This document shows, in pieces, positions 1-64,000 of a stretch of 64,000 nt of DNA. Position 1 is the stretch's first letter. Every line of letters starts with the position of its first letter. The stretch is from a bacterium 336/3 (GTDB lineage Bacteria; Bacteroidota; Bacteroidia; Cytophagales; Thermonemataceae): contig LJIE01000001.1 in NCBI GenBank assembly GCA_001281695.1, positions 3,371,521-3,435,520 on the forward strand, read 5' to 3'. The translations under genes and the position numbers were made by a program. Below the pieces are notes generated by a model. It was given only the letters and a program-made list of their open reading frames with translations. It was not told the DNA's origin and searched no databases.

Positions 1-51
1 TTTTTTTGGTTTTCTTCAAGCCATATGAAGTGTTTTCACTTCATATATTTT

Positions 52-1029
52 TTATTTCTTCCTCCAAATTTCTTTCCATGCTTCTGTCAAGAAGCCTACT
101 CCGTAGGCTGTTAGTTGCACGCATACAGCCCCTACACTCATCACTGATACTTTCAGGCTTTTGGTTTGAATCAGGGCATCTATCCAAATGACCATAAAGT
201 AAAAAGCCAGAGAGCCAGTCATCAGTAGCCCCAGAAACGGATGTATTAGAAATCCGATGGGGCTTGCTAATGCATACAATACAAAAGCAGCAGGAAAACA
301 ATGCACCAATTTCAGTTCTTTTGGAAAAAAACGCCAAATATTGATTCTCCCTCGTCCAAAAAAGTGAAGTTGTTTGTAAAACTGTTTGAAGCTTGTTCTG
401 CGTTTATGATACACATACGCATTGGGTATGAAGCCTATTTTAAAACCATTTTGTTCTATTCGGATACTAAACTCAATATCTTCACCCATTCTGGTAATTT
501 TGTAACCTTTGGTTTTTTCATAAACAGCTCTTGAAATACCCATATTAAAACTACGTGGTCTGAATTTCTCTGCCGATTTGGTATTGCCACGTATGCCCCC
601 AGTTGAAAAAAGTGAAGTCATAGCATAGCTAATAGCCTTTTGTGTATCTGTAAAGCTTTCGTGAGCTTTGTCTGCACCACCAAAGGCATCTAAAGGTGTT
701 TTTTCGAGAAAATCGTACACTGTTTGTAGATAATGAGGTGGTACAAGAGCATCCGAATCAAATACAATTAAATAATCGCCTTTGGCTATCTCAAAACCTG
801 TATTTCTAGCAAAACCCTGCCCTGCATTTTCTTTATAGAAATAAGTCAAATCGAACTGATTTTTGTATTTTTCAGCAATTTGGTCTGCTTTATTTTTAGA
901 GCCATCTTCAATCACAACCACCTCAAAACGCATTTTGTTTGTGTCAAAAATTTGTTTGGTAAGCGATTCTAAAAGCTCATCTAACTCATCAGGACGGTTA
1001 TATACAGGAATGATAAGAGAAAAAAACAT
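52..1029 (-). CDS. Family 2 glycosyltransferase with C-terminal membrane helices
   Basis: Transfers a sugar from a nucleotide-sugar donor to an envelope acceptor; the acceptor cannot be told from sequence. The 325-residue protein begins directly with the GT-A fold: the EDGS nucleotide-binding motif lies at residues 41-44, a DSD metal-binding motif at 91-93 and a GED motif near 182-184, followed by the ED-containing helix typical of GT2 enzymes. Residues of about 235-310 contain two or three hydrophobic stretches, so it is probably anchored on the inner face of the cytoplasmic membrane. No polysaccharide cluster is visible beside it, though its downstream side runs to the window edge. It is divided from sbcC by about 100 bp, so co-transcription is possible but unproven. 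Confidence 0.88.
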   Translation of the reverse strand: MFFSLIIPVYNRPDELDELLESLTKQIFDTNKMRFEVVVIEDGSKNKADQIAEKYKNQFDLTYFYKENAGQGFARNTGFEIAKGDYLIVFDSDALVPPHYLQTVYDFLEKTPLDAFGGADKAHESFTDTQKAISYAMTSLFSTGGIRGNTKSAEKFRPRSFNMGISRAVYEKTKGYKITRMGEDIEFSIRIEQNGFKIGFIPNAYVYHKRRTSFKQFYKQLHFFGRGRINIWRFFPKELKLVHCFPAAFVLYALASPIGFLIHPFLGLLMTGSLAFYFMVIWIDALIQTKSLKVSVMSVGAVCVQLTAYGVGFLTEAWKEIWRKK

Positions 1030-1130
1030 ACTAAATAGTTATGAATTATAAGTGATAAATAATGATTACTTCATTATATTCGCAATGACAAAATTAATAA
1101 TTGTCTAAAGTCTTGTATCTAGAATCTATT

Positions 1131-4100
1131 TTAGTGTCTGATTTTAGGTAATTTTAAAGTACTGACTCCCCCTCCTTTCTTTTCAACTTTTATTTGCAGT
1201 TTTACACGCTCTTTTAAGGCATCCACATGCGAAATGATGCCAATGGTCTTGCCTGTATTTTGAAGGGCTTCAAGGGCATCTATTGCCATGTCTAAGGTAT
1301 TGGGGTCGAGAGTTCCAAAACCTTCATCAATAAATAAAGAATCTATCTTTACATTCTTACTTGCCAAGTCCGAAAGCCCTAAAGCAAGTGCCAAACTCAC
1401 CAAAAAGCTTTCCCCACCCGAAAGGCTCTCCACAGGTCTAATGGCATCAGCTTGCTCTCTATCAATAATTTCAAGCTCAAGAGCTTGTTCTTCAATCTTT
1501 TTGGTATTTTCTAAGGCTTCTGCTTTTCTGATAATATAACGTCTGTTCAAACGGCTTAAATGAATGTTGGCAAGCCCTACCAAACGTTGTAAAGTGAGAC
1601 TTTGAGCAAACTCAGAGAACTTTTTTCCATCACTTGAGCCAATAATTTTATCCAATTTTTTCCAACGTTCACAAATTTCTGTCTGTTTAATAATTAAAGT
1701 TTCTTGGTCTTGATACTTTTTACTATTGATTTCTTGAGTTTTCAGTTGCTGATTTATCTCTCCAAGTTTCTGGTTTTTAGCAGATTGCTTTTGTTTTAAA
1801 ATTTCCATTTCTTGTTTAAGGGAATTTTCAGAAATACCTTCTGCAAGTCCTTCTAAAAGTTCTTTAGATTGCTTTTGCTTACTTTCCAAAACAGAGTTTA
1901 CTTCAATAGTATTTCTCAGCAAACGATTTTGTTCTTGTTTATAGGCTTCTTGTATCTCTTGGCTCAGTATTTTACTTTCAACATCTTCTCTACTAGCAAA
2001 ACCCTGTTGCTGAATAATTGGCTTCAATACTCGCCACAGCTCATCAGATTCTTTCTGTTTTGTATCTTTAATTTTCAAGGTGTTTTCTAGTATCAAATTA
2101 GTCTTATGAAGCTCATTTTGCAGTTGCTGAAATTCTAAAAATGCTCTTTTCTCTTGTGTTTCAATCTCATCAAATGTATTTTTAATTTCTTTTAAAATTA
2201 CTTGAGAGCTTTTTCCATCGAAAAAACTTTGTTTTTGAGCTTCTAATGCATCTACCTCTTGTTTGAATGCTTCATTTTGAGATTTTTGAACCCAAATTTC
2301 CTGTTCTTTTTCAACTAGTTTTAGTTGTTTTTCCAGTTTTCTGAACGTATTTTCTAAATTTTTATAATTTTCCAGTTCTTGTTTACATTGTTGCATCAAA
2401 GCCTGCAATTCCAAAATTATATTAGGAATACTCTCAATTACAATGTTTTGCTTTTCAAATTCTTGAAAAACACTCTTAATTTTAACATTTATTTGTTGAA
2501 TATTTTTCTCTCGATTGTCTAAAGTGTTTGCAAGCACTTGTGTTTGATTTTGACGTTCCTGACGTTCTAAATCTTGCAATTGTGATTTCGCCAAATCCAA
2601 GCGTTTTTCATCATCAGAAAGCATATTTTGAGGTGGATGTGTAATGTATGGATGATGGGTAGCTCCACACAAAGGGCAATTTTCGCCTTCTTTAAGTGCA
2701 TTTCTCTCTATTTCATAGTTTTTTATCAGAATTGCCTGCCTGATAAGCCTTTCCAAATCTAAAATAGTTTGTTTTGTTGTCTCTATTGTAGTTTTAATTC
2801 TCTGTAAATCTTGTTCTGATTGTAAAAAAGCTTCTTTTTCACGTTCAAAGGTTTCTTTTTCTATACTTAATTCTTCCTCAAAATTCTTAATATTTTGACT
2901 CCTTAATTCTAATTCTTTGAATAAAAGATATTTTGATTGAGCTTCTTCAAACTTTGTTTGCCAAAGTTCTTTTTTATTAATTTTAAGGTTTTCAATAACT
3001 TCTTTGAGTTGCTTTTGGGTGCTTTTCAAGTTCTCTTCACACTTTTCCACAGACTTTGCAGGCTCATATTCAAACTCTTGCTGAATTTCCGTAAGGAGAT
3101 GTTTGTAATTTTCTTTCAGTTTAAAAAATTTATTTTCCTCATTTTCAAATGTTTTATTTTTTTCAATGAGCATAACTTCTAAAGGAATCAGCTCTTCCTG
3201 AATTATTGTCTCCTGCTTTTGTTTGAAAGCGAGATAGTTTTCTAACTCTTGTTTTTGATTTTCATAAATTTGCTGATAACTGACAAATTGCGTTTGAAGT
3301 TCAGTTTGCTGATTTTCTAAACTTTCTTGTTCACTCTCAGCACTTTTGATTTCTTTTCCTAATTTTTGAAGAGCCTGCCATTCACTCTGAAAAACATGCG
3401 TCTTCTCATGCCAAAAAAGTGCCTCTGCTTTGGTTTCAAATGCTTTTTCTTCAGATTCTAATACTTTCAAACGCTCTTGGTATTCCAAAATCTCTTTTTC
3501 AAGCCTTTTGAGCATTTCTAAATTTTGAAGTTGGGGCGTAATGGCTTTGAGGTTGTTTTCTATCTCTACAAGTTCATTTTTAAGCTTTAAATCTTCATTT
3601 TTTATTTGTTCGAGTTCAGGAGCAGAAAAAAGGCTAATTTCCTGAATTTTATTTTTGAGATTTTCGAGTTGCTTTTTTTCATGTTCATTGCGTTGGTGAG
3701 CTTGTTTCGAGATTTCTCTGTAAATATCCGTCCCTGTCATTTTTTCGAGTAATTCGGCTCTTTCAGCAGGCTTAGACCTCAAGAATTTTGTAAAATCACC
3801 TTGAGCCAGCATCACCGAACGCAAAAACTGTTCATAGTCTAATTTGGTAAGTTCTTCTACCTTTTTGAGTACACTACTTTTCTTGCTTTCATTATCTTCT
3901 TGATTATCTAAATTTTGAAAAAACATAGCAGGTGTTTTAACTTTGTTTTCCAAAGCTATTTTTCCTCTAAACGATCTATCTGTATCCCAGCGAGAGGAAT
4001 ATCTTTTTCCGTTCACCTCAAAAGTTACCTCTGCGTAGCAATCAGTGGTATTTCGGCTCATAATATTTTCTGCAAGTCCTTCCGAAGTTTCGTTACCATG

Positions 4101-4280
4101 TCGGGTGGTTCGGCTGTATAAAGCCAGCGTAATGGCATCCAAAATGCTCGTTTTTCCTGAACCTGTATCACCTGTAATCAGAAACAAGCCATTATCAGCA
4201 AAATAAGGTTTTGTAAAATCTATTTCGTGTTCTCCTTGCAGAGATTGTATATTTTTAAGCTTAATTTTTAAGATTTTCAT
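1131..4280 (-). CDS. sbcC: Exonuclease SbcCD ATPase subunit SbcC
   Basis: Rad50-like SMC-family ATPase that works with SbcD to cut hairpins and protein-blocked DNA ends. Visible motifs are Walker A GDTGSGKT at residues 37-44, a long coiled coil, a CPLC zinc hook with cysteines at about 535 and 538 in the centre of the coil, a second coil, the ABC signature LSGGES, and Walker B with the downstream LDP loop near the C-terminus. At 1049 residues it has the usual length. Unusually, its partner sbcD lies on the same strand but about 2.7 kb away, with four plus-strand genes in between. The start is the only ATG preceding the conserved N-terminal strand. Confidence 0.96.
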   Translation of the reverse strand: MKILKIKLKNIQSLQGEHEIDFTKPYFADNGLFLITGDTGSGKTSILDAITLALYSRTTRHGNETSEGLAENIMSRNTTDCYAEVTFEVNGKRYSSRWDTDRSFRGKIALENKVKTPAMFFQNLDNQEDNESKKSSVLKKVEELTKLDYEQFLRSVMLAQGDFTKFLRSKPAERAELLEKMTGTDIYREISKQAHQRNEHEKKQLENLKNKIQEISLFSAPELEQIKNEDLKLKNELVEIENNLKAITPQLQNLEMLKRLEKEILEYQERLKVLESEEKAFETKAEALFWHEKTHVFQSEWQALQKLGKEIKSAESEQESLENQQTELQTQFVSYQQIYENQKQELENYLAFKQKQETIIQEELIPLEVMLIEKNKTFENEENKFFKLKENYKHLLTEIQQEFEYEPAKSVEKCEENLKSTQKQLKEVIENLKINKKELWQTKFEEAQSKYLLFKELELRSQNIKNFEEELSIEKETFEREKEAFLQSEQDLQRIKTTIETTKQTILDLERLIRQAILIKNYEIERNALKEGENCPLCGATHHPYITHPPQNMLSDDEKRLDLAKSQLQDLERQERQNQTQVLANTLDNREKNIQQINVKIKSVFQEFEKQNIVIESIPNIILELQALMQQCKQELENYKNLENTFRKLEKQLKLVEKEQEIWVQKSQNEAFKQEVDALEAQKQSFFDGKSSQVILKEIKNTFDEIETQEKRAFLEFQQLQNELHKTNLILENTLKIKDTKQKESDELWRVLKPIIQQQGFASREDVESKILSQEIQEAYKQEQNRLLRNTIEVNSVLESKQKQSKELLEGLAEGISENSLKQEMEILKQKQSAKNQKLGEINQQLKTQEINSKKYQDQETLIIKQTEICERWKKLDKIIGSSDGKKFSEFAQSLTLQRLVGLANIHLSRLNRRYIIRKAEALENTKKIEEQALELEIIDREQADAIRPVESLSGGESFLVSLALALGLSDLASKNVKIDSLFIDEGFGTLDPNTLDMAIDALEALQNTGKTIGIISHVDALKERVKLQIKVEKKGGGVSTLKLPKIRH

Positions 4281-4384
4281 GGAGTAACTATCAAGGCTCT
4301 ATACAAAAAGTAAAATTCTATCTACATTCTATACAAATTTCACAAAAAAAACTTATATTCCCATTGTTTAAACAGAATAAGATT

Positions 4385-4954
4385 ATGATAAACCTTAAGG
4401 AAGAGTGTCTATTTTTAATACACGAAAATAGGGTTTTAGAAGCCCAATCATTAGCATTTCAAGAATTTGGGAGTTTAACACAAGCCAAAGAATTTATAGA
4501 TAATTTATTAAAAGATCTTGAAAATTTGAAGAATCCCTCAAATTTATCACATCAAGAACATTCTAGTTTCCCCCTTCAAGAAGTGCTTGATTTACTTGGA
4601 CAAGGTCAGAAACTTGTTGCAGTGAAATTAATTAAGGAATCTACCACTTTAGGACTAAAAGAATCTAAAGATTTGGCAGACCTTTTATATGAAAACTTAG
4701 GTTCTGAAGCTATTTTAGAGCAAGTTTTAACACCTTTTTTGCCCTTTTTTGAGAAAAAACAGGAAATTATTCCTCAACAAGCCTCTCAAAATACTGAATT
4801 TGGCACAAAAGTTTCTGTGGATACCATTTTAGATTTAATCAGTAAAGGTAAAAAAATTGACGCTGTAAAATTAGTTAGAGATACAGATGGTTTGGGGCTT
4901 AAAGAAAGTAAAGATATTGTGGAAGCTATTCAGGCTAAATATTATAAATATTAA
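4385..4954 (+). CDS. Protein with tandem ribosomal L7/L12 C-terminal-like motifs
   Basis: A 189-residue protein. Two segments closely resemble the helix-turn-helix core of the bL12 C-terminal domain: one near residues 74-99 with a GLKESKDL core, and one near the C-terminus with GLGLKESKDIVEAI. In ribosomal bL12 this surface binds translation factors. The N-terminal 45 residues look like a third, degenerate copy ending in TQAKEFID. The bL12 dimerisation domain and hinge are missing, so this is not the ribosomal stalk protein. The upstream in-frame TTG at 4364 is less likely as start than the ATG at 4385. The gene diverges from sbcC and has no close downstream partner (120 bp to the next gene). 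The family assignment is from motif similarity; the role is unknown. Confidence 0.75.
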   Translation: MINLKEECLFLIHENRVLEAQSLAFQEFGSLTQAKEFIDNLLKDLENLKNPSNLSHQEHSSFPLQEVLDLLGQGQKLVAVKLIKESTTLGLKESKDLADLLYENLGSEAILEQVLTPFLPFFEKKQEIIPQQASQNTEFGTKVSVDTILDLISKGKKIDAVKLVRDTDGLGLKESKDIVEAIQAKYYKY

Positions 4955-5074
4955 AATCTATATTTTTTTCACTCATTTAAACCTATTGACAGTAAATGAG
5001 TCTTATTTTCAAGATTAACTATGAACATCCAAATACAACATATTTTTTATCTGATAACAAAAAATTAAGTCATT

Positions 5075-5821
5075 ATGAAATCAACTCTTAAAACTTTAGT
5101 CATTTTGGGTATGACCACTACCATTTTTTCTTGTAAAAAGAATGATGACACAACTCCCAGTACAAATAACAATGTACCTGCTGTGTATAGTAAAATTTAT
5201 GGTGCTACAAGTATCACCTCAGATGGAACTTATATTATTATCAAAACCAATGGCACACCAGACCACAAAAGTGTATATTATGCCAATGGAAACAGCCTTT
5301 ACGAAAATTTTAGTGGAACAACTTTTGGAGGTGTTACTTTTGCCAAAAACCCCAATAGCATTGCTACTCAAAATTATACCTTCAAAATTCCTATCAATCC
5401 AACTGTTTCCTCCACTCACCCTGCCACACCCTTAGGAGCTATTGGTGTTGCTTTAAATGGAGTACCTTTTTATAATCAGTATGCAGGACCTAATCAGCCT
5501 CTTACCAATGAAATAACCAGTTTTGACCAATACTGGGGACATCCACAACAATCAGGAGGCTATCATTACCATGTTGAACCTATTTATTTGACTGGTGTAA
5601 AAGCTTCTAAATCTTCTTTATTAGGTTTTCTTTTGGATGGATTTCCTGTATATGGTCCAGAAGAAAATGGTGTTGCTGTTACTGGCTTAGATGCTTATCA
5701 TGGACATACACATGCCACTACAGAATATCCAAATGGGATTTATCATTACCATATCACTAGTACAGACCCTTACATCAATGGCAATGGATTTTATGGTACG
5801 CCTGGTACTGTTACGCAATAA
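5075..5821 (+). CDS. YHYH-domain lipoprotein
   Basis: Exported lipoprotein of 248 residues. The signal peptide ends in a lipobox with Cys20, followed by a charged and Ser/Thr/Asn-rich linker. The remainder is a YHYH domain: the name-giving motif occurs at residues 163-166 and 223-226, with a further His-rich run (YHGHTHA) near 209-214. The clustered histidines suggest metal binding, but no activity is established for the family. The 3' end overlaps the next reading frame by 29 bp, and the third gene of the set encodes a SCO1 copper-type protein, so an envelope metal-handling role is a reasonable inference. The start is the ATG just before a basic signal-peptide n-region. Confidence 0.88.
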   Translation: MKSTLKTLVILGMTTTIFSCKKNDDTTPSTNNNVPAVYSKIYGATSITSDGTYIIIKTNGTPDHKSVYYANGNSLYENFSGTTFGGVTFAKNPNSIATQNYTFKIPINPTVSSTHPATPLGAIGVALNGVPFYNQYAGPNQPLTNEITSFDQYWGHPQQSGGYHYHVEPIYLTGVKASKSSLLGFLLDGFPVYGPEENGVAVTGLDAYHGHTHATTEYPNGIYHYHITSTDPYINGNGFYGTPGTVTQ

Positions 5822-6380
5822 AATATTCATTATTTTTTTATTTTTTCTTTGGGTTCAGTGTACTACCTCTGAACCCAAAGCCGAAAAAGCTCTCAAAATA
5901 CCTGCTCATCTCATTTCTAATAAAAACGGATTGGCATATTATGAAAATACGCCTTTTTCAGGAACAACCTACACTTTATTCCCTAATCAAAAAGATACTT
6001 CTGAAATATTTTATTATTTAGAGGGTAAAGAGCATGGTATTTGGAAAAAATTTTATGCAAACAAACAAATACGAGAAAAAAGAGAATTTAAAGATGGAAA
6101 AAAAGTAGGAACTCTTTTCAAGTGGTGGGAAAACGGAAAAATGCAAATGCAATATGTATTTGAAGACGATGAATATCAGGGTACCTGTAAAGAATGGAAT
6201 GATACTGGAATGCTTATAAAAGAAATGAATTATGCAAAAGGACACGAAGAAGGTTCTCAAAAATGGTGGTATGATAACGGTAAAATCAAGTCGAATTATA
6301 TCATCAAAAATGGCAGGCGTTTTGGTTTATTAGGAACAAAAAATTGTATCAATGTTACAGACAGCATTTTTAAGAAATAG
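5793..6380 (+). CDS. YwqK-family MORN-repeat protein, exported
   Basis: A 195-residue protein with an N-terminal hydrophobic segment (about residues 8-21) ending in a cysteine in a poor lipobox context (WVQC), then repeated MORN_2 units of the form G-x-W-K-x-W/F-Y-x-N-G-K. Five or so units can be followed between residues 70 and 180. These beta-hairpin repeats occur in proteins often labelled YwqK antitoxin, but here the signal sequence and position between YHYH and SCO1 genes argue for an envelope role. Longer in-frame starts exist inside the YHYH gene; the ATG at 5793 is chosen because it gives a sensible signal peptide. Its stop lies within the next gene, a 29-bp overlap suggesting coupled translation. 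Confidence 0.72.
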   Translation: MVRLVLLRNKIFIIFLFFLWVQCTTSEPKAEKALKIPAHLISNKNGLAYYENTPFSGTTYTLFPNQKDTSEIFYYLEGKEHGIWKKFYANKQIREKREFKDGKKVGTLFKWWENGKMQMQYVFEDDEYQGTCKEWNDTGMLIKEMNYAKGHEEGSQKWWYDNGKIKSNYIIKNGRRFGLLGTKNCINVTDSIFKK

Positions 6381-7014
6381 TATTTTGGGGGCATGTTTCA
6401 TCCTTTTGGGTTGTAATAATACTCAAAATGAAAATACAACAAGCGAACTTCCTTATTACAATACTCCAGATTTTACACCAATTTTTGTAAACAACTCTAG
6501 TGATTTAAAGCAAAAAATCACGCATTCTATTACATCATTTTCCTTCAAGAACCAACATGGGAAAACTGTTACTGAAAAAGATATTGAAGGGAAAATTCAT
6601 GTAGCCAATTTTATATTTACAAGTTGTGGAACGATATGCCCCACTATGACTCGCCATATGAAAAAGGTTCAGAAAGAATTTATCAATGACAAAAATGTAG
6701 CAATACTTTCCTATAGCGTAACACCTTGGATTGATAGCATTGCCCGCCTGAAACGCTATGCAGAAGATAATGAAATCAAAGCAAATAACTGGCACCTGCT
6801 TACAGGCAGTCAATCAGAGATTTATACACTTGCTCGAAAGTCTTATTTTGCTGAAGAAGATTTGGGTTTTACCAAAGACAGTACTGAGTTTCTACATACA
6901 GAACATATGATTCTTGTGGATAGAAATAAACGTATCAGAGGTATTTATAATGGTACACTGGCTTTGGAAACTGAACAACTCATCAAAGACATGAAAATTC
7001 TTCTCAAAGAATAG
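6352..7014 (+). CDS. SCO1/SenC-family lipoprotein
   Basis: Thioredoxin-fold protein that typically delivers copper to, or reduces thiols of, the CuA site of cytochrome oxidase at the outer face of the membrane. A lipoprotein signal ends LLGC with Cys21. The copper-ligand pair is CGTIC (Cys92, Cys96), and the third ligand histidine is probably His182 or His185 in the LHTEH segment before the VDR strand. Length 220 matches the family. It starts inside the end of the MORN gene and is the last gene of a three-gene overlapping set. It converges on sbcD with only 8 bp between stops. No cytochrome oxidase gene is nearby, so the client is unknown. Confidence 0.92.
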   Translation: MLQTAFLRNSILGACFILLGCNNTQNENTTSELPYYNTPDFTPIFVNNSSDLKQKITHSITSFSFKNQHGKTVTEKDIEGKIHVANFIFTSCGTICPTMTRHMKKVQKEFINDKNVAILSYSVTPWIDSIARLKRYAEDNEIKANNWHLLTGSQSEIYTLARKSYFAEEDLGFTKDSTEFLHTEHMILVDRNKRIRGIYNGTLALETEQLIKDMKILLKE

Positions 7015-7022
7015 ATTCTAAA

Positions 7023-8270
7023 TTATCCATTTTCTTCAAAGCCCTGTATCAATTGCCTGAAAAGAGGTAAAAGGTCATCATCAATTTCTTTAGCAACATA
7101 ATTTTCTTTCTTACAACGCTCTAAAAACACCTCTTCAACAGAAAGTTCGCTTAGATTTTGATGTTCATAGATTTTTGCCCAATCGTCTCTGCTAGAGTGT
7201 ACGCTCAAAGCAATACTTCTAATAATTTGTATTTTAGGATTTTGGGCAGCAGCTTCTTCAATAATCGCTTTGGCATGTGGGTTGTACTTTTCAAGGCGAA
7301 CAAGCACCTCAACCCATGTTTCTTGTTCTGTTTCAAAGTTTTTAATAGCCTTACAAACTTGCTCCAAAGTTCCTTCAAAACGAATCAGGCGTTTATGCAC
7401 AGTTTGCGGAACAAGTATTTTTTTAATAAATTTAATCTCTGATTTTTCAAATTCAATCAGCAACACCGATTTTTCGTCTTTGCGTTCACTAAAGCTCAAA
7501 GGAATCGGAGAACCTGAATAACGGATATGATCTTTGCCTCCTACCTTCTGTGAACGATGCAAATGCCCCAAAGCTACATAATGAAACGTTTCAGGAAAGG
7601 CTTCAGCAGGTATTTTTCCTAAATTTCCGATATAAATATTTTTCTCGCCCTCCGATGTTTCTTCTTCTTCGGAGTGTCTGCCTCCTTGTGCAAATAAATG
7701 CCCCATTGCAATAAGCGGTACTTGTAAATTTGGATAGCCTCGTTCTTCTACTATTTTTGCAAGCTCCTGATAATGAAGTGTAATAGAGTCTAAAATATGC
7801 TTTTCTCGTTCTGCTTGGCTCAGACTTGCTTTGTTATAGTTAATATCTTTATCTCTTAAAAACGGCACTGCACAAACTACAGCCTCTATATTTCCATTTT
7901 TATCTTTTATCTCCACTATTTCATCTTCAAGGTTATCAGTTGCTCCACCAATAATATGAAGTTTCATAAATTTCAACAAATCTTTTGGAGCATTGAGGCT
8001 ATAAATAGAATCGTGATTTCCTCCTGTAATGATAGCATGTTGGCAGGGCGTTTCCTGAAGAAATTTTGCCAAAAAATTATAATATTGTTCTATTGCTCGA
8101 TTGGGTGGGTTACCAATATCAAAAATATCTCCTGAAATAAGCAATAAGTCCACAGATTGCTCTCTAATGGTCGTCAGTAGCCAGTCTAAAAATGCCTGAT
8201 GTTCATCATAACGTTCCTTGTCATGGAATTTCTGCCCCAAATGCCAATCTGCTGTGTGTAAAACCTTCAT
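7023..8270 (-). CDS. sbcD: Exonuclease SbcCD nuclease subunit SbcD
   Basis: Mre11-like metallophosphoesterase, nuclease partner of SbcC. Phosphoesterase motifs are clear: DWHLGQ at residues 8-13, SGDIFD near 46-51, GGNHDS near 82-87, and the later GHLH block. Length 415 is normal. It is on the same strand as sbcC but separated from it by a divergent gene insert, so the two are not in a simple operon here. A match to the Bacteroidota -7 promoter box (TAAATTTG on the minus strand) lies at 8290-8297, just upstream and overlapping the end of the preceding small gene. Confidence 0.96.
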   Translation of the reverse strand: MKVLHTADWHLGQKFHDKERYDEHQAFLDWLLTTIREQSVDLLLISGDIFDIGNPPNRAIEQYYNFLAKFLQETPCQHAIITGGNHDSIYSLNAPKDLLKFMKLHIIGGATDNLEDEIVEIKDKNGNIEAVVCAVPFLRDKDINYNKASLSQAEREKHILDSITLHYQELAKIVEERGYPNLQVPLIAMGHLFAQGGRHSEEEETSEGEKNIYIGNLGKIPAEAFPETFHYVALGHLHRSQKVGGKDHIRYSGSPIPLSFSERKDEKSVLLIEFEKSEIKFIKKILVPQTVHKRLIRFEGTLEQVCKAIKNFETEQETWVEVLVRLEKYNPHAKAIIEEAAAQNPKIQIIRSIALSVHSSRDDWAKIYEHQNLSELSVEEVFLERCKKENYVAKEIDDDLLPLFRQLIQGFEENG

Positions 8271-8289
8271 AATGCTGAAAATATCTTGA

Positions 8290-8297
8290 CAAATTTA
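8290..8297 (-). promoter_or_regulatory. Candidate -7 box (TAAATTTG) for sbcD
   Basis: On the minus strand this octamer fits the TAnnTTTG -7 consensus of Bacteroidota and stands 19 bp before the sbcD start. No clear -33 TTG is seen at the right distance, so support is partial. It overlaps the stop region of the upstream small gene. Confidence 0.35.
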
Positions 8298-8570
8298 AGT
8301 ATTTTCGTCTAAGTTCTCTAAATAATCATCAAACTCTTCTCTAAACCTTATTGAACTATTTTTCAAATGAACCCATGCCTTTGAGTTAAGAATAATTTCA
8401 TCTGCTTCTTGAATAGATAATTTTAAATTATCTACCAAAACCATCACACAATTTATTGGATTTGCTCCTTCTTCCTTTAGTATCCATAGTGTTTCTTCAA
8501 TTGTTTTCTTATTCTCCCTATGATTTTGGATGAATAACTCTGTATATTTTCTATTTTCAAAGATTTTCAT
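8295..8570 (-). CDS. Small hypothetical protein, helical and charged
   Basis: A 91-residue protein that I do not recognise. It has no signal peptide or membrane segment and is predicted by composition to be mainly helical, with an acidic C-terminus (FDDYLENLDENT). It lies 24 bp upstream of sbcD on the same strand and 9 bp downstream of the GDSL hydrolase, so it is probably in a transcript with at least one of them. The codon use and start context are like those of its neighbours, which supports it being real. Confidence 0.65.
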   Translation of the reverse strand: MKIFENRKYTELFIQNHRENKKTIEETLWILKEEGANPINCVMVLVDNLKLSIQEADEIILNSKAWVHLKNSSIRFREEFDDYLENLDENT

Positions 8571-8579
8571 TTTATATTT

Positions 8580-9254
8580 CTAAGAAGCGTTATTCAAAAA
8601 CTTAAATATCTCTTCAGCAAGCCAAGGATAATATTCATTGGAAAAGTGGATATTATCAGGTAAAATATCAGAAAGTTTCTTTCTTTCTTTGATGGTTCGT
8701 TTCAAAATAGCATTGTGTAAATCGAAGTATAAAACTTTTTGTTCTTTAGCAATGGCTTCAAGAACAGGAATATAAGCTTTTACCATATTACTTTTGTTCG
8801 TGTTAATGGGTGTTGGGCTTAAAATAACGACCAATGCTCCATCTTTTTTTACAGATTTTACAAGTTCTGTCATTTTCTTCTTGAAATAAACTTCTGTAAA
8901 ATCACTGTACGCATCATTGATACCAAAATCTAACAATACTACATCAGGCTTTTGGTTTAATACCAATTCTGTTGCTTTGTTGGTGGCTTGGTCACTTCGC
9001 CAACCACTATGACCTTCATTGACTACTGAAATTTTTTGATTTTTATACTTTTTGACAAGTAAATCTTCTAAAGTTTGTGGATAAGGATGATAAGGAGCGT
9101 TTTTCACATCTTCAAAGCCATAGGTAATGCTATCTCCATAACATACAATTTTTACTTCTTTCCCCGATTTCATGGTGTTTCGGAGCTCCGTAAGATTGGT
9201 AGGTTTTGTAGATAATAGCATCATCAGTCCACACAATAGAAGTATTTGTAACAT
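8580..9254 (-). CDS. SGNH/GDSL-family hydrolase, exported
   Basis: Serine esterase or acylhydrolase of the SGNH fold, substrate unknown. After an N-terminal hydrophobic stretch (residues 2-14) come block I with YGDSITYG (nucleophile Ser), the block III motif GIND near the middle, and the C-terminal catalytic dyad DNIHFS with Asp and His three residues apart, all in the expected order. The length of 224 residues is typical. The N-terminus lacks a lipobox cysteine in the right place, so a cleaved or anchored periplasmic enzyme is likely. Only 9 bp separate it from the small downstream gene. Confidence 0.88.
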   Translation of the reverse strand: MLQILLLCGLMMLLSTKPTNLTELRNTMKSGKEVKIVCYGDSITYGFEDVKNAPYHPYPQTLEDLLVKKYKNQKISVVNEGHSGWRSDQATNKATELVLNQKPDVVLLDFGINDAYSDFTEVYFKKKMTELVKSVKKDGALVVILSPTPINTNKSNMVKAYIPVLEAIAKEQKVLYFDLHNAILKRTIKERKKLSDILPDNIHFSNEYYPWLAEEIFKFLNNAS

Positions 9255-9276
9255 AAGTATTTAATTTTTTTAACAG

Positions 9277-9291
9277 AAACCTCATAGGTTT
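9277..9291. repeat. REP-like palindrome AAACCT-cat-AGGTTT
   Basis: Six-bp perfect inverted repeat with a 3-nt loop in the spacer between the GDSL and VOC genes. The same arms recur at 10704-10718 and 10768-10782, always intergenic. Confidence 0.6.
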
Positions 9292-9339
9292 TTATCAGAA
9301 TGAATAATTCTTATTTGTTGATAGGTTTTTGGTTCTGTG

Positions 9340-9816
9340 TCATTTTTTTGATTGGTACAATGCAATTCTGTTTCCTTCTGTATCTTCAAATTCTGCAACA
9401 AGTCCAATTCCATTGTCTGTTTTAGGATATAACATTTTTCCACCATTTGAAGTTGCTAATTTCAATGTTTCATCGATGTTTTCTGTGTTGAAATAAATCA
9501 CTACTCCATTCTTTGTAGGTTTATAAATTTCACCTTTTGCCAATGCACCCGAAATACCTGATTTTTTCTCAGCAAACGGAAATAATGCCATTTCATTATT
9601 ATCAATGGTTTCTTTGTTAAAGTCAAAGGTGAATACTTCTTTATAAAACTTCATTGCTCTTTCAATGTTGTAAACAGGTATTTCAAAATAAACAACAGGA
9701 TTAGTTTTTTTTACCATAATATTTTTTACAGTTTTTGAATTATCATCACAAGAGGTTAGCAGTTGAGCAAAAAGTCCCAAAATGGTCACTACTAATATAT
9801 TTTTAATTTGTTTCAT
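9340..9816 (-). CDS. VOC (glyoxalase/bleomycin-resistance fold) lipoprotein
   Basis: A 158-residue protein with a lipoprotein signal peptide ending LLTSC (Cys23), then a single vicinal-oxygen-chelate domain starting at PVVYFEIPVYN and ending with EDTEGNRIALY, the usual final strand. VOC proteins bind metals or small hydrophobic ligands; two modules normally pair to form a site, so this one probably dimerises. Most VOC proteins are cytoplasmic, so export as a lipoprotein is uncommon. The spacer upstream of it to the sterol-desaturase-like gene is 47 bp on the same strand, allowing co-transcription. Confidence 0.85.
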   Translation of the reverse strand: MKQIKNILVVTILGLFAQLLTSCDDNSKTVKNIMVKKTNPVVYFEIPVYNIERAMKFYKEVFTFDFNKETIDNNEMALFPFAEKKSGISGALAKGEIYKPTKNGVVIYFNTENIDETLKLATSNGGKMLYPKTDNGIGLVAEFEDTEGNRIALYQSKK

Positions 9817-9863
9817 TCTTTGTTTCTATTTTTCAAGCTCAGATTCATTTCAAAGTAGCAAAA

Positions 9864-10688
9864 TTATTTGGTAGGCGGACGATACGGTTGAAATGGCATT
9901 TTAAGCAGGCTATCCAGTTGAGCATTTTCTTGCAGATTAGGGTGAGTATCTAAGCCATAAACAAGTTCTTGAGTATCTTTTACTGCTGCAAATGTTCCAA
10001 AAACTCTATCCCAAATGGCAAAAATATTACCATAATTGGTATCTGTAAGTGGGCGGGCTTCATGATGATGCACTTTGTGCATATTGGGTGATACAATTAG
10101 AAAGCTAACAATTTTATCGAGCCAAACAGGCAAACTAATATTGGCATGATTGAACTGCGAAAGCACTACCGAAATACTCTGATACATCATCACAAGCCAC
10201 ATGGGTGCACCCATCACAAGTACAGCAATTGTCGTAAAAACAGCTCTGAATACACTCTCACCAGGGTGGTGTCTATTGGCAGTTGTGGTATCTACATGGT
10301 TATCGGAATGGTGTACCAAATGAAACTGCCACATCCATTTTACTTTGTGTTGCATCCAGTGAATAAAATACGCTCCTATCAAATCAAGTCCCATGAGTCC
10401 TACAAGCATCATGACCCACAAAGGCATTTCTATCATTTGCAGAAGCCCCACACCATTAGCCACAGCCCAATCGCTGGTTTTAAGAATGAGAATAGCAAAA
10501 CCAAAATTGATAACAATTGTAGTTACAGTAAAGAAAATATTAGTTCCTGCATGTTTCCATTTACCATACTGCATTCTAAAGAGTGGAATGATACTTTCTA
10601 TCATCCAAAAAAATACAAGCCCTCCTACTAAAATAGCTGCTCTGTGTGAACTCGGAATGCTTGTAAAATAGTTTATAATTGCATCCAT
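9864..10688 (-). CDS. Sterol desaturase / fatty acid hydroxylase family protein
   Basis: Integral membrane di-iron oxygenase. Of 274 residues, the first 110 hold three to four hydrophobic helices. The histidine clusters expected for the di-iron centre are present in order: HWMQH, then HLVHHSDNH, then the C-terminal HKVHHHE. The substrate (lipid or carotenoid) cannot be deduced. It lies upstream of the VOC lipoprotein gene on the same strand. The start is the ATG at 10688, which gives the shortest sensible cytoplasmic tail. Confidence 0.9.
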   Translation of the reverse strand: MDAIINYFTSIPSSHRAAILVGGLVFFWMIESIIPLFRMQYGKWKHAGTNIFFTVTTIVINFGFAILILKTSDWAVANGVGLLQMIEMPLWVMMLVGLMGLDLIGAYFIHWMQHKVKWMWQFHLVHHSDNHVDTTTANRHHPGESVFRAVFTTIAVLVMGAPMWLVMMYQSISVVLSQFNHANISLPVWLDKIVSFLIVSPNMHKVHHHEARPLTDTNYGNIFAIWDRVFGTFAAVKDTQELVYGLDTHPNLQENAQLDSLLKMPFQPYRPPTK

Positions 10689-10703
10689 TTTTCAAATACG
10701 TTA

Positions 10704-10718
10704 AAACCTTATAGGTTT
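10704..10718. repeat. REP-like palindrome AAACCT-tat-AGGTTT
   Basis: Second copy of the AAACCT/AGGTTT inverted repeat, 49 bp from the next copy, in the divergent spacer 10689-10885. Confidence 0.6.
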
Positions 10719-10767
10719 ATTGTTATAAATATTTGTTAATCAATATACAGTTATAAATATCACTTAA

Positions 10768-10782
10768 AAACCTATAAGGTTT
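10768..10782. repeat. REP-like palindrome AAACCT-ata-AGGTTT
   Basis: Third copy of the same palindrome, whose loop is the complement of that of the second copy, so the two copies form an inverted pair around a short AT-rich stretch in which GTTATAAATAT occurs twice. Confidence 0.6.
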
Positions 10783-10885
10783 GTGTTGTGTAAGTTTTTG
10801 TTCAATTCCTAAATTTAGCATTTTTTTCAAGAAAAAAATAATAGTTATGTTTTTTAGCCGTTTAAGTTAGAAAACCAACATTTGT

Positions 10886-11353
10886 ATGAAAAGTTTACTG
10901 CTCTCTTTTGCTTTTTTTAGTTTCTGTACAGTTGTTTTTGCTCAAAATAATAAAGCAGCACAAACAGAAGTTCGTAAAACCGTTGACGCCCTTTTTGATG
11001 CCATGCGAAAAGGTGATAGCACAGCCCTAAGAAAAGTGTTTCATTCTTCTGCAAGGCTTCAAACTACATTTTTTAACAAAGAAAAAAAGCCCATGCTAGT
11101 AACAGACAATATTGATAATTTTGTAAAATCTGTGGGGACACCTCATCCTGAAATCTATGATGAAAAACTCTTGAGCTACGACATCAAAGTGGATGATAAT
11201 TTAGCAACTGTTTGGACTGAATATGAGTTTTATGTAGGTACAAAATTTAGTCATTGTGGAGTGAACGCTTTTCAGTTAGCCAAAACCGAAGCTGGCTGGC
11301 AGATTATCCAAATTACTGACACTCGTAGAAAAGAAGGGTGTAAGAAAAAGTAA
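10886..11353 (+). CDS. NTF2-like (SnoaL/DUF4440 type) exported protein
   Basis: A 155-residue protein with a clean signal peptide (cleavage expected after VFAQ, about residue 20). The mature part is one cone-shaped NTF2-like domain: a helix with VDALFDAMRKGD, then strands ending in a W-x-I-I-Q-I-T-D motif. Such domains bind small ligands or act as simple lyases; nothing here fixes the role. It is followed by a good intrinsic terminator at 11369-11394, so it appears monocistronic. No lipobox cysteine is seen. Confidence 0.82.
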   Translation: MKSLLLSFAFFSFCTVVFAQNNKAAQTEVRKTVDALFDAMRKGDSTALRKVFHSSARLQTTFFNKEKKPMLVTDNIDNFVKSVGTPHPEIYDEKLLSYDIKVDDNLATVWTEYEFYVGTKFSHCGVNAFQLAKTEAGWQIIQITDTRRKEGCKKK

Positions 11354-11368
11354 GAATATAATCATTAG

Positions 11369-11394
11369 AAGGGAAATCAGCTTTCCCTTTTTTT
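11369..11394 (+). terminator. Intrinsic terminator after the NTF2-like gene
   Basis: Perfect 8-bp stem AAGGGAAA/TTTCCCTT with a 5-nt loop, followed at once by a T run, 16 bp after the stop codon. Confidence 0.8.
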
Positions 11395-11505
11395 ATTTTA
11401 TCAATAAAAGCTCTTATTTTGTACATTAAAAAACCCTGTTTTCTATCAATTTTAATATTGGCTTACTTAAAAAATTAAAACTTCACATCATAAATATTTC
11501 CATGT

Positions 11506-12087
11506 ATGGATGAAAAGCATTTCTTAAAAACAATATTTAATGAGCAGAATTTTAAAAAAGAAGATTTAGAAAACATTTTATCTCAATACCAAAAAGTCGC
11601 ATTTGCTAAAAACGATTTTTTAATACAAGAAGGCATAACCGCAAATTTTTACTATTTTATGGAAAGTGGCTTTGCTAGATCTTATGTAATAGATTTAGAA
11701 GGTAATGATATAAGTACCAAGTTTTTCAGTTCTTCTGATATTGTGATAGATTGGCACTCTTATTTTTTAAAAACAAAATGTAGAGAAAACATTCAGGCTA
11801 TAACACCTTGTATTGCTTGGAAAATTAGTTTTGAAAATTTCATGAAGCTTTTTAGTATAGAAGCTTTTAGAGAAGTTGGTCGTACACGGTTAGTTAATAA
11901 TTATTTTGAATTAAAAAATCATTCTATTTCTATTATTGCCGACCCTGCAAAGGAAAGATACTTAAACCTTTTGAAATCAAAACCTGATATTATAAAAAAT
12001 GTACCTTTAAAACAAATTGCTACATATTTAGGTATTACAGATACATCATTAAGTAGAATCAGAAAAGAAATAACAGACCATAAATGA
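11506..12087 (+). CDS. Crp/Fnr-family transcriptional regulator
   Basis: A 193-residue one-component regulator. An N-terminal cyclic-nucleotide-binding-type beta roll (about residues 20-110, with the ESGFARSY turn) is joined to a C-terminal helix-turn-helix with LKQIATYLGITDTSLSRIRKE. There are no clustered cysteines for an iron-sulfur centre, so it is not an Fnr-type oxygen sensor; the effector is unknown. The stop overlaps the start of the next gene by 4 bp (ATGA), so it is translationally coupled to a membrane protein that may be its partner or target. A second protein of this type is at 58444. Confidence 0.88.
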   Translation: MDEKHFLKTIFNEQNFKKEDLENILSQYQKVAFAKNDFLIQEGITANFYYFMESGFARSYVIDLEGNDISTKFFSSSDIVIDWHSYFLKTKCRENIQAITPCIAWKISFENFMKLFSIEAFREVGRTRLVNNYFELKNHSISIIADPAKERYLNLLKSKPDIIKNVPLKQIATYLGITDTSLSRIRKEITDHK

Positions 12088-12800
12088 ATACCTTGACTCA
12101 ATACTTTGTTCCTCAATGGATTTCAATAGCCTTCCTCATTGCAATTCCTTTACCTTTTATTCTGATTGCAATATTGATTCGCAAAGAAGCTGAAAGAATA
12201 AAACATACATTGGCTTTTCCACTAATAGTTGCTTTTTTTATATTATACTTAACATACATTTCTTTCGCCAGTTTAAATGGATGGTTTAATGAGGTTTCTC
12301 TTCCTCCTAAAGTACTTTTATTTACTACTTTTCCATACGCCCTTTTTCTTTTTGGAGTCTTGTTAAATACTAAAACATACCAAAATATTATTGAAAATGT
12401 ACTTTTAGAAAATCTTATTCAACTACATATATTCCGTTTGATAGGCGTATTCTTTGTCTTACTTGCCATACACGATGCTTTACCTAAACCATTTGCATTC
12501 ATTGCTGGATTTGGTGATATCCTTACTGCCATTAGTAGCATTTTTGTAGTAAAGGCTATTCAAAATAAAAGAAGTTATGCCAAAAAGCTCACTTTTTATT
12601 GGAATATTTTTGGTACTGTTGATATTCTATTTACTGCCATTGCAGCAAATATTTTAACAAAAATATCCATAGATACTAACGCTATGGGTGTTGATACATT
12701 GGCTGTATTTCCTTTTTGTATTATCCCTGCATTTGCACCTCCTACTATTTTATTTATCCATTGGGCTATTTTCAAAAAAATTAAAAATTTTTCTGTATAA
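12084..12800 (+). CDS. Polytopic membrane protein of unknown function
   Basis: A 238-residue protein with about seven hydrophobic helices separated by short loops. I do not recognise the family. Helix boundaries run roughly at residues 12-28, 43-61, 73-91, 110-126, 131-151, 165-187 and 205-228. No catalytic or metal motif is visible. It starts within the stop codon of the Crp/Fnr gene, and this coupling is the only functional clue. An AT-rich 86-bp spacer with a weak 6-bp hairpin follows (12810-12825). Confidence 0.75.
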   Translation: MNTLTQYFVPQWISIAFLIAIPLPFILIAILIRKEAERIKHTLAFPLIVAFFILYLTYISFASLNGWFNEVSLPPKVLLFTTFPYALFLFGVLLNTKTYQNIIENVLLENLIQLHIFRLIGVFFVLLAIHDALPKPFAFIAGFGDILTAISSIFVVKAIQNKRSYAKKLTFYWNIFGTVDILFTAIAANILTKISIDTNAMGVDTLAVFPFCIIPAFAPPTILFIHWAIFKKIKNFSV

Positions 12801-12886
12801 AAGCTTTTTCTTGTCCTATGACAAGATTGTATAAATAAAAGAATTCAATCTTTGTATCATTCATTAACACATTAAATGGTTTTCAA

Positions 12887-13234
12887 ATGGTACAGAAAAA
12901 AGAATTTATGTTATTGTTTCGCTATGAGCCAAATAATGACCAACAGCTGACAGAATCTCAAATAAATGAAATGCATCAACAATGGGGTGCTTTCATTGGA
13001 AACATCGCAATTCAAGAAAAACTAGTAAGTACTTATCAACTTGGTTTTGAAGGTGTACAAGTTTTTTCTAACAAATCTGTGAATGAGGGTTTTCATATTT
13101 CAGACAAACAAGTACTTGGAGGCAATATGGTAGTTAGAGCCATCAGTATTCATGAAGCTGTAGAAATGGCAAAGGACTGCCCTATTTTATTAATGGGTGG
13201 AACTGTTGAAATCAGAGATATCCAACCTATGTAA
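12887..13234 (+). CDS. YCII-related (DGPF-type) small protein
   Basis: A 115-residue protein with the ferredoxin-like alpha/beta fold of the YCII superfamily: an opening strand MLLFRYEP, a helix with MHQQWGAFIG, and a closing segment with ISIHEAVEMAKDCPIL and the final strand VEIRDI. DGPF-type members are often encoded near ECF sigma factors or SRPBCC proteins; here an SRPBCC gene follows 44 bp downstream, matching that association. Biochemical function is not established. Confidence 0.82.
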   Translation: MVQKKEFMLLFRYEPNNDQQLTESQINEMHQQWGAFIGNIAIQEKLVSTYQLGFEGVQVFSNKSVNEGFHISDKQVLGGNMVVRAISIHEAVEMAKDCPILLMGGTVEIRDIQPM

Positions 13235-13278
13235 GCTATTCATAAACAACTTAAATTTAACGTAAAACAAATAAAAAC

Positions 13279-13812
13279 ATGACAAATACAGTAATCATAA
13301 TAGCTATTGCACTTGTTGCATTCATAGGCTTTGGTTTATATAAAGCTAGTGGACTTACCAATATTCAAATCATTAAGTCAGTTACCATCAGAGGCTCAAA
13401 AGAAAATATATTTGATATGGTAAGGTATCTAAAAAACTTCCCTAAATGGTCTCCTTTTTTGGCTCAAGACCCAAACCAAAAATACGAAGTAAAAGGAATT
13501 GACGGTTCTGTTGGTGCTCAATATCATTGGGAAGGCAACAAAGGTAAAGATTTAGGTTATCAAGAAATTGTAAAAATTGAAGATTACAAGTTTGTAGGAA
13601 TGAGATGTGACATACAAAAACCATTTGTAGCCAAACCATCCTTTGACTATTATTTCACGGAAACAGTGAATGGTATTGAGGTAAAACAGGATTTTAAACT
13701 CAAATCAGGTCTGATTGATGCATTTTTCATGTGGCTTTTTGGTGCTAAATCAGGAATGGAGAAAACAAATCAACAGGGTTTAGATTTATTAAAAAAAGCA
13801 GTAGAGAAGTAG
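13279..13812 (+). CDS. SRPBCC (polyketide-cyclase-like) protein, membrane-anchored
   Basis: A 177-residue protein with one N-terminal hydrophobic helix (residues 3-23) followed by a START/SRPBCC ligand-binding domain: an opening strand IKSVTIRGS, the KNFPKWSPF segment, the GSVGAQYHWEG strand, and a final amphipathic helix GMEKTNQQGLDLLKKAVE. This class binds hydrophobic ligands in a deep cavity. It follows the YCII gene with a 44-bp gap, probably in one transcript, and is followed by a hairpin terminator at 13909-13953. Confidence 0.85.
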   Translation: MTNTVIIIAIALVAFIGFGLYKASGLTNIQIIKSVTIRGSKENIFDMVRYLKNFPKWSPFLAQDPNQKYEVKGIDGSVGAQYHWEGNKGKDLGYQEIVKIEDYKFVGMRCDIQKPFVAKPSFDYYFTETVNGIEVKQDFKLKSGLIDAFFMWLFGAKSGMEKTNQQGLDLLKKAVEK

Positions 13813-14161
13813 ATAATATGAGTATATAAATTTCGTCAGTTTAATAATTTTATATTAACCATTTTTTGCTTCTTTATAATTTCCTTTCGGTTTGTTGAAT
13901 ATCATAAGAAAAGATGTTAATGTTAACTTAATTGTAGACATTAACATCTTTTTATTGAGACTTTTATAAATATCAAAAAACGACTATATTGTATATCATT
14001 TTTCAAATTCAAACTATTCCTAAAACTATCAACTATCTCTTGGTCAGTCTTTTTGACCAAGCCAACTCTTTGTGGTTGGTATGTTACCACAAAAGGTTTG
14101 TACTGCTGTTAGATGTTGTTATTTTCCAAAGTTATTTATGAAGGTTTTCTTTTAGTTCTTT
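13813..14161. other. Gene-free spacer with three hairpins
   Basis: No coding frame is supported in these 349 bp between two convergent genes. Besides the 14-bp-stem hairpin listed separately, two shorter inverted repeats are present: TTGGTCA/TGACCAA at 14040-14060 and TTTGTGGT/ACCACAAA at about 14069-14093. A 14-nt string TATAAATTTCGTCA at 13825-13838 recurs at 33586-33599. Confidence 0.6.
13909..13953. terminator. Intrinsic terminator, probably bidirectional
   Basis: Perfect 14-bp arms AAAAGATGTTAATG / CATTAACATCTTTT with a 16-nt loop and A/T runs on either side, between the convergent SRPBCC and LRR genes. Confidence 0.65.
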
Positions 14162-14905
14162 TCAAAGTGTTTCTATATTTCCAAATCTCAAAGTTTTTAT
14201 AGTTTTTAATTTTTCAAATTCTTTTTTGGGATAATTATCATCACAAAGAAATCTTTCAAGATATTGAAGTTTGAGCAATGAATCGAATGATTTTTGTTTC
14301 ATTTGCACATGTGCTAAAGTTAGATATTTTAATTGTTGCAAAGAACTCATAAATTCGATATTGTCAATTTTTTGAGCAGTTGTAATACTTCCATCTATTC
14401 CTAAACCTTCTAATTGTGTAAGTTTTCCAATTACTGAAAAATCAGTAATGTGATTCAGTTGTTCAGTTTCAAGTGTTATTAAATTTTTCATTTCACCCAA
14501 AACATTGATATCTTCTATTTTACTTGAACTACCAATATGTAAGTGTTTTAAATTTTTTAATTTATTGATATTATTGATAGATTCTATTCCACTCCATTTA
14601 ATCCAAAGTCCTTCTAGATTTTCCATTTCACAAATACTGTCAAAAATTTTTTGAGACACTCTTGATGGAAGCCAAAGATATTTAACCTCTTTTAAATCAG
14701 GAAGTTTAACACACCAACTTTCAATTAACTTTTTTGATTGGGTTGCAGTTAATTTTCTCTTTATTGGGTTATGTTCAAGTTGTGTAATTAAAAGTCTTAA
14801 TTTTTCATTAGGTTTATAATCTTCAAGAAAAGTGGTTATCTCAATATTAAAATCATTATATTCTTCAGTATTCCAAAATCCGTTTTTGATAATGTCCTCA
14901 TTCAT
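14162..14905 (-). CDS. Leucine-rich-repeat protein
   Basis: A 247-residue cytoplasmic protein (no signal peptide) with leucine-rich repeats between about residues 70 and 240. Typical units read L-x-x-L-x-x-L-x-I/L-x-x-S, for instance INKLKNLKHLHIGSSS and IGKLTQLEGLGIDGS, spaced by roughly 22-27 residues. The N-terminal 70 residues are charged and not repetitive. LRR arcs serve protein binding; no partner is suggested by the neighbours. It lies alone between a hairpin-rich spacer and the inverted-repeat-flanked TMEM175 gene, in accessory-looking DNA. Confidence 0.8.
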   Translation of the reverse strand: MNEDIIKNGFWNTEEYNDFNIEITTFLEDYKPNEKLRLLITQLEHNPIKRKLTATQSKKLIESWCVKLPDLKEVKYLWLPSRVSQKIFDSICEMENLEGLWIKWSGIESINNINKLKNLKHLHIGSSSKIEDINVLGEMKNLITLETEQLNHITDFSVIGKLTQLEGLGIDGSITTAQKIDNIEFMSSLQQLKYLTLAHVQMKQKSFDSLLKLQYLERFLCDDNYPKKEFEKLKTIKTLRFGNIETL

Positions 14906-14998
14906 TTTCGTTTCGTTTTTTTATAATTTCAACTCTGACTTCTAAATAGACGTAATATATATGTTTTTTTAAAAAAATCTATATCATTTTATGTCAGG

Positions 14999-15018
14999 TG
15001 AATAACACTTGACATGGC
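14999..15018 (+). repeat. 20-bp inverted repeat, left copy
   Basis: TGAATAACACTTGACATGGC here is the exact reverse complement of 15669-15688. The pair encloses the TMEM175-like gene, making a 690-bp unit. No target-site duplication is evident at the outer edges. Confidence 0.75.
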
Positions 15019-15040
15019 TTAAAAGCTTATAGTCTATTTA

Positions 15041-15613
15041 TTAAATTTGTTTTTCAATTCTTTTATCAGGAATTAACCACATTAGTGCTATCGCAAAAAA
15101 AATCATAATTGAAATTACTGGAAGCCAAAATGCCATAATTATAGAAAAAGTATAGCCAATTAATGAAATATTTCCTTTAAAATCTTTACCCACAGCTACT
15201 GCCAAAGTAGAATTATTATCACCATTGGCATGAATTAAAGTTCTAACTAGTATAGAGTAAGATGCTCCACTTAATAGCAATATAATAGCCATAAATATAA
15301 CTGGATTTTTTGCAAAGTGAGTTTCGCCCATCCATGCTGTTGCAAAAGGCTGTAAAGAAAGCATAAATAACAAACAACCATTAGCTAACATCACCTTGCC
15401 ATTTATTTTATGAATACTATGAAATAAATGATGGTGATTATTCCAATAGATTAAAACCATTACAAAACTAAGTACATAACTCAAAAACTTAGGATACAAA
15501 TGAAATAAACTTTTCCATTCGCTACTTTCTGGCACTTTCAGTTCAAGTACCATAATGGTTACTATAATAGCTAGTACACCATCGCTAAAAGCTTCTAGTC
15601 TGTTTTTTACCAT
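15041..15613 (-). CDS. TMEM175-family (DUF1211) potassium channel-like protein
   Basis: A 190-residue membrane protein with the family-defining RxxxFSDGV motif at residues 5-13, on the first helix, followed by five further hydrophobic helices (six in total, the usual bacterial length). Bacterial members form tetrameric potassium-permeable channels in the cytoplasmic membrane. The gene sits between perfect 20-bp inverted repeats (14999-15018 and 15669-15688), which is unusual for a channel gene and may mark it as a mobile or invertible cassette. No regulator is adjacent. Confidence 0.88.
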   Translation of the reverse strand: MVKNRLEAFSDGVLAIIVTIMVLELKVPESSEWKSLFHLYPKFLSYVLSFVMVLIYWNNHHHLFHSIHKINGKVMLANGCLLFMLSLQPFATAWMGETHFAKNPVIFMAIILLLSGASYSILVRTLIHANGDNNSTLAVAVGKDFKGNISLIGYTFSIIMAFWLPVISIMIFFAIALMWLIPDKRIEKQI

Positions 15614-15668
15614 TATTTAAAAATCGTTGTGTGAAAAGACAATTATGTTTTTGTGTTGTAATTTTTCC

Positions 15669-15688
15669 GCCATGTCAAGTGTTATTCA
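15669..15688 (-). repeat. 20-bp inverted repeat, right copy
   Basis: Exact reverse complement of 14999-15018, lying 56 bp before the TMEM175-like start codon and 20 bp beyond the stop of the next minus-strand gene. Confidence 0.75.
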
Positions 15689-15707
15689 TGTAGCATAAAA
15701 TACTTAA

Positions 15708-16169
15708 CTATTCAAAAGGAGTCTTTTCGCTTCCTGATTTATAGGCTTTGTAAAGACTTCCTTCTTTATCAAGGGCAAAATAGGTGAACCAGTTATATTT
15801 TTTGTCTATCACAAAAAAATCTGTTTTACCTGCCAGTACCAAAGATTGCATAGCTTTGAGTTTACAGTCAAAAACCTGATGTTTGGCTTCGAAAGCTAAA
15901 ACCACCCAATAATTTGTTTCAAGGTCTAATTTTTCTAGGTATTGCATATAATGCAAATAGCCCAGCCTCAACTCTATTTTCTGGCGGATATTTGTAGCCC
16001 ACTGATTATGATACTGCCCTACATTGTTAAGGTCAGTCTCCACATTTTTTTGAATAATAAAATGCTTTTCTATCTGTTTCAAGATGCTGGTAGCATCTGT
16101 AAAAGGTACTTTAAAATCCGAAGACTTGAATATCTTTTTGAGGGTTTCTATTTTTTCTTGAAAGTACAT
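15708..16169 (-). CDS. Hypothetical protein, probably co-transcribed with the propeller gene
   Basis: A 153-residue cytoplasmic protein that I do not recognise. The N-terminal 60 residues look helical (KIETLKKIF, ILKQIEKHF); the rest alternates strand-like segments such as NYWVVLAFEAK and KTDFFVIDKKYNWFTYFALD. No catalytic motif is visible. It starts 9 bp downstream of the TolB-like gene stop on the same strand, so the two are very likely in one transcript. Confidence 0.65.
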   Translation of the reverse strand: MYFQEKIETLKKIFKSSDFKVPFTDATSILKQIEKHFIIQKNVETDLNNVGQYHNQWATNIRQKIELRLGYLHYMQYLEKLDLETNYWVVLAFEAKHQVFDCKLKAMQSLVLAGKTDFFVIDKKYNWFTYFALDKEGSLYKAYKSGSEKTPFE

Positions 16170-16178
16170 ATCTGTCTT

Positions 16179-17255
16179 TTAATCAGCCCATTCAGCTATA
16201 AATAAATTGGTGTCTCTCGTGCCTCCATTGTTTCGGTTGGAGCTAAAAATAATTTTCTTGCCATCAGGCGAAAACATCGGAAATGCATCAAAAACTGTAT
16301 CATGAGAAATCTGCTCTAAGTTTTTACCATCCAAATCAATCATAAACAAGTTAAAATTATACCCTCTTTTGGAATGGTGATTAGAGCTAAAAATGATTTT
16401 CTTGCCAGAAGGGTGAAAAAACGGAGCCCAATTCGCTTTTCCAAGATTTGTAATTTGCTTTAAATCTGTTCCGTCTGCGTTACAAACAAAAATTTCCATG
16501 TTGGTGGGTTGTACAAGTCCCTGAGCCAATAGTTCTTTGTACTCTTTCACTTCCATTTCTGTTTTTGGACGAGATGCTCTAAACACAATTTTTGAGCCAT
16601 CTGGCGAGAAAAATGCTCCTCCATCATAACCCAATTCGTTGGTTATTTGCTTTAAGCCTGTGCCATCTATATTCATTACCCACAGCTCCAAATCTCCTGA
16701 ACGAGTAGAGGTGAACACAATTTTATCTCCTTTTGGCGATACCGTTGCCTCAGCATCATAGCCTTTTTCGTTGGTAAGTTGCTTCTTGATATTTCCTTTC
16801 ATATCACTCACAAAAATATCGAAACTCTCATAAATTGCCCATACGTATTTTCCGTCTTTTCTTTCGGGTACATGAGGACATTGAGCATCTTGCAGGTGTG
16901 TAGAAGCATATACAATGCTTTTACCATCAGGCATAAAATAAGAGCAGGTAGTTCTACCTTTTGAAGTGCTAAGCATCTGAGGTTTTTTTGCCTTCATATT
17001 GCTTTTTTTGATGTCAGCAGTAAAAATCTGGTCACAAGACACCCCCCAGTCCTTATAATCTGACTGAAAAACTATTTTCTTGCTATCAGGGCTGAAGTAT
17101 GCTTCAGCATTGTTACCTCCAAAAGTAAGCTGACGTAGATTTTTAAAATGTTTTTCTTGTGGATATGTAAGTATAGATTCTTCTTTTTTCTTATCATTTT
17201 GGGCAAATGTAATGCTTGTGAGTAACATTCCACCTATCAAAATACTCCATTTCAT
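16179..17255 (-). CDS. TolB-like PD40 beta-propeller protein, exported
   Basis: A 358-residue protein with a signal peptide (residues 1-18, ending TFAQ) and six to seven PD40 repeats of the form F/Y-S-P-D-G-K-K-I-V/I-F-x-S, seen from residue 50 to the C-terminus. These fold into a beta-propeller like the C-terminal domain of TolB. The N-terminal TolB domain is missing, so it is a stand-alone periplasmic propeller, probably a binding protein. Its transcription unit includes the small hypothetical gene 9 bp downstream. Confidence 0.88.
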   Translation of the reverse strand: MKWSILIGGMLLTSITFAQNDKKKEESILTYPQEKHFKNLRQLTFGGNNAEAYFSPDSKKIVFQSDYKDWGVSCDQIFTADIKKSNMKAKKPQMLSTSKGRTTCSYFMPDGKSIVYASTHLQDAQCPHVPERKDGKYVWAIYESFDIFVSDMKGNIKKQLTNEKGYDAEATVSPKGDKIVFTSTRSGDLELWVMNIDGTGLKQITNELGYDGGAFFSPDGSKIVFRASRPKTEMEVKEYKELLAQGLVQPTNMEIFVCNADGTDLKQITNLGKANWAPFFHPSGKKIIFSSNHHSKRGYNFNLFMIDLDGKNLEQISHDTVFDAFPMFSPDGKKIIFSSNRNNGGTRDTNLFIAEWAD

Positions 17256-17288
17256 ATAAATAGCTGTTTAATTTTTTTATACAAAAAT

Positions 17289-17320
17289 AGCCATTGTTTG
17301 CGATTTCACAAACAATGGCT
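17289..17320 (-). terminator. Intrinsic terminator of the arsenic operon
   Basis: Perfect 12-bp stem AGCCATTGTTTG / CAAACAATGGCT with an 8-nt loop. On the minus strand it is followed by TATTTTTGT. It lies 28 bp beyond the arsenate reductase stop. Confidence 0.8.
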
Positions 17321-17348
17321 GTCATTTAGTAATATTAGTTGTTGGATG

Positions 17349-18047
17349 TTACTTATTTTTCTTTACTTCATACATCACAAAAAACATTTCGGTAGCAATT
17401 TGTCTGCAACGTTCATCATAGGTTTGGTCTTCTTGGGGCGTTCCATCAGAACGTTTGGGGTCTTCATAACCATGATAAACTCTTTGATCTGCTCCTTTTA
17501 CAATTGGGCAAGCCTCGTCTGCTGTATTACAAACAAGCAAAGCAAAAAAGCCTAATTGAGGGTTTGCAGTAGAAGCATAATGTTTTGAAAACAACCACAT
17601 TTCAGGAGCTTTTTCAGAATATTGAGCTACATATTTAGGGTTTTTCTCTGTTTTTTCAGAAATATTTTTGATAGAAAGCCCAGCCCTTTGCAAAGCTTTT
17701 ACTGTTCTGGGGTTACAAGCCGTAGAATCCGTTCCACCCGAAAAAGTAGTAATATTTTCTAAGCCATAGTAATAAGCAGCTATTTGTAACCAAACTTGCC
17801 CCAAATGGCTTCGACGAGAGTTATGTGTACAAATGACAATTACCTCTGTTTTTTCTCCTTTTCTCTGCTTCTCTGAAATATATTGAGCTATTTTTTTAAG
17901 ATTTTCCTGACGTTCTTGGGGAATTGAAGCAAACTCATTCTCAATATTTTGTACATATTTTTTGAGTTTTGAGAGTAAGGGTTTTGGCGGGTTTTGTACA
18001 TCCAAATTCATAAATGGCAGAGTTAGTAGAAGTAATAGATATTTCAT
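17349..18047 (-). CDS. arsC: Arsenate reductase / LMW-phosphatase-fold protein with an N-terminal signal-like segment
   Basis: Low-molecular-weight tyrosine-phosphatase fold of the thioredoxin-coupled arsenate reductase type, converting arsenate to arsenite. The P-loop is CTHNSRRS with the nucleophile Cys73 and Arg79 (C-x5-R). A later VCNTADEACP segment supplies the cysteine pair that shuttles the disulfide in ArsC enzymes, and DPKRSDG may carry the acid. It is the last gene of the arsR-acr3-arsM-arsC set, so an arsenic role is well supported. Unusual is a hydrophobic N-terminus (residues 3-14) plus about 50 extra helical residues before the catalytic domain; the protein may be exported or membrane-tethered. 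No internal ATG precedes the P-loop closely enough to remove this segment and leave a plausible start. Confidence 0.8.
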   Translation of the reverse strand: MKYLLLLLTLPFMNLDVQNPPKPLLSKLKKYVQNIENEFASIPQERQENLKKIAQYISEKQRKGEKTEVIVICTHNSRRSHLGQVWLQIAAYYYGLENITTFSGGTDSTACNPRTVKALQRAGLSIKNISEKTEKNPKYVAQYSEKAPEMWLFSKHYASTANPQLGFFALLVCNTADEACPIVKGADQRVYHGYEDPKRSDGTPQEDQTYDERCRQIATEMFFVMYEVKKNK

Positions 18048-18115
18048 ATTTATATAGATAATAAATGATTATTTTTTTAGAAAAGGAGGATTGTATCTCC
18101 TCATTAAATGATTTA

Positions 18116-18925
18116 TTATATTTTTTCGGCGTAAACAGTTACACTTAATATACCTATTTTGCTATCTCTGAATTCTTGTATCTGTTCTTTAGAAATATAT
18201 TGCTCTAAGATGCTATCAGGCAAGAATATTTTCTTTTGTTTTTGTACTTTGATATTTGTAAATCCAGCCTTTTCGATAAGAGCTAAATATTCATCTTTCT
18301 GAATAGCTCCAGAGACACAACCTGCATACATTTCTGCTTCTTTTTGCAAGCCTTCTGGTAAATCTCCACGCAATACAATGTCAGAAATACTGAAATGTCC
18401 TCCTTTTTTTAGTACTCTATAAGTTTCATTGAGTACATTTTCTTTGTTGGGAACAAGATTTAATACACAATTACTGACTACCACATCTGCTATTTCTGAA
18501 TCCAAAGGCATATTTTCAATATCTCCTTGTACAAATTCTACATTGGTAAAACCTAATTTTTGAGCATTTTCACGAGCTCTTTCCAGCATTTTTTCTGTAA
18601 AATCTACACCAATTACTCTGCCTTTTTCCCCTACTATGGCTCTTGCTACAAAACAATCATTTCCTGCTCCCGAACCTAAGTCAATAACGGTATCTCCTTC
18701 TTTCATTTGAGCATATTCAGTGGGCAGTCCACAACCAAGCCCCAAATCAGCATCAGGATTGTATCCTTCCAAATTGCTGTAATCATCAGCCATAATGGTA
18801 TAAGTTGTATCGCAACTTGTACCACAACCACAACAAGAAGTTAAGTTTTCCTCTTTTTCCTGATTGGCAATCATACCATATTTCTCTTTTACGAGTTCTT
18901 TGAGATTTTCTTCATTTTGTTTCAT
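18116..18925 (-). CDS. arsM: Arsenite S-adenosylmethionine methyltransferase
   Basis: Methylates arsenite to less toxic or volatile species in the cytoplasm. The 269-residue protein has an N-terminal cysteine cluster (SCCGCGTSC, near residues 30-38) and a further LGCGLP cysteine, followed by the class I SAM-binding motif VIDLGSGAGNDCFVA and the VSNCVLNLVP segment with the catalytic-site cysteine, then the AGCVSGAI motif. This arrangement matches Bacteroidota ArsM proteins. It sits 17 bp downstream of acr3 on the same strand and is clearly within the operon. Confidence 0.93.
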   Translation of the reverse strand: MKQNEENLKELVKEKYGMIANQEKEENLTSCCGCGTSCDTTYTIMADDYSNLEGYNPDADLGLGCGLPTEYAQMKEGDTVIDLGSGAGNDCFVARAIVGEKGRVIGVDFTEKMLERARENAQKLGFTNVEFVQGDIENMPLDSEIADVVVSNCVLNLVPNKENVLNETYRVLKKGGHFSISDIVLRGDLPEGLQKEAEMYAGCVSGAIQKDEYLALIEKAGFTNIKVQKQKKIFLPDSILEQYISKEQIQEFRDSKIGILSVTVYAEKI

Positions 18926-18942
18926 AATTGTAAAATTTTGAT

Positions 18943-19983
18943 TTATATAGATTTATGATATAGTTTTTGTTGAAGATATAGGCTAGCTTTTACCAGCAGA
19001 ATCAGTATAGGTACTTCTACCAAAGGACCTATCACACCTGCAAACGCTTGTGGAGAGTGTATTCCAAATACACCAATGGAAACGGCTATTGCTAATTCAA
19101 AATTATTGCCTGATGCTGTAAATGAAAATGTAGCGTTTTCTGCGTATGTAGCACCAAAAAGTCTGGCAACCAAAAATGTTAAGAAAAACATGATGATGAA
19201 GAAAATAACCAGAGGAATTGCTACTTTTATTACATCCAAAGGAATGGTTACAATGGTTTCTCCTTTTAAGCTAAACATCACCACAATTGTAAAAAGTAAA
19301 GCATACAAAGTAATTGGAGAAATGGCAGGTATAAATTTTTGATGAAACCATTTTTCACCTTTGGTTTTCATAAGCCACCAACGACTCAATATCGCTGCAA
19401 AAAAGGGTATTCCAAGATAAATAACAACAGTTTTAGCTATTTCACTGATTGTAATATTGAGACTAAGCCCTTCTATACCAAATAAAGGCAACATTATTTC
19501 CAAATAGAAATAAGCATACAAACTAAAAAAGAACACTTGGATAAGACTATTGATACCCACTAGTCCAGCACAAAGCTCTCTATTGCCACCAGCTAGCTCA
19601 TTCCATACAATCACCATCGCAATACAAGGAGCTAAGCCTATGATTATCAGACCTGTCATGTATCCTGTATGTTCTTTTAAGAATGTTGTAGCTAGTATAA
19701 ACATTAGAAAAGGCCCTATTAGCCAAGTTATAAGCATCGAAATGATTAATAATTTGGGCTTTTTAAAAACTATCATAATTTTAGAATAATCAACTTTGGC
19801 AAGAGGTGGATACATCATGAGTATCAAACCAATGGCTAAAGGAATATTGGTTGTACCCACAGACCACATGTTAGAAAATTGAGCTACACTTGGGAAGAAA
19901 TACCCTAGTCCTACCCCAAATGCCATTGCTAGAAATATCCAAAGGGTTAAGTATTTATCTAAAAATTTGAGCCTTGATTGCAT
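18943..19983 (-). CDS. acr3: ACR3-family arsenite efflux permease
   Basis: Exports arsenite across the cytoplasmic membrane by proton exchange. 346 residues with ten hydrophobic helices, as in the BASS superfamily. The conserved LAPCIAMVIVWNELAGG block carries the essential cysteine, and a later FTASGNNFELAIA motif marks the second discontinuous helix. Its place directly after arsR (24 bp) and before arsM supports the assignment. Often also named arsB in annotations, but the sequence is of the ACR3, not the ArsB, type. Confidence 0.95.
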   Translation of the reverse strand: MQSRLKFLDKYLTLWIFLAMAFGVGLGYFFPSVAQFSNMWSVGTTNIPLAIGLILMMYPPLAKVDYSKIMIVFKKPKLLIISMLITWLIGPFLMFILATTFLKEHTGYMTGLIIIGLAPCIAMVIVWNELAGGNRELCAGLVGINSLIQVFFFSLYAYFYLEIMLPLFGIEGLSLNITISEIAKTVVIYLGIPFFAAILSRWWLMKTKGEKWFHQKFIPAISPITLYALLFTIVVMFSLKGETIVTIPLDVIKVAIPLVIFFIIMFFLTFLVARLFGATYAENATFSFTASGNNFELAIAVSIGVFGIHSPQAFAGVIGPLVEVPILILLVKASLYLQQKLYHKSI

Positions 19984-20007
19984 GAGATTTTAAAAAATTT
20001 GATTTGT

Positions 20008-20337
20008 TTAACAACATCCATTCTTAGATTTTAGAACTTTCAGGAATCCATCCATAAAATTTTGGATTTTTTCAAAAGTTTTTTCATCCAAACAGTAGCA
20101 AACAGCTGTTCCCTCAATATTTCCCTTTATCAGTTTTGCATTTTTGAGCTCTTTAAGGTGTTGTGAAATGGTAGCTTGTGCAAGAGGCAATTCATTTACA
20201 ATATCACCACAAATGCACGTATTTACTTTTAGTAAGTACTCTACAATGGCTATTCTGGCAGGATGTCCCAATGCTTTGAGCAATACAGCCAGTTCATTTT
20301 GTGTTTCTGTAAAGTTTTCTGTTTTTGTAATTCCCAT
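20008..20337 (-). CDS. arsR: ArsR/SmtB-family repressor of the arsenic operon
   Basis: A 109-residue winged-helix metalloregulator and first gene of the operon. The recognition helix segment is QATISQHLKELKNAKL, and the preceding helix holds a TCICGD motif, equivalent to the ELCVCDL arsenite-binding site of classical ArsR. Two further cysteines end the protein (NGCC). It is expected to release its operator on binding arsenite. An imperfect 16-bp dyad lies 17-32 bp upstream of the start. Confidence 0.93.
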   Translation of the reverse strand: MGITKTENFTETQNELAVLLKALGHPARIAIVEYLLKVNTCICGDIVNELPLAQATISQHLKELKNAKLIKGNIEGTAVCYCLDEKTFEKIQNFMDGFLKVLKSKNGCC

Positions 20338-20353
20338 TTTTCTTTATTTATAT

Positions 20354-20369
20354 ATTGCAATATTACGAT
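20354..20369. promoter_or_regulatory. Candidate ArsR operator
   Basis: ATTGCAATATTACGAT is a 16-bp imperfect dyad centred on AATATT (6 of 8 base pairs match) just upstream of arsR. It contains a perfect 12-bp palindrome ATATTGCAATAT overlapping at 20352-20363. The position is right for autoregulation; binding is inferred. Confidence 0.5.
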
Positions 20370-20394
20370 TAATATTTTTACCTAAAAAAAATTT

Positions 20395-20470
20395 GTTAAA
20401 ATATTTTTTTCTTTTTGATGCAACTTCTCTCAAAAAGTGTTGTCAATAGTTTAAAATCAACACTTTTAAA
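20395..20470 (+). promoter_or_regulatory. Repeated ECF-type promoter element, copy 1
   Basis: A 75-bp element nearly identical to 21827-21901. It contains a -35-like GCAAC at 20420-20424, a 17-nt spacer and a -10-like GTC at 20442-20444 followed by AATAG, the layout of ECF sigma promoters. Overlapping it is a 10-bp inverted repeat AAAAGTGTTG / CAACACTTTT (20433-20442 and 20458-20467). It precedes the esterase gene by about 55 bp. Confidence 0.6.
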
Positions 20471-20524
20471 CATTATTGAGACATACATAATTTTAATTTT
20501 TCAATACTAAATCCGACAAAAAAC

Positions 20525-21820
20525 ATGAGTAATTTAACAAAATCACTGCTTTTGGTTTTGGCAACCACCTTTTATAATTACCTTTCTTATGGACAAACCA
20601 CTAGTTCTAAAAAACTTATAAATAGCTTAAATAAACTCATTGTTCCTATTGAAGCTAATGAGTTCTTAACAAAAAATGCTTTTAAGAGAAAAGAGGATGA
20701 AATTTTTAAATATTCAATAGTTGGTTTAGGTGAAGGTACTCACGGAACAAGTGATTTTTTTAAAATAAAAAGTCAAATTATCAAATATGGAATAGAAAAC
20801 CATTCATTAAAGTTAATTATGATTGAAGAAAGTTTAGGCAATACTTTTTTACTTAATGAATATGTGTTAAAGGGAAAAGGTGATGCTAAAGGTGCCTTAA
20901 ATTTCTTTGGAGCATGGATATATAGAGTCAATGAAGTATTAGAGCTGGTTGAATATGTAAAGAAATACAATGAAAAAGTATCTGATAACAGTAAAGTTAG
21001 TTTTTTGGGCTTTGATGTGCAATCAATAAAAGGGTGCCTTTTAAATTTACAAGAGATTCTTCCACAAAAAGAACGCACAACTAATACAATTAAAGAGTTA
21101 CAAACTATGGATAAATCTTATAAACTTTATACTTTTTGGAACGATACCATAGTTCAAAAAGTAGATTACTTAATCAAGGAATTAGAAGAAGCGTCTAACC
21201 AACTTGAACCTATTAAAAAAGAACTTATTAAATTAAATCTATTAAATACCAAGCAATTATGGTTAAGTGGGGACTGGAAAAAGTTTTATGGCTTAAGAGA
21301 TAGCCTGATGTATCATACAGTTTTAAAAGTAAGACAAATGTGTGGAGCAAATAAAGTTGTTTTATGGGGGCATAATGGGCATATAATGAAATATATTTCA
21401 GATACAGAAAACTTAAAGTATCAATCGTTGGGATATTTATTATCTCGAAACAATGATGTTAATTATTATAGTATTGGCTTTGATTTTAACAAAGGGGGAT
21501 TTAAAGCATTTGATGAGCAGGAAAGAAAACACACGAATTTTTTTGTCAATGAAGCCGACAGTGGCTCCACTGCTAGTGTCTTCAAAAATTTAAAATATTC
21601 AAGTTTTTTCTTATCCCTTGATGAGGCTATCCAAAATAAAGAGGTAAATAAATTTTTATTAAAACAACCATTTTACAGGCAAGTTCAGGCTACCTATGAT
21701 AAATCCAATGATACAGAAAAAGGTTACACTGCAAGAGATGAAAAAGCAAATTTGTGGGAATATTACAATGGTTGGATTTATGTCAACGAAACAAAACCAT
21801 CATTCTTTATTGAAAAGTAA
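20525..21820 (+). CDS. Erythromycin-esterase-family protein, exported
   Basis: A 431-residue protein with a signal peptide (about residues 1-23, ending LSYGQ). The EreA/ChaN-like fold is shown by the GLGEGTHGTSDFF motif near residue 70 with the catalytic glutamate and histidine, the MIEES segment, and the WGHNGHI motif near residue 284. Family members hydrolyse macrolide lactones, but many, especially exported ones in Bacteroidota, have other unknown substrates, so resistance should not be assumed. It is flanked on both sides by copies of one promoter-like element, suggesting co-regulation with the following head-GIN gene. Confidence 0.87.
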   Translation: MSNLTKSLLLVLATTFYNYLSYGQTTSSKKLINSLNKLIVPIEANEFLTKNAFKRKEDEIFKYSIVGLGEGTHGTSDFFKIKSQIIKYGIENHSLKLIMIEESLGNTFLLNEYVLKGKGDAKGALNFFGAWIYRVNEVLELVEYVKKYNEKVSDNSKVSFLGFDVQSIKGCLLNLQEILPQKERTTNTIKELQTMDKSYKLYTFWNDTIVQKVDYLIKELEEASNQLEPIKKELIKLNLLNTKQLWLSGDWKKFYGLRDSLMYHTVLKVRQMCGANKVVLWGHNGHIMKYISDTENLKYQSLGYLLSRNNDVNYYSIGFDFNKGGFKAFDEQERKHTNFFVNEADSGSTASVFKNLKYSSFFLSLDEAIQNKEVNKFLLKQPFYRQVQATYDKSNDTEKGYTARDEKANLWEYYNGWIYVNETKPSFFIEK

Positions 21821-21826
21821 TGATTC

Positions 21827-21901
21827 TTTTAAAATATTTTTTCTTTTTGATGCAACTTCTCTCAAAAAGTATTGTCAATAGTATAAATCAACACTTTTAA
21901 A
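21827..21901 (+). promoter_or_regulatory. Repeated ECF-type promoter element, copy 2
   Basis: Near-copy of 20395-20470, with a one-base shorter T run, one base change in the middle and a small change after GTCAATAGT. GCAAC at 21852-21856, 17-nt spacer, GTC at 21874-21876; the head-GIN start follows 36 bp downstream. Confidence 0.6.
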
Positions 21902-21912
21902 TTTCAATTGCC

Positions 21913-22617
21913 ATGAAAAAAATAACAGCCATTATTACAGCAGTATTATTAGCCTCAGTATTGAGTTATCAAACTGCTATCGCCCAAACTCCAGAGACAC
22001 GTTCAGTTGGTAACTTTTCAGGAGTCTCTTTTTCAGGAGCTTATGAAGTAACATTACAAAATAGTAACGAAACCAAAGTAATTGTAACAGGCTCAGAAGA
22101 CGTTCCTAATGAGGATATCGTCACAGAAGTGAAAGGAAATATGCTTCATGTTCGTTTCAAAGACAACAAACGTCACGGAAATATTCGTCAATCCCCTAAA
22201 ATTGTAGTGTATTACAAAAACATTGATTGCATTGAAAACTCTGGAGCAGTAAATTTAAAAAATGAAGGTACCTTAAAAAGTAGTTCTTTGAAAATAGATG
22301 TATCAGGAGCTGGAAATATAAATTTGAATCTTGAAACAGAAAAATTGAATGTCGATGTATCAGGTGCTGGAAATATAACTCTACAAGGGAAAGCTACTTC
22401 TCAAAACTACGATATGAGTGGCACCAGCAATATCAAAGCTTTTGATTTGGTGGGGCAAAATGTATCCATGGATATTAGTGGAACAAGTAATGCCAAAGTT
22501 CATGCTAAAAACAGCTTGGATGTAGATATTAGTGGAACAGGAGCTGTTCGTTACAGAGGAAAGCCTTTTAATGTAAAAAGTTCAGATAGTAGAACAAGTT
22601 CTGTAAAACCTGAATAA
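21913..22617 (+). CDS. Head-GIN-domain (DUF2807) exported protein
   Basis: A 234-residue protein with a signal peptide (cleaved after about residue 24, TAIAQ). The rest is a right-handed beta-helix-like auto-transporter head domain: regularly spaced units with DVSGAGNI, DMSGTSNI, DISGTSNA and DISGTGAV occur from residue 130 to 210, each about 20-22 residues. The family is widespread in Bacteroidota and often controlled by envelope-stress sigma factors; its function is unknown. It lies directly behind copy 2 of the repeated promoter element. Confidence 0.9.
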   Translation: MKKITAIITAVLLASVLSYQTAIAQTPETRSVGNFSGVSFSGAYEVTLQNSNETKVIVTGSEDVPNEDIVTEVKGNMLHVRFKDNKRHGNIRQSPKIVVYYKNIDCIENSGAVNLKNEGTLKSSSLKIDVSGAGNINLNLETEKLNVDVSGAGNITLQGKATSQNYDMSGTSNIKAFDLVGQNVSMDISGTSNAKVHAKNSLDVDISGTGAVRYRGKPFNVKSSDSRTSSVKPE

Positions 22618-22662
22618 ATAGTTGTTTTCTATTATCAAAACATTCAAAAATCAATCCTAAAA

Positions 22663-23514
22663 ATGATGAGATATTTTATTTTTCTGCTATTATTCTTCAT
22701 AAATTCTCAGTTTGTACTATGTCAAAATACCGAAAATATTCAAAAACTCTCATCATTTTTCCCTAAGGAAAAAGCCCACGTTTTAGTTGTAGGAACATTT
22801 CATTTTGATTACCCCAACCTTGATGTCAATAAAACCAGTAATGAAGATAAAATTGATGTCTTAACTGAGCCAAAAAAGAAAGAAATAACAGAATTGGTCA
22901 ATTATATCAAAAAGTTTAAGCCTACAAAAATTGCCATTGAAGCTTTTCCCAATTGGAAAGCAACTGAAAAACTAAAAAAATATAAGAAGGGTGAATTTAA
23001 GAATGAACGAGATGAACGATTTCAGCTTGCCATGCGGATAGCAACCGAACTTCAACTTGATACACTTTACAGCATTGATGCCGAATCTTTGGATAATGAT
23101 TTAATGAAAGTTGATTCCGTTTTTATTCAAAAAATTTTTAAAGATTTTGATTTTCAGAGCAACGATAAATATAATGAAATGTACAGTAAAATGTTTCATT
23201 ATGAAGACAAATTACCATCAAAAATGAATTTACTTAAATATTTCAAAATGATAAATTCAGATGAATATCATAAATTAGGTTTTGGAGCTTATTTAATTGG
23301 AGATTTCAAGCTTGAAAATCAACGAGGTGCAGATATTTTATCTATTTGGTGGTATAATAGAAATCTCCGAATTTTCAGAAAATTACAAGAGATAACAGAA
23401 AGTAGTCAGGATAGAATTTTAGTAATATTTGGAAATGGACATGCTTCCATTCTACGACAACTATTAGAAAGTTCCCCAGAGTACAAATTTGTTGAATTTA
23501 GTAAGTTAAAATAA
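22663..23514 (+). CDS. DUF5694 (TraB/GumN-like) exported protein
   Basis: A 283-residue protein with a signal peptide (residues 1-20, ending VLCQ). The conserved VLVVGTFHFDYPNLD segment near residues 41-56, the IAIEAFPNW motif near 93, and the late FGNGHASILRQLL motif with its GHA histidine recall the TraB/GumN/ChaN superfamily, in which these residues line a metal or substrate site. The erythromycin-esterase-like protein two genes upstream is built on the same three-motif pattern, so the two enzymes may be distant relatives. It follows head-GIN by 45 bp and is probably co-transcribed. Confidence 0.8.
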   Translation: MMRYFIFLLLFFINSQFVLCQNTENIQKLSSFFPKEKAHVLVVGTFHFDYPNLDVNKTSNEDKIDVLTEPKKKEITELVNYIKKFKPTKIAIEAFPNWKATEKLKKYKKGEFKNERDERFQLAMRIATELQLDTLYSIDAESLDNDLMKVDSVFIQKIFKDFDFQSNDKYNEMYSKMFHYEDKLPSKMNLLKYFKMINSDEYHKLGFGAYLIGDFKLENQRGADILSIWWYNRNLRIFRKLQEITESSQDRILVIFGNGHASILRQLLESSPEYKFVEFSKLK

Positions 23515-23527
23515 AAAAACTTGTGTG

Positions 23528-23577
23528 ATAGTGGAGTTGAAACACGCTGGAATATCTGCTTTCAAAGACTCCACTAT
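23528..23577. repeat. 10-bp inverted repeat with a long loop
   Basis: Arms ATAGTGGAGT (23528-23537) and ACTCCACTAT (23568-23577), with inner partly matching TGAAA/TTTCA, in the 164-bp spacer before hutI. No T run follows, so it is not a canonical terminator. Confidence 0.5.
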
Positions 23578-23678
23578 TACCCAATTGTAAAAATTGTAGT
23601 TCCATTACCACTTTTTTATCTTTTATCCCATCAAATTTCTGTTTAACTTGCTTTCAAGAAAATTCTTGAGACAATTTT

Positions 23679-24932
23679 ATGGAAAATCAAAAACTGATAG
23701 GCTCTTTCAAACAAGCCATTACTTTACGCAATTTGCCTTTTAAAGGTGCTATGAAAGATTCCTCCTTAGAAATTTTGGAAGATGTTGGCGTTTGGATTAT
23801 TGATGGAAAAATTGCAGAAATAGATTCTTTTGAAGTATTGGTAAAAAAAGCTCTTGACGAAAATGTAGATATTTTGGAGCTACCCGCAGGCAATTGGGTG
23901 CTTACCCCAGGGTTTGTAGATTGTCATACTCATATTTGTTTTGCTGGTAATCGGTCGAAAGATTATGCCTTGCGTATTGCAGGAGAAAGTTATTTGAACA
24001 TTGCAAAAGCAGGTGGAGGTATTTTGGATAGTGTCAGAAAAACAAGAGCAGCAGAAGAAGAAGATTTAACAGGACTTACGCTCATGCGAACTTTTGAAAT
24101 GCTGACTGAAGGCGTTACGACTGCCGAAATAAAAAGTGGTTATGGACTTTCTGTAGAAGATGAACTCAAAATGCTCAGAGCTATTCAAAGGGTTTCTCTA
24201 CAAACTCCTATGGATGTAGTTTCTACTTGTTTGGCTGCTCATACACTACCACCAGAATTTACAGATAAAAAATTATATCTCGATTATCTCATTACCGAAC
24301 TTTTCCCAAAAATCAAAGAAGAGAATTTAACCAAACGAATTGACATTTTTGTAGAAGAAACTGCTTTCCCCTACGATTTAGCAAAGTATTATCTCCAAAA
24401 ATCCAAAGAAGCAGGGTTTGAGCTTACTATCCATGCTGATCAGTTTAGTACAGCAGGCAGTAAATTGGCTATTGAATTAGAAGCCCTCAGTGCAGACCAT
24501 TTGGAAGCTAGTACAGATTTAGAAATCAAACTATTTGGAGAAAGTAATACAGTGGCTGTTGTACTCCCTGGGGCATCTTTGGGATTAGGAATGCCCTTTG
24601 CCCCTGCTCGCAAACTATTAGATGCTGGAGCTTGTGTGGCTATTTCTACTGATCATAACCCTGGTTCTGCTCCTATGGGCGATTTACTTTTACAGGCTTC
24701 TGTTTTGGCAGCAAGCCAGAAACTTTCTACTGCTGAAACTTGGGCAGGTATCACTTTTAGGGCTGCCAAAGCGTTAAATTTACATGATAGAGGCAGACTC
24801 GAAAAATATTTTCTTGCAGATATGCTTGCTTTTGCCTGTGATGATTACAGAGAAATTCTGTATTGGCAAGGAAAACTTAAACCTGAGTTGGTTTGGAAAA
24901 ATGGTGAAGAAGTAGGCAAACATTTGTTATAA
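23679..24932 (+). CDS. hutI: Imidazolonepropionase
   Basis: Third enzyme of histidine degradation, hydrolysing imidazolone propionate to N-formimino-glutamate. 417 residues of the amidohydrolase fold: metal-binding HTH in the DCHTHICFAGNRSKDY segment near residue 85, the AGGGILDSV loop, TIHADQFS with a metal histidine near 250, and the STDHNPGSAP motif near 325 with the catalytic aspartate. The other hut genes are not in this window, so the pathway is scattered. It appears to be a single-gene unit. Confidence 0.95.
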   Translation: MENQKLIGSFKQAITLRNLPFKGAMKDSSLEILEDVGVWIIDGKIAEIDSFEVLVKKALDENVDILELPAGNWVLTPGFVDCHTHICFAGNRSKDYALRIAGESYLNIAKAGGGILDSVRKTRAAEEEDLTGLTLMRTFEMLTEGVTTAEIKSGYGLSVEDELKMLRAIQRVSLQTPMDVVSTCLAAHTLPPEFTDKKLYLDYLITELFPKIKEENLTKRIDIFVEETAFPYDLAKYYLQKSKEAGFELTIHADQFSTAGSKLAIELEALSADHLEASTDLEIKLFGESNTVAVVLPGASLGLGMPFAPARKLLDAGACVAISTDHNPGSAPMGDLLLQASVLAASQKLSTAETWAGITFRAAKALNLHDRGRLEKYFLADMLAFACDDYREILYWQGKLKPELVWKNGEEVGKHLL

Positions 24933-24947
24933 GAGTTTGAAAATTAA

Positions 24948-24978
24948 TTGACAAAATCACAAAAAATAAGTAGATTTG
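24948..24978 (+). promoter_or_regulatory. Bacteroidota-type promoter of the PD40 gene
   Basis: TTG at 24948-24950, a 20-nt spacer and TAGATTTG at 24971-24978 fit the TTG/TAnnTTTG consensus; the start codon is 28 bp downstream. Confidence 0.65.
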
Positions 24979-25005
24979 TTGATAGTGTATTAATCAGACT
25001 TTATT

Positions 25006-26385
25006 ATGAAAAAATGGTTTATATTTATATATGGGTTTTTGTGCTGTTGGATGAATGGATATGCTCAAAGAACAGCCACAATTATTGAACAGCCAGCCAA
25101 TATTCCTGTTTCCAAACAATACAGACTCAACTCTTCATATAGAGAAGTAAACATGAGTATCACTCCAGATGGAAGATATATGTTTTTTATGTCTTCAAGA
25201 GGGCTCATGCCGTGGTCAACAGCAAACTATACTACTTTTAAAGGACAGCCTCAATATGATGGAGATATTTGGTATTCGGAACGTAAAGGAAAAGATTGGC
25301 AAACACCTATTTGTATTGGAGCCAATATCAATACTCGAATGGGAGAAGATGAGCCTAATGTTTCTCCTGATGGACAAGTAGTATATTTCCAAAGTTGGCA
25401 TAATGAAGTTGGCAATAGTTGGGAAGATGATGGAGGCCCTTATTATAAAGCTTCAAGATTTGGAAGTTCTTGGGGTAAAAAAACAGGTTTGGGTGGAGGA
25501 ATATCCAGTTTTTTTAGAGAAAATCGATATGCTACAGATGGCATGACGATCTCTCCTGATGGAAAAGTATTTATTGTTGCAGCAGGAAAAGATTATGATG
25601 GAGCCATGGATTTGTACATCAGCTATTTACAAAATGGTTATTGGACCTCTCCTAAAGTGCTTTCCATAAGTACATTTGGAGATGAGCGTTCTCCTTTCAT
25701 TGCTGCTGACGGAGAAACTCTTTATTTTGCCTCTGATGGTTATAATGGATTTGGAGGACTTGATATTTATAAAGTTTCTCTCAAAGATGCCAAAGTAAGT
25801 TCAAATCCTAAAGTTTATAATATTGGCTCCCCTTTCAATACAGCTCGTCACGACTATGGTTTTACGATTACTTCTGATGGCAAAGAAACTTATTTTATCA
25901 GAGATGGAGACATTTATTTTGCAGATGTAACCAAGTCACCTAAAGAAATGAAACCCAATCAAACCCTGATTATCAAGGGTGTTGTGAGAGATGCTAAAAC
26001 AAAGCGTCCACTCCAAAAAAGAATTCTTATAAAAGAAACTTGTTGTAATAGCACAAAAGATGCTTGGAGCAATCCTTACACAGGCGAATACATGGTTATT
26101 TTGAATGTTCCTAAAGACAGTTATGACCAGAGTGTGAATAAAGAAGCTAAATATCAAGCTTATAGCAACATTATTAAAAGTAAAACAGGTGAAAATATTA
26201 TTATTGCAGATATTGATTTAGTTCCCATTGAAGGTGCGACCACCAATATTGTTACAACCAACAATAATCGTAACGACCTAAAAAAGAGGCAAGAAGAAGA
26301 AAGAAAAAGACGTTTGGAAGAGCTTCGTAAGAAAAGAGAAGCAGAAGAAAATATTCGAAATCAAGAAGCTGCTTGTAGAATGTAG
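25006..26385 (+). CDS. PD40/WD40-like propeller protein with a charged C-terminal tail
   Basis: A 459-residue exported protein (signal peptide residues 1-20, ending GYAQ). Several PD40 repeats with the motif SPDG-x-x-V/I-Y/F occur between residues 45 and 310 (ITPDGRYMFF, VSPDGQVVYF, ISPDGKVFIV, AADGETLYFAS, TSDGKETYFI). A carboxypeptidase-regulatory-like segment follows (IIKGVVRDAKTKRPL). In related Bacteroidota proteins this is usually followed by an OmpA peptidoglycan-binding domain; here the C-terminus is instead a roughly 40-residue Arg/Glu-rich helix ending AACRM. It has its own promoter and terminator. Confidence 0.85.
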   Translation: MKKWFIFIYGFLCCWMNGYAQRTATIIEQPANIPVSKQYRLNSSYREVNMSITPDGRYMFFMSSRGLMPWSTANYTTFKGQPQYDGDIWYSERKGKDWQTPICIGANINTRMGEDEPNVSPDGQVVYFQSWHNEVGNSWEDDGGPYYKASRFGSSWGKKTGLGGGISSFFRENRYATDGMTISPDGKVFIVAAGKDYDGAMDLYISYLQNGYWTSPKVLSISTFGDERSPFIAADGETLYFASDGYNGFGGLDIYKVSLKDAKVSSNPKVYNIGSPFNTARHDYGFTITSDGKETYFIRDGDIYFADVTKSPKEMKPNQTLIIKGVVRDAKTKRPLQKRILIKETCCNSTKDAWSNPYTGEYMVILNVPKDSYDQSVNKEAKYQAYSNIIKSKTGENIIIADIDLVPIEGATTNIVTTNNNRNDLKKRQEEERKRRLEELRKKREAEENIRNQEAACRM

Positions 26386-26418
26386 TTATTGAGTTATAAA
26401 GTTTTGTATAGTTGTCTC

Positions 26419-26444
26419 AAAAAGCCGAACAATTCGGCTTTTTT
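26419..26444 (+). terminator. Intrinsic terminator after the PD40 gene
   Basis: 11-bp stem AAAAAGCCGAA / TTCGGCTTTTT with a CAA loop and T run, 34 bp past the stop. Confidence 0.88.
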
Positions 26445-26473
26445 CTATTTTCATACTTATTTTATAATACTTC

Positions 26474-26503
26474 TTGGTTTATAAAAAATTATTTGTAAAT
26501 TTG
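26474..26503 (+). promoter_or_regulatory. Bacteroidota-type promoter of the TPR gene
   Basis: TTG at 26474-26476, a 19-nt spacer and TAAATTTG at 26496-26503, with the ATG 22 bp downstream. This is the best consensus match seen in the window along with the rimP promoter. It also shows that the in-frame start at 26474 is not used. Confidence 0.75.
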
Positions 26504-26524
26504 CGGTTCAAAAATACAATCGCA

Positions 26525-27283
26525 ATGACTAAAATAAAGCAATTTGAGAAAAAAGCTGAGCAAAAAGCCCAAGAAGACCAAAACAAAGAGGTTACTTTTA
26601 CACCTGTAGAAGCTACAGATAGCGTATTGGAAGACCCAAGTTTGGTTTTGGATAAAACTGAAGAGTTTTTGAAGAAAAATCAGAAATGGGTATTAGCTGG
26701 ACTTGTCACACTTGTAGTAGCAGTTGGTGGCTATTTTGGATTTAGATATTATAAATCTGAGCAACAAAACGAAGCTGCTGCTAAATTGTATGCTGCTGAA
26801 CACTTTTTTCAAATGGATTCTTTAGGAAAAGTTGCAAAAGGTGAAGGTAAATATTTATCTGCAAAAAAAGTAGGTGATTCCTATGATATTACTCAAACTG
26901 GTAAATTAGCTCATTTGTATGCTGGCATTGCCTTCATGAAAGAAAATAAGTTTAAAGAAGCTATCACTCAATTAGAAGGTTTTAGCTCTGATGATAAAAT
27001 TATTCAAGGAAGAACTTATGCTCTGATAGGTGATGCAAATATGGAACTTAATAAATTGGATGATGCTATTACCAACTATCGTAAAGCTGCCAATTATTAT
27101 CCAAATCAATTCTTTACACCTACTTATCTCATTAAATTAGCTTTAGCTTATGAGTTGAAAAATGACGCAAAAGCTGCTATTGGTGTGTATGATGAGTTGA
27201 TTAAAGATTATTACAATTCTTCTGAACGTATGAATGCTCAAAAATACAAAGCTCGTTTAGAAGCCTCTTTAGAAACGAAATAA
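26525..27283 (+). CDS. Membrane-anchored tetratricopeptide-repeat protein
   Basis: A 252-residue protein with an acidic/basic cytoplasmic N-terminus of about 55 residues, one hydrophobic helix (KWVLAGLVTLVVAVGGYFGF, near residues 57-77) and a C-terminal region with two to three TPR units (AHLYAGIAFMKENKFKEAI, YALIGDANMELNKLDDAI, and a third near residue 210). The architecture resembles YfgM-type proteins that face the periplasm and assist secreted proteins, though the identity is only by layout. The start is the ATG at 26525 because the promoter overlaps the longer frame. Confidence 0.82.
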   Translation: MTKIKQFEKKAEQKAQEDQNKEVTFTPVEATDSVLEDPSLVLDKTEEFLKKNQKWVLAGLVTLVVAVGGYFGFRYYKSEQQNEAAAKLYAAEHFFQMDSLGKVAKGEGKYLSAKKVGDSYDITQTGKLAHLYAGIAFMKENKFKEAITQLEGFSSDDKIIQGRTYALIGDANMELNKLDDAITNYRKAANYYPNQFFTPTYLIKLALAYELKNDAKAAIGVYDELIKDYYNSSERMNAQKYKARLEASLETK

Positions 27284-27301
27284 ACAGCATAATTTTTACA
27301 A

Positions 27302-27327
27302 AAAAGCCCTCCGTAAAGAGGGCTTTT
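27302..27327. terminator. Bidirectional intrinsic terminator
   Basis: 10-bp stem AAAAGCCCTC / GAGGGCTTTT with a 6-nt loop between convergent genes that stop at 27283 and 27332; T runs are present on both strands. Confidence 0.85.
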
Positions 27328-27331
27328 ATTT

Positions 27332-29770
27332 TTAGAAACCTATTCCTATTCTAACTCCATTACCATAACTTTTACCATCTAACAAGCCCCAGAAATAATC
27401 TACTCGTAAAATCTTGAAAATGTGTTCAATACCAGCCCCTAATTCTATATAATTCCCATTAGTTTCTGTGAACAAATAATTACAAGTAAAAACTTCTTGA
27501 ATACGAGCTTTTTTGAGTAATGGAATTCTATTGAAGAAAAATCCATTGAAGTGGTGTTCATAACTTGCTCCCACATATCTACGGGTTGTACTAAAAGCAT
27601 AATAATCTAATAGTTGATACGCCCTAAAACTCGGAAATGCCATAAATGTTTTATTTCCATTAAAATGTTGATAATCTATAAATGTCATAGAACGAGTATT
27701 TAAAAACTGTCCTCCAAAGACTCTATAACTTCCTGAGCCCAAAAGCCCCCAACGATAATTATCACGTATTCCTATTTCTATTTGGTCAAAGTCTATATCA
27801 CTACCCAATATATTCAAGCCTTTTGTGTAGCTGAGTTCAAAAGTAGGATATTTGGAACGGATACGAATACGACTATCAGGACGATTGATATAACGTTGTT
27901 TGGGAACAAATGAAAGATTTACATTCCAAATCAAGGCGTTATTATCCGAAAATCTTGTATCAGTCAATTCGTTGTTGAGTGGGTCGTTAGATGTATATTC
28001 TCTATTATTATTCTTACTCCAACTATAATCTGTTGTATTATCCAATTTTCGCCTTAAAGCATATTCTAAATTTGTATTAATGGTTAATCCACTAAAAATT
28101 TCTCCTCTATAACCTACATTCAAGAACGTTTTTTCATAGAGTTTCATAAAATTACATTTCCAATACAGAGATGCAGAGCTATTGATTGAAGCTTCTATGG
28201 CATTGGGGTTGAATTGTTCTACAAATTTCCCTCCTTCTATACTGATTCTTGTAAACTTTCGTGGATTAAGTAGATAAGAAAGCCTAAGTTTTCCATAAAA
28301 ATCTTTACTACTAAATCCATAACGAATGACAGGAACAATGCTAATTTCTTTATTATCTTTCAATTCTTTTTGATAGGCTAAACGTAAATTCAAGACTAAA
28401 CCCTCAACAGTATTGAAAGAAACTTCATTCAGAAGTGATGAAAAACCTATACTATATTTATTCTTTGTACTTCGATAAGTATAGCCAAAAAATAAAGAAG
28501 TAGTTTTAAACTTATTATTGAGCTTATCTATTGAATCTTTATAACGAGGCGTTTCTTGTACTTTTTCAACACTATCTTTTTTTCTATAATCTTCTTTTTC
28601 AAAGGCTAACAAAGGCATTGGACGTGTTTTTTGCCAAAATGATGAATCTTTTTTGTTAGATTCTTTTTCTACAATAATCAAGTCTCTTCCAAAATACTTT
28701 TTATCAAATGCTGGGTTTAAGTTATAATCTGAATAAACTTTAGTAAAATGCCCTTTTCCTCCAAAACCAAAAAGTTTAAATCCAAAGTTAAAGTTTTGAG
28801 AAAGTAAAGTCCATTCAGTATTTTTATCAGGTTTGGTATAAACTTGCTTGATACTCCCTTCTTTGATGAAATCCACAGGACGATTTTTATCAAAGCTTAA
28901 GTCTAAGCTATGGATTCGCCAAGTATCTTCTGTAATATAAATATAGCCCTCCCAAACAGGGTCTGTATTGCGTTTGGGCATTACTTTAATTTTATTGATA
29001 ACAAGCCCATCTTCTGTGAATTGACCTTCCCATTTATAATTGTAATACACAAAAGCTACACCAGCAATAGGAGAAACAAAACCACGCTCTGAAAGCCCTT
29101 GTCCAACCATATTTTCATAAAAATTGAAACTCCAAGAAGCGGCCTGATTAAAACTAAAACCTTTGCTATCCCCACTTACTTTGGAGGCTACTACTACTTC
29201 TTTATACGATCTTGGGCTCTTTTGATAGCTTACCTCTGAAACGCTTTCAGAGAGATACACAATGCCCGTATCAAGCCCTGCTGTACTTTCACCAAATATC
29301 TGCTGAGGTTTTTGGGTAAGTCTTGCCAATCCTTTTACATACACTTTGCATAAATAATCAGGACGTTCCTCTAAATAATTTTTTCTGTTTTTCTGAGCAT
29401 TTTTAATTACTTCATCAGCATAATTGACTGCATTAGCCTTTACAGTAATACCTTCTATATCTGTATTTTCTTCTTGTAATAAAAAGTTTAATTCTAATTC
29501 TTGAGCTTCACTAAGCGTAATTTTCTGATTGAGAGCTTTGTAACTTGGGTATTGTGCTATCACTTCATGTGTGCCAGCAGGTACTTGCAAACTATAAACG
29601 CCTTCAGCATTGGCACTTGTGCCCAAAGTTGTACCTTTAATGTGTATGGTTGCAAAAGATAAAACTTCTCCTTTAGCATCTGTTATTTTGCCTTTAATAA
29701 CTGCTTTTTGTCCAAATACTTGAACTGATGTCAGTAAAAACAAGAAATACAAGAGTGTGTGTCTTTTCAT
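27332..29770 (-). CDS. DUF5686 outer-membrane protein with carboxypeptidase-regulatory-like domain
   Basis: An 812-residue protein: a signal peptide (residues 1-21, ending VFGQ), a CarboxypepD_reg-like beta-sandwich (about 22-110, from KAVIKGKITDAKG), then the large DUF5686 region, rich in alternating strands and aromatic residues and ending in a phenylalanine (VRIGIGF), as expected for an outer-membrane barrel. The layout is like that of a TonB-dependent receptor without the plug. The role is unknown. The ATG at 29770 is preferred over the upstream one at 29842, since it directly precedes a normal signal peptide. Confidence 0.88.
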   Translation of the reverse strand: MKRHTLLYFLFLLTSVQVFGQKAVIKGKITDAKGEVLSFATIHIKGTTLGTSANAEGVYSLQVPAGTHEVIAQYPSYKALNQKITLSEAQELELNFLLQEENTDIEGITVKANAVNYADEVIKNAQKNRKNYLEERPDYLCKVYVKGLARLTQKPQQIFGESTAGLDTGIVYLSESVSEVSYQKSPRSYKEVVVASKVSGDSKGFSFNQAASWSFNFYENMVGQGLSERGFVSPIAGVAFVYYNYKWEGQFTEDGLVINKIKVMPKRNTDPVWEGYIYITEDTWRIHSLDLSFDKNRPVDFIKEGSIKQVYTKPDKNTEWTLLSQNFNFGFKLFGFGGKGHFTKVYSDYNLNPAFDKKYFGRDLIIVEKESNKKDSSFWQKTRPMPLLAFEKEDYRKKDSVEKVQETPRYKDSIDKLNNKFKTTSLFFGYTYRSTKNKYSIGFSSLLNEVSFNTVEGLVLNLRLAYQKELKDNKEISIVPVIRYGFSSKDFYGKLRLSYLLNPRKFTRISIEGGKFVEQFNPNAIEASINSSASLYWKCNFMKLYEKTFLNVGYRGEIFSGLTINTNLEYALRRKLDNTTDYSWSKNNNREYTSNDPLNNELTDTRFSDNNALIWNVNLSFVPKQRYINRPDSRIRIRSKYPTFELSYTKGLNILGSDIDFDQIEIGIRDNYRWGLLGSGSYRVFGGQFLNTRSMTFIDYQHFNGNKTFMAFPSFRAYQLLDYYAFSTTRRYVGASYEHHFNGFFFNRIPLLKKARIQEVFTCNYLFTETNGNYIELGAGIEHIFKILRVDYFWGLLDGKSYGNGVRIGIGF

Positions 29771-29868
29771 AGGGTTGGAGATAAATGAAATTTGATAATT
29801 TTCATAAAAGACGAAAGCAACCTTATAAAAGGTTGCTTCCATGCAAACGTATATTTTTTTAATTTGTT

Positions 29869-30348
29869 TTATATTATTTCTAAATAGTCTAAAAGAAGGA
29901 TTATAAGCCCAATAGTTAGTAAAACACTACCCAGATACCACAACCCTGCAGCCCAAAGAACTAGCATAAAAACTAATCCTACAATAACGAATATCAAACC
30001 TAGTTTACCATTTTTACTCAAGTTTGTTTGCTCTTTTTTCTCTGGTTTTAAATGTCTTTTAATTCTATCTCCTTTTACAATTTTTTTAGTAGTATTTAGA
30101 TTTTTAAATTCTATAACTTCTGTGTTTGTTTCTACTGTTTTTGCAGTCTTCACTTTATTTTCAACTACAATTGTATGATTTTCTTTGGCAGTTATAACTG
30201 CTTTCTTTTCATTTTCTACTATAATGTTTGTACCTTCTGTTTCAGGCATACGAGCAGCACCTTCGTTATTTGTTACTTGGGCATTTGCTACAGAGTAAGA
30301 AAGTCCAAATGCTAAAGCCAAAGAATAAAGTTTTAGTAATTTTTTCAT
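29869..30348 (-). CDS. Small exported protein with C-terminal membrane helices
   Basis: A 159-residue protein I do not recognise. A signal peptide (residues 1-23, ending ANAQ) is followed by a basic and Val/Thr/Glu-rich segment of about 85 residues and then two adjacent hydrophobic helices (about 115-135 and 138-157). This pattern, a periplasmic or cytoplasmic linker with a helical hairpin, is common in small Bacteroidota envelope proteins. It stands alone, upstream of the DUF5686 gene by about 100 bp on the same strand. Confidence 0.65.
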   Translation of the reverse strand: MKKLLKLYSLALAFGLSYSVANAQVTNNEGAARMPETEGTNIIVENEKKAVITAKENHTIVVENKVKTAKTVETNTEVIEFKNLNTTKKIVKGDRIKRHLKPEKKEQTNLSKNGKLGLIFVIVGLVFMLVLWAAGLWYLGSVLLTIGLIILLLDYLEII

Positions 30349-30552
30349 ATTGAAAGAGTTTATTGTTTCTAGATTTCCAAATATAAAAAAAATTAGACAC
30401 GAAATACAAGAAACATTTTATATTTTCAAAAACATTTTAATTTAAGTGTTAGTATTATCTGCTGATTAAAATCAAGATTAAATTGATAAATATCAGCCTT
30501 CATTTATTTTATTTTATAGAATTTAGTATCAACAAAACAAACTATCATTGCT

Positions 30553-31836
30553 ATGGCTCAATATGTTTCCGCCGAAGAGGCTTTATCAGTTATAAAATCA
30601 GGTCAGAGAGTTTTTTTTCATGGAGTGGCTGCCAACCCTCGTTATATGGTAAAAAAGTTTGGAGAGTATGTCCTCAATAACAATATTACTGATATTGAGG
30701 TGCTTGCATTTTCTCCTTTTGGAGAATTCGAGTTGGCAGATGTAAAATATGATAAACATCTCAAGATCAATGCTTTGTTTGTATCAGACTCTCTACGCCC
30801 CGCCGTAGATGATGGTAGAGCTTCGTATATTCCTGTTTTTTTGAGTGAAGTTCCTGAATTATTTTTAAATGATGTATTGCCCACAGATGTTGCTATATTC
30901 AATGTATCACCACCTGATAGTCATGGCTTTTGTACATTAGGGGTATCTGTAGATGCTGCCATCTCTGCTCTCAAAAAAGCAAAAGTGTGTATTGCACAAA
31001 TTAATCCTCAGATGCCTCGTACGCATGGTGATGGCTTTATACATATTAGTAAATTCAAGTATGCTGTTGAGCAAGAAGAAGCTTTACCAGAAATACCACC
31101 TCTTGCCATCAGTGATGTAGAAATGAAAATTGGAAAGTTCTGTGCTGGACTTATTGAAGATGGGTCTACCCTACAAATGGGTATTGGTGGTATTCCTAAT
31201 GCTGTACTTGCTAATCTCAATAACCACAAAGATTTAGGAATCCATACCGAAATGTTTTCGGATGGGGTTGTACCTCTGGTAGAAAGTGGTGTAATTACAG
31301 GTAAATACAAAGTAAAACACCCAGGAAAAGTTGTGGCTTGTTTTGTGATGGGAACTAAAAAAGTCTATGATTTTATCCATGACAATCCATTGGTAGCCAT
31401 GCTTGATGCCAATTATACCAACGAGGATTCTGTAATTCGTGTAAACCCCAAAGTAATAGCCATTAATAGTGCTATTGAAGTAGATTTATTGGGACAAGTT
31501 TGTGCTGATACCATTGGTTTGCGTCAATATTCGGGTATAGGTGGACAAATGGATTTTATTCGTGGGGCAGCCCTATCACCTGGTGGAAAACCTATTATTG
31601 CTCTGCCTTCCACTACCAACAAAGGACTGTCACGTATCACTGCTCTCCTTAAAAATGGAGCATCTGTAACCACTACAAGAGCTCACGTACATTATATTGT
31701 AACAGAATATGGTGTGGCTTATCTTTTTGGGAAAAACATCAAACAAAGAGTAAAAGCTTTGATAGATATTGCCCACCCCAACCACAGAGAAGATTTAGAA
31801 AAGCAAGCTTTTGAAAGAATTAAGAAGTTTTGGTAA
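30553..31836 (+). CDS. Acetyl-CoA hydrolase/transferase family CoA-transferase
   Basis: A 427-residue class I CoA-transferase, close in layout to 4-hydroxybutyrate or acetate:succinate CoA-transferases. The active-site glutamate is in GIHTEMFSDG near residue 238, with the LQMGIGGIPNAV glycine-rich loop before it and the SGIGGQMDFIRGA and EYGVAYLFGK motifs after it, in the standard order. The exact acyl donors cannot be told from sequence. No fermentation genes lie nearby. A terminator follows at 31852-31884. Confidence 0.9.
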   Translation: MAQYVSAEEALSVIKSGQRVFFHGVAANPRYMVKKFGEYVLNNNITDIEVLAFSPFGEFELADVKYDKHLKINALFVSDSLRPAVDDGRASYIPVFLSEVPELFLNDVLPTDVAIFNVSPPDSHGFCTLGVSVDAAISALKKAKVCIAQINPQMPRTHGDGFIHISKFKYAVEQEEALPEIPPLAISDVEMKIGKFCAGLIEDGSTLQMGIGGIPNAVLANLNNHKDLGIHTEMFSDGVVPLVESGVITGKYKVKHPGKVVACFVMGTKKVYDFIHDNPLVAMLDANYTNEDSVIRVNPKVIAINSAIEVDLLGQVCADTIGLRQYSGIGGQMDFIRGAALSPGGKPIIALPSTTNKGLSRITALLKNGASVTTTRAHVHYIVTEYGVAYLFGKNIKQRVKALIDIAHPNHREDLEKQAFERIKKFW

Positions 31837-31851
31837 ACATTCTATAAATGC

Positions 31852-31884
31852 AAAGTGTTGTAAGTAAAATACCTACAACACTTT
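31852..31884 (+). terminator. Hairpin terminator after the CoA-transferase gene
   Basis: 11-bp arms AAAGTGTTGTA / TACAACACTTT with an 11-nt loop, 15 bp after the stop; the following T run is short (ATTTATTT). Confidence 0.65.
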
Positions 31885-31996
31885 ATTTATTTAAACAGGT
31901 GTTATGTATTTATAGAACACAAAATAGTGTATATTTGTTACACACTCAGCAAAGATTTTTTAGTATGCCACTCATATAAAATACTTTTAATCAGTC

Positions 31997-32473
31997 ATGG
32001 CACAAGCAACTCAAAAACTGATTGATGCACTTCGCAAAAGTGCTGATAACCTCAAAGATGGTGCTCCATATGCATGGGGACATCAAGGGAAATGTAATTG
32101 TGGGAATTTAATGCAAAATCTTACCCCTCTTACCTCTGAGGAAATTATGCGATTCGCACAAGCCAACCGAACAGGCGAATGGTCTGAAATGGCAGAAGAG
32201 TTTTGCCCAACAAGCAATGCTCCTGCCGATTTGCTTGTTCAGAAACTTTTAGATGCAGGTTTAAGTCTTTCAGATATTCATCATCTAGAATATCTAAATG
32301 ACAAAAAAGTACTTAGTTATTTACCCAATGGCTTTAGATGGCTCAATAAAAATATTCGTACAGATGTTATCGAGTATTTTGAAGCAATGGCTAATATGCT
32401 TGAAGCTGATCTCTTTGGAGAGCATGTCAAGACAGAAATTTCTCAAATTCTTCAAGAAAAAAGCTTGGTTTAA
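31997..32473 (+). CDS. Conserved hypothetical protein with a CxC motif
   Basis: A 158-residue cytoplasmic protein, mostly helical. The N-terminal KADNLKDG-type helix is followed by WGHQGKCNCGNL, in which the two cysteines one residue apart and a nearby histidine could bind a metal. A further cysteine is in EEFCPTSNAP. The function is unknown to me. A match to the -7 promoter box (TATATTTG, 31930-31937) lies 60 bp upstream. The stop codon is inside the stem-loop of a terminator shared with the opposing RidA gene. Confidence 0.7.
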   Translation: MAQATQKLIDALRKSADNLKDGAPYAWGHQGKCNCGNLMQNLTPLTSEEIMRFAQANRTGEWSEMAEEFCPTSNAPADLLVQKLLDAGLSLSDIHHLEYLNDKKVLSYLPNGFRWLNKNIRTDVIEYFEAMANMLEADLFGEHVKTEISQILQEKSLV

Positions 32474-32485
32474 ACCAAGCTTTTT
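32458..32485. terminator. Bidirectional terminator containing both stop codons
   Basis: A perfect 28-bp palindrome (14-bp arms AAAAAGCTTGGTTT / AAACCAAGCTTTTT) holds the TAA of the plus-strand gene at its centre and overlaps the RidA stop at 32484-32486. T runs follow on both strands. Confidence 0.85.
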
Positions 32486-32864
32486 ATTTTTTGATAGCTG
32501 TTACTTCTATTTCTACTTTTACTTTATCGCTGATTAGGTTTGCACAAATGAGTGTACAGGCTGGGCGAATATCGTTAAAATACTTCTGAACAATAGGATA
32601 ACATTTATCTATATCTTGAGGGTTGGGAACGATATAATTGGCTCTCACCACATCCGAAAGGCTTGCTCCTGCCTGTTCCAAAGCATAAATAATATTTTGA
32701 ATGGTTTGCTCTAATTGCTCCTCCACATTATCAGAAATAGTATGGGTGGCATAATTGTAGCCAGTACAACCTGATACAAAGATCATTTTATCTACAACCA
32801 CAGCCCTCGAAAATGCCATATCTCTCTCAAAAACTGAATGGGTGCTAATTAATTTCTTTTCCAT
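32484..32864 (-). CDS. RidA-family protein
   Basis: A 126-residue protein of the RidA/YjgF/UK114 family, which hydrolyse reactive enamine/imine intermediates of PLP enzymes. Conserved features are the AFSRAVVVDKMIFVSGCTGYN block, the ALEQAGASLSDVVRANYIV segment and the terminal RPACTLICANLISDKVKVEIEVTA with the substrate-binding arginine (R in IRPACT). Length and order match the trimeric cytosolic enzymes. It is monocistronic by position. Confidence 0.93.
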   Translation of the reverse strand: MEKKLISTHSVFERDMAFSRAVVVDKMIFVSGCTGYNYATHTISDNVEEQLEQTIQNIIYALEQAGASLSDVVRANYIVPNPQDIDKCYPIVQKYFNDIRPACTLICANLISDKVKVEIEVTAIKK

Positions 32865-32960
32865 GAGTTGTTTTGTTTGTGTTTAAAAGATTTAAAGATA
32901 GTACGCAAATAGATTGCATCTATAGCTTATTATTTTATAACAAAATACATTTAACTTTTT

Positions 32961-33548
32961 ATGAGCTTTCAAGGACTTTATTTTTACATAGACCCCAATA
33001 CTCATATAACTCATTTTTTAGAGTTTTGTGATAAAAAAACTATTTTTCTTTTTGAAACTTCAGGTTTTTTGATGGATTATTTATTAGTTGAATCTCAATT
33101 AAAGCCCATTCCTTATAAATTAAAGGATTTAGAAACGTCCATATTTTATAAAGGTGAACTTTCTAAAGTTTTTCAGAAATTAAAAAGAAGAAAAAAGGTT
33201 GTTCAAGAAATTACATTTGATTATCAAGAGTTTACATATACAGGCATTATCAATTCCTCAGACAAACAAATAGTTTTTACTCTCAAACAGAAAGGTAAAA
33301 AAACTTTTTACAAGGTCTATTCTTTTTTAGATAAAAAAACTACTACTAAACCTACATTCCTTATTGATTATAAAGTAAATACTGTTACTTCAAAAGGACA
33401 TACATACAGAGAGGGGTATATTTTTAAATATGAATGGCATTATAAATATCAGAAATGGGCTTACTTTATAGCCCATTCCAAAACACAAGAATATTCTAAA
33501 AGGTATTTTAGTGACGATTTAGAAGAAACACCTAAAATTTGTATCTAA
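32961..33548 (+). CDS. Hypothetical protein, orphan
   Basis: A 195-residue protein that I do not recognise. It has no signal peptide or membrane helix, and is rich in Lys, Tyr and Phe, with strand-like alternation (GLYFYIDPNTHITHFLEF, HWYKYQKWAYFI). The first 50 residues resemble the N-terminus of small lysine-rich, Tyr-rich accessory proteins, but no motif supports a function. It begins a region of orphan genes and gene remnants, so it could be recently acquired. Confidence 0.55.
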   Translation: MSFQGLYFYIDPNTHITHFLEFCDKKTIFLFETSGFLMDYLLVESQLKPIPYKLKDLETSIFYKGELSKVFQKLKRRKKVVQEITFDYQEFTYTGIINSSDKQIVFTLKQKGKKTFYKVYSFLDKKTTTKPTFLIDYKVNTVTSKGHTYREGYIFKYEWHYKYQKWAYFIAHSKTQEYSKRYFSDDLEETPKICI

Positions 33549-33737
33549 AAGTACACATAGCTGTCAAACAACAGTGCATTCTTTTTATAAATTTCGTCAA
33601 TTTTAAGTTGTAACAAATCTGTTTGATTATTCAACTATTCATAGGATATAATAAGACCCAATACTATCTAGCAAATTTTTGGGTCTTATATATTGAAGCC
33701 ATTTATTTTTGATTGATTATGTTATAAGAGTATTCTA

Positions 33738-33771
33738 GAAAATCAGCGAAGCGAAACCAATGTTAGTGGTT
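33738..33771 (-). repeat. 34-bp tail repeat, copy 1
   Basis: 30 of 34 bases match 36571-36604; all four differences are transitions. It spans the stop codon of the 33763-33933 remnant and 25 bp beyond. Confidence 0.65.
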
Positions 33772-33933
33772 CGAACTTTCTTTTCTTGAATCTTTATCAT
33801 AGGTAAATATGTTCTTGTCCCATTTACGAAAGTCATAATATTTGCTTTTAGGTTCTCCCATCCAATCATTTATTCCTTTTTTCTTTGGTAAATAATAACC
33901 ATGAGGTGTTGTTTTAGGGTTACAGCTAACGTT
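33763..33933 (-). pseudogene. Decayed C-terminal gene fragment
   Basis: An open minus-strand frame of 56 residues with no start codon in the right place: it includes GYYLPKKKGINDWMGE and KYYDFRKWDKNIFTY and ends SSNH before the stop. The protein-like composition (aromatic, basic, no biased AT codons) and lack of a start suggest the 3' end of a gene whose upstream part is gone. A MITE-like element abuts its 5' edge. The parent family is not recognised. Confidence 0.5.
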
Positions 33934-34048
33934 TCAAGAATTTAAGAAATTGGGGATTTGTTAAGCCCAAAACTGTTGATTAAACACTGAAAATCAAAAA
34001 CACAAAACAAACTTTAAATTAATCCCTAAAACCCTAATTTCTTGAAAC
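33931..34048. mobile_element. MITE-like 118-bp inverted-repeat element
   Basis: Perfect 10-bp termini GTTTCAAGAA (33931-33940) and TTCTTGAAAC (34039-34048), extended imperfectly inward (AAGAAATTGGGG against AAGAAATTAGGG). No coding capacity. It sits at the broken edge of the remnant. A clear target duplication is not seen, so mobility is inferred. Confidence 0.4.
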
Positions 34049-34070
34049 TGCTATTATTTATTAACTTTAT

Positions 34071-35129
34071 TTATTTCAAAATAGTATCATAAATTTCATT
34101 TAATAAGTTATTTCTGATTTTTGAGTTTCTTTGAGTGATAAGTATAATTATTCCCCAATTTTTAGCTCTATTGTAACATAGTATTGAAGATTGTCCCATA
34201 GAATCACCTGATTTTTGATAAAGTGTATTATTGTCATCTGTTATGATGTTTGTACCCAATCCCATTTCCCTTTTTTCATCTTTGTAATATATTTTTTCCG
34301 TAATGATGGCAGCTTTACCAATTTTAGTTTCCTTATTTAAGACTGCTTTTAAAAAAGTAATCATATCAGAAGCATTAGATTTTATTAATCCAGCAGATGC
34401 GGTAATATTCCATTTGAAGAACTCTTGAACACCTCCATCGGGATTATAACCTTTAGTTGTATTTTTTATATTGTAATCCGTAGTGAATGTATTTTTCATT
34501 CTTAACGGCTTTATTATCTTTTTTCTAATAATCTCTTCATAACTTTTTCCGTACACTTTTTCTAATATTTGTCCAAGTAATGTATAGCCAATTGTTGAAT
34601 AGCGATATTTGCCATAATCAGTTAGTTCACTACAATTATTAATTATATCAATCAATGTTTTTTTAGTTACATTACTTACTGGTTGTTGCGGATTTAATGC
34701 TATTAACTTTCCAAAATCTAAATCGGGTAATCCAGATTGATGAGAAGCCAAATCTGAAATTTTTATTTTATTCTTAAGATTTTTTTGCAAAACGTATTCC
34801 TTAGGAAGGTAGTTATCTATATAATCATTTAGTTTTAATTTGTCTTCAATGACTGCCTGTGCAATGAGATTGGATGTCAAAATTTTAGTAATAGATGCTA
34901 TTTCAAATAAGGAGTTTCTATTAATATCAATTTGACTTTCTTTATTTAGTTTACCATATGTGATATAATATTCTTCATTATTTTTGATAAAACCGACACT
35001 AATACCTATGTCTGGATTTTTTTGATAATTTTCTTTTAATATTGAGTCAATTTTTTTGGAGATGTCTTGTCCAAAAGAAAAGTTGCTAATTAATAAAAGC
35101 ATCGCTAAAAATTTTAATGAGATTTTCAT
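34071..35129 (-). CDS. Class C beta-lactamase-fold serine hydrolase, exported
   Basis: A 352-residue protein with a signal peptide (residues 1-20, ending FSFG). The SxxK nucleophile motif is SITK at 79-82. A Tyr-containing second motif appears as YRYST near residue 175, where the usual YxN asparagine is replaced by threonine, and the third motif KSG is in YQKSGDSMG near the C-terminus. With these variations it is probably a DD-peptidase or esterase of the AmpC/EstB type, not a drug-hydrolysing enzyme. The ATG at 35129 is chosen because it begins a normal signal peptide; a longer frame starts at 35186. Confidence 0.85.
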   Translation of the reverse strand: MKISLKFLAMLLLISNFSFGQDISKKIDSILKENYQKNPDIGISVGFIKNNEEYYITYGKLNKESQIDINRNSLFEIASITKILTSNLIAQAVIEDKLKLNDYIDNYLPKEYVLQKNLKNKIKISDLASHQSGLPDLDFGKLIALNPQQPVSNVTKKTLIDIINNCSELTDYGKYRYSTIGYTLLGQILEKVYGKSYEEIIRKKIIKPLRMKNTFTTDYNIKNTTKGYNPDGGVQEFFKWNITASAGLIKSNASDMITFLKAVLNKETKIGKAAIITEKIYYKDEKREMGLGTNIITDDNNTLYQKSGDSMGQSSILCYNRAKNWGIIILITQRNSKIRNNLLNEIYDTILK

Positions 35130-35269
35130 TGTATCGTAATTTAATGTTAAAAAAATATTTCGATACAAATTTGAAAAATAAGCCACTCCTGTGCGACCGA
35201 ATGCAAGTATTCGAACGCATTTGTATTAAAAAATAAGTACGATTTTTTTCAACAGAAGCGTTCGAATAA

Positions 35270-36421
35270 TTACAAAACACTGTTTGATAGATTGTTACGG
35301 AATTCGGTTGGTGTTTTACCCGTGTGTTTTTTAAAAGCAGTATTAAATGAAGATTTTGAATTAAAACCTACTTCATATAGAATTTCTAAAATAGTAACCT
35401 TACTTTTTGTAACATCTTTTAAAATAGCCATAGCATTCTCTATACGATAGGTATTGATGAAATCGTAAAAATGCTGATTTAATTGATGATTAATTAAAAT
35501 AGATAGGTCTCGAACAGGAATTTCAATAGCAACAGAAATATCTTGAATCGTTAAGGAAGGATTTAAAAATGGTTTTTGTTCAATCATATATTGTTGCAAT
35601 TTCAATATTTTTTGATCATACTTTTTTTCATTTGTAGCTAATTGTTCATTCTCTTTCTCTTCTAAAATAAGAGTATAGACCAATTGTAATTTTGAATCAA
35701 TAGTTCTAAATAAACTAGGATGATTTAATGCTTTATATAAATACCAAAAAATGATAATCAGTTCAAATACTAAAAGTCCAATTTTTAACCATTCGGAAAT
35801 AGCAGGATATTCTGAAAATTTAAAGATGTTTTTTAATAGAGCGATGCCAAAAAAGACCAATAATGCCACAGTAAATTGAAATAACCAATTCAACGATGTT
35901 ATACTTGCTCCAGCATAATTTTCAAGATATATTTTTTTTGCTTTTCGCAATAACATAAAAGCGGCAATGATGTATAATACAATTTGAATGTGAATTAAAA
36001 CATGATTGAATTGTATTTCCAGCATACTACTACTTTTATCAAGAAAACGAATTTTAGAAGCAAGGTCTCTAGTATAAAAGCGAGGGAACAAAATGAAGTT
36101 TGATAATAAAAAAGGAATACTATGAATTAAATGTCTTGGTTTTAACTTAAAATCAGAATAGCAAACAGATAATACATATAAATAAAAAGTGGGGAGTTGT
36201 AAGAAAAAAAAGGAGCTTATAAAAATTCGTGCACTCAAAGGTATTGGCAACAAATCGCCTTGACTTCCGATGATATCGATAGAAGTTAGAACCAGAAAAA
36301 TAGCAAAAAGACGATTACTTAATTTATGTTCTGTTTTGACAGTAACCAAAAACAAGGATAGAAATAATGAGATAAAAATGGTTATTAAACTGATTGTTAC
36401 TAATAAATTAATGTTATTCAT
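35270..36421 (-). CDS. AraC-family regulator with an N-terminal membrane domain
   Basis: A 383-residue protein with about seven hydrophobic helices in residues 5-235 and a C-terminal AraC/XylS DNA-binding domain in the last 110. The second HTH signature reads VTILEILYEVGFNSKSSFNTAFKKHTGKTPTEFR-like in order and is well conserved. Such membrane-bound AraC regulators are common in Bacteroidota; the signal is unknown. It lies upstream of the serine hydrolase gene on the same strand (about 140 bp), so the hydrolase may be its target. Confidence 0.88.
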   Translation of the reverse strand: MNNINLLVTISLITIFISLFLSLFLVTVKTEHKLSNRLFAIFLVLTSIDIIGSQGDLLPIPLSARIFISSFFFLQLPTFYLYVLSVCYSDFKLKPRHLIHSIPFLLSNFILFPRFYTRDLASKIRFLDKSSSMLEIQFNHVLIHIQIVLYIIAAFMLLRKAKKIYLENYAGASITSLNWLFQFTVALLVFFGIALLKNIFKFSEYPAISEWLKIGLLVFELIIIFWYLYKALNHPSLFRTIDSKLQLVYTLILEEKENEQLATNEKKYDQKILKLQQYMIEQKPFLNPSLTIQDISVAIEIPVRDLSILINHQLNQHFYDFINTYRIENAMAILKDVTKSKVTILEILYEVGFNSKSSFNTAFKKHTGKTPTEFRNNLSNSVL

Positions 36422-36570
36422 ATCTCATTTTTATTTTCAGGAAAGTTTTTTTAAGCTTGTAGGTAATGATACAGCTTGGCAATGTGAAGAATTTTAGCAC
36501 CAAATGTTCAATAGAATTCTTACTGTTGAGCCTTACACAAATGTTTCATAGAAACACCATATTGCCAATT

Positions 36571-36604
36571 GAAAATTAGTGAAGCGAAATCAATATTAGT
36601 GGTT
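36571..36604 (-). repeat. 34-bp tail repeat, copy 2
   Basis: See 33738-33771; the shared block again spans the stop codon of a decayed frame. Confidence 0.65.
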
Positions 36605-36793
36605 GTTAATTCTTATCTCAAATTCATGAACGTCAAGTTCGTTTTCAAAAAATAAAATCATTTCATCATTTATTTTATAATCCAAAACTTTAGAGTTAAT
36701 AGTGTTGTATATTTTACCACACAACAATTTTTTGTCACCAAAGTCTAGAGTCAATTTATACAGATAATTATAAATCTCATTAATAATGTTAAA
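36596..36793 (-). pseudogene. Decayed C-terminal gene fragment, probably frameshifted
   Basis: A 65-residue minus-strand frame with no start codon, containing KLTLDFGDKKLLCGKIYN and ENELDVHEFEI and ending INNH before the stop. Upstream (36797-36850) a different frame continues protein-like (RNRWGNYRTRDIYYERDLT), so a frameshift may separate two halves of one gene. The family is not recognised. Confidence 0.45.
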
Positions 36794-36887
36794 TCACGTT
36801 CATAGTAAATGTCTCTAGTTCTGTAATTACCCCACCTATTTCTGTAAACACTAGTGCATATTATCTATCTGAATTTCTTATCTCGCT

Positions 36888-36910
36888 ATTCGGAATTTGT
36901 AATTCCGAAT
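36888..36910. repeat. REP-like perfect palindrome 1
   Basis: 10-bp arms ATTCGGAATT / AATTCCGAAT with a TGT loop. Same architecture as 36963-36985. Confidence 0.7.
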
Positions 36911-36962
36911 TTTTATCCTAAGATTTTTAATCTATTTTTGGTTTGTAAAACCTATGATAATA

Positions 36963-36985
36963 GTTCGTGATTACAAATCACGAAC
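36963..36985. repeat. REP-like perfect palindrome 2
   Basis: 10-bp arms GTTCGTGATT / AATCACGAAC with an ACA loop, the complement of the first loop, so the two units are arranged as an inverted pair. Confidence 0.7.
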
Positions 36986-37078
36986 AGTAAGATGCTTTTA
37001 ATTAAATAATAGTTATTATGTTTAGGAAATAGAAATAAAAATATCCCTAAACAGAGTAAAATACTTATTAGTAAGATG

Positions 37079-37696
37079 CTATAAAATATAAATTTGACTG
37101 CTCCAATTCGCATGGTGGTAAGTGCATATTTTTTTTAAATTAGGAAATATAAAAATATAATCATGCTCTTGAACAAAATACAAATTAAATATTTCGTCAA
37201 AAACATTTTCACAAAAACTCATCATATTATGCCAATCAGCTTTAAAAGCAAATCCTATCCGATAACTTTCAGGAGTAATCAGAATTGTTTCTTCTTCAGG
37301 GGCTATTTTACCAGCAATTCTTTCTAAAAATTCTTTTGTCTCTAAATCTGCAAGATATGTCCAATCATCTTGATATTTATGTTTTATAATACCATCATGT
37401 AGCATTTGCATAATACTGTCTATAGAAAATGCCTCCAAATCATTTTTTTTCTTTCTTCTTGTATCCCATTCCTGAGCTTTTTTCTGGAGTTGTTCAGTGT
37501 GTTTTTTCTTAAGTCTTTCTAGTAGTTCCCTGAGTTCTGGTTTGATATTGGGGTCATCAAGTTTTTTGAAGAAGTGATCCATATTTCCTGAGAAAGAAGA
37601 TATTGTTCCTCTACAATTTTCTTCTTCGATTCCTAAAACATTAGCTAAAATGCTTAATTCAAGTTTTACAAAACTAACTGTGGCTAAATTTTTCAT
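37079..37696 (-). CDS. Hypothetical protein, second of an overlapping pair
   Basis: A 205-residue cytoplasmic protein I do not recognise. It is helical and charged, with a long Lys/Glu-rich stretch near residues 55-80 (LRELLERLKKKHTEQLQKKAQEWDTRRKKK) that suggests a coiled coil, and a C-terminal part with strand-like segments. The longer frame from 37741 overlaps the upstream gene heavily, so the ATG at 37696 is preferred, leaving a 23-bp overlap and likely translational coupling. Adjacent REP palindromes and remnants suggest accessory DNA. Confidence 0.6.
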   Translation of the reverse strand: MKNLATVSFVKLELSILANVLGIEEENCRGTISSFSGNMDHFFKKLDDPNIKPELRELLERLKKKHTEQLQKKAQEWDTRRKKKNDLEAFSIDSIMQMLHDGIIKHKYQDDWTYLADLETKEFLERIAGKIAPEEETILITPESYRIGFAFKADWHNMMSFCENVFDEIFNLYFVQEHDYIFIFPNLKKICTYHHANWSSQIYIL

Positions 37697-38150
37697 CTTT
37701 ATTTTTCTTGAATATATGTAAACCCGCACGACTAGTACCATGAGGAGCGGCTATTATCTCTGTAATTAAAAAATCATTTTCTAAAAGCAAAAAACTTTTA
37801 TCTGAATGAAATCCATCTATCTCTAGAATCAGCCCCACGATCTTTTTATTTAAAACATTCTCTTTTAACTCATCTTTTTTATACTCATGATACAAATTGT
37901 AATTTAACAATTTAAGAAAGTAAGAAATAATCTTGGGTGGTTTTTTCAATATTTTTTCCTCAAAAACAGGTTTTGCATTATCAGGTAGTTCTTTTATCCA
38001 AATAGTATCATTTAAACTAAATGGAATATCAATCATCAAATGATTATCCAATTCTATAAATATTTCTGACATATCCAACCCATAAGGTTCTGATTCAAAA
38101 ACACAATGGATATTGGTAATTGATTTTCCTATAATATCATTTACAAGCAT
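37674..38150 (-). CDS. Hypothetical protein, first of an overlapping pair
   Basis: A 158-residue cytoplasmic protein without signal peptide, rich in strand-forming residues at the N-terminus (IIGKSITNIHCVFES, FIELDNHLMIDIPFSLNDTIWI) and at the end (IVGLILEID, FLLLENDFLITEIIAAPHGTSRAGLHIF). The size and mixed alpha/beta composition recall small immunity-type proteins, but no motif confirms that. It is coupled to the next gene, with which it may form a functional pair. Confidence 0.6.
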   Translation of the reverse strand: MLVNDIIGKSITNIHCVFESEPYGLDMSEIFIELDNHLMIDIPFSLNDTIWIKELPDNAKPVFEEKILKKPPKIISYFLKLLNYNLYHEYKKDELKENVLNKKIVGLILEIDGFHSDKSFLLLENDFLITEIIAAPHGTSRAGLHIFKKNKDEKFSHS

Positions 38151-38161
38151 TAATTTAAAAT

Positions 38162-39139
38162 TTATTTCACCCTTTCAATCGTGTATTGCAGCAAGCCTGC
38201 AAGAGAGTTTCGGTAGGTATTTTCGGGTAGGAATTCGTGTAAAAGAGTTACTGCTTCGTTGTAATAATTCATCATTTTTTCTTGAGCGTACTCAATACCT
38301 CCTTTGTTTTTTACAAAGGAAATGACTTCAGCAACAGCACTGCTTTTATGGCTTTTATTTTTGATAAGGTAAATAATATTGCGTTTTTCGAGCCACGAAG
38401 CCTTAGAAAGAGCATGAATGAGTGGTAAGGTCATTTTCTTTTCTTTGATGTCAATACCAACAGGTTTTCCTATTTCAGCATCTCCATAGTCAAACAAATC
38501 GTCTTTAATCTGGAAAGCAATGCCCACTTTTTCGCCAAAAAGTTTGGCTTTTTCAATAGTTTCTGAGCTTACCCCTGCCGAGCTTGCTCCCACAGCACAA
38601 CAAGAAGCTATCAAAGAGGCTGTTTTTTGCCTGATTACTTCAAAATATATTTCTTCTGTAATATCTAGTTTTCGAGCTTTAGCAATTTGTAAAAGTTCTC
38701 CTTCACTCATTTCACGTACAGCTGTTGAAACATATTGCAACAGGTCAAAATCGCCATTATCTACAGAAAGAAGCAATCCACGAGAAAGGAGATAATCACC
38801 AACTAATACTGCGATTTTATTTTTCCAAAGAGCATTGATAGAGAAAAAGCCTCTTCTGTACATCGAATCGTCTACTACATCGTCGTGTACAAGAGTGGCT
38901 GTATGTAAAAGTTCAATGAGAGAAGCTCCACGATATGTTTTTTCAGTAATACCTCCACAAGCCCCAGCTGTCAGGAATACAAACATAGGTCTCATTTGTT
39001 TTCCTTTTCTTTTTACAATATAGTGCGTGATTGTATCCAACAAAAAAACCTTGCTCTGCATAAAAGAACGAAACTTTTTTTCAAAAAGATTCATCTCTTG
39101 TTGGATAGGAGCTTGTATATCATCAATATTTAAAGGCAT
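38162..39139 (-). CDS. Polyprenyl diphosphate synthase
   Basis: A 325-residue trans-prenyltransferase that builds the side chain of menaquinone from IPP and FPP or GGPP. The first aspartate-rich motif is HDDVVDD near residues 83-89 and the second is IKDDLFD near 209-215, with the KGKQMRP segment earlier. Length and motif order fit the octaprenyl/heptaprenyl class; product length is not determinable. It is 11 bp upstream of nothing on the same strand and appears to be transcribed with the two hypothetical genes or alone. Confidence 0.92.
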   Translation of the reverse strand: MPLNIDDIQAPIQQEMNLFEKKFRSFMQSKVFLLDTITHYIVKRKGKQMRPMFVFLTAGACGGITEKTYRGASLIELLHTATLVHDDVVDDSMYRRGFFSINALWKNKIAVLVGDYLLSRGLLLSVDNGDFDLLQYVSTAVREMSEGELLQIAKARKLDITEEIYFEVIRQKTASLIASCCAVGASSAGVSSETIEKAKLFGEKVGIAFQIKDDLFDYGDAEIGKPVGIDIKEKKMTLPLIHALSKASWLEKRNIIYLIKNKSHKSSAVAEVISFVKNKGGIEYAQEKMMNYYNEAVTLLHEFLPENTYRNSLAGLLQYTIERVK

Positions 39140-39243
39140 TCAAATGAGCGTTGGTTGAAGAAGTAGAACAAAATTCTACTTTTTATGTTGCATTGGTGGC
39201 AATATTAGCACATTTTTATAACAAAAAAAAGAAGCATAAGGTT

Positions 39244-40056
39244 TTACTCCCACAAAGGATAATGTTTCAAACTTACAGTTTCTCCAAAAAATAGTTGTGT
39301 CGTTGTTTCAAACGATTGTGTATAATCTGAAACATAAAACTGACTTGTTCCTTTATTTTCTTGTGTATTGAGCATATTTTGCATTTCGAGTAAACCTCTC
39401 AGTGAGCGAGCTACCACAGCCGAAGAGTCCAAAACAGCCACTTTCCCTTCATAAAACTGCTGAATAGATTGCATAATCAGTGGATAATGAGTACAACCCA
39501 AAATCAGAGCCTCTATGCCTTCTAATGTGGGATTAGTGAGATAGTCAGCAATTACATTGTTTAAAATATTTCTTTCAGCATAACCTTCTTCAATCATGGG
39601 AGCAAGCAAAGGCGTAGCCAGCGATTTAAGTGTTATCCCCATTTGCAAATCATTGATTTTCTTGGCATAAACATTAGAATTAACGGTCTGTTTTGTACCT
39701 ATCAAACCTACTGTTTTTTGAGCATACTGTTCTGCCACAAGGCTCACCATCGGATCTATCACATTGAGGACATGGGCTTTGCTACCTACATACTCTTTTA
39801 GAAGTTTGTAAGCTGCTGCAGAAGCTGAGTTACAGGCAATTAAAATCACTTTACACTCTTGCGAAAGCAAAAAATTTGCAATTTTAATAGAATAAGATTG
39901 AATAGCCTCTGTAGATTTGTCGCCATAGGGCAAGTGAGCTGTATCTCCAAAATAAATAATATCTTCATTGGGTAACAAGTTTCGTACAGCCTTCATCACT
40001 GTAAGTCCACCAATACCACTATCATAAATGCCAACAGGCTTTTGGTTTTTGAGCAT
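39244..40056 (-). CDS. murI: Glutamate racemase
   Basis: Supplies D-glutamate for peptidoglycan. The 270-residue protein has the typical PIGVFDSGIGG-like opening (VGIYDSGIGGLTVMKAV), the catalytic cysteine in ACNSASAAA near residue 74 and the second catalytic cysteine in LGCTHYPL near residue 185, both in standard context. Length is normal. It is probably monocistronic, with the barrel gene upstream on the same strand 97 bp away. Confidence 0.95.
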   Translation of the reverse strand: MLKNQKPVGIYDSGIGGLTVMKAVRNLLPNEDIIYFGDTAHLPYGDKSTEAIQSYSIKIANFLLSQECKVILIACNSASAAAYKLLKEYVGSKAHVLNVIDPMVSLVAEQYAQKTVGLIGTKQTVNSNVYAKKINDLQMGITLKSLATPLLAPMIEEGYAERNILNNVIADYLTNPTLEGIEALILGCTHYPLIMQSIQQFYEGKVAVLDSSAVVARSLRGLLEMQNMLNTQENKGTSQFYVSDYTQSFETTTQLFFGETVSLKHYPLWE

Positions 40057-40153
40057 AAAAAATTTTATTTAGAAAAAAGAATTTAGACATAAGAAGCAAA
40101 ATTGACCATTATCAACTCTTATCCATTTTCTCATTCACCATTTAGCATTCATT

Positions 40154-40873
40154 TTATATTCCTATTCCAAATGCTATAATTCTTGTATCTTGTGCTTTAC
40201 CCGATTGGAATAAGGTTTGTAAATCGTATTTACCAAAAAATCGTATAAATTTATATTTTGCCTCTAATTGCACCCCATACCGAAAACGATTGATATAAAA
40301 ATCTGAGAAAGTTTTATTCTCTACACTTTCTCCATTCGCATCTTTATAACGCAATTTTGTAAAACTTGAAATGGTAAAATCTCCATATGCTCCTAATCCT
40401 ACTCGCCAGTTTTCAAAAGTTTTGTAAACCAAAATAGGTACACTCAAATTGACAAGTGTAAGTTTATTTCGGGTTGGTTCTTGAGATGCTTGTAGCCATA
40501 CCAATTCAGTAGCTGTTTTACTTGGATATTCATTTCCATCAAAACGTAAGTTATTCCAAGAAAACTCCAAGCCTACTCCCAAACTAATAGCTGCTTTTTC
40601 AGAGCTAATTCTGTGGCGATATTGCCCACCTAATGCCCAAAAACGAGAACTCATAAGTTTTGTAGGGTATGTATTAGGGCTAAGTGTATTGAAACCGAAA
40701 GCAAAACGAGGGACAAATGTCCGAAAGTTTTTTTTGTCGTTTTCTTCTCCTTTGTAAATTTCATATTTACGCTTGCCGTTCTCAGTGTACCAAATAGTGT
40801 CTTGAGCAACTGCTACACCCAAATACAAGATATAAAAACAAAGGGCTAAAAAATATTTTCTTTGCATCTTCAT
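40154..40873 (-). CDS. Predicted outer-membrane beta-barrel protein
   Basis: A 239-residue protein with a signal peptide (about residues 3-22, ending AVAQD). The rest alternates polar and hydrophobic or aromatic residues typical of a small barrel (for example RFWALGGQYRHRIS, ISLGVGLEFSWNNLRF and RFRYGVQLEAKYKFIRF), ending in a short IIAFGIGI strand. The family is not recognised. The ATG at 40873 is chosen over 40909, as it starts the signal peptide after the extra charged lead. Confidence 0.72.
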   Translation of the reverse strand: MKMQRKYFLALCFYILYLGVAVAQDTIWYTENGKRKYEIYKGEENDKKNFRTFVPRFAFGFNTLSPNTYPTKLMSSRFWALGGQYRHRISSEKAAISLGVGLEFSWNNLRFDGNEYPSKTATELVWLQASQEPTRNKLTLVNLSVPILVYKTFENWRVGLGAYGDFTISSFTKLRYKDANGESVENKTFSDFYINRFRYGVQLEAKYKFIRFFGKYDLQTLFQSGKAQDTRIIAFGIGI

Positions 40874-40939
40874 AAAATTGTTGGTAAAATTAAGAAATTT
40901 GATAAACATTCTACTGAATAGGAATCTATTTTATTTTTT

Positions 40940-41581
40940 ATGGAATTTTTACCCACACTCATTGCTCAATACTCCGAAGACAATACAAGCCTAGAGCCTG
41001 ATTATCTTCAAGAACTTGTACGAGAAACACATCTAAAGGTGTTGATGCCTCGTATGCTTTCAGGGCATTTGCAGGGCAGGTTTTTATCTATGATTTCCTA
41101 TTTACTTGCTCCCAAAAGGGTTTTGGAAATAGGTACTTATACGGGCTATTCAGCTTTATGTCTTGCAGAAGGCTTGCCTATTGATGGAAAAATTATCACT
41201 CTTGACATCAATGAAGAATTAGAAGGTATTGTTACAAAATATATTAAAAAAGGTGGCTTTGAGGGTAAAATAGAATATAAAACGGGGAATGCTTTAGAAA
41301 TTATTCCAACACTTCAAGAAACGTGGGATTTGGTATTTATTGATGCAGATAAAATCAATTATTTAGAATACTATCATTTGGTATTTGATAAAGTTCGTTC
41401 AGGTGGGTGGATTATTGCCGATAATGTTTTGTGGAGTGGTAAAGTTGTAGAAGAGGTAAAAGCCAATGATAAAGATACAAATGCTTTATTAAACTTTAAC
41501 AAGTTTGTGCAAGAAGACCCAAGAGTTGAAAATATCTTATTGCCTATCAGGGACGGATTGATGATAGCTCGAAAAAAATAA
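40940..41581 (+). CDS. Class I SAM-dependent O-methyltransferase
   Basis: A 213-residue catechol-O-methyltransferase-like enzyme. SAM-binding motif I is VLEIGTYTGYSALCLA near residues 55-70; an acidic residue after motif II (ITLDINEEL) and the metal-binding DADKINYLEYY and ADNVLWSGKV segments mark the class. It methylates small phenolic or CoA-linked substrates, identity unknown. It is followed by proC 22 bp downstream, and a third gene close behind, so a three-gene transcript is likely. Confidence 0.9.
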   Translation: MEFLPTLIAQYSEDNTSLEPDYLQELVRETHLKVLMPRMLSGHLQGRFLSMISYLLAPKRVLEIGTYTGYSALCLAEGLPIDGKIITLDINEELEGIVTKYIKKGGFEGKIEYKTGNALEIIPTLQETWDLVFIDADKINYLEYYHLVFDKVRSGGWIIADNVLWSGKVVEEVKANDKDTNALLNFNKFVQEDPRVENILLPIRDGLMIARKK

Positions 41582-41603
41582 GAACACAAAACCTTCAAAA
41601 GTT

Positions 41604-42407
41604 ATGAGAATATTGATTATTGGTGGTGGAAACATGGGGAAGACCTATGCAGATAATTTTATTGCAAATCATGCAGTAAAACCTGAAGACCTTCATATTT
41701 TGGTACATCGCCCAGAAAGTGTAACACATTTTCTATCTTTAGGCTTTAAAAATGTATATCATGAAGTAGGTGAATACATTAGAAATATGGAATTGATTAT
41801 TCTTTCTGTAAAACCTCAAGACACAAAAGAATTATTTCCATTACTTGTACCTTTTATACATGAAAAACAGATGATTTTGTCTGTTATGGCTGGTGTGAAA
41901 ATGGAAAATATTCAAAAAGCTTTGCCACAAATAAAAAAAATTGTGAGAGCTATGCCTAATTTACCCTCCATGATTGGAATGGGGATGACAGGATTTACTT
42001 CTACTGAAAATGTAAATAAATCAGAACTTTTTTGGATACATAACTTACTCAATACCACAGGAAAATCTCTATATTTTGATAATGAAAACCAGTTGGATGC
42101 TGTAACAGCTATTTCGGGTAGTGGACCAGCTTATGTTTATTATTTTATGGATGCCATGATTAAAGCAGCCATACATATGGGATTTACACAAAATCAAGCT
42201 GAAGTGCTTGTAGAACAAACTTTTTTAGGAGCAGTCCACCTTAAAAAAAGAAACGACCTTACCTGCCAAGAATGGATACAAAAAGTAGCTTCCAAAGGTG
42301 GTACTACTGAAGCTGCTCTCGAACGTTTTGAAGTTTTAGAAGTAAATCAAGGTATTGAAAAAGGGTTGGAAGATGCTTTTAAAAGAGCTGTAGAGTTAGG
42401 AAATTAA
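41604..42407 (+). CDS. proC: Pyrroline-5-carboxylate reductase
   Basis: Final step of proline synthesis, reducing pyrroline-5-carboxylate with NADPH. The Rossmann motif LIIGGGNMGKTY is at residues 3-15; VKPQDTKELF and VRAMPNLPSMIGMGMT follow in the expected place, and the C-terminal AVTAISGSGPAYVYYFMDAM and ASKGGTTEAAL segments form the signature helices. Length 267 is normal. Part of a tight plus-strand cluster. Confidence 0.95.
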   Translation: MRILIIGGGNMGKTYADNFIANHAVKPEDLHILVHRPESVTHFLSLGFKNVYHEVGEYIRNMELIILSVKPQDTKELFPLLVPFIHEKQMILSVMAGVKMENIQKALPQIKKIVRAMPNLPSMIGMGMTGFTSTENVNKSELFWIHNLLNTTGKSLYFDNENQLDAVTAISGSGPAYVYYFMDAMIKAAIHMGFTQNQAEVLVEQTFLGAVHLKKRNDLTCQEWIQKVASKGGTTEAALERFEVLEVNQGIEKGLEDAFKRAVELGN

Positions 42408-42417
42408 TCAAAAACTT

Positions 42418-43047
42418 ATGAACCAGAGAACTGCATATATCATTTCTATTATTTTTCACCCTTTATTATTACCTACTTTGGTAATGGGTGTGCTTTTATA
42501 TTTATCACCTACTCTTATTTCTGTACCCAATAAAGATTTAAGACTTTTTTTATTACAAGTAGGTTTCAGTTTTACTTTCCTAATACCTACTACTTTTATG
42601 GTAGCTATCAGAAAATTTAAAGTTATTAGTAGCCTTAGTTTACCTGATAGAAAAGAAAGACGTTATCCTTTTGCTATTATTACAGCTATGTATATACTGA
42701 CAGCATACTTATATTGGGTGATTACGCAAAGGACACACCTTGACCATCGTTTTTTTGTTGTATTTGCAGGGATTTGTATTTCACTCTTGACACTAACTGT
42801 TATTACATTTTTTTATAAAATCAGTGCTCATTCACTTGCTATGAGTGGAGTGTTTGGGGGAATGTTTGCTTTGGCTCTTAAGTATTCAGAATCTTCGTTG
42901 GCTATTCCTTTGGCTTGTACAGCCTTATTTTTAGGTTTGGTCATTACTGCCCGACTATCTTTGAAAGCTCACGATATAAGTGAGGTAGTATGGGCTACAT
43001 TAGTAGGATTTTGTTTGAATGCCCTAATTATAGGTATTTTTGCATAG
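42418..43047 (+). CDS. Polytopic membrane protein of unknown function
   Basis: A 209-residue protein with about six hydrophobic helices. The N-terminal helix contains an IIFHPLLLPT motif typical of a conserved Bacteroidota membrane family sometimes labelled PAP2-like, but the phosphatase motifs are missing. It begins 10 bp after the proC stop. No enzymatic residues are evident. Function unknown. Confidence 0.72.
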   Translation: MNQRTAYIISIIFHPLLLPTLVMGVLLYLSPTLISVPNKDLRLFLLQVGFSFTFLIPTTFMVAIRKFKVISSLSLPDRKERRYPFAIITAMYILTAYLYWVITQRTHLDHRFFVVFAGICISLLTLTVITFFYKISAHSLAMSGVFGGMFALALKYSESSLAIPLACTALFLGLVITARLSLKAHDISEVVWATLVGFCLNALIIGIFA

Positions 43048-43052
43048 AGCCA

Positions 43053-43154
43053 TTAAGCTACAACCATTTTCAATACACTCAAAAGAGCTGTACTTGCTAA
43101 AAAGATTTTCAAGAAAACTAAATTTTGGGTCTGGATGGAATCTAAACGTTTCAT
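43053..43154 (-). CDS. Candidate 33-residue membrane microprotein
   Basis: A short ORF on the minus strand in the 315-bp spacer before the MlaD gene. It begins MKRLDSIQTQN and continues into one hydrophobic helix with LKIFLASTALLSVLKMVV, ending at TAA 5 bp from the convergent stop. The composition (a charged amphipathic start, then a transmembrane helix) looks protein-like. A 66-residue frame on the same strand overlaps it but has implausible composition. No homology evidence is available. Confidence 0.35.
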   Translation of the reverse strand: MKRLDSIQTQNLVFLKIFLASTALLSVLKMVVA

Positions 43155-43362
43155 AACTTTTTGATTTATTTGTTTTACATCTATAAGACACCACTACTCG
43201 GCTGGAGGTTGCATAAGTTTTCATCTTTTTTTTATTTTTTCTGAAAAATATTAAAAAAACCTGTAATTTAAACTGTACATCAAGTTTTTAGAAAATACTT
43301 TGAAGCATTCTCAGAAAAAATATTAAATTGCGTGTAATTTTTTCAATCGTTTTATAAAAGCT

Positions 43363-44283
43363 ATGATTAAAATTTCTAAAGAGTTTAAAGTCGGTTTACT
43401 GGGTCTTATTTCCCTAGCAATGCTGTACATGGGTTTTAATTTTTTAAAAGGAAAAGATTTTTTTGCAGGGAGTCATTATTATTATGTGATTTATGATGAT
43501 GTAAAAGGACTTGCTCCTGCTAACTTGGTTCGTGTGAATGGAGTGGCTGTGGGTAGAGTGTTGGATGTTCGTTTTATGCAAAATAAAAATCCTAAATTGA
43601 ATGGGAAAGTACTTGTAACCATAGACTTAAGCCAAAAAGTAAACATGGGAAAAGGTACAGTGGCAAATCTTAACAGTACACTTTTGAGTGGAACCATGAT
43701 TGATTTACAGTTAGATACAAAAGAGCCTTATGTAGCCTATGATGATACCCTAAAGTCGGCTGTTACACCTGATATTATGGCTTCTGTACAAGAAAAAGCT
43801 ACTCCTGTACTTGCCAAAGCAGATAGTGTAATGGCTAAATTGAATAGTTTATTAGGCGAATTTCAAGGGATTGGAACAACCAGTAAAAATACCTTAAAAA
43901 CTTTTGAGCAAACAGCTAAAACTTTGGACGCCATGTTGGTTTCTAATCAAGCAAATTTGCTTGCCACCACAAGTAACTTCAAAGATCTTTCAGCAAATCT
44001 AACCCAAACTTCTAAGGAACTTCCTGTTCTAATGAAAAAGATGAATACATTTGCTGATTCTTTGAACCGTTTGCAGTTTGCCAAAACACTCGAAAAAGCA
44101 GATAAAGCTGTTGGAGAGCTCAATACACTGCTTGGAAAAATGAATAGAGGAGAAGGAACCATGGGAGCTTTGATGAAAGATGCAACCCTTTATGACAACC
44201 TTACAAAAACCACTGCTGAACTCAATAAACTATTAATTGATTTACGTCAGAACCCTCAAAGGTATATAAGGTTAAGATTATAA
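43363..44283 (+). CDS. MlaD/MCE-domain protein
   Basis: A 306-residue substrate-binding component of lipid-transport systems, anchored by one N-terminal helix (residues 8-26) with the MCE domain right behind it (YYVIYDDVKGLAPANLVRVNGVAVGRVLDV). The C-terminal half is a long helix-rich stretch of Thr, Leu and Lys that may form a coiled tube. The partner permease and ATPase of an Mla-type system are not next to it. It is preceded by an AT-rich region and followed at 8 bp by the prolyl-hydroxylase-like gene. Confidence 0.92.
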   Translation: MIKISKEFKVGLLGLISLAMLYMGFNFLKGKDFFAGSHYYYVIYDDVKGLAPANLVRVNGVAVGRVLDVRFMQNKNPKLNGKVLVTIDLSQKVNMGKGTVANLNSTLLSGTMIDLQLDTKEPYVAYDDTLKSAVTPDIMASVQEKATPVLAKADSVMAKLNSLLGEFQGIGTTSKNTLKTFEQTAKTLDAMLVSNQANLLATTSNFKDLSANLTQTSKELPVLMKKMNTFADSLNRLQFAKTLEKADKAVGELNTLLGKMNRGEGTMGALMKDATLYDNLTKTTAELNKLLIDLRQNPQRYIRLRL

Positions 44284-44290
44284 TTTAGAT

Positions 44291-44848
44291 ATGGCCATGA
44301 AGGTTACTCATCTTATTTCTGATAAAGTTATTACTGTAGAAAATTTTCTAACAGAACAAGAATGTGATGAATTTATCAGTTTAAGCGAGAATTTAGGTTT
44401 TGAAATGGCAAAAATAGATATAGGTAGTCTGATGCCAGAAGTAAGGAATAATGATAGAGCCTTTTATAAAAGTACAGAATTAGCAGAAAAATTATTTACA
44501 AGATTACAATTTCACGTTGTTCCTAAAATTGGTAATAGTAATGCAATAGGTTTGAATGAGCTTTTTAGAATTTATAAATACCAAAAGGGACAACAATTTA
44601 AAGGACATCAGGATGGTAGTTTTATTAGAAATGATGTAGAAGCAAGTTATTATACATTTCTGATATATCTCAATGATGGCTATGAAGGAGGAGAAACTAT
44701 TTTTCTAAAACATAAAATTATCCCAAAAAAAGGAATGGGTTTAATTTTTTTACATAAATTGTATCATGAAGGTGGAGAAGTTTTAAGTGATATCAAATAT
44801 GTAATGAGGTCTGATGTTATGTATCGTTTAGAACAAAATAATGGTTGA
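44291..44848 (+). CDS. 2OG-Fe(II) oxygenase, prolyl-4-hydroxylase type
   Basis: A 185-residue non-heme iron dioxygenase. The iron ligands are visible: HQD in FKGHQDGSF near residue 107, and the distal histidine in LYHEGGEVL near 158, followed by the MRSDVMY segment with the arginine that binds 2-oxoglutarate. Length and motifs match bacterial prolyl 4-hydroxylases acting on proteins or free amino acids. It lies 7 bp after MlaD and overlaps the following ECF sigma gene at a TGATG junction, so the pair is translationally coupled. Confidence 0.9.
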   Translation: MAMKVTHLISDKVITVENFLTEQECDEFISLSENLGFEMAKIDIGSLMPEVRNNDRAFYKSTELAEKLFTRLQFHVVPKIGNSNAIGLNELFRIYKYQKGQQFKGHQDGSFIRNDVEASYYTFLIYLNDGYEGGETIFLKHKIIPKKGMGLIFLHKLYHEGGEVLSDIKYVMRSDVMYRLEQNNG

Positions 44849-45423
44849 TGCTTTTTGACGAAAACCATATTATTTCAGCTTGTAAAAAGCAATGCCCAAA
44901 GGCTCAAAAGCAACTTTATGAACGTTTTGCTTCAAGAATGCTTGCTGTAGCTCTACGCTATTGCTCTGGCAGACTTGAGGCTGAAGATGTTTTACAAGAA
45001 AGCTTTATCAAAGTATTTGACCATATAGATACCTTTCGAAAAGACTGTACCCTTGAAGCTTGGATTAAAAGAATAGTTATCAATACAGCTCTTAAACAAA
45101 ATAGAAGCAAACTTTATCTATTTCCAGCCTTAGATGTAACCGATTTACCAGAAACCTATCAAGAAAGTAGCGAACTGCTTAACTATTTTCATTATGAAGA
45201 TTTGTTAGCTATGGTACAACAATTGGCTCCACGATATAGAATAGTTTTCAACTTATATGCTATTGAAGGATATAACCATCCTGAAATTGCGGAATTGCTG
45301 GGTATCAGTGAAGGAACATCAAAATCTCAATATTCGAGAGCTAAACAAATTTTAAAAGAAATGATTGAACAAGAAGCCTTAAAACAAGGCATTATACATA
45401 ATAACGAAAAATTAAGTATGTAA
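44848..45423 (+). CDS. ECF RNA polymerase sigma factor
   Basis: A 191-residue extracytoplasmic-function sigma factor. Region 2 has the DVLQESFIKVFDHIDTF block and region 4 the GYNHPEIAELLGISEGTSKSQYSRAKQIL helix-turn-helix, as in sigma-E-like proteins. The true start is the ATG at 44848, overlapping the previous stop (TGATG); a TTG three bases earlier is unlikely. The next gene, 50 bp downstream, has an anti-sigma-like layout. No binding site can be assigned to it from this window alone. Confidence 0.9.
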   Translation: MLFDENHIISACKKQCPKAQKQLYERFASRMLAVALRYCSGRLEAEDVLQESFIKVFDHIDTFRKDCTLEAWIKRIVINTALKQNRSKLYLFPALDVTDLPETYQESSELLNYFHYEDLLAMVQQLAPRYRIVFNLYAIEGYNHPEIAELLGISEGTSKSQYSRAKQILKEMIEQEALKQGIIHNNEKLSM

Positions 45424-45472
45424 AATAAAAATATGTAGCTTAAAACTACGTTTTATATAATATTGTGAGACT

Positions 45473-46702
45473 ATGAATTTTGAACAGGAATGGCGAGATA
45501 AAATGCTTTATGCAAATGTTGCCCCAAACGAAACAGTTTGGGAAGGTGTTGCATTGCATTTAGCTCAAAAACGTAAAAAAAGTCATACAAAAAAATGGAT
45601 ATTTTGGTGGGCTGCTGCCATGTTTCCGCTATTTTTAGGGGATGGACAGTTTTTATGGTTTTCCAACGAAAATACAACTCCTCTTACTCAACAACAAAAT
45701 GAGACAGTAACTATTCATCAGCCTCAAACGCTTACTACCAATACTCCTACAAAAGCAAAAAATATTATAATTAAAAAAGAACCATTACCTACACACGAAA
45801 ATAAATTGGTATTTGTTGCTTCCGCAGATTATGGTTTGGAATCTCAAAAAATATTATCTAAAAGGCAATCAGAAGAAAAGCCCTTAGAAGTTTTAGGTAA
45901 ACCTAAACAAAGACGTTTTTGGATGCAAACTTATAGTTCTTTAGAACAAAGTTTTACAAAATTTGATTTTCATTCATTAGTCCCTACTGCAAGCCGTAGC
46001 CCTTTTGTAAGTCCTGCGATTGCTCAGGTAGAAAAAAGGGTAAAAGATGAATTAGCAAGTTATACTCCTTTAGTTTCTTGGAGATTAGGTATTGATGGAG
46101 GCTATCAAATCAACCATCACTGGTATGTAACAACTGGGTTGCACTTTACTAGAAATATTGCATCCTTAGATGTAAATGCACAAAATAAATATCCAGAAAT
46201 AGCTAAGTTTTATGGTGAAATCCCTGTAACGCCCATTCCTATTGCAATAGCAACCATTCCAACAACTCCAAATGTAGAATCTATTGTTACAGAGGATCAA
46301 GATATGTTGATAACAACTTTTATGGCTGTTGCTGAACCTAAAAGCAAAAAGTTTATTCAAAAAACAGATTATATCAGTATTCCCGTAAAAGTAGGTTATC
46401 AAATACAGAAAAATCGTTTTCGTTATGCTTTAGCCTTGGGTGCGGAAGGTAGTTATTTGCTCAACAACTCGTTTAGCTCTCAAGAAGAACAACTCAATCA
46501 AGTAGTAAAACACCTAAATCGTTATCAAGTATCTGCTTTAGCCGAAATTTCAGTAGGAGTATCTGTTTCAGATAAAGCTCTTTTGCATATCTCTCCAACC
46601 TTTAGAAAATCATTAAATTCTCCCTTTGCAATCAACTCTCCTTTACAACAAACACAAAACTTTACTATAGGGTTATCAGGTGGAGTACAATATCGTTTCT
46701 AA
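45473..46702 (+). CDS. Helix-anchored predicted outer-membrane barrel, candidate anti-sigma partner
   Basis: A 409-residue protein whose N-terminal 40 residues are soluble and charged, with a WRDKMLYANVAPNETVW segment similar to sigma-interacting N-termini. One hydrophobic helix follows (KKWIFWWAAAMFPLFLGDG, near residues 42-65), then a low-complexity linker, and the remainder (from about residue 200) looks like a porin-type barrel ending in QYRF. If the helix is an inner-membrane anchor and the C-terminus a barrel, the protein would link the two membranes. This is deduced from composition only. Confidence 0.7.
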   Translation: MNFEQEWRDKMLYANVAPNETVWEGVALHLAQKRKKSHTKKWIFWWAAAMFPLFLGDGQFLWFSNENTTPLTQQQNETVTIHQPQTLTTNTPTKAKNIIIKKEPLPTHENKLVFVASADYGLESQKILSKRQSEEKPLEVLGKPKQRRFWMQTYSSLEQSFTKFDFHSLVPTASRSPFVSPAIAQVEKRVKDELASYTPLVSWRLGIDGGYQINHHWYVTTGLHFTRNIASLDVNAQNKYPEIAKFYGEIPVTPIPIAIATIPTTPNVESIVTEDQDMLITTFMAVAEPKSKKFIQKTDYISIPVKVGYQIQKNRFRYALALGAEGSYLLNNSFSSQEEQLNQVVKHLNRYQVSALAEISVGVSVSDKALLHISPTFRKSLNSPFAINSPLQQTQNFTIGLSGGVQYRF

Positions 46703-46773
46703 TATTTTTTTAGCGTATTTATCTTTTGGCAAAGTAATTGCCTACACACCCTCAAACAAACTCTATTTATTTT

Positions 46774-47865
46774 ATGAAAAAATCATTACTCACTGTTTTT
46801 GCAATTATTTTTGTAACGTTTGCATTTGCACAACAAAGCCGTTGCCCGCGTCCACTTTCTTCAGCAGAGTTTAATCAAAAAAAGCAGTTGCTTACTGGCA
46901 ACAATGAAGGGCGTAAACTGCAAGCAGCTATCAGACTCAGCCAAGAAAGTTGTCTTACTACCAATCAAGTAAAAGATATTGCTATGCTTTTTAATGATGA
47001 GTATAGCCGTTTAGATTATACTGAAAAGGCTTATGCAACTGTTTTCGACCCTGAAAATTATTATGAAGTCTATGACGTATTTACAAAATTCTCTATGGCA
47101 ATTCGTCTATACGATTTTTTAAATGGAAAAAACACTTCAACTCCTGTAAATCCAATAACTCCTGTAAATCCTGTAAATGGAGAGTATCCCAATTATAATT
47201 ATCCTGATTTTGCAAGCTATTCAGGAACCAAAAATTGTGGTTATCCTATTTCTGATGTTACTTTTGAGGCTTCTTTGCGTGGTATAAAAGGACAAAATGA
47301 GGCTAATAAATTAAATCTTTTAAGACAATTTGTACAAAACAACTGCCTTGCAACAAGCCAAGTGATGAAAGTTGCAAGTTTACTTAGTAGTGAGGTAAAT
47401 CGTTTAGATGTATTACGTACTGCATACGAACATATTTATGATGTAAATAACTATTCTTCTGCAAATCAGGTATTTCAAACTAAAGCCAATCAGGATCAAT
47501 TTATGGCATTTTTGAATGGAAATGGTTCTACAAACCCTGTAAATCCTACAAATCCGACTGTATGTAAGGTAGAAGATGCCGAATTTAATAATGTACTGGT
47601 GGCAATTCGTAGAGAAAGCAATATTTATAATAAGTTTAATATCACAAAGAATATCACGAGAAATTATAATTGTTTTTCTATTGACCAAGTAAGAACTCTT
47701 GTAAAAGATTTTAGTATAGAGAGTTATAAATTAGATATGGCTAAATATTTGTACGATTATACTAATCCTGCTGAACGCAGACAATATTTTATGGTAGGAA
47801 ATGAATTTTCATTCTCAAGTACAAGAACTAACTTGAGCAATTTTCTTGCAACCAAAGGAAATTAG
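46774..47865 (+). CDS. DUF4476 triplicate-repeat exported protein
   Basis: A 363-residue protein with a signal peptide (residues 1-20, ending AFAQ). Three DUF4476 units follow, each opening with a cysteine-flanked C-x-x-x-x-x-F-x-x-x-L-x-x-I segment and a later SCLTTNQVKDIA / NCLATSQVMKVA / NCFSIDQVRTLV helix. Linkers are Pro-Val-Asn-rich (NPITPVNP, encoded by repeated CCTGTAAAT). The family is unknown functionally but abundant in Bacteroidota. The ATG at 46774 is preferred because the earlier frame from 46738 lacks a signal peptide at its start. A strong terminator follows. Confidence 0.85.
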   Translation: MKKSLLTVFAIIFVTFAFAQQSRCPRPLSSAEFNQKKQLLTGNNEGRKLQAAIRLSQESCLTTNQVKDIAMLFNDEYSRLDYTEKAYATVFDPENYYEVYDVFTKFSMAIRLYDFLNGKNTSTPVNPITPVNPVNGEYPNYNYPDFASYSGTKNCGYPISDVTFEASLRGIKGQNEANKLNLLRQFVQNNCLATSQVMKVASLLSSEVNRLDVLRTAYEHIYDVNNYSSANQVFQTKANQDQFMAFLNGNGSTNPVNPTNPTVCKVEDAEFNNVLVAIRRESNIYNKFNITKNITRNYNCFSIDQVRTLVKDFSIESYKLDMAKYLYDYTNPAERRQYFMVGNEFSFSSTRTNLSNFLATKGN

Positions 47866-47891
47866 AACTTATTTTTTATTTATAAAAGAAC

Positions 47892-47923
47892 AAAAAAGCC
47901 TTTAGAAATCTAAAGGCTTTTTT
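47892..47923. terminator. Bidirectional intrinsic terminator between DUF4476 and infB
   Basis: 15-bp stem AAAAAAGCCTTTAGA / TCTAAAGGCTTTTTT with a 2-base loop, T runs on both strands, between convergent stops at 47865 and 47947. Confidence 0.9.
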
Positions 47924-47946
47924 GTTTGTATCATATTGAACAATTT

Positions 47947-50868
47947 TTATAATGTTCTTTTTACTTCTCTTTGTTCAAATACTTCTATAGTATCACCAGA
48001 CTCAATATCATTGAAGCCTTTGATGTTCAAACCACACTCATAATTAGTTTTTACCTCACCTACATCATCTTTAAAACGTTTAAGTGTTTCAAGTTCACCT
48101 GTGTGTACTACAATACCATCTCTGATGATACGTATTTTACTTTGACGTTTGATATAACCATCTGTTACCATACAACCTGCCACAGTACCTACACGAGAAA
48201 TCTTAAATACTTCTCTGATTTGTAAGTTTCCTACAATCACTTCTTCTATTTGTGGTGCAAGCATACCTTCCATCGCATCTTTTACTTCGTTGATTGCATC
48301 ATAAATAATAGAATACATACGAATTTCGACTTGTTCTTGCTCTGCTAATTTTTTAGCACCATTAGAAGGACGAACTTGGAAACCAATGATAACGGCATCA
48401 GAAATAGTTGCTAAGTTTACGTCTGTTTCTGTAATCTGTCCAACACCTTTCTGAATTACATTTACTTGAATTTCTTCAGTAGAAAGTTTTAGTAACGAGT
48501 CAGCTAATGCTTCTACAGAACCATCCACATCTCCTTTGATAATCAAATTCAACTGTTTGAAGCTACCCAATGCAATTCTTCTACCAATATCTCCAAGTGT
48601 TAAGCGTTTGGTTGCTCTGATACTTTGTTCACGTAAAATTTGTTCACGTTTGTTAGCAATTTCCTTGGCTTCACGCTCTGTGTTCATTACTTGGAACTTA
48701 TCACCAGCTTGTGGAGCTCCACTCAAACCAAGAATCTGTACAGGTGTTGAAGGCCCTGCTTTTTTGATAGGCTTTCCTATGTGGTCTGTCATTGCTTTTA
48801 CACGACCATGTAAAGCTCCTACTAGTATAATATCTCCTACTTTTAATGTTCCTGATTGAACAAGTATGTTGGTAACATAACCACGTCCTTTATCAAGTGT
48901 TGCATCAATTACAGCACCCACTGCATTTTTATCAGGATTTGCTTTCAGATCAAGCATTTCTGCTTCTAATAAAACTTTTTCTAAAAGTTCATTGATACCT
49001 TGTCCACTCTTAGATGAAATGGCTTGACACTGATACTTTCCACCCCAATCTTCCACCAATATATTTTCAGCAGCCAATTGTTCTTTCACTTTATCTATAT
49101 TTGCACCAGGTTTATCAACTTTAGATAGAGCTATTACGATTGGTACACCCGCCAATTGAGCGTGGTTGATAGCTTCTCTTGTTTGAGGCATGACACTATC
49201 ATCGGCAGCTACTACAATAATTGCTACGTCCGTTAGTTTAGCTCCTCTGGCACGCATTGCTGTAAAAGCTTCGTGTCCAGGTGTATCTAAAAATGTGATT
49301 TTCTTATTATTTTCAGTTGTAACGCTGTAAGCTCCAACGTGTTGGGTAATTCCTCCCGATTCTTTTGCTACAACGTTTGTTCTACGAATATAGTCCAAAA
49401 GCGATGTTTTACCGTGGTCAACGTGACCCATTACAGTTACAATAGGAGGACGATTGACTAAATCTTCTAAAGCATCTTGTTGTTCTTGAATGGTTGCTTC
49501 AATTTCTTCTTCTGCTGAAATAAATTCAACTGCATATCCAAACTCATCTGCAATAATCGTAATCGCTTCTGCATCAAGGCGTTGATTGATAGAAACAAAC
49601 ATTCCCAGTCCCAAACATTTAGAAATTACTTCGTTGATAGAAGCATTCATTAAGTTTGCTAAATCACTTGCTGAAATAAATTCTGTTACACGAATTGTTG
49701 AGTTATCCTCTGTAAGACTATCTTCATTTTCTCTTTCTTTCTTGAGAACTTTCTTGATAGATTTTTTCTTCTGAGTACCCATTCGAGCAAAAGTAGCCTT
49801 GATTTGGTCTTGAATTTCCTTACCAGTAGGCTCTTCTTTATCTACACGCTTCTTTTTATTATTGTTATTATTAGTATTTGTATTGTTGTTTGTATTAGTA
49901 TTGTTATTCGTAGTAGTTGTTGTTGTTGGATTAGTCTTTTTAACATCCTGATTCCCAGTTTTATTAACTGGCGTTTCAACAGCTCTATTTTTCTTAATAC
50001 GTTTTCTTTTCTTTTTCTTATCACCTTTTGTATCAGAAGATGCAACAGGTTTGCCTTTCTTTTTAGAAGAATCAAAAGGAAGTTGTATTTTGTCTAAAAC
50101 AGTCAATCCTTTGAGTGTTTCTGCTTTTGCTTTGATAAGCTCTACAGGAATATTTTCATCCTCTTCTACTGTAACTTTTTTCTCTACCACTTCTTCTTTG
50201 ATAGGTTGTTTTTCTACTTTTTGGAATTTTTCTACTTTCCCTTTATGCTCTTCTTTTTTGAAAGTATTTTCTTTCTTTACTTCCTGTACAACTTCTTTTT
50301 TCACTTCTGCTACTATTTCTTTAGGCTTTTCTTTATCCTTATGGAAGTTCTTATTGAAGTCTTTGTTCTTATTAAAATTATCTTTTTTGATAAAATTTTC
50401 TTTTTCTTTTTTGACTTGTACACCTTTCTTATGAGCATCTAAGTCTATTTTTCCTACAATACTCAAACCAACTTTTTTCTCAGTTTCTTGTGTATTGTTA
50501 TCTTCTGTTTTGGTTACAATCTCTTCCTTTTTTGATACATCTACAGAAGGGATTACTTCTTCTACGGGTGTAGTTTCTTTTTCTTCGGTGGGTTGTGCAA
50601 CTTCCTCTTCTTTTTTCTTTTCAGGAGTCTTTGTATTTTTCACTTCCAAAGTTTTAGCAACAAAGCTCTTGTGAGTAGCTTCTTGCTTTTCCAACAAAGA
50701 AGAGCGAAACTCCTTTTCTAAAACTTCAATTTGCTTTTGGTTGAGTTTGAAGTTGGGGTTGTTTTCTATGGACAAACCTTTGGCAGCAAGTGTTTCAACT
50801 ATTTTGGTAGTTGCCACATTAAAATGCCTTGCAGCTTGGTTTAATCTCATTGTTTTTTCTTCTGACAT
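47947..50868 (-). CDS. infB: Translation initiation factor IF-2
   Basis: GTPase that places initiator tRNA on the ribosome. 973 residues: an N-terminal IF2N domain ([17 protein letters not shown]), a long Lys/Glu-rich region with an Asn/Thr-rich homopolymer-like tract ([16 protein letters not shown] near residues 320-337), then the G domain with GHVDHGKT near residues 480-488, DTPGHEAF and SKVD, followed by domains II-IV. Last gene of rimP-nusA-infB on the minus strand; the 239-bp gap to nusA is large for an operon and contains a perfect hairpin. Confidence 0.97.
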
Positions 50869-51064
50869 AGAGTAGATGTTCGTAATAATCTATTGGTTTT
50901 AACGGTAAGAGATTGGTATTTTTCTTAAAGAAAGTGCAAATATAATGTTTTTTTAGGATTGTAGAAATTTTTTATTCAAGAGATAAATATATATTTTATA
51001 ATATTCTTTCTAAAAAATGTTATTTTTTGAATAAACATTTAATTATCAGATATTTATATTATTA

Positions 51065-51100
51065 TTTTTCAGGAGCTTATAATACAAAGCTCCTGAAAAA
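51065..51100 (-). repeat. 14-bp perfect inverted repeat between nusA and infB
   Basis: Arms TTTTTCAGGAGCTT / AAGCTCCTGAAAAA with an 8-nt loop, 8 bp past the nusA stop. There is no T run after it in either direction, so it is not a canonical terminator; it could be an RNA-processing or stabilising hairpin. Confidence 0.65.
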
Positions 51101-51107
51101 TAGTATT

Positions 51108-52391
51108 TTATTCTTCTGTTTCGTCTTCTTCTTGTTCTTCAAATTCTCTTTGAATAATTTCTAAAATTTCATCTATTTGTTCTTCTTCTAGGTCTGTTCT
51201 ACGAATTAAATCGTTTCTGCTGAGAGCAAGTACACTTTTGGCTGTATCCAAACCTATTTTTCTAAGTTCATCAATCATCCAACCTTCTATCTCATCATTG
51301 AATTCATTAAGGTCTATATCTTCTTCATCCAATTCAGACTCATCAATATCTCTCCACACATCTATTTCTTTTCCAATCAATTTACCTGCTAACTTAATAT
51401 TCAAGCCATTTTTACCAATAGCAAGTGATACTTGATCCGGTTTAAGATATACAGATACTCTTCCATTAGGCTCAATCTTAATAGAACTGATTTTCGCAGG
51501 GCTTAAAGCTCTTTGAATAAAAAGTTCTAAATTATCTGTATGATTGATAACATCAATATTTTCGTTATTTAACTCTCTTACAATGGAGTGGATACGAGAA
51601 CCTTTCATTCCTACACATGCTCCTACTGGGTCTATACGCTCATCATAAGATTCTACTGAAACTTTAGCTCTTTCACCTGGTTCTCTTACAATTTTCTTGA
51701 TAATAATTTGTCCATCAAATACTTCTGGAACTTCTTGCTCGAATAATCTTTCTAAAAACTTAGGTGATGTACGAGATAGAATGATGCGAGGAGCACCATT
51801 GATTAATTCTACTTTTTCAATTACAGCTTTAGCTGTTTCACCTTTACGAAAACGATCTTTAGGGATTTGTTGACTCTTGGGTAATAACAACTCATTACTT
51901 TCAGAATCCATGATTATGACATCTTTTCCAACAATTTGATATACTTCGCCTACAATCACTTCTCCAACACTATCTTTATATTTTTCGTATAAATTTGATT
52001 TTTCTAAGTCTTTGATTTTCTGAATTAAAGTTTGTCTGCCTGTCTGAACTACTCTTCTTCCAAATTTAATAATATCAATTGGTTCTGCAAATTCTTCACC
52101 CACTTCAAAATCTGATTGTGTTTTTTTAGCTTCCGAAATTGCAATAAAATTGGGATTAACAGCTATTTCTGGATCATTATCTTCTACAATTTGTCTATAA
52201 TGGAATATTTCCAAATCTCCGTTGGGATTGATAATAACCTCAAAATTATCATCAGTGCCATATTGCTTACGAATCATGGTTCTGAAAACTTCTTCCAAAA
52301 CGCTAATCATTGTGGGACGGTCAATGCCTTTTGATTTGGCAAATTCCATAAATGATTCTGTAAGCTCTTTGTTATTAACCATATTAACCAT
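51108..52391 (-). CDS. nusA: Transcription termination/antitermination factor NusA
   Basis: RNA-polymerase-associated factor controlling pausing and termination. 427 residues: an N-terminal polymerase-binding domain (RPTMISVLEEVF), an S1 domain (about 130-205, GEVYQIVGKDVIIMDS), two KH domains with GSRIHSI and GKNGLNIK (about 235-375), and a short acidic tail (EEQEEDETEE). The usual AR domains of Proteobacteria are absent, as expected for Bacteroidota. A start at 52382 (MVNNKE) is equally possible. Confidence 0.96.
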   Translation of the reverse strand: MVNMVNNKELTESFMEFAKSKGIDRPTMISVLEEVFRTMIRKQYGTDDNFEVIINPNGDLEIFHYRQIVEDNDPEIAVNPNFIAISEAKKTQSDFEVGEEFAEPIDIIKFGRRVVQTGRQTLIQKIKDLEKSNLYEKYKDSVGEVIVGEVYQIVGKDVIIMDSESNELLLPKSQQIPKDRFRKGETAKAVIEKVELINGAPRIILSRTSPKFLERLFEQEVPEVFDGQIIIKKIVREPGERAKVSVESYDERIDPVGACVGMKGSRIHSIVRELNNENIDVINHTDNLELFIQRALSPAKISSIKIEPNGRVSVYLKPDQVSLAIGKNGLNIKLAGKLIGKEIDVWRDIDESELDEEDIDLNEFNDEIEGWMIDELRKIGLDTAKSVLALSRNDLIRRTDLEEEQIDEILEIIQREFEEQEEDETEE

Positions 52392-52460
52392 ATTGGTACA
52401 ATTTTAATATAAGAAAATCTATTGATGTGTCAGTTGTTGCCAACTGTCTTTATTCAGAGT

Positions 52461-52925
52461 TTATTTAAAAGATATTAAGACTTTACTACCTACTATATTA
52501 TCAAAATCAATATTTTCAGTTAATAATTCCATTTTTTTTCCTTTTCCTTTTTTCTGCTCAATGGAGATGGTATTATTTTCTATTTTGGTCAGTACTCCTT
52601 CTACGTTTGTATTGTCTTTTAAGTTCACAAGAAGCGTTCTACCAATATGCTGAGGGTATTGTCTGAGTAATTTAAGTGGATTATCAACTCCTGGTGATGA
52701 CACTTCAAGGTTATAGGCTGTTTCAATCAAGTTCATTTGTTCAATATAATCGCCTAAAGCTTTGCTTGTTTTAGCACAAACGTCAATATTTACACCATTA
52801 TCGCCATCTAGGAGAACTGTAACTCTCTTTTTTTCTTTGAGTTGTTTGATTTGTACATCTACCAAAAAATATTCTTTCTCTAAAATAGATTCTACAATTT
52901 TGGTGATTTCAGATTCTAAATTCAT
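52461..52925 (-). CDS. rimP: Ribosome maturation factor RimP
   Basis: Assists 30S subunit assembly. A 154-residue two-domain protein with the conserved VDVQIKQLKEKKRVTVLLDGDNGVNIDVCAKTSKALGD-type N-terminal block and the NLEVSSPGVDNPLK motif that is diagnostic of the family, followed by a small Sm-like C-terminal domain. First gene of rimP-nusA-infB. Its start lies about 78 bp from a consensus promoter, behind a terminator-like leader hairpin. Confidence 0.95.
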   Translation of the reverse strand: MNLESEITKIVESILEKEYFLVDVQIKQLKEKKRVTVLLDGDNGVNIDVCAKTSKALGDYIEQMNLIETAYNLEVSSPGVDNPLKLLRQYPQHIGRTLLVNLKDNTNVEGVLTKIENNTISIEQKKGKGKKMELLTENIDFDNIVGSKVLISFK

Positions 52926-52954
52926 GGTTATTTTTATTAAAAAGCAAAAATAAA

Positions 52955-52985
52955 AGGGGACTTTGCGTCCCCTCTTGGTTAAGAG
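52955..52985 (-). promoter_or_regulatory. Terminator-like leader hairpin upstream of rimP
   Basis: On the minus strand, a 7-bp GC-rich stem (AGGGGAC / GTCCCCT, 52955-52973) is followed by TTTATTTTTG. A second hairpin (CTCTT / AAGAG, 52972-52985) overlaps it by 2 bp at the stem edge, so the two could not both be fully formed. It lies between the predicted promoter and the rimP start. Confidence 0.6.
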
Positions 52986-53002
52986 CTATCATTTTTCTGA
53001 CG

Positions 53003-53032
53003 CAAATTTAGCTATATCTATCAGAAAAACAA
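53003..53032 (-). promoter_or_regulatory. Consensus promoter of rimP-nusA-infB
   Basis: On the minus strand TTG (53032-53030), a 19-nt spacer and TAAATTTG (53010-53003) match the Bacteroidota -33/-7 consensus. The expected transcript starts near 52997, giving a leader of about 70 nt that includes the hairpins. Confidence 0.7.
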
Positions 53033-53111
53033 ATTTTTTTAGTCAAAAAAATCTAAAAAGTATTTCAAAAATATTTATTATATTTGCTAAACATAACTAA
53101 ATAAAAAAGGT

Positions 53112-54107
53112 ATGAATGTCTTAAAATGGTCTTTTAGAGCTGTTATTTTTGTGGTTTTGCTAAGAGCATTTGCCAAAGATACTGTTGTTTATCAAGCCAT
53201 TGCCCCTGTTACTGAGCCTATTTTCGAAGCTTGCTTTGAGCAATTAGCCAGTTTATGGGAGGATTCTACCCAACAAAATTCATCTAATAACACCAAAACT
53301 GATAATAACTCTAAAAAACAGGAGGAAGTGGTATTTTTAGAAGAAGAAGATGAAGCTACGTACGAGAAAGTCCAAGAACCTGATGAGATTTTGCCTTGTG
53401 AGAGTAAAATTAAACATGTGACACATCAACAAGATTGGCAAGATTTACAAAACAAAACTTTCAAAGCTAAATTTACGGTTTTGCCACAAGTGGCTTGCCA
53501 AGCTGAGAGTTTTAGAGAAAAACTGCCTGAACCTGTTTCAGATGGTAGTGTGAGAGATTATTATGGAAAGGTGTACTTGCAACTCACAAAGGATAATAAA
53601 GAAAAAATGCAGAAAATTTATAAAACCTTTGCTAAAATCAGGGAGACACGTAAATTGACTGAGAAACAGTTTGCTGAAATGGTTGTAAGTTATGTACAAA
53701 GTATCCCTTATGTACTTGTGCATCCAGAGTCTTGCACAAAAGCTCGTAAATGGGGTGGTTTTTTTGAAGAATATCATGATGAAGGCAAGGAATGTTTACC
53801 TGAAATTCGTTTTGGACTTACTTCTCCATCTGAATTTATTTATAATTTGAAAGGTGATTGCGACACAAGAAGTGTATTTTTATATACCGTTTTAGCACAT
53901 TTTGGTTATGATGTTGCTATATTTGTCAGTCAAACACATTGTATGTTAGGAATTAATATGCCTGCTCATGGCGATTTTATGAAATACAAAGGAAAAAAAT
54001 ATTATTTTTGGGAAACCACCGCCAAAGGCTATGCAATGGGTGTTGTTGCTCCCAACTTCAAAAACGAAGTCTGGCATTTTGCCTTAGTACGCCCTTCAAA
54101 AATCTAA
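53112..54107 (+). CDS. Transglutaminase-like membrane-anchored protein
   Basis: A 331-residue protein with an N-terminal hydrophobic helix (about residues 8-22), an acidic low-complexity region (EEEDEATYEKVQEPDE), and a transglutaminase-fold domain in which the catalytic cysteine is in KGDCDTRSVFLY, the histidine in SQTHCMLGI and the acidic residue in WETTAKG. These features suggest a cysteine protease or cross-linking fold, substrate unknown. A TATATTTG -7 box lies at 53079-53086. It is 63 bp upstream of trpS on the same strand. Confidence 0.78.
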   Translation: MNVLKWSFRAVIFVVLLRAFAKDTVVYQAIAPVTEPIFEACFEQLASLWEDSTQQNSSNNTKTDNNSKKQEEVVFLEEEDEATYEKVQEPDEILPCESKIKHVTHQQDWQDLQNKTFKAKFTVLPQVACQAESFREKLPEPVSDGSVRDYYGKVYLQLTKDNKEKMQKIYKTFAKIRETRKLTEKQFAEMVVSYVQSIPYVLVHPESCTKARKWGGFFEEYHDEGKECLPEIRFGLTSPSEFIYNLKGDCDTRSVFLYTVLAHFGYDVAIFVSQTHCMLGINMPAHGDFMKYKGKKYYFWETTAKGYAMGVVAPNFKNEVWHFALVRPSKI

Positions 54108-54170
54108 ATTTCAAAGAATTTTCCTTTTTTTCATTACAAATTAATTTTATACCAACTATCTTTTTATTTT

Positions 54171-55148
54171 ATGGCTCGTATTCTTACAGGTATCCAGAGT
54201 TCGGGAAGACCTCATTTGGGCAATTTATTGGGGGCTATCTTGCCTGCCATCGAAATGTCTAAAAATTCAGCAAATGAATCTTTTTTCTTTATTGCTGATT
54301 TTCATTCACTTACTACCATTAAAGATGCTAAAGTACGTATCGAAAGTACAAACGCAGTAGCTGCTGCATGGCTTGCTTGCGGTTTTGATACAGAAAGAAA
54401 TTTTTTCTATCGTCAATCTCGTCTGCCCGAAGTTTGTGAACTTACATGGTATCTCAATTGCTTTACACCATATCCAATGCTTGCCAATGCTCATTCATTT
54501 CGAGATAAATCAGAAAATTTAGCAGATGTGAATGCTGGTTTGTTTGATTATCCTGTGCTAATGGCTGCTGATATTTTACTTTATGATGCTGAATTTGTAC
54601 CTGTGGGCAAAGACCAGCAACAACATTTGGAAATCACAAGAGACATTGCTCAAAAAGTGAATTATCATTACCAAAAAGAAATTTTTGTAATCCCTCAAGC
54701 CAAAATTAGTGAAGATGTAATGATTATACCTGGTACTGATGGCAGGAAGATGAGTAAATCTTATAATAATTTTATTGACATCTTTTTGCCTAGTAAAGAA
54801 CTTAAAAAACAGATTTCAGGTATTGTTACAGATGCTACACCTCTTGAGGAGCCTAAAAATCCAGATACTTGCAATGTATTTGCATTGTATCGTTTGGTAG
54901 CAAGCCCTGAACAGATTGCAATCATGCGAGAAAATTATCTGCGTGGAGGTTTTGGTTATGGACATGCAAAACAAGAGTTACAAGCTGTTTTGGAAACCAA
55001 ATTTGCCAAAGAAAGAGAGCTTTTCAATGAGTATATGCAAAATCCTGAACAAATTGAGGGGATTTTAAGAAAGGGCGAAGCCAAAGCCAAAGAAATTGCT
55101 TTGAAAACCCTTGATAGAATCAGAGAAGTAACAGGTTTTAGAGGATAA
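54171..55148 (+). CDS. trpS: Tryptophanyl-tRNA synthetase
   Basis: Charges tRNA-Trp in the cytoplasm. 325 residues: the class I signature appears as RPHLGNLLGA near residues 13-22 in place of HIGH, and KMSKS in GRKMSKSYNN near residue 196. The VGKDQQQHLEITRDIA segment, with tryptophan and adenylate contacts, is present. Length is normal. It is followed by the ABC ATPase gene 7 bp later. Confidence 0.96.
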   Translation: MARILTGIQSSGRPHLGNLLGAILPAIEMSKNSANESFFFIADFHSLTTIKDAKVRIESTNAVAAAWLACGFDTERNFFYRQSRLPEVCELTWYLNCFTPYPMLANAHSFRDKSENLADVNAGLFDYPVLMAADILLYDAEFVPVGKDQQQHLEITRDIAQKVNYHYQKEIFVIPQAKISEDVMIIPGTDGRKMSKSYNNFIDIFLPSKELKKQISGIVTDATPLEEPKNPDTCNVFALYRLVASPEQIAIMRENYLRGGFGYGHAKQELQAVLETKFAKERELFNEYMQNPEQIEGILRKGEAKAKEIALKTLDRIREVTGFRG

Positions 55149-55155
55149 AATATAT

Positions 55156-55860
55156 ATGTTACAAGTACAAGCATTACAGGTAGGTTACCCTCAGAGAGTA
55201 TTGTTTAAAAATATGCATTTCTCTTGTAAAAAAGGGCAACTTACTTGCCTGCTTGGGCGAAATGGAGCAGGCAAGTCTTCCTTGATTCGGGTTTTGAGTG
55301 GTCTGCAAACCCAAACAGCAGGCGAAATACTTATAGAAAACGCTCCTTTATCAAATTTTAAACTCCAAGATATTGCCCAAAAAGTAGCCATTGTATTGAG
55401 TGATAAGCCTCAAACAGAATATTTAACAGTTTATGAAACTGTAGCTTTTGGTAGAACTCCCTATCTTAATTGGCAGGGAAAATATAATTCAGAAGATAAA
55501 AAAATTATTGAGAAATCCCTAGAAATAACACATCTACAAGCGTTTTCTAACAAATATTTACACACTCTCAGTGATGGTGAACGCCAGCGTGTCATGCTTG
55601 CCAGAGCTTTGGCTCAAGATACTCCCATCATCATTTTAGATGAACCTACTGCTTATTTGGACGTTTTCTATCGAAAACAAATGATGAGTCTTCTCAAAAA
55701 AATAGCCATAGAGCAAGAAAAATGTATTTTGCTCTCTACTCATGAAGTAGATTTGGCTTTAGAACTTGCCAACCAACTGATTTTGGTAAATTTGAAAGGA
55801 GAATTTCAATGTTTGGAGAGTTGGCAACAAGATAAAGTGTATGATTTTTTAGAAATATAA
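55156..55860 (+). CDS. ABC transporter ATP-binding protein, iron-siderophore/heme type
   Basis: A 234-residue ATPase subunit with Walker A GRNGAGKSS near residues 34-42, the Q-loop, signature LSDGERQR near 137-144 and Walker B IIILDEPTAYLD near 157-168. The overall sequence resembles FecE/HmuV/BtuD subunits of importers. No permease or substrate-binding protein lies adjacent, so the partner genes must be elsewhere or this ATPase is orphaned. It follows trpS by 7 bp, which probably reflects compact packing. Confidence 0.9.
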   Translation: MLQVQALQVGYPQRVLFKNMHFSCKKGQLTCLLGRNGAGKSSLIRVLSGLQTQTAGEILIENAPLSNFKLQDIAQKVAIVLSDKPQTEYLTVYETVAFGRTPYLNWQGKYNSEDKKIIEKSLEITHLQAFSNKYLHTLSDGERQRVMLARALAQDTPIIILDEPTAYLDVFYRKQMMSLLKKIAIEQEKCILLSTHEVDLALELANQLILVNLKGEFQCLESWQQDKVYDFLEI

Positions 55861-55869
55861 AAAAGTTTT

Positions 55870-55895
55870 GTAACACATTTTATTTTTCTTGTCTA
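55870..55895 (+). promoter_or_regulatory. Candidate ECF-sigma promoter
   Basis: GTAAC at 55870-55874, a 16-nt spacer and GTCTA at 55891-55895 have the ECF layout. It stands 30 bp upstream of the lipoprotein gene that precedes an ECF sigma gene, suggesting autoregulation. Confidence 0.5.
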
Positions 55896-55925
55896 AGAGT
55901 TGTTCACTTAAAAATTTAAAATAAT

Positions 55926-56567
55926 ATGGCAACTCTTAGTTTAAAACCCCTTGCATCAATTTTCGTATTCAGTGTTGTACTGATGGCTTGTAATTCTTCT
56001 GAGAAAGTATTTATTACCCCTTTGAAAACAGCAATTACCAGTTCTGATAATCATGTACTTGTCATTACCAAAGTTAAAAAACCTTGGTATGCTTGGAGAG
56101 GATTGGTGGCAGGTAAAATGGAAGAAAGTATCCCTGAGTATCAGGCTATTCATGGATTAAGTAAGAAATTTTATTCTTTTACTGCTAACCATAATTACTT
56201 TGGAGGGATTTATCTCTGGAAAGAAAAAACAGATGCAGAAAAATGGTTCAATCCAACATGGTTTGAACGAACAGAAAAAAAATATGGAAAAAAAGGAGAG
56301 GTTTTATATTATACTATTGAGAAAGTAACTGAATATGCAACTCCAAACCAGCCTAAAGGAAGGTTTTGGGCTGTTATCAGTGATGAAAATAGTGTAAACA
56401 GTGAAGCCAAAGGGCTTTTAACTCTATTAAGTCTCAAAGATGCTCAAAATAAGTCTTGTTTTTTGAGTATTTGGCAAAATGAAGATTCGGCAAAAAACTA
56501 TTTTAAAGATTCAAAACAAATTCATGAAGAGTTTGATATTCCTTTGATCATTACGTGTTCTAAATAA
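55926..56567 (+). CDS. Lipoprotein encoded with an ECF sigma factor
   Basis: A 213-residue protein with a lipoprotein signal (VVLMAC, Cys22). The mature part contains two similar halves with strand-helix-strand features (WYAWRG, GLSKKFYSFTANHNYFGGIYLW in the first; KGRFWAVISDE, FLSIWQNEDSAKNYF in the second) reminiscent of the ferredoxin-like fold of YdhR-type monooxygenases. The link to that family is by eye only. It ends 9 bp before the ECF sigma gene and is probably co-transcribed with it from the candidate ECF promoter. Confidence 0.78.
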   Translation: MATLSLKPLASIFVFSVVLMACNSSEKVFITPLKTAITSSDNHVLVITKVKKPWYAWRGLVAGKMEESIPEYQAIHGLSKKFYSFTANHNYFGGIYLWKEKTDAEKWFNPTWFERTEKKYGKKGEVLYYTIEKVTEYATPNQPKGRFWAVISDENSVNSEAKGLLTLLSLKDAQNKSCFLSIWQNEDSAKNYFKDSKQIHEEFDIPLIITCSK

Positions 56568-56576
56568 ATATAATCT

Positions 56577-57392
56577 ATGTTATTTTCAACTCATTATCAA
56601 GATATTTCTGATAGAGAACTTATTGAAGCTTCTCTATCAGGAAATAAAGTAGCCTTAGAAAAACTGATAAAAAAACACCAAGATTACATTTATAATGTAG
56701 CTCTTAAGTTTTTTCTTAATCCAGATGATGCTTTGGATGCAACCCAAGAAGTATTGATTAAAGTTATGACAGCTCTTCAATCGTTTAAGGGTGATAGTAA
56801 TTTTAGAACTTGGCTCTATCGTATTGTTTTCAACCATTTTCTTAATTCCCCAGAAAGAAAAATGGAAAAACTTGCTCTCAAAAGCAACGAATACCCAATA
56901 GAAAATATCATGGAAAATGAAAATGTGTTTAGCGAACAAGAAATCGAAGAAGTACGCATTTTATGCTCTTCTGCCATGTTGATGTGTTTGAACAGAGAAC
57001 AACGACTGTTATACATTATAGGTGAAATTTTTGGTGCTGATCACAATATTGGTGCTGAATTGTTTGATATTTCTCCTGCCAATTATCGTATTAAACTACA
57101 CAGAGCAAAATCTGATTTATTAAATTATGTATCAGGAAAATGTGGACTAATAAACCCGAATAACCCTTGTCGTTGCCCTAAAAAAACCAAAGTATTAGTA
57201 GAACAAGGCATTGTGGATAGACAAAATTTACGATTCAATACTGATTATCAATATAAAATCAAAGATATTGTAGAAGAACATAAAGACTCTGTCAGTGATA
57301 ACATTAAATTTGAATTGAAAGATTTATTTCTAAATAGTCCGTTTCAGGTAAAAGAAGAACTAAACAAGCTTTTGGATAGTATTGTAAGATGA
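56577..57392 (+). CDS. ECF sigma factor with a C-terminal Cys-rich extension
   Basis: A 271-residue sigma-70-family protein. Region 2 includes the DALDATQEVLIKVMTAL block and region 4 the GAELFDISPANYRIKLHRAKSDLL helix-turn-helix. Unlike simple ECF factors of about 190 residues, it has an extra 85 residues starting with a CGLINPNNPCRCPKKT motif, which may bind zinc or act as a built-in sensor or anti-sigma module. The lipoprotein gene just upstream and the GTAAC-N16-GTCTA element suggest a self-controlled unit. Confidence 0.88.
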   Translation: MLFSTHYQDISDRELIEASLSGNKVALEKLIKKHQDYIYNVALKFFLNPDDALDATQEVLIKVMTALQSFKGDSNFRTWLYRIVFNHFLNSPERKMEKLALKSNEYPIENIMENENVFSEQEIEEVRILCSSAMLMCLNREQRLLYIIGEIFGADHNIGAELFDISPANYRIKLHRAKSDLLNYVSGKCGLINPNNPCRCPKKTKVLVEQGIVDRQNLRFNTDYQYKIKDIVEEHKDSVSDNIKFELKDLFLNSPFQVKEELNKLLDSIVR

Positions 57393-57441
57393 CTTCAATA
57401 GTACTTTATTCATTTCTAAGAGAATTTATTTAAAGGTAACT

Positions 57442-57774
57442 TTATGGGATTTTAGGTGGAGTTTTCTTGACAGGTTTATCTATGGTTTTATCTTCTGTTT
57501 TAGATATAGGAGTTCCTTTGTCCAATGCCAGAAAAACCCCTAAAACAAGTCCTATTAATATCCCTGCCATAGTAAAATATGCTGTCATATTACCACTAAT
57601 ATCTTTCTCTACAATTCTTGTTTTTTCTTTATATTGTTTTTTTTTCTGGTCATATTTGAGTACAGTTTCAGTGGGACGAGTATCTACTTCAAAAAACATA
57701 CCCACAGCAAAGAAAACTATCCCCATCAGAATACTTGTACCTATACTATAACCTACGATTTTCAGAATATTCAT
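57442..57774 (-). CDS. Small two-helix membrane protein
   Basis: A 110-residue protein with two hydrophobic helices (about residues 8-27 and 66-84), a charged loop between them (VDTRPTETVLKYDQKKKQYKEK) and a basic, Pro-rich tail ending KKTPPKIP. No known family. It is divergent to the next gene, with an extended 14-bp inverted repeat in the spacer. Real gene status is supported by start context and by lack of competing frames. Confidence 0.6.
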   Translation of the reverse strand: MNILKIVGYSIGTSILMGIVFFAVGMFFEVDTRPTETVLKYDQKKKQYKEKTRIVEKDISGNMTAYFTMAGILIGLVLGVFLALDKGTPISKTEDKTIDKPVKKTPPKIP

Positions 57775-57811
57775 AGCAATATTTATAAAGATTGATATTT
57801 ATGTCATAAAA

Positions 57812-57849
57812 ATAATTACACAAAAGTTCATAAATTTTTGTGTAATTAT
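57812..57849. repeat. 14-bp perfect inverted repeat
   Basis: Arms ATAATTACACAAAA / TTTTGTGTAATTAT with a 10-nt loop in the divergent spacer. On the minus strand it is followed by TTTTTATG, like a terminator ahead of the small membrane protein gene; an operator role is also possible. Confidence 0.6.
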
Positions 57850-57940
57850 CAAAAAAATTATGGTTTGATATTTTGAGGTGGAACCATTTACCTTTTATAA
57901 AATCTTGTTTACAGAAAACAATCCATAAGAGTATTTTTAA

Positions 57941-58447
57941 ATGAAGAAATTCGTTTTAATTTTTATCTTTGTTTCATTTTCAGATGATTCTTATCTTGAT
58001 TTTTTTTTAAAATACATGCAAAATATCGTAGTGTTTGTCCTTTTTATCATATTTTTAGTTTTATCCATCATTCATTTTTATTGGGCATTTGGTGGTCGTT
58101 GGGGCTATGATACAGCTTTACCAACTAAAGAAAACAACGAAAAACTGATACAGCCTGCTTTTTTAGAGTGTATTGTTGTGGGTGGAGGACTTTTAAGTTT
58201 TGGTTTGATTGTACTTCAAAAAGGAAAAATCATATCGTTGTTAGATTGGAATTGGCTGAATCAGTACGGTTTATGGATAATTATTTTTATATTTTTGGCT
58301 AGAGCCATTGGAGAATTTAAGTATGTTGGCTTTTTCAAAAAAGTAAAAAATACTGAATTCGGGAAAATGGATACCAAGTTTTATTCTCCTCTATGCTTGT
58401 TTATAAGCATTTTAGCTATTATTTTAGAGGTTTTTAAGACTTCATGA
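57941..58447 (+). CDS. DUF3995-family membrane protein
   Basis: A 168-residue membrane protein with four hydrophobic helices and the family-like motif IHFYWAFGGRWGYDTALP near residues 46-63. The first 25 residues are unusual for the family, and the ATG at 58016 would give a 143-residue product of normal length, so the true start is uncertain. The function is unknown. Its stop overlaps the start of the Crp/Fnr gene by 4 bp (ATGA), making a coupled pair. Confidence 0.78.
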   Translation: MKKFVLIFIFVSFSDDSYLDFFLKYMQNIVVFVLFIIFLVLSIIHFYWAFGGRWGYDTALPTKENNEKLIQPAFLECIVVGGGLLSFGLIVLQKGKIISLLDWNWLNQYGLWIIIFIFLARAIGEFKYVGFFKKVKNTEFGKMDTKFYSPLCLFISILAIILEVFKTS

Positions 58448-59037
58448 TTGATCATACTGACATAAAACAAGTGATTCATTACATCAGTGAATTGTATTCT
58501 CCCATCTCTGAGGCTTGTATCACTGATTTATCATCTGTTTCTAAAATTTTATCCTTTGATAAGCCTACCATTATTGTAAAAGAAGGACAATTTGCTAATA
58601 AAACATACTTTATCATAAAAGGCTGTGCAAGGGCTTTTTATTTAAAAGATGGAAAAGATATTACTGATTGGCTTGCCTTCGAAAATGATTTCATTTCTGC
58701 TATCAATAGCTTTTTTTTGGATATTCCCAGCCCACATTATATTGAGGTATTGGAAGCATGTGAACTTCTAGAATTTTCAAGAGAAGATTCTCTGAAACTT
58801 TCAGACAAATATCATGATTTTGAAAAATTGGCAAGCAAAGCCATTACTCGAACGCTTTTACAATTACAACAAAGAGTTGTTTCCATACAGTTTGAAACAG
58901 CACAACAACGCTATGAAAATCTTTTGACTATTAGGCCTGATATTACACAACGTGTCCCACTTACTCACATTGCTTCATTTTTAGGTATTACATTAGAAAC
59001 TTTAAGCAGAATTCGTAGCCCAAAAAATCGAATTTGA
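58444..59037 (+). CDS. Crp/Fnr-family transcriptional regulator
   Basis: A 197-residue regulator with the same layout as the one at 11506: a beta-roll sensory domain with IIKGCARAFYLKDGKDITDW in the position of the cyclic nucleotide turn, and a C-terminal HTH reading RVPLTHIASFLGITLETLSRIR. No cysteine cluster is present. Again a membrane-protein gene is coupled, this time before it, and two further membrane genes follow at 61 and 6 bp spacings, so it may control its own operon. Confidence 0.87.
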   Translation: MIDHTDIKQVIHYISELYSPISEACITDLSSVSKILSFDKPTIIVKEGQFANKTYFIIKGCARAFYLKDGKDITDWLAFENDFISAINSFFLDIPSPHYIEVLEACELLEFSREDSLKLSDKYHDFEKLASKAITRTLLQLQQRVVSIQFETAQQRYENLLTIRPDITQRVPLTHIASFLGITLETLSRIRSPKNRI

Positions 59038-59098
59038 TATAAATCAAATGCTTTAATGTTGCTTTCTCCGACATTTGTCAAAACAACACACAAGTATT

Positions 59099-59494
59099 AT
59101 GAACGCAACCCTTATTTCAGCTAATGTATTGGTATTCATTACATTTATTATACATACCTTTATGGGAGATAAAGAGTATATGCACCTTGAACCTGACCAA
59201 ACACAAGAAACTCGTTTCAGGGTTTATTGGTCAATGGGGCGTGGGGCTTTTCATATTGTTTCTGCTGATTTTCTTTTAGCTACTGTTTTATTAGGATTGG
59301 TAAATTTTAGCAACTTTTTTCAAGACAAAACACTCATTTTAAAACTTTTATCTCTTTATTTTTTAATGTATGGTGTTGGTTTCTTTTTAGCATTGGCAGT
59401 TTCTAAAAAATTCCCCAAAATATTTATTATCATGTGGCAATGGATATTGATGCTTGTAATTTCAGGACTCATTTATTTAGGGATAGAATCATAA
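59099..59494 (+). CDS. Small polytopic membrane protein
   Basis: A 131-residue protein with four hydrophobic helices (about 5-20, 50-66, 74-95, 105-125). I do not recognise the family. The HTFMGDKEYMHLEPDQTQETRFRVYWSMGRGA segment between helices 1 and 2 is polar and conserved in appearance, and the single MGRGAFH motif may be functional. The ATG at 59099 is chosen, since the longer frame starting at 59075 overlaps no plausible upstream gene but lacks a helix start. It belongs to the Crp operon. Confidence 0.68.
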   Translation: MNATLISANVLVFITFIIHTFMGDKEYMHLEPDQTQETRFRVYWSMGRGAFHIVSADFLLATVLLGLVNFSNFFQDKTLILKLLSLYFLMYGVGFFLALAVSKKFPKIFIIMWQWILMLVISGLIYLGIES

Positions 59495-59500
59495 AATTTT

Positions 59501-60118
59501 ATGAATAGAAAAGTCATCCATCATTTTTCAGGTATTTTTATTTCCCTATTTGTAGGAATACATTTATTCAATCATGTTTGGAGCATTTTGGGTGCTGAAA
59601 AACACATTGTGTTGATGAATTCGTTAAGAGTGATTTATCGAAATATCTTTGTAGAAGCATTTTTACTGATAGCTGTATTGGTGCAAATTGTTTCAGGTTT
59701 AGTGTTATTTAGAGAATCTAGAAAAACAGCATTTTCCTTCTTTGATAAATTACATATTTATTCAGGGCTTTATTTGGCTGTTTTTCTTATTATTCATGTC
59801 TCAGCTGTCATGACAGGGCGTTTAGTATTAAATTTAGATACTAATTTTTATTTTGGTGTAGCAGGACTCAATACGTTTCCTTTCAATTTGTTTTTTATTC
59901 CTTATTACGGATTGGCTATTTTTTCGTTTTTTGGACATATTGCAGCTATTCATTCAAAAAAAATGAAAAAAATAATTTGGGGTATATCTCCCAAACAACA
60001 ATCTATAATAATTTTGGTTGTAGGTTTTTTAGTTCTTACTTCAATTTTTTATGGGGCAACCAATGGTTTTCAAGGTGTAAATATTCCAAAAGAATATAAA
60101 GTATTGATAGGCAATTAA
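59501..60118 (+). CDS. Polytopic membrane protein with conserved-looking histidines
   Basis: A 205-residue protein with about five hydrophobic helices. The N-terminal helix contains HHFSGIFISLFVGIHLFNH and a later one HIYSGLYLAVFLIIHVSA; this placing of histidines on helices resembles the diheme cytochrome b anchor (SdhC/FrdC) of succinate dehydrogenase. No SdhA/B or other subunit is near. A heme or quinone role is only an inference from layout. Last gene of the operon, 6 bp after the previous one. Confidence 0.7.
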   Translation: MNRKVIHHFSGIFISLFVGIHLFNHVWSILGAEKHIVLMNSLRVIYRNIFVEAFLLIAVLVQIVSGLVLFRESRKTAFSFFDKLHIYSGLYLAVFLIIHVSAVMTGRLVLNLDTNFYFGVAGLNTFPFNLFFIPYYGLAIFSFFGHIAAIHSKKMKKIIWGISPKQQSIIILVVGFLVLTSIFYGATNGFQGVNIPKEYKVLIGN

Positions 60119-60172
60119 ATACTTGGCAGGGATTTTGATTAATATAATTATGTAATCTTAAATCTCCACACT

Positions 60173-60286
60173 ATGAAAAGGCTTATTTCTGCAATGTTGT
60201 TTATAACAATCTGTACACTCTCATTTTCTTGTAGCCCTCGTTGTCATACAAGGAAAGTATATTATGTATCTCCTACCATGCGTTAA
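60173..60286 (+). CDS. 37-residue candidate lipoprotein
   Basis: A short complete ORF in the gap before the DUF1800 gene. The ATG is followed by KRLISAMLFITICTLSFSC, a lipoprotein-type signal peptide with the lipobox Cys20, then a tail with SPRCHTRKVYYV and a second cysteine. It stops 94 bp before DUF1800. The length is below usual prediction limits. Very small lipoproteins of this sort are real in Bacteroidota; expression here is not proven. Confidence 0.55.
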   Translation: MKRLISAMLFITICTLSFSCSPRCHTRKVYYVSPTMR

Positions 60287-60380
60287 TATTTGATAATAAT
60301 TTGATGCAAAAAATGTTTATTTAAACTGTTAATGTTTATATTTACATACTTTGTCATCTGATTATTAATGTAAAAAATAT

Positions 60381-61925
60381 ATGAGTTTGGATTTATTGCT
60401 TGCTCAAAAAATAACTTATGGACTTACTCCTGCTTTGGCTGAAAAGGTACGTAAAATTGGGTTTCAGAGTTATTTAGAAAGCCAGCTATCCCCCAAAGAA
60501 TCCGAAGATGCTCTATATTTTCAGAAATTTCAAAGTACTACTTATACTATTGAGCAAAATAAGAAGCAAGAAACCAGAAATTTTACTTGTCTTAAATTAT
60601 CTGCTCAAGAGTTATTTTCAAAATTCAACAAACCTGATGTAAAAGAAAAAAATTTACCTGCATTTGAGGTGTATGCAGATACTTGGCTAAGAGCATTGCA
60701 TAGTGAGTGGCAACTCAAAGAAATGATGGTTGAGTTTTGGCATAACCATTTCAATGTAAGCATTTTAGCTGATGAACGGATTGCTATTTCACTTCCTCTA
60801 TATGATGCAACCATTCGTAAACATTGCTTTGGAAATTTCAGAGTGTTTTTGGAAGCTATCGCCAAAAGCCCTGCAATGCTTTATTATTTAGACAATTACA
60901 ATTCAAAAGCCAGTCCTGCTAACGAAAACTATGCCCGTGAACTCTTTGAATTACATACCTTAGGTGCTGAAAGCTACCTAAATCATTTGTATAATCGTTG
61001 GAAGGAAGTTCCCAATGCTCTCCAAGAAAAACCTATTGGCTATATAGATGAAGATGTTTATGAGGCTGCTCGATCTTTTACTGGGTGGACAGTTGCAGAT
61101 GGCTCTGATAATCAGAAAGGAGGTAGATTCCCTAATACTGGTGAATTTTTATACTTTGAGGGTTGGCATGATAATTATCAGAAACGTGTTTTAGGAGTAG
61201 AGTTTCCTCCAAATCAGCCTCCAATGGCAGATGGATTAAAAGTTTTGGATTTAGTAGCAGCTCATCCATCCACTGCTAAGTTTATTTGTACCAAAATTTG
61301 TAGAAGATTTGTTTCTGATAACCCACCAGAAAGTCTTATCAAAAAAGCTGTGGAAGTGTGGCAAGCAAATCTGAAGAATCCTCAGCAAATCAAACAAGTT
61401 CTATGGACAATTCTTACCTCAGAAGAGTTTAAAGAGAGTTCAGGCAAAAAAAGCAAACGTCCTTTTGAGTTGTTTGTCTCAACGTTAAGGAGTTTACAAA
61501 TTGACATTCAACCCAATCAGATGTTGGTTTATTTACTTGCTCAAACAGGTCACACACCTTTTATGTGGGCAACTCCCACAGGGCATCCTGATGTGGCTAC
61601 TTATTGGCACAATCCAAATTTTTTACTTACCAGATGGAATAGTCTGATTGCTCTTATCAGTGAAGATTGGCATAAAATCACAAAACCACTAAACTTACAA
61701 ATTCCCCCTAGCATTAAAACACCTAAAGAAATAGCTCAACATTGGCTTAGTAAGCTCTTACCTATTAAATATAGCGAACCATTACTACAAAAATGTGCCA
61801 ATTTTATTGCTGGAGGAGGTGATATAGATGAAGAACCCGTTTTTTATGATGACAGAGATAAGAATCATAAAATTATGAATATGATTTTATTGATTACCAT
61901 GAGTCCTGAATTCCAAATTAGATGA
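60381..61925 (+). CDS. DUF1800-family protein
   Basis: A 514-residue protein of the DUF1800 family, which is nearly always paired with a DUF1501 gene. Typical segments are WLRALHSEWQLKEMMVEFWHNHFNV near residue 95-120, LFELHTLGAESYL with the conserved histidine and glutamate near 187-200, and the later NPNFLLTRWNSLI block. It has no signal peptide, unlike its DUF1501 partner. The pair is thought to process or export something, but the role is not established. The DUF1501 gene begins 4 bp after the stop. Confidence 0.92.
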   Translation: MSLDLLLAQKITYGLTPALAEKVRKIGFQSYLESQLSPKESEDALYFQKFQSTTYTIEQNKKQETRNFTCLKLSAQELFSKFNKPDVKEKNLPAFEVYADTWLRALHSEWQLKEMMVEFWHNHFNVSILADERIAISLPLYDATIRKHCFGNFRVFLEAIAKSPAMLYYLDNYNSKASPANENYARELFELHTLGAESYLNHLYNRWKEVPNALQEKPIGYIDEDVYEAARSFTGWTVADGSDNQKGGRFPNTGEFLYFEGWHDNYQKRVLGVEFPPNQPPMADGLKVLDLVAAHPSTAKFICTKICRRFVSDNPPESLIKKAVEVWQANLKNPQQIKQVLWTILTSEEFKESSGKKSKRPFELFVSTLRSLQIDIQPNQMLVYLLAQTGHTPFMWATPTGHPDVATYWHNPNFLLTRWNSLIALISEDWHKITKPLNLQIPPSIKTPKEIAQHWLSKLLPIKYSEPLLQKCANFIAGGGDIDEEPVFYDDRDKNHKIMNMILLITMSPEFQIR

Positions 61926-61929
61926 TTTT

Positions 61930-63147
61930 ATGAATAGACGTGATTTTCTTATAGGTTGTAGTTCTACTGTAGCTGTTTCTGCATTAAGTTCTTTTGAAAC
62001 TTTTACTTTTTCAGAGCAAGATAATAAAGATATATTCGTACTAGTATTTTTAAGAGGAGGTTGTGATGCTTTAAATATGGTGGCTCCTATCAGTGATAAA
62101 AATTACATTGATGCAAGGTCTCAAAATTTACGCATTACAGAAACTGGCGAAAACAAAGGCTGGTTATTAAAAAACACTCTCAATCAATTAGATTTTGCTC
62201 TTCATAAATCTGCTAAACCTCTATTTGATCTTTATCAAAATCAAAATTTAGCAATCATTCATGCCTGTGGGCTACCTAATGGCACTAGAAGTCATTTTGA
62301 TGCCCAAGACCTCATTGAAAAAGGTATCACAAAAAAACAAAATATCAGTGATGGATGGCTTGCTCGCTATCTAAATCAAAAACAGTTAGATGGAGCTATT
62401 CCAGCATTGGCAAGTTCAAATATACCTCTTTCATTATTGGGTAGCTCACAAGCTATTTCTATGAGCAAGCCTCAAGATTTTAATTTAAAAGGAGACCCTC
62501 GTCTGAAAGGTTTACTTAAAAGTTTATACAATGGAGATACATTATTAGATAAAACCGTACAAAATACGCTCAAAAATATTAAAACTATTCAACAAAAACA
62601 GCCCAAAGAATATATATCCTCTACAGATTACCCCAATGCTTGGTATGCACAAAGCTTTAGTAATTCGCTCAAAACAATAGCCCAAACAATAAAAATGGAT
62701 GTAGGATTACAAGTAGCTACTGTCGATTTTGGAGGATGGGATACACACGAAAATCAGTCTTGGACATTTGATTTGCTCACCAAAGCTTTATCTGAAGGAT
62801 TAATGGCTTTTTATAATGACTTATCAGGATATCATAACAAGCTTTCCATTTTAGTGATGAGTGAATTTGGCAGACGTGTAAAAAGCAATTATAGTAATGG
62901 TACAGACCACGGATTTGGAGGAGTTATGTTTGCTTTGGGTAAAAATGTAAAAGGTGGGAAAATGTATGGTAAGTGGAATGGTTTAGCCACTGAACAACTT
63001 GATAATGGAGTAGATTTGGCTGTTACTACAGATTATAGAACTATTCTTGGAGAAATTTTAACACAAAGATTAAACGTACCTGGTTCAGATTTAAAGAAAA
63101 TATTCCCTGATTTTAATTTATCCAATAAATTAGGTTTTATTAACTAA
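61930..63147 (+). CDS. DUF1501-family protein with a twin-arginine signal
   Basis: A 405-residue protein. The N-terminus MNRRDFLIGCSSTVAVS carries a twin-arginine motif followed by a hydrophobic stretch, predicting Tat export as a folded protein. DUF1501 domains belong to the alkaline-phosphatase-like superfamily; LRGGCDALNMVAP, the GTRSHFDAQDL motif near residue 118 and the MSEFGRRVKSNYSNGTDHGFGG block near 310 contain the metal-binding candidates. It works as a pair with DUF1800, 4 bp upstream. Confidence 0.93.
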   Translation: MNRRDFLIGCSSTVAVSALSSFETFTFSEQDNKDIFVLVFLRGGCDALNMVAPISDKNYIDARSQNLRITETGENKGWLLKNTLNQLDFALHKSAKPLFDLYQNQNLAIIHACGLPNGTRSHFDAQDLIEKGITKKQNISDGWLARYLNQKQLDGAIPALASSNIPLSLLGSSQAISMSKPQDFNLKGDPRLKGLLKSLYNGDTLLDKTVQNTLKNIKTIQQKQPKEYISSTDYPNAWYAQSFSNSLKTIAQTIKMDVGLQVATVDFGGWDTHENQSWTFDLLTKALSEGLMAFYNDLSGYHNKLSILVMSEFGRRVKSNYSNGTDHGFGGVMFALGKNVKGGKMYGKWNGLATEQLDNGVDLAVTTDYRTILGEILTQRLNVPGSDLKKIFPDFNLSNKLGFIN

Positions 63148-63454
63148 TTCACCCAAGAATATTTTTTTTAACAAATATAAGAATATGAAATACCTGTATT
63201 TCTAAAGTTTTATAAATTAAACATTTAACTCTTTTTTAATTTTTAGCCTATCATTTGTATTTTAATTAGATAATTGTATATCTTGTTATTAAATTAATGT
63301 TAAAAAATAAAATTTTATTAAAATTAAGTTTATAAAAACATAACAAAACCTTTTTCTATAAAATCAATATAAAATTTTATATATCTTAATTTTGCACCTT
63401 TATTTTTTAGCAATAATGTAACACATAAACAATGCTTATTTAAAATCCATTTTC
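63148..63454 (+). other. AT-rich promoter spacer before the endonuclease gene
   Basis: 307 bp without a coding frame, very A/T-rich. A -7 box match (TAATTTTG) lies at 63387-63394, without a TTG at the standard distance. No hairpin or repeat is obvious. Confidence 0.5.
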
Positions 63455-64000
63455 ATGACTAAAATCTCACTTTTAGGAGCTGTTTTTCTTATCACGTCCG
63501 TTGCATTTGGACAAGCTCCAGCAGGTTATTACAATACAGCCACCAGTACAGGCTATACGCTCAAAACACAACTCTACAATATCATTAAAGGGCATACAGA
63601 TAGGGGTTATAGTGGTCTTTGGACTACATACTCTACTTCTGACAGGGATAATCAGTATGAGAATGACAACACCATTATGGACATTTATTCTGAAAATCCA
63701 ATAGGTACAGACCCTTATACATTTATTTATGGAACTGAACAATGTGGAACTTACGCCAATGAGGGAGATTGCTATAATAGAGAGCATATCATCCCTCAAT
63801 CTGTTTTTGCGGAGGTTGCTCCAATGGTTTCTGATGCCCATTTCATCCCTCCTACTGATGGCAAAGTGAATGGAATTCGTTCTAATTATCCACATGGCAA
63901 AGTATCTGCATCAAGCTATGTATCTCGTAATGGAAGTAAATTAGGAACAAGTGCTGTTTCAGGTTATACAGGTACTGTTTTTGAACCTATTGATGCCTTC
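63455..64000 (+). CDS. Secreted endonuclease I-family nuclease, partial at window end
   Basis: The first 182 codons of an extracellular nuclease that runs off the window. A signal peptide (residues 1-18, ending VAFGQ) is followed by the endonuclease I domain: YYNTATSTGYTLKTQLYNII opens it, CYNREHIIPQSVF (near residue 105) carries the catalytic RxHxxP-type motif (R-E-H-I-I-P), and the SDAHFIPPTDGKVNGIRSNYP block follows in the standard order. Such enzymes degrade extracellular DNA for nutrients. The C-terminus, which in this phylum often carries a secretion-sorting domain, is not visible. Confidence 0.9.
   Translation, partial: MTKISLLGAVFLITSVAFGQAPAGYYNTATSTGYTLKTQLYNIIKGHTDRGYSGLWTTYSTSDRDNQYENDNTIMDIYSENPIGTDPYTFIYGTEQCGTYANEGDCYNREHIIPQSVFAEVAPMVSDAHFIPPTDGKVNGIRSNYPHGKVSASSYVSRNGSKLGTSAVSGYTGTVFEPIDAF

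Follow-up and report, generated by a model that had tools for sequence, protein, structure and literature searches.

Does the short leader in front of rimP, nusA and infB in the bacterium 336/3 work as an attenuator, and if so, what sets it? An initial annotation had proposed autogenous control of the operon by premature termination, with NusA acting on a hairpin in the leader. The proposal was followed up in the window, i.e. the whole stretch of 64,000 nucleotides that was analysed, in which the following features are of concern:

47947 to 50868, minus strand: infB (IF-2), 239 nt 3' of nusA
50937 to 50944, minus strand: infB promoter box TATATTTG, 68 nt before infB
51108 to 52391, minus strand: nusA, proposed regulator and target (Pfam NusA_N, KH_5, KH_2)
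52461 to 52925, minus strand: rimP, first gene of the unit, start codon at 52925 (Pfam RimP_N and RimP C-terminal SH3 domain)
52939 to 52951, minus strand: U-rich tract ATTTTTGCTTTTT 3' of the stem, read from the sequence
52952 to 52976, minus strand: leader hairpin, intrinsic-terminator-like, AAGAGGGGAC-GCAAA-GTCCCCTTTT (terminator scan and folding; conservation and covariation)
52972 to 52985, minus strand: overlapping 5-bp hairpin CUCUU(AACC)AAGAG, probably incidental
52998, minus strand: predicted transcription start site, approximate
53003 to 53032, minus strand: housekeeping promoter of the Bacteroidota type, TTG-N19-TAAATTTG (sequence; box conserved in relatives)

Read on the minus strand, the promoter put forward in the initial annotation is present, with TTG at 53032–53030, a spacer of 19 nt at 53029–53011 and TAAATTTG at 53010–53003. 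The flavobacterial −7 box occupies −12 to −5 in Flavobacterium psychrophilum according to a passage of a 2021 transcriptome study (PMC9723704), and with the same placement transcription is predicted to start near 52998. From there the 5' UTR of rimP would measure about 73 nt, close to the leader of about 70 nt expected beforehand. The gene across from the leader (53112–54107, plus strand) is divergent, therefore the hairpin belongs to the rimP leader and is not the terminator of that gene. This neighbour encodes 331 aa without a Pfam match at E ≤ 0.001, and a divergent promoter box TATATTTG lies 5' of it at 53079–53086 (plus strand).

The hairpin itself agrees with the earlier description of a GC-rich stem of 7 bp followed by U-rich sequence. 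Its arms AAGAGGGGAC (52976–52967) and GTCCCCTTTT (52961–52952) enclose the loop GCAAA and contain GGGGAC/GTCCCC; there are seven core pairs, or ten including the A-U and G-U closing pairs, and the energy is −15.5 kcal/mol. About 22 nt separate it from the predicted start. In a mechanical scan it is the sole terminator-like site on the minus strand between 47,900 and 54,300, and both strands of 11 kb hold nine such sites compared to 4.9 expected (sd 2.5). Folding of the 80-nt leader gives z = −3.47, a value equalled by 2 of 200 shuffles. That the hairpin goes beyond chance follows from its conservation in relatives. No Rfam family reached its cut-off over the window; matches below the cut-off to SraG, SraB, mir-4679 and TeloSII_ncR43 (E 0.3–4) were taken as chance.

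A covariance model of the hairpin (R1) was run on the genome of 336/3 itself, where the rimP leader ranked second of 81 matches at E ≤ 10. Six other top sites were inspected, five of which are placed between reading frames that converge, the sixth just past a reading frame. The leader hairpin looks like the ordinary intrinsic terminators of its own genome. As a detector specific for rimP the model was rejected, given the number of matches and the likeness of the inspected ones to ordinary terminators. Due to this lack of specificity, the presence of a hairpin was scored by its position relative to the genes.

The best named matches to NusA of the window are those of Raineya, with 85 and 84% identity in the best segment, and the DNA most likely derives from a Raineya-like member of the Cytophagales. 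Among 110 loci RimP was found in 108 (L041 and L043 had no RimP match), and removal of ten duplicates left 98 distinct upstream regions of rimP, including that of the window (L001). A terminator-like hairpin occurs in 96 of these 98, compared to 41 of 490 dinucleotide shuffles of the rimP upstream regions; for other genes of the same loci the figure is 30 of 182 upstream regions. Conservation of the stem in relatives, on which the initial annotation had let its proposal depend, is thus found, together with covariation. In L013 and L055 no hairpin was detected automatically in the rimP leader. L005 counts among the 96, yet its leader hairpin is absent by eye, the match being a hairpin 5' of the promoter; together with L019, L024 and L108, the last of which has a proper hairpin by eye, it was put aside as doubtful, which leaves 92 leaders.

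GGG is present in the 5' arm of 91 of the 98 leaders, and 95 of the 96 hairpins have a G-rich 5' arm, none a C-rich one. Cytophagales usually have the stem GAGGGGAC/GTCCCCTC; in Saprospiraceae it is typically GAGGGAAC/GTTCCCTC, in Prevotella TGAGGGGCTC/GAGCTCCTCA. An exact TAnnTTTG box stands 5' of the hairpin in 86 of the 92 leaders, that of the window included, and in 85 of these 86 at 9–30 nt from the stem. When hairpins were located without any requirement for a tail, 79 of 92 had at least six T within 10 nt 3' of the last G/C of the stem; the 10 nt 5' of the stem reach this count in 4 of 86 cases.

For covariation, 84 distinct hairpins from the 92 were aligned (A1). In this alignment 143 cells are changed on both sides, against 57.5 after shuffling. 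Paired cells amount to 85.6%, compared to 74.7% after shuffling and 42–69% with the partners slid, a percentage that is inflated because the rows of the alignment were chosen by a hairpin finder. Counted by pairs, 8 of 10 show a change on both sides compared to 6.5 after shuffling, which was reached by 80 of 500 shuffles and is not significant.

A divergent upstream neighbour is present in 42 of the 92 leaders, the window included, so that the hairpin there cannot be its terminator. The reading as terminator of an upstream gene was rejected for these leaders; the 46 with a co-directional neighbour and the 4 with none are not decided by orientation. As a separate observation, leaders of the Prevotella type (L061, L065, L070, L086) have GTTCAGTGGAATG in common up to the stem, with a G-U wobble at one stem position by eye, and their sequence is kept more than a plain terminator would need.

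Being located near the 5' end, at a median of 21.5 nt from the rimP start codon, the hairpin could also protect or destabilise the mRNA or hide the translation start, without termination. Neither role needs the conserved U-tract right after the stem, and the resemblance to the end-of-gene hairpins of the same genome argues against both; occlusion is further at odds with a distance to the start codon that varies between 6 and 91 nt. We consider this explanation improbable and continue with termination in the leader.

The initial annotation had also described a second, overlapping hairpin that would compete with the terminator. It exists as written, pairing 52985–52981 with 52976–52972. The competition did not hold up, since five base pairs with −3.6 kcal/mol face the −15.5 kcal/mol of the terminator, and in the three genus mates (L002–L004) no structure at all was found as a counterpart of CUCUU/AAGAG. 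As an antiterminator the second hairpin was rejected because it is not conserved. In the leader of the window GCTCTTAACC (52977–52986, minus strand) comes near the boxA consensus, and GCUCUUAACC is the candidate boxA-type string for Nus antitermination. GCTCTT was found within 110 nt 5' in 1 of the 98 leaders, that of the window itself; the likeness of GCTCTTAACC to boxA is therefore likely due to chance, and the boxA reading was rejected. A switch that operates through the CUCUU/AAGAG hairpin or through a boxA-type Nus site thus has in its favour that both strings are present in the window, and that in 23 of 85 leaders at least three 5'-arm bases can take part in an alternative pairing of −2 kcal/mol or below. 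The confinement of GCTCTT to one leader weighs against it, as does the RNA ahead of the terminator (start site to end of the 5' arm), which on average over the 85 leaders is not more structured than its shuffled counterpart (−1.44 compared to −1.64 kcal/mol). Such a switch appears extremely improbable, and the hairpin is better read as a terminator that forms by default.

Which of the three genes the element belongs to was inferred from loci with a different gene order. The order rimP then nusA is found in 136 of 139 loci, duplicates included, and the remaining three lack a match to one of the two genes. In nine genomes RimP was not detected, even with an alignment at E ≤ 10; NusA is present in eight of them, and the ninth (G185), without either protein, may reflect an assembly gap. 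With added relatives of two such families and with G005, 48 loci with nusA as first gene were obtained, none of which has a RimP profile match within the locus. In the first group of relatives NusA was found in 35 of 40 genomes and 30 loci were examined, in the second in 14 of 15 genomes, all 14 of which were examined.

A hairpin precedes nusA in 42 of these 48 loci, compared to 6 of 480 mononucleotide shuffles, and TAnnTTTG is located within 60 nt 5' of 41 of the 42 hairpins (3.0 expected). By family the hairpins amount to 26 of 30, 14 of 14 and 2 of 4; since the loci come from few lineages, they do not represent 48 independent events. Among those without an automatic hairpin, L239 shows one by eye and L260 offers just 58 nt of sequence, whereas no leader hairpin was seen before nusA in L237, L238, L252 and L273. 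Two of these belong to small genomes of 1.6 Mb (G020, L237) and 1.1 Mb (G029, L238), in which neither rimP was detected nor a nusA leader hairpin is visible; a loss of the control along with genome reduction is possible there.

The genome G005, from the family of the window, is the sole one in which rimP and nusA lie apart, on different contigs of an assembly that is 81% complete and comprises about 500 contigs. There, the nusA leader carries AAGGGATTTGAT-TTA-ATCAAATCCTTT and a U-tract after a promoter, and rimP has a promoter with no hairpin after it. RimP is a maturation factor of the 30S subunit. In the families f50 (L239–L241, L252–L278) and f8 (L235, L236, L279–L290) nusA lacks a preceding rimP in the loci seen, and the members searched as whole genomes (G145, G196, G230, G014, G032) gave no RimP at E ≤ 10. 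A loss of RimP across whole families is of possible interest.

For infB the situation differs. With the box 68 nt upstream, infB of the window probably has a promoter of its own and need not depend on the rimP leader. The controlled unit may therefore be mainly rimP-nusA. Counting the window, 34 of 74 loci have a TAnnTTTG box in the gap between nusA and infB (5.0 expected); no exact box was found in the other 40 gaps, so that infB there may depend on an upstream promoter. Only 2 of 57 infB leaders have a hairpin. In the gap of the window (50869–51107, minus strand, 239 nt) a long A/U-closed hairpin was observed at 51060–51105 right after nusA, terminator-like only on the plus strand.

The distribution over these loci suggests that the unit of promoter and hairpin tracks nusA, and not rimP or infB. 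Since the element is kept at nusA where rimP does not adjoin, the link to NusA made in the initial annotation is strengthened.

To cover the phylum, RimP was searched in 218 Bacteroidota genomes, with a match in 214, and leaders were drawn from the best 150 matches. The 109 leaders consist of 29 loci and 80 of 120 listed places without loci, hand-picked for the spread of genera and not by hairpin; G017, G019, G026 and G036 are common to this sample and the first set. Among these best 150 RimP matches, hairpins were found in 104 of the 109 leaders. The same order contributes 9 of 9 leaders with a hairpin, the same class 34 of 36, and other classes 61 of 64. At stricter settings, the only ones at which the shuffle control was run, 91 of the 109 leaders from the best 150 matches retain a hairpin compared to 44 of 1090 shuffles (order 9 of 9 and 5 of 90; class 32 of 36 and 9 of 360; other classes 50 of 64 and 30 of 640). 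Two of the 18 strict misses (G083, G151) are misplaced gene starts with the hairpin present; by eye, the stem is imperfect in most of the rest.

Within the best 150 matches, TAnnTTTG lies at most 60 nt 5' of all 43 hairpins from the order and class (2.1 expected), compared to an exact box at this distance in only 24 of 61 hairpins from other classes (2.1 expected). For the same other-class hairpins from the best 150 matches, 33 of 61 are G-rich and 25 C-rich in polarity, with TCGCCC...GGGCGATTTTTGTTT as a reverse example, and the GGG...CCC arm pattern is kept in 17 of 64 leaders. As stems and polarity differ outside the class, it is the hairpin with its U-tract that is kept and not one sequence. 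This bears on a further explanation, according to which RimP or another product binds the leader by recognising the G-rich arm GAGGGGAC. The uniform GGG-bearing 5' arm of the first set would suit such binding; the change of polarity and sequence outside the class and the persistence of the element where RimP was not found do not, and we hold it to be very improbable.

A 2010 survey of premature terminators weighed RimP and NusA as possible sensors of rimP leaders and preferred NusA (PMC2965389). Similar to the general rimP leader described there, the window has a short hairpin and U-stretch before rimP-nusA-infB, no visible antiterminator, and a G-rich 5' and C-rich 3' arm; the survey gives 4–130 nt as distance from the gene. 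In the relatives, likewise, hairpin and U-stretch lie between promoter and rimP, the arms read GGG...CCC, and on average no larger conserved element or antiterminator was seen. The survey names Firmicutes and Gammaproteobacteria, and the word "Bacteroidetes" is absent from its main text. In contrast to the general type, the class of the window typically has GAGGGGAC/GTCCCCTC close behind a TAnnTTTG promoter, and in other classes the polarity of the Bacteroidota element changes; at loci that lack rimP, the element is found with nusA. The rimP leader of B. subtilis is given as 180 nt in the survey, compared to about 73 nt here.

The gammaproteobacterial family Rfam RF01770 is similar in that the downstream hairpin of E. 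coli K-12, GGGCU-UUAG-GCCCUUUUUUU, is a terminator of this kind that also precedes rimP, and differs by its tandem-hairpin model of 102 positions. It exceeded its cut-off in none of 39 genomes of relatives (with many matches below the threshold) and nowhere in the window; E. coli K-12 as positive control scored 102 bits. For the nusA leader of B. subtilis, intrinsic termination and negative feedback by NusA are reported in a section of a review (PMC12288461). As there, the element of the window lies in the transcription unit that makes NusA; dependence on NusA is reported there and inferred here.

Within the phylum, the 2021 study noted a structured 5' element before rimP in F. psychrophilum and in other genera of Flavobacteriaceae, without an Rfam match (PMC9723704). 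Phylum and gene are the same as here, and the element is named, in the passages concerned, without anatomy or mechanism. In the open-licence literature searched, no title on a nusA or rimP attenuator of Bacteroidota was found, this study being the sole statement, and neither a phylum-wide description nor the change of polarity or the tracking of nusA was found. The hairpin of the window is a Bacteroidota member of the attenuation type represented by the rimP leader and the NusA attenuator of Bacillus.

NusA stimulates hairpin-dependent pausing and intrinsic termination. RNA polymerase would start near 52998 and transcribe no more than about 50 nt before the nascent RNA folds, by default, into an intrinsic terminator; some polymerases would read through into rimP and nusA. 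The read-through would most likely be set by NusA: plentiful free NusA would lead to more termination and thus to less NusA (and RimP). Architecture, conservation, covariation and the tracking of nusA are read from sequence, whereas termination in vivo and the sensing of NusA are what we infer.

Alternatively, a terminator in the leader could have its read-through set by a factor other than NusA, such as Csp antitermination, Rho/NusG or the elongation rate, or could be a fixed brake. The lack of a conserved antiterminator fits a fixed brake equally, and antitermination by the CspA family has been proposed for the E. coli operon, as cited in PMC6511841. According to the same paper, in the parts that concern this leader, northern blots lend no support to Csp antitermination in E. 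coli, and transcripts of the operon, which has the terminators t1 and t2 5' of rimP, rise in mutants with reduced termination by NusA. With the reported autoregulation of NusA in B. subtilis (PMC12288461) and an element that stays with nusA, we regard a factor other than NusA or a fixed brake as unlikely. A leader attenuator of rimP-nusA, in which a default terminator is read through to a degree most likely set by NusA, is in our judgement probable.

On the scale of the phylum, the element may be an ancient NusA rheostat: a terminator owned by nusA whose sequence and polarity are re-invented between classes while its place near the promoter is kept, and which outlasts the loss or relocation of rimP, with the shortest possible leader and no RNA switch. 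For this wider reading we see the chances as evenly balanced. The loci without rimP provide a natural test of the sensor, and in the majority of these the hairpin is still present before nusA. Autoregulation by NusA would thereby become open to direct tests in a phylum that has a promoter consensus of its own, TAnnTTTG, on a leader that is short enough for simple in vitro assays.
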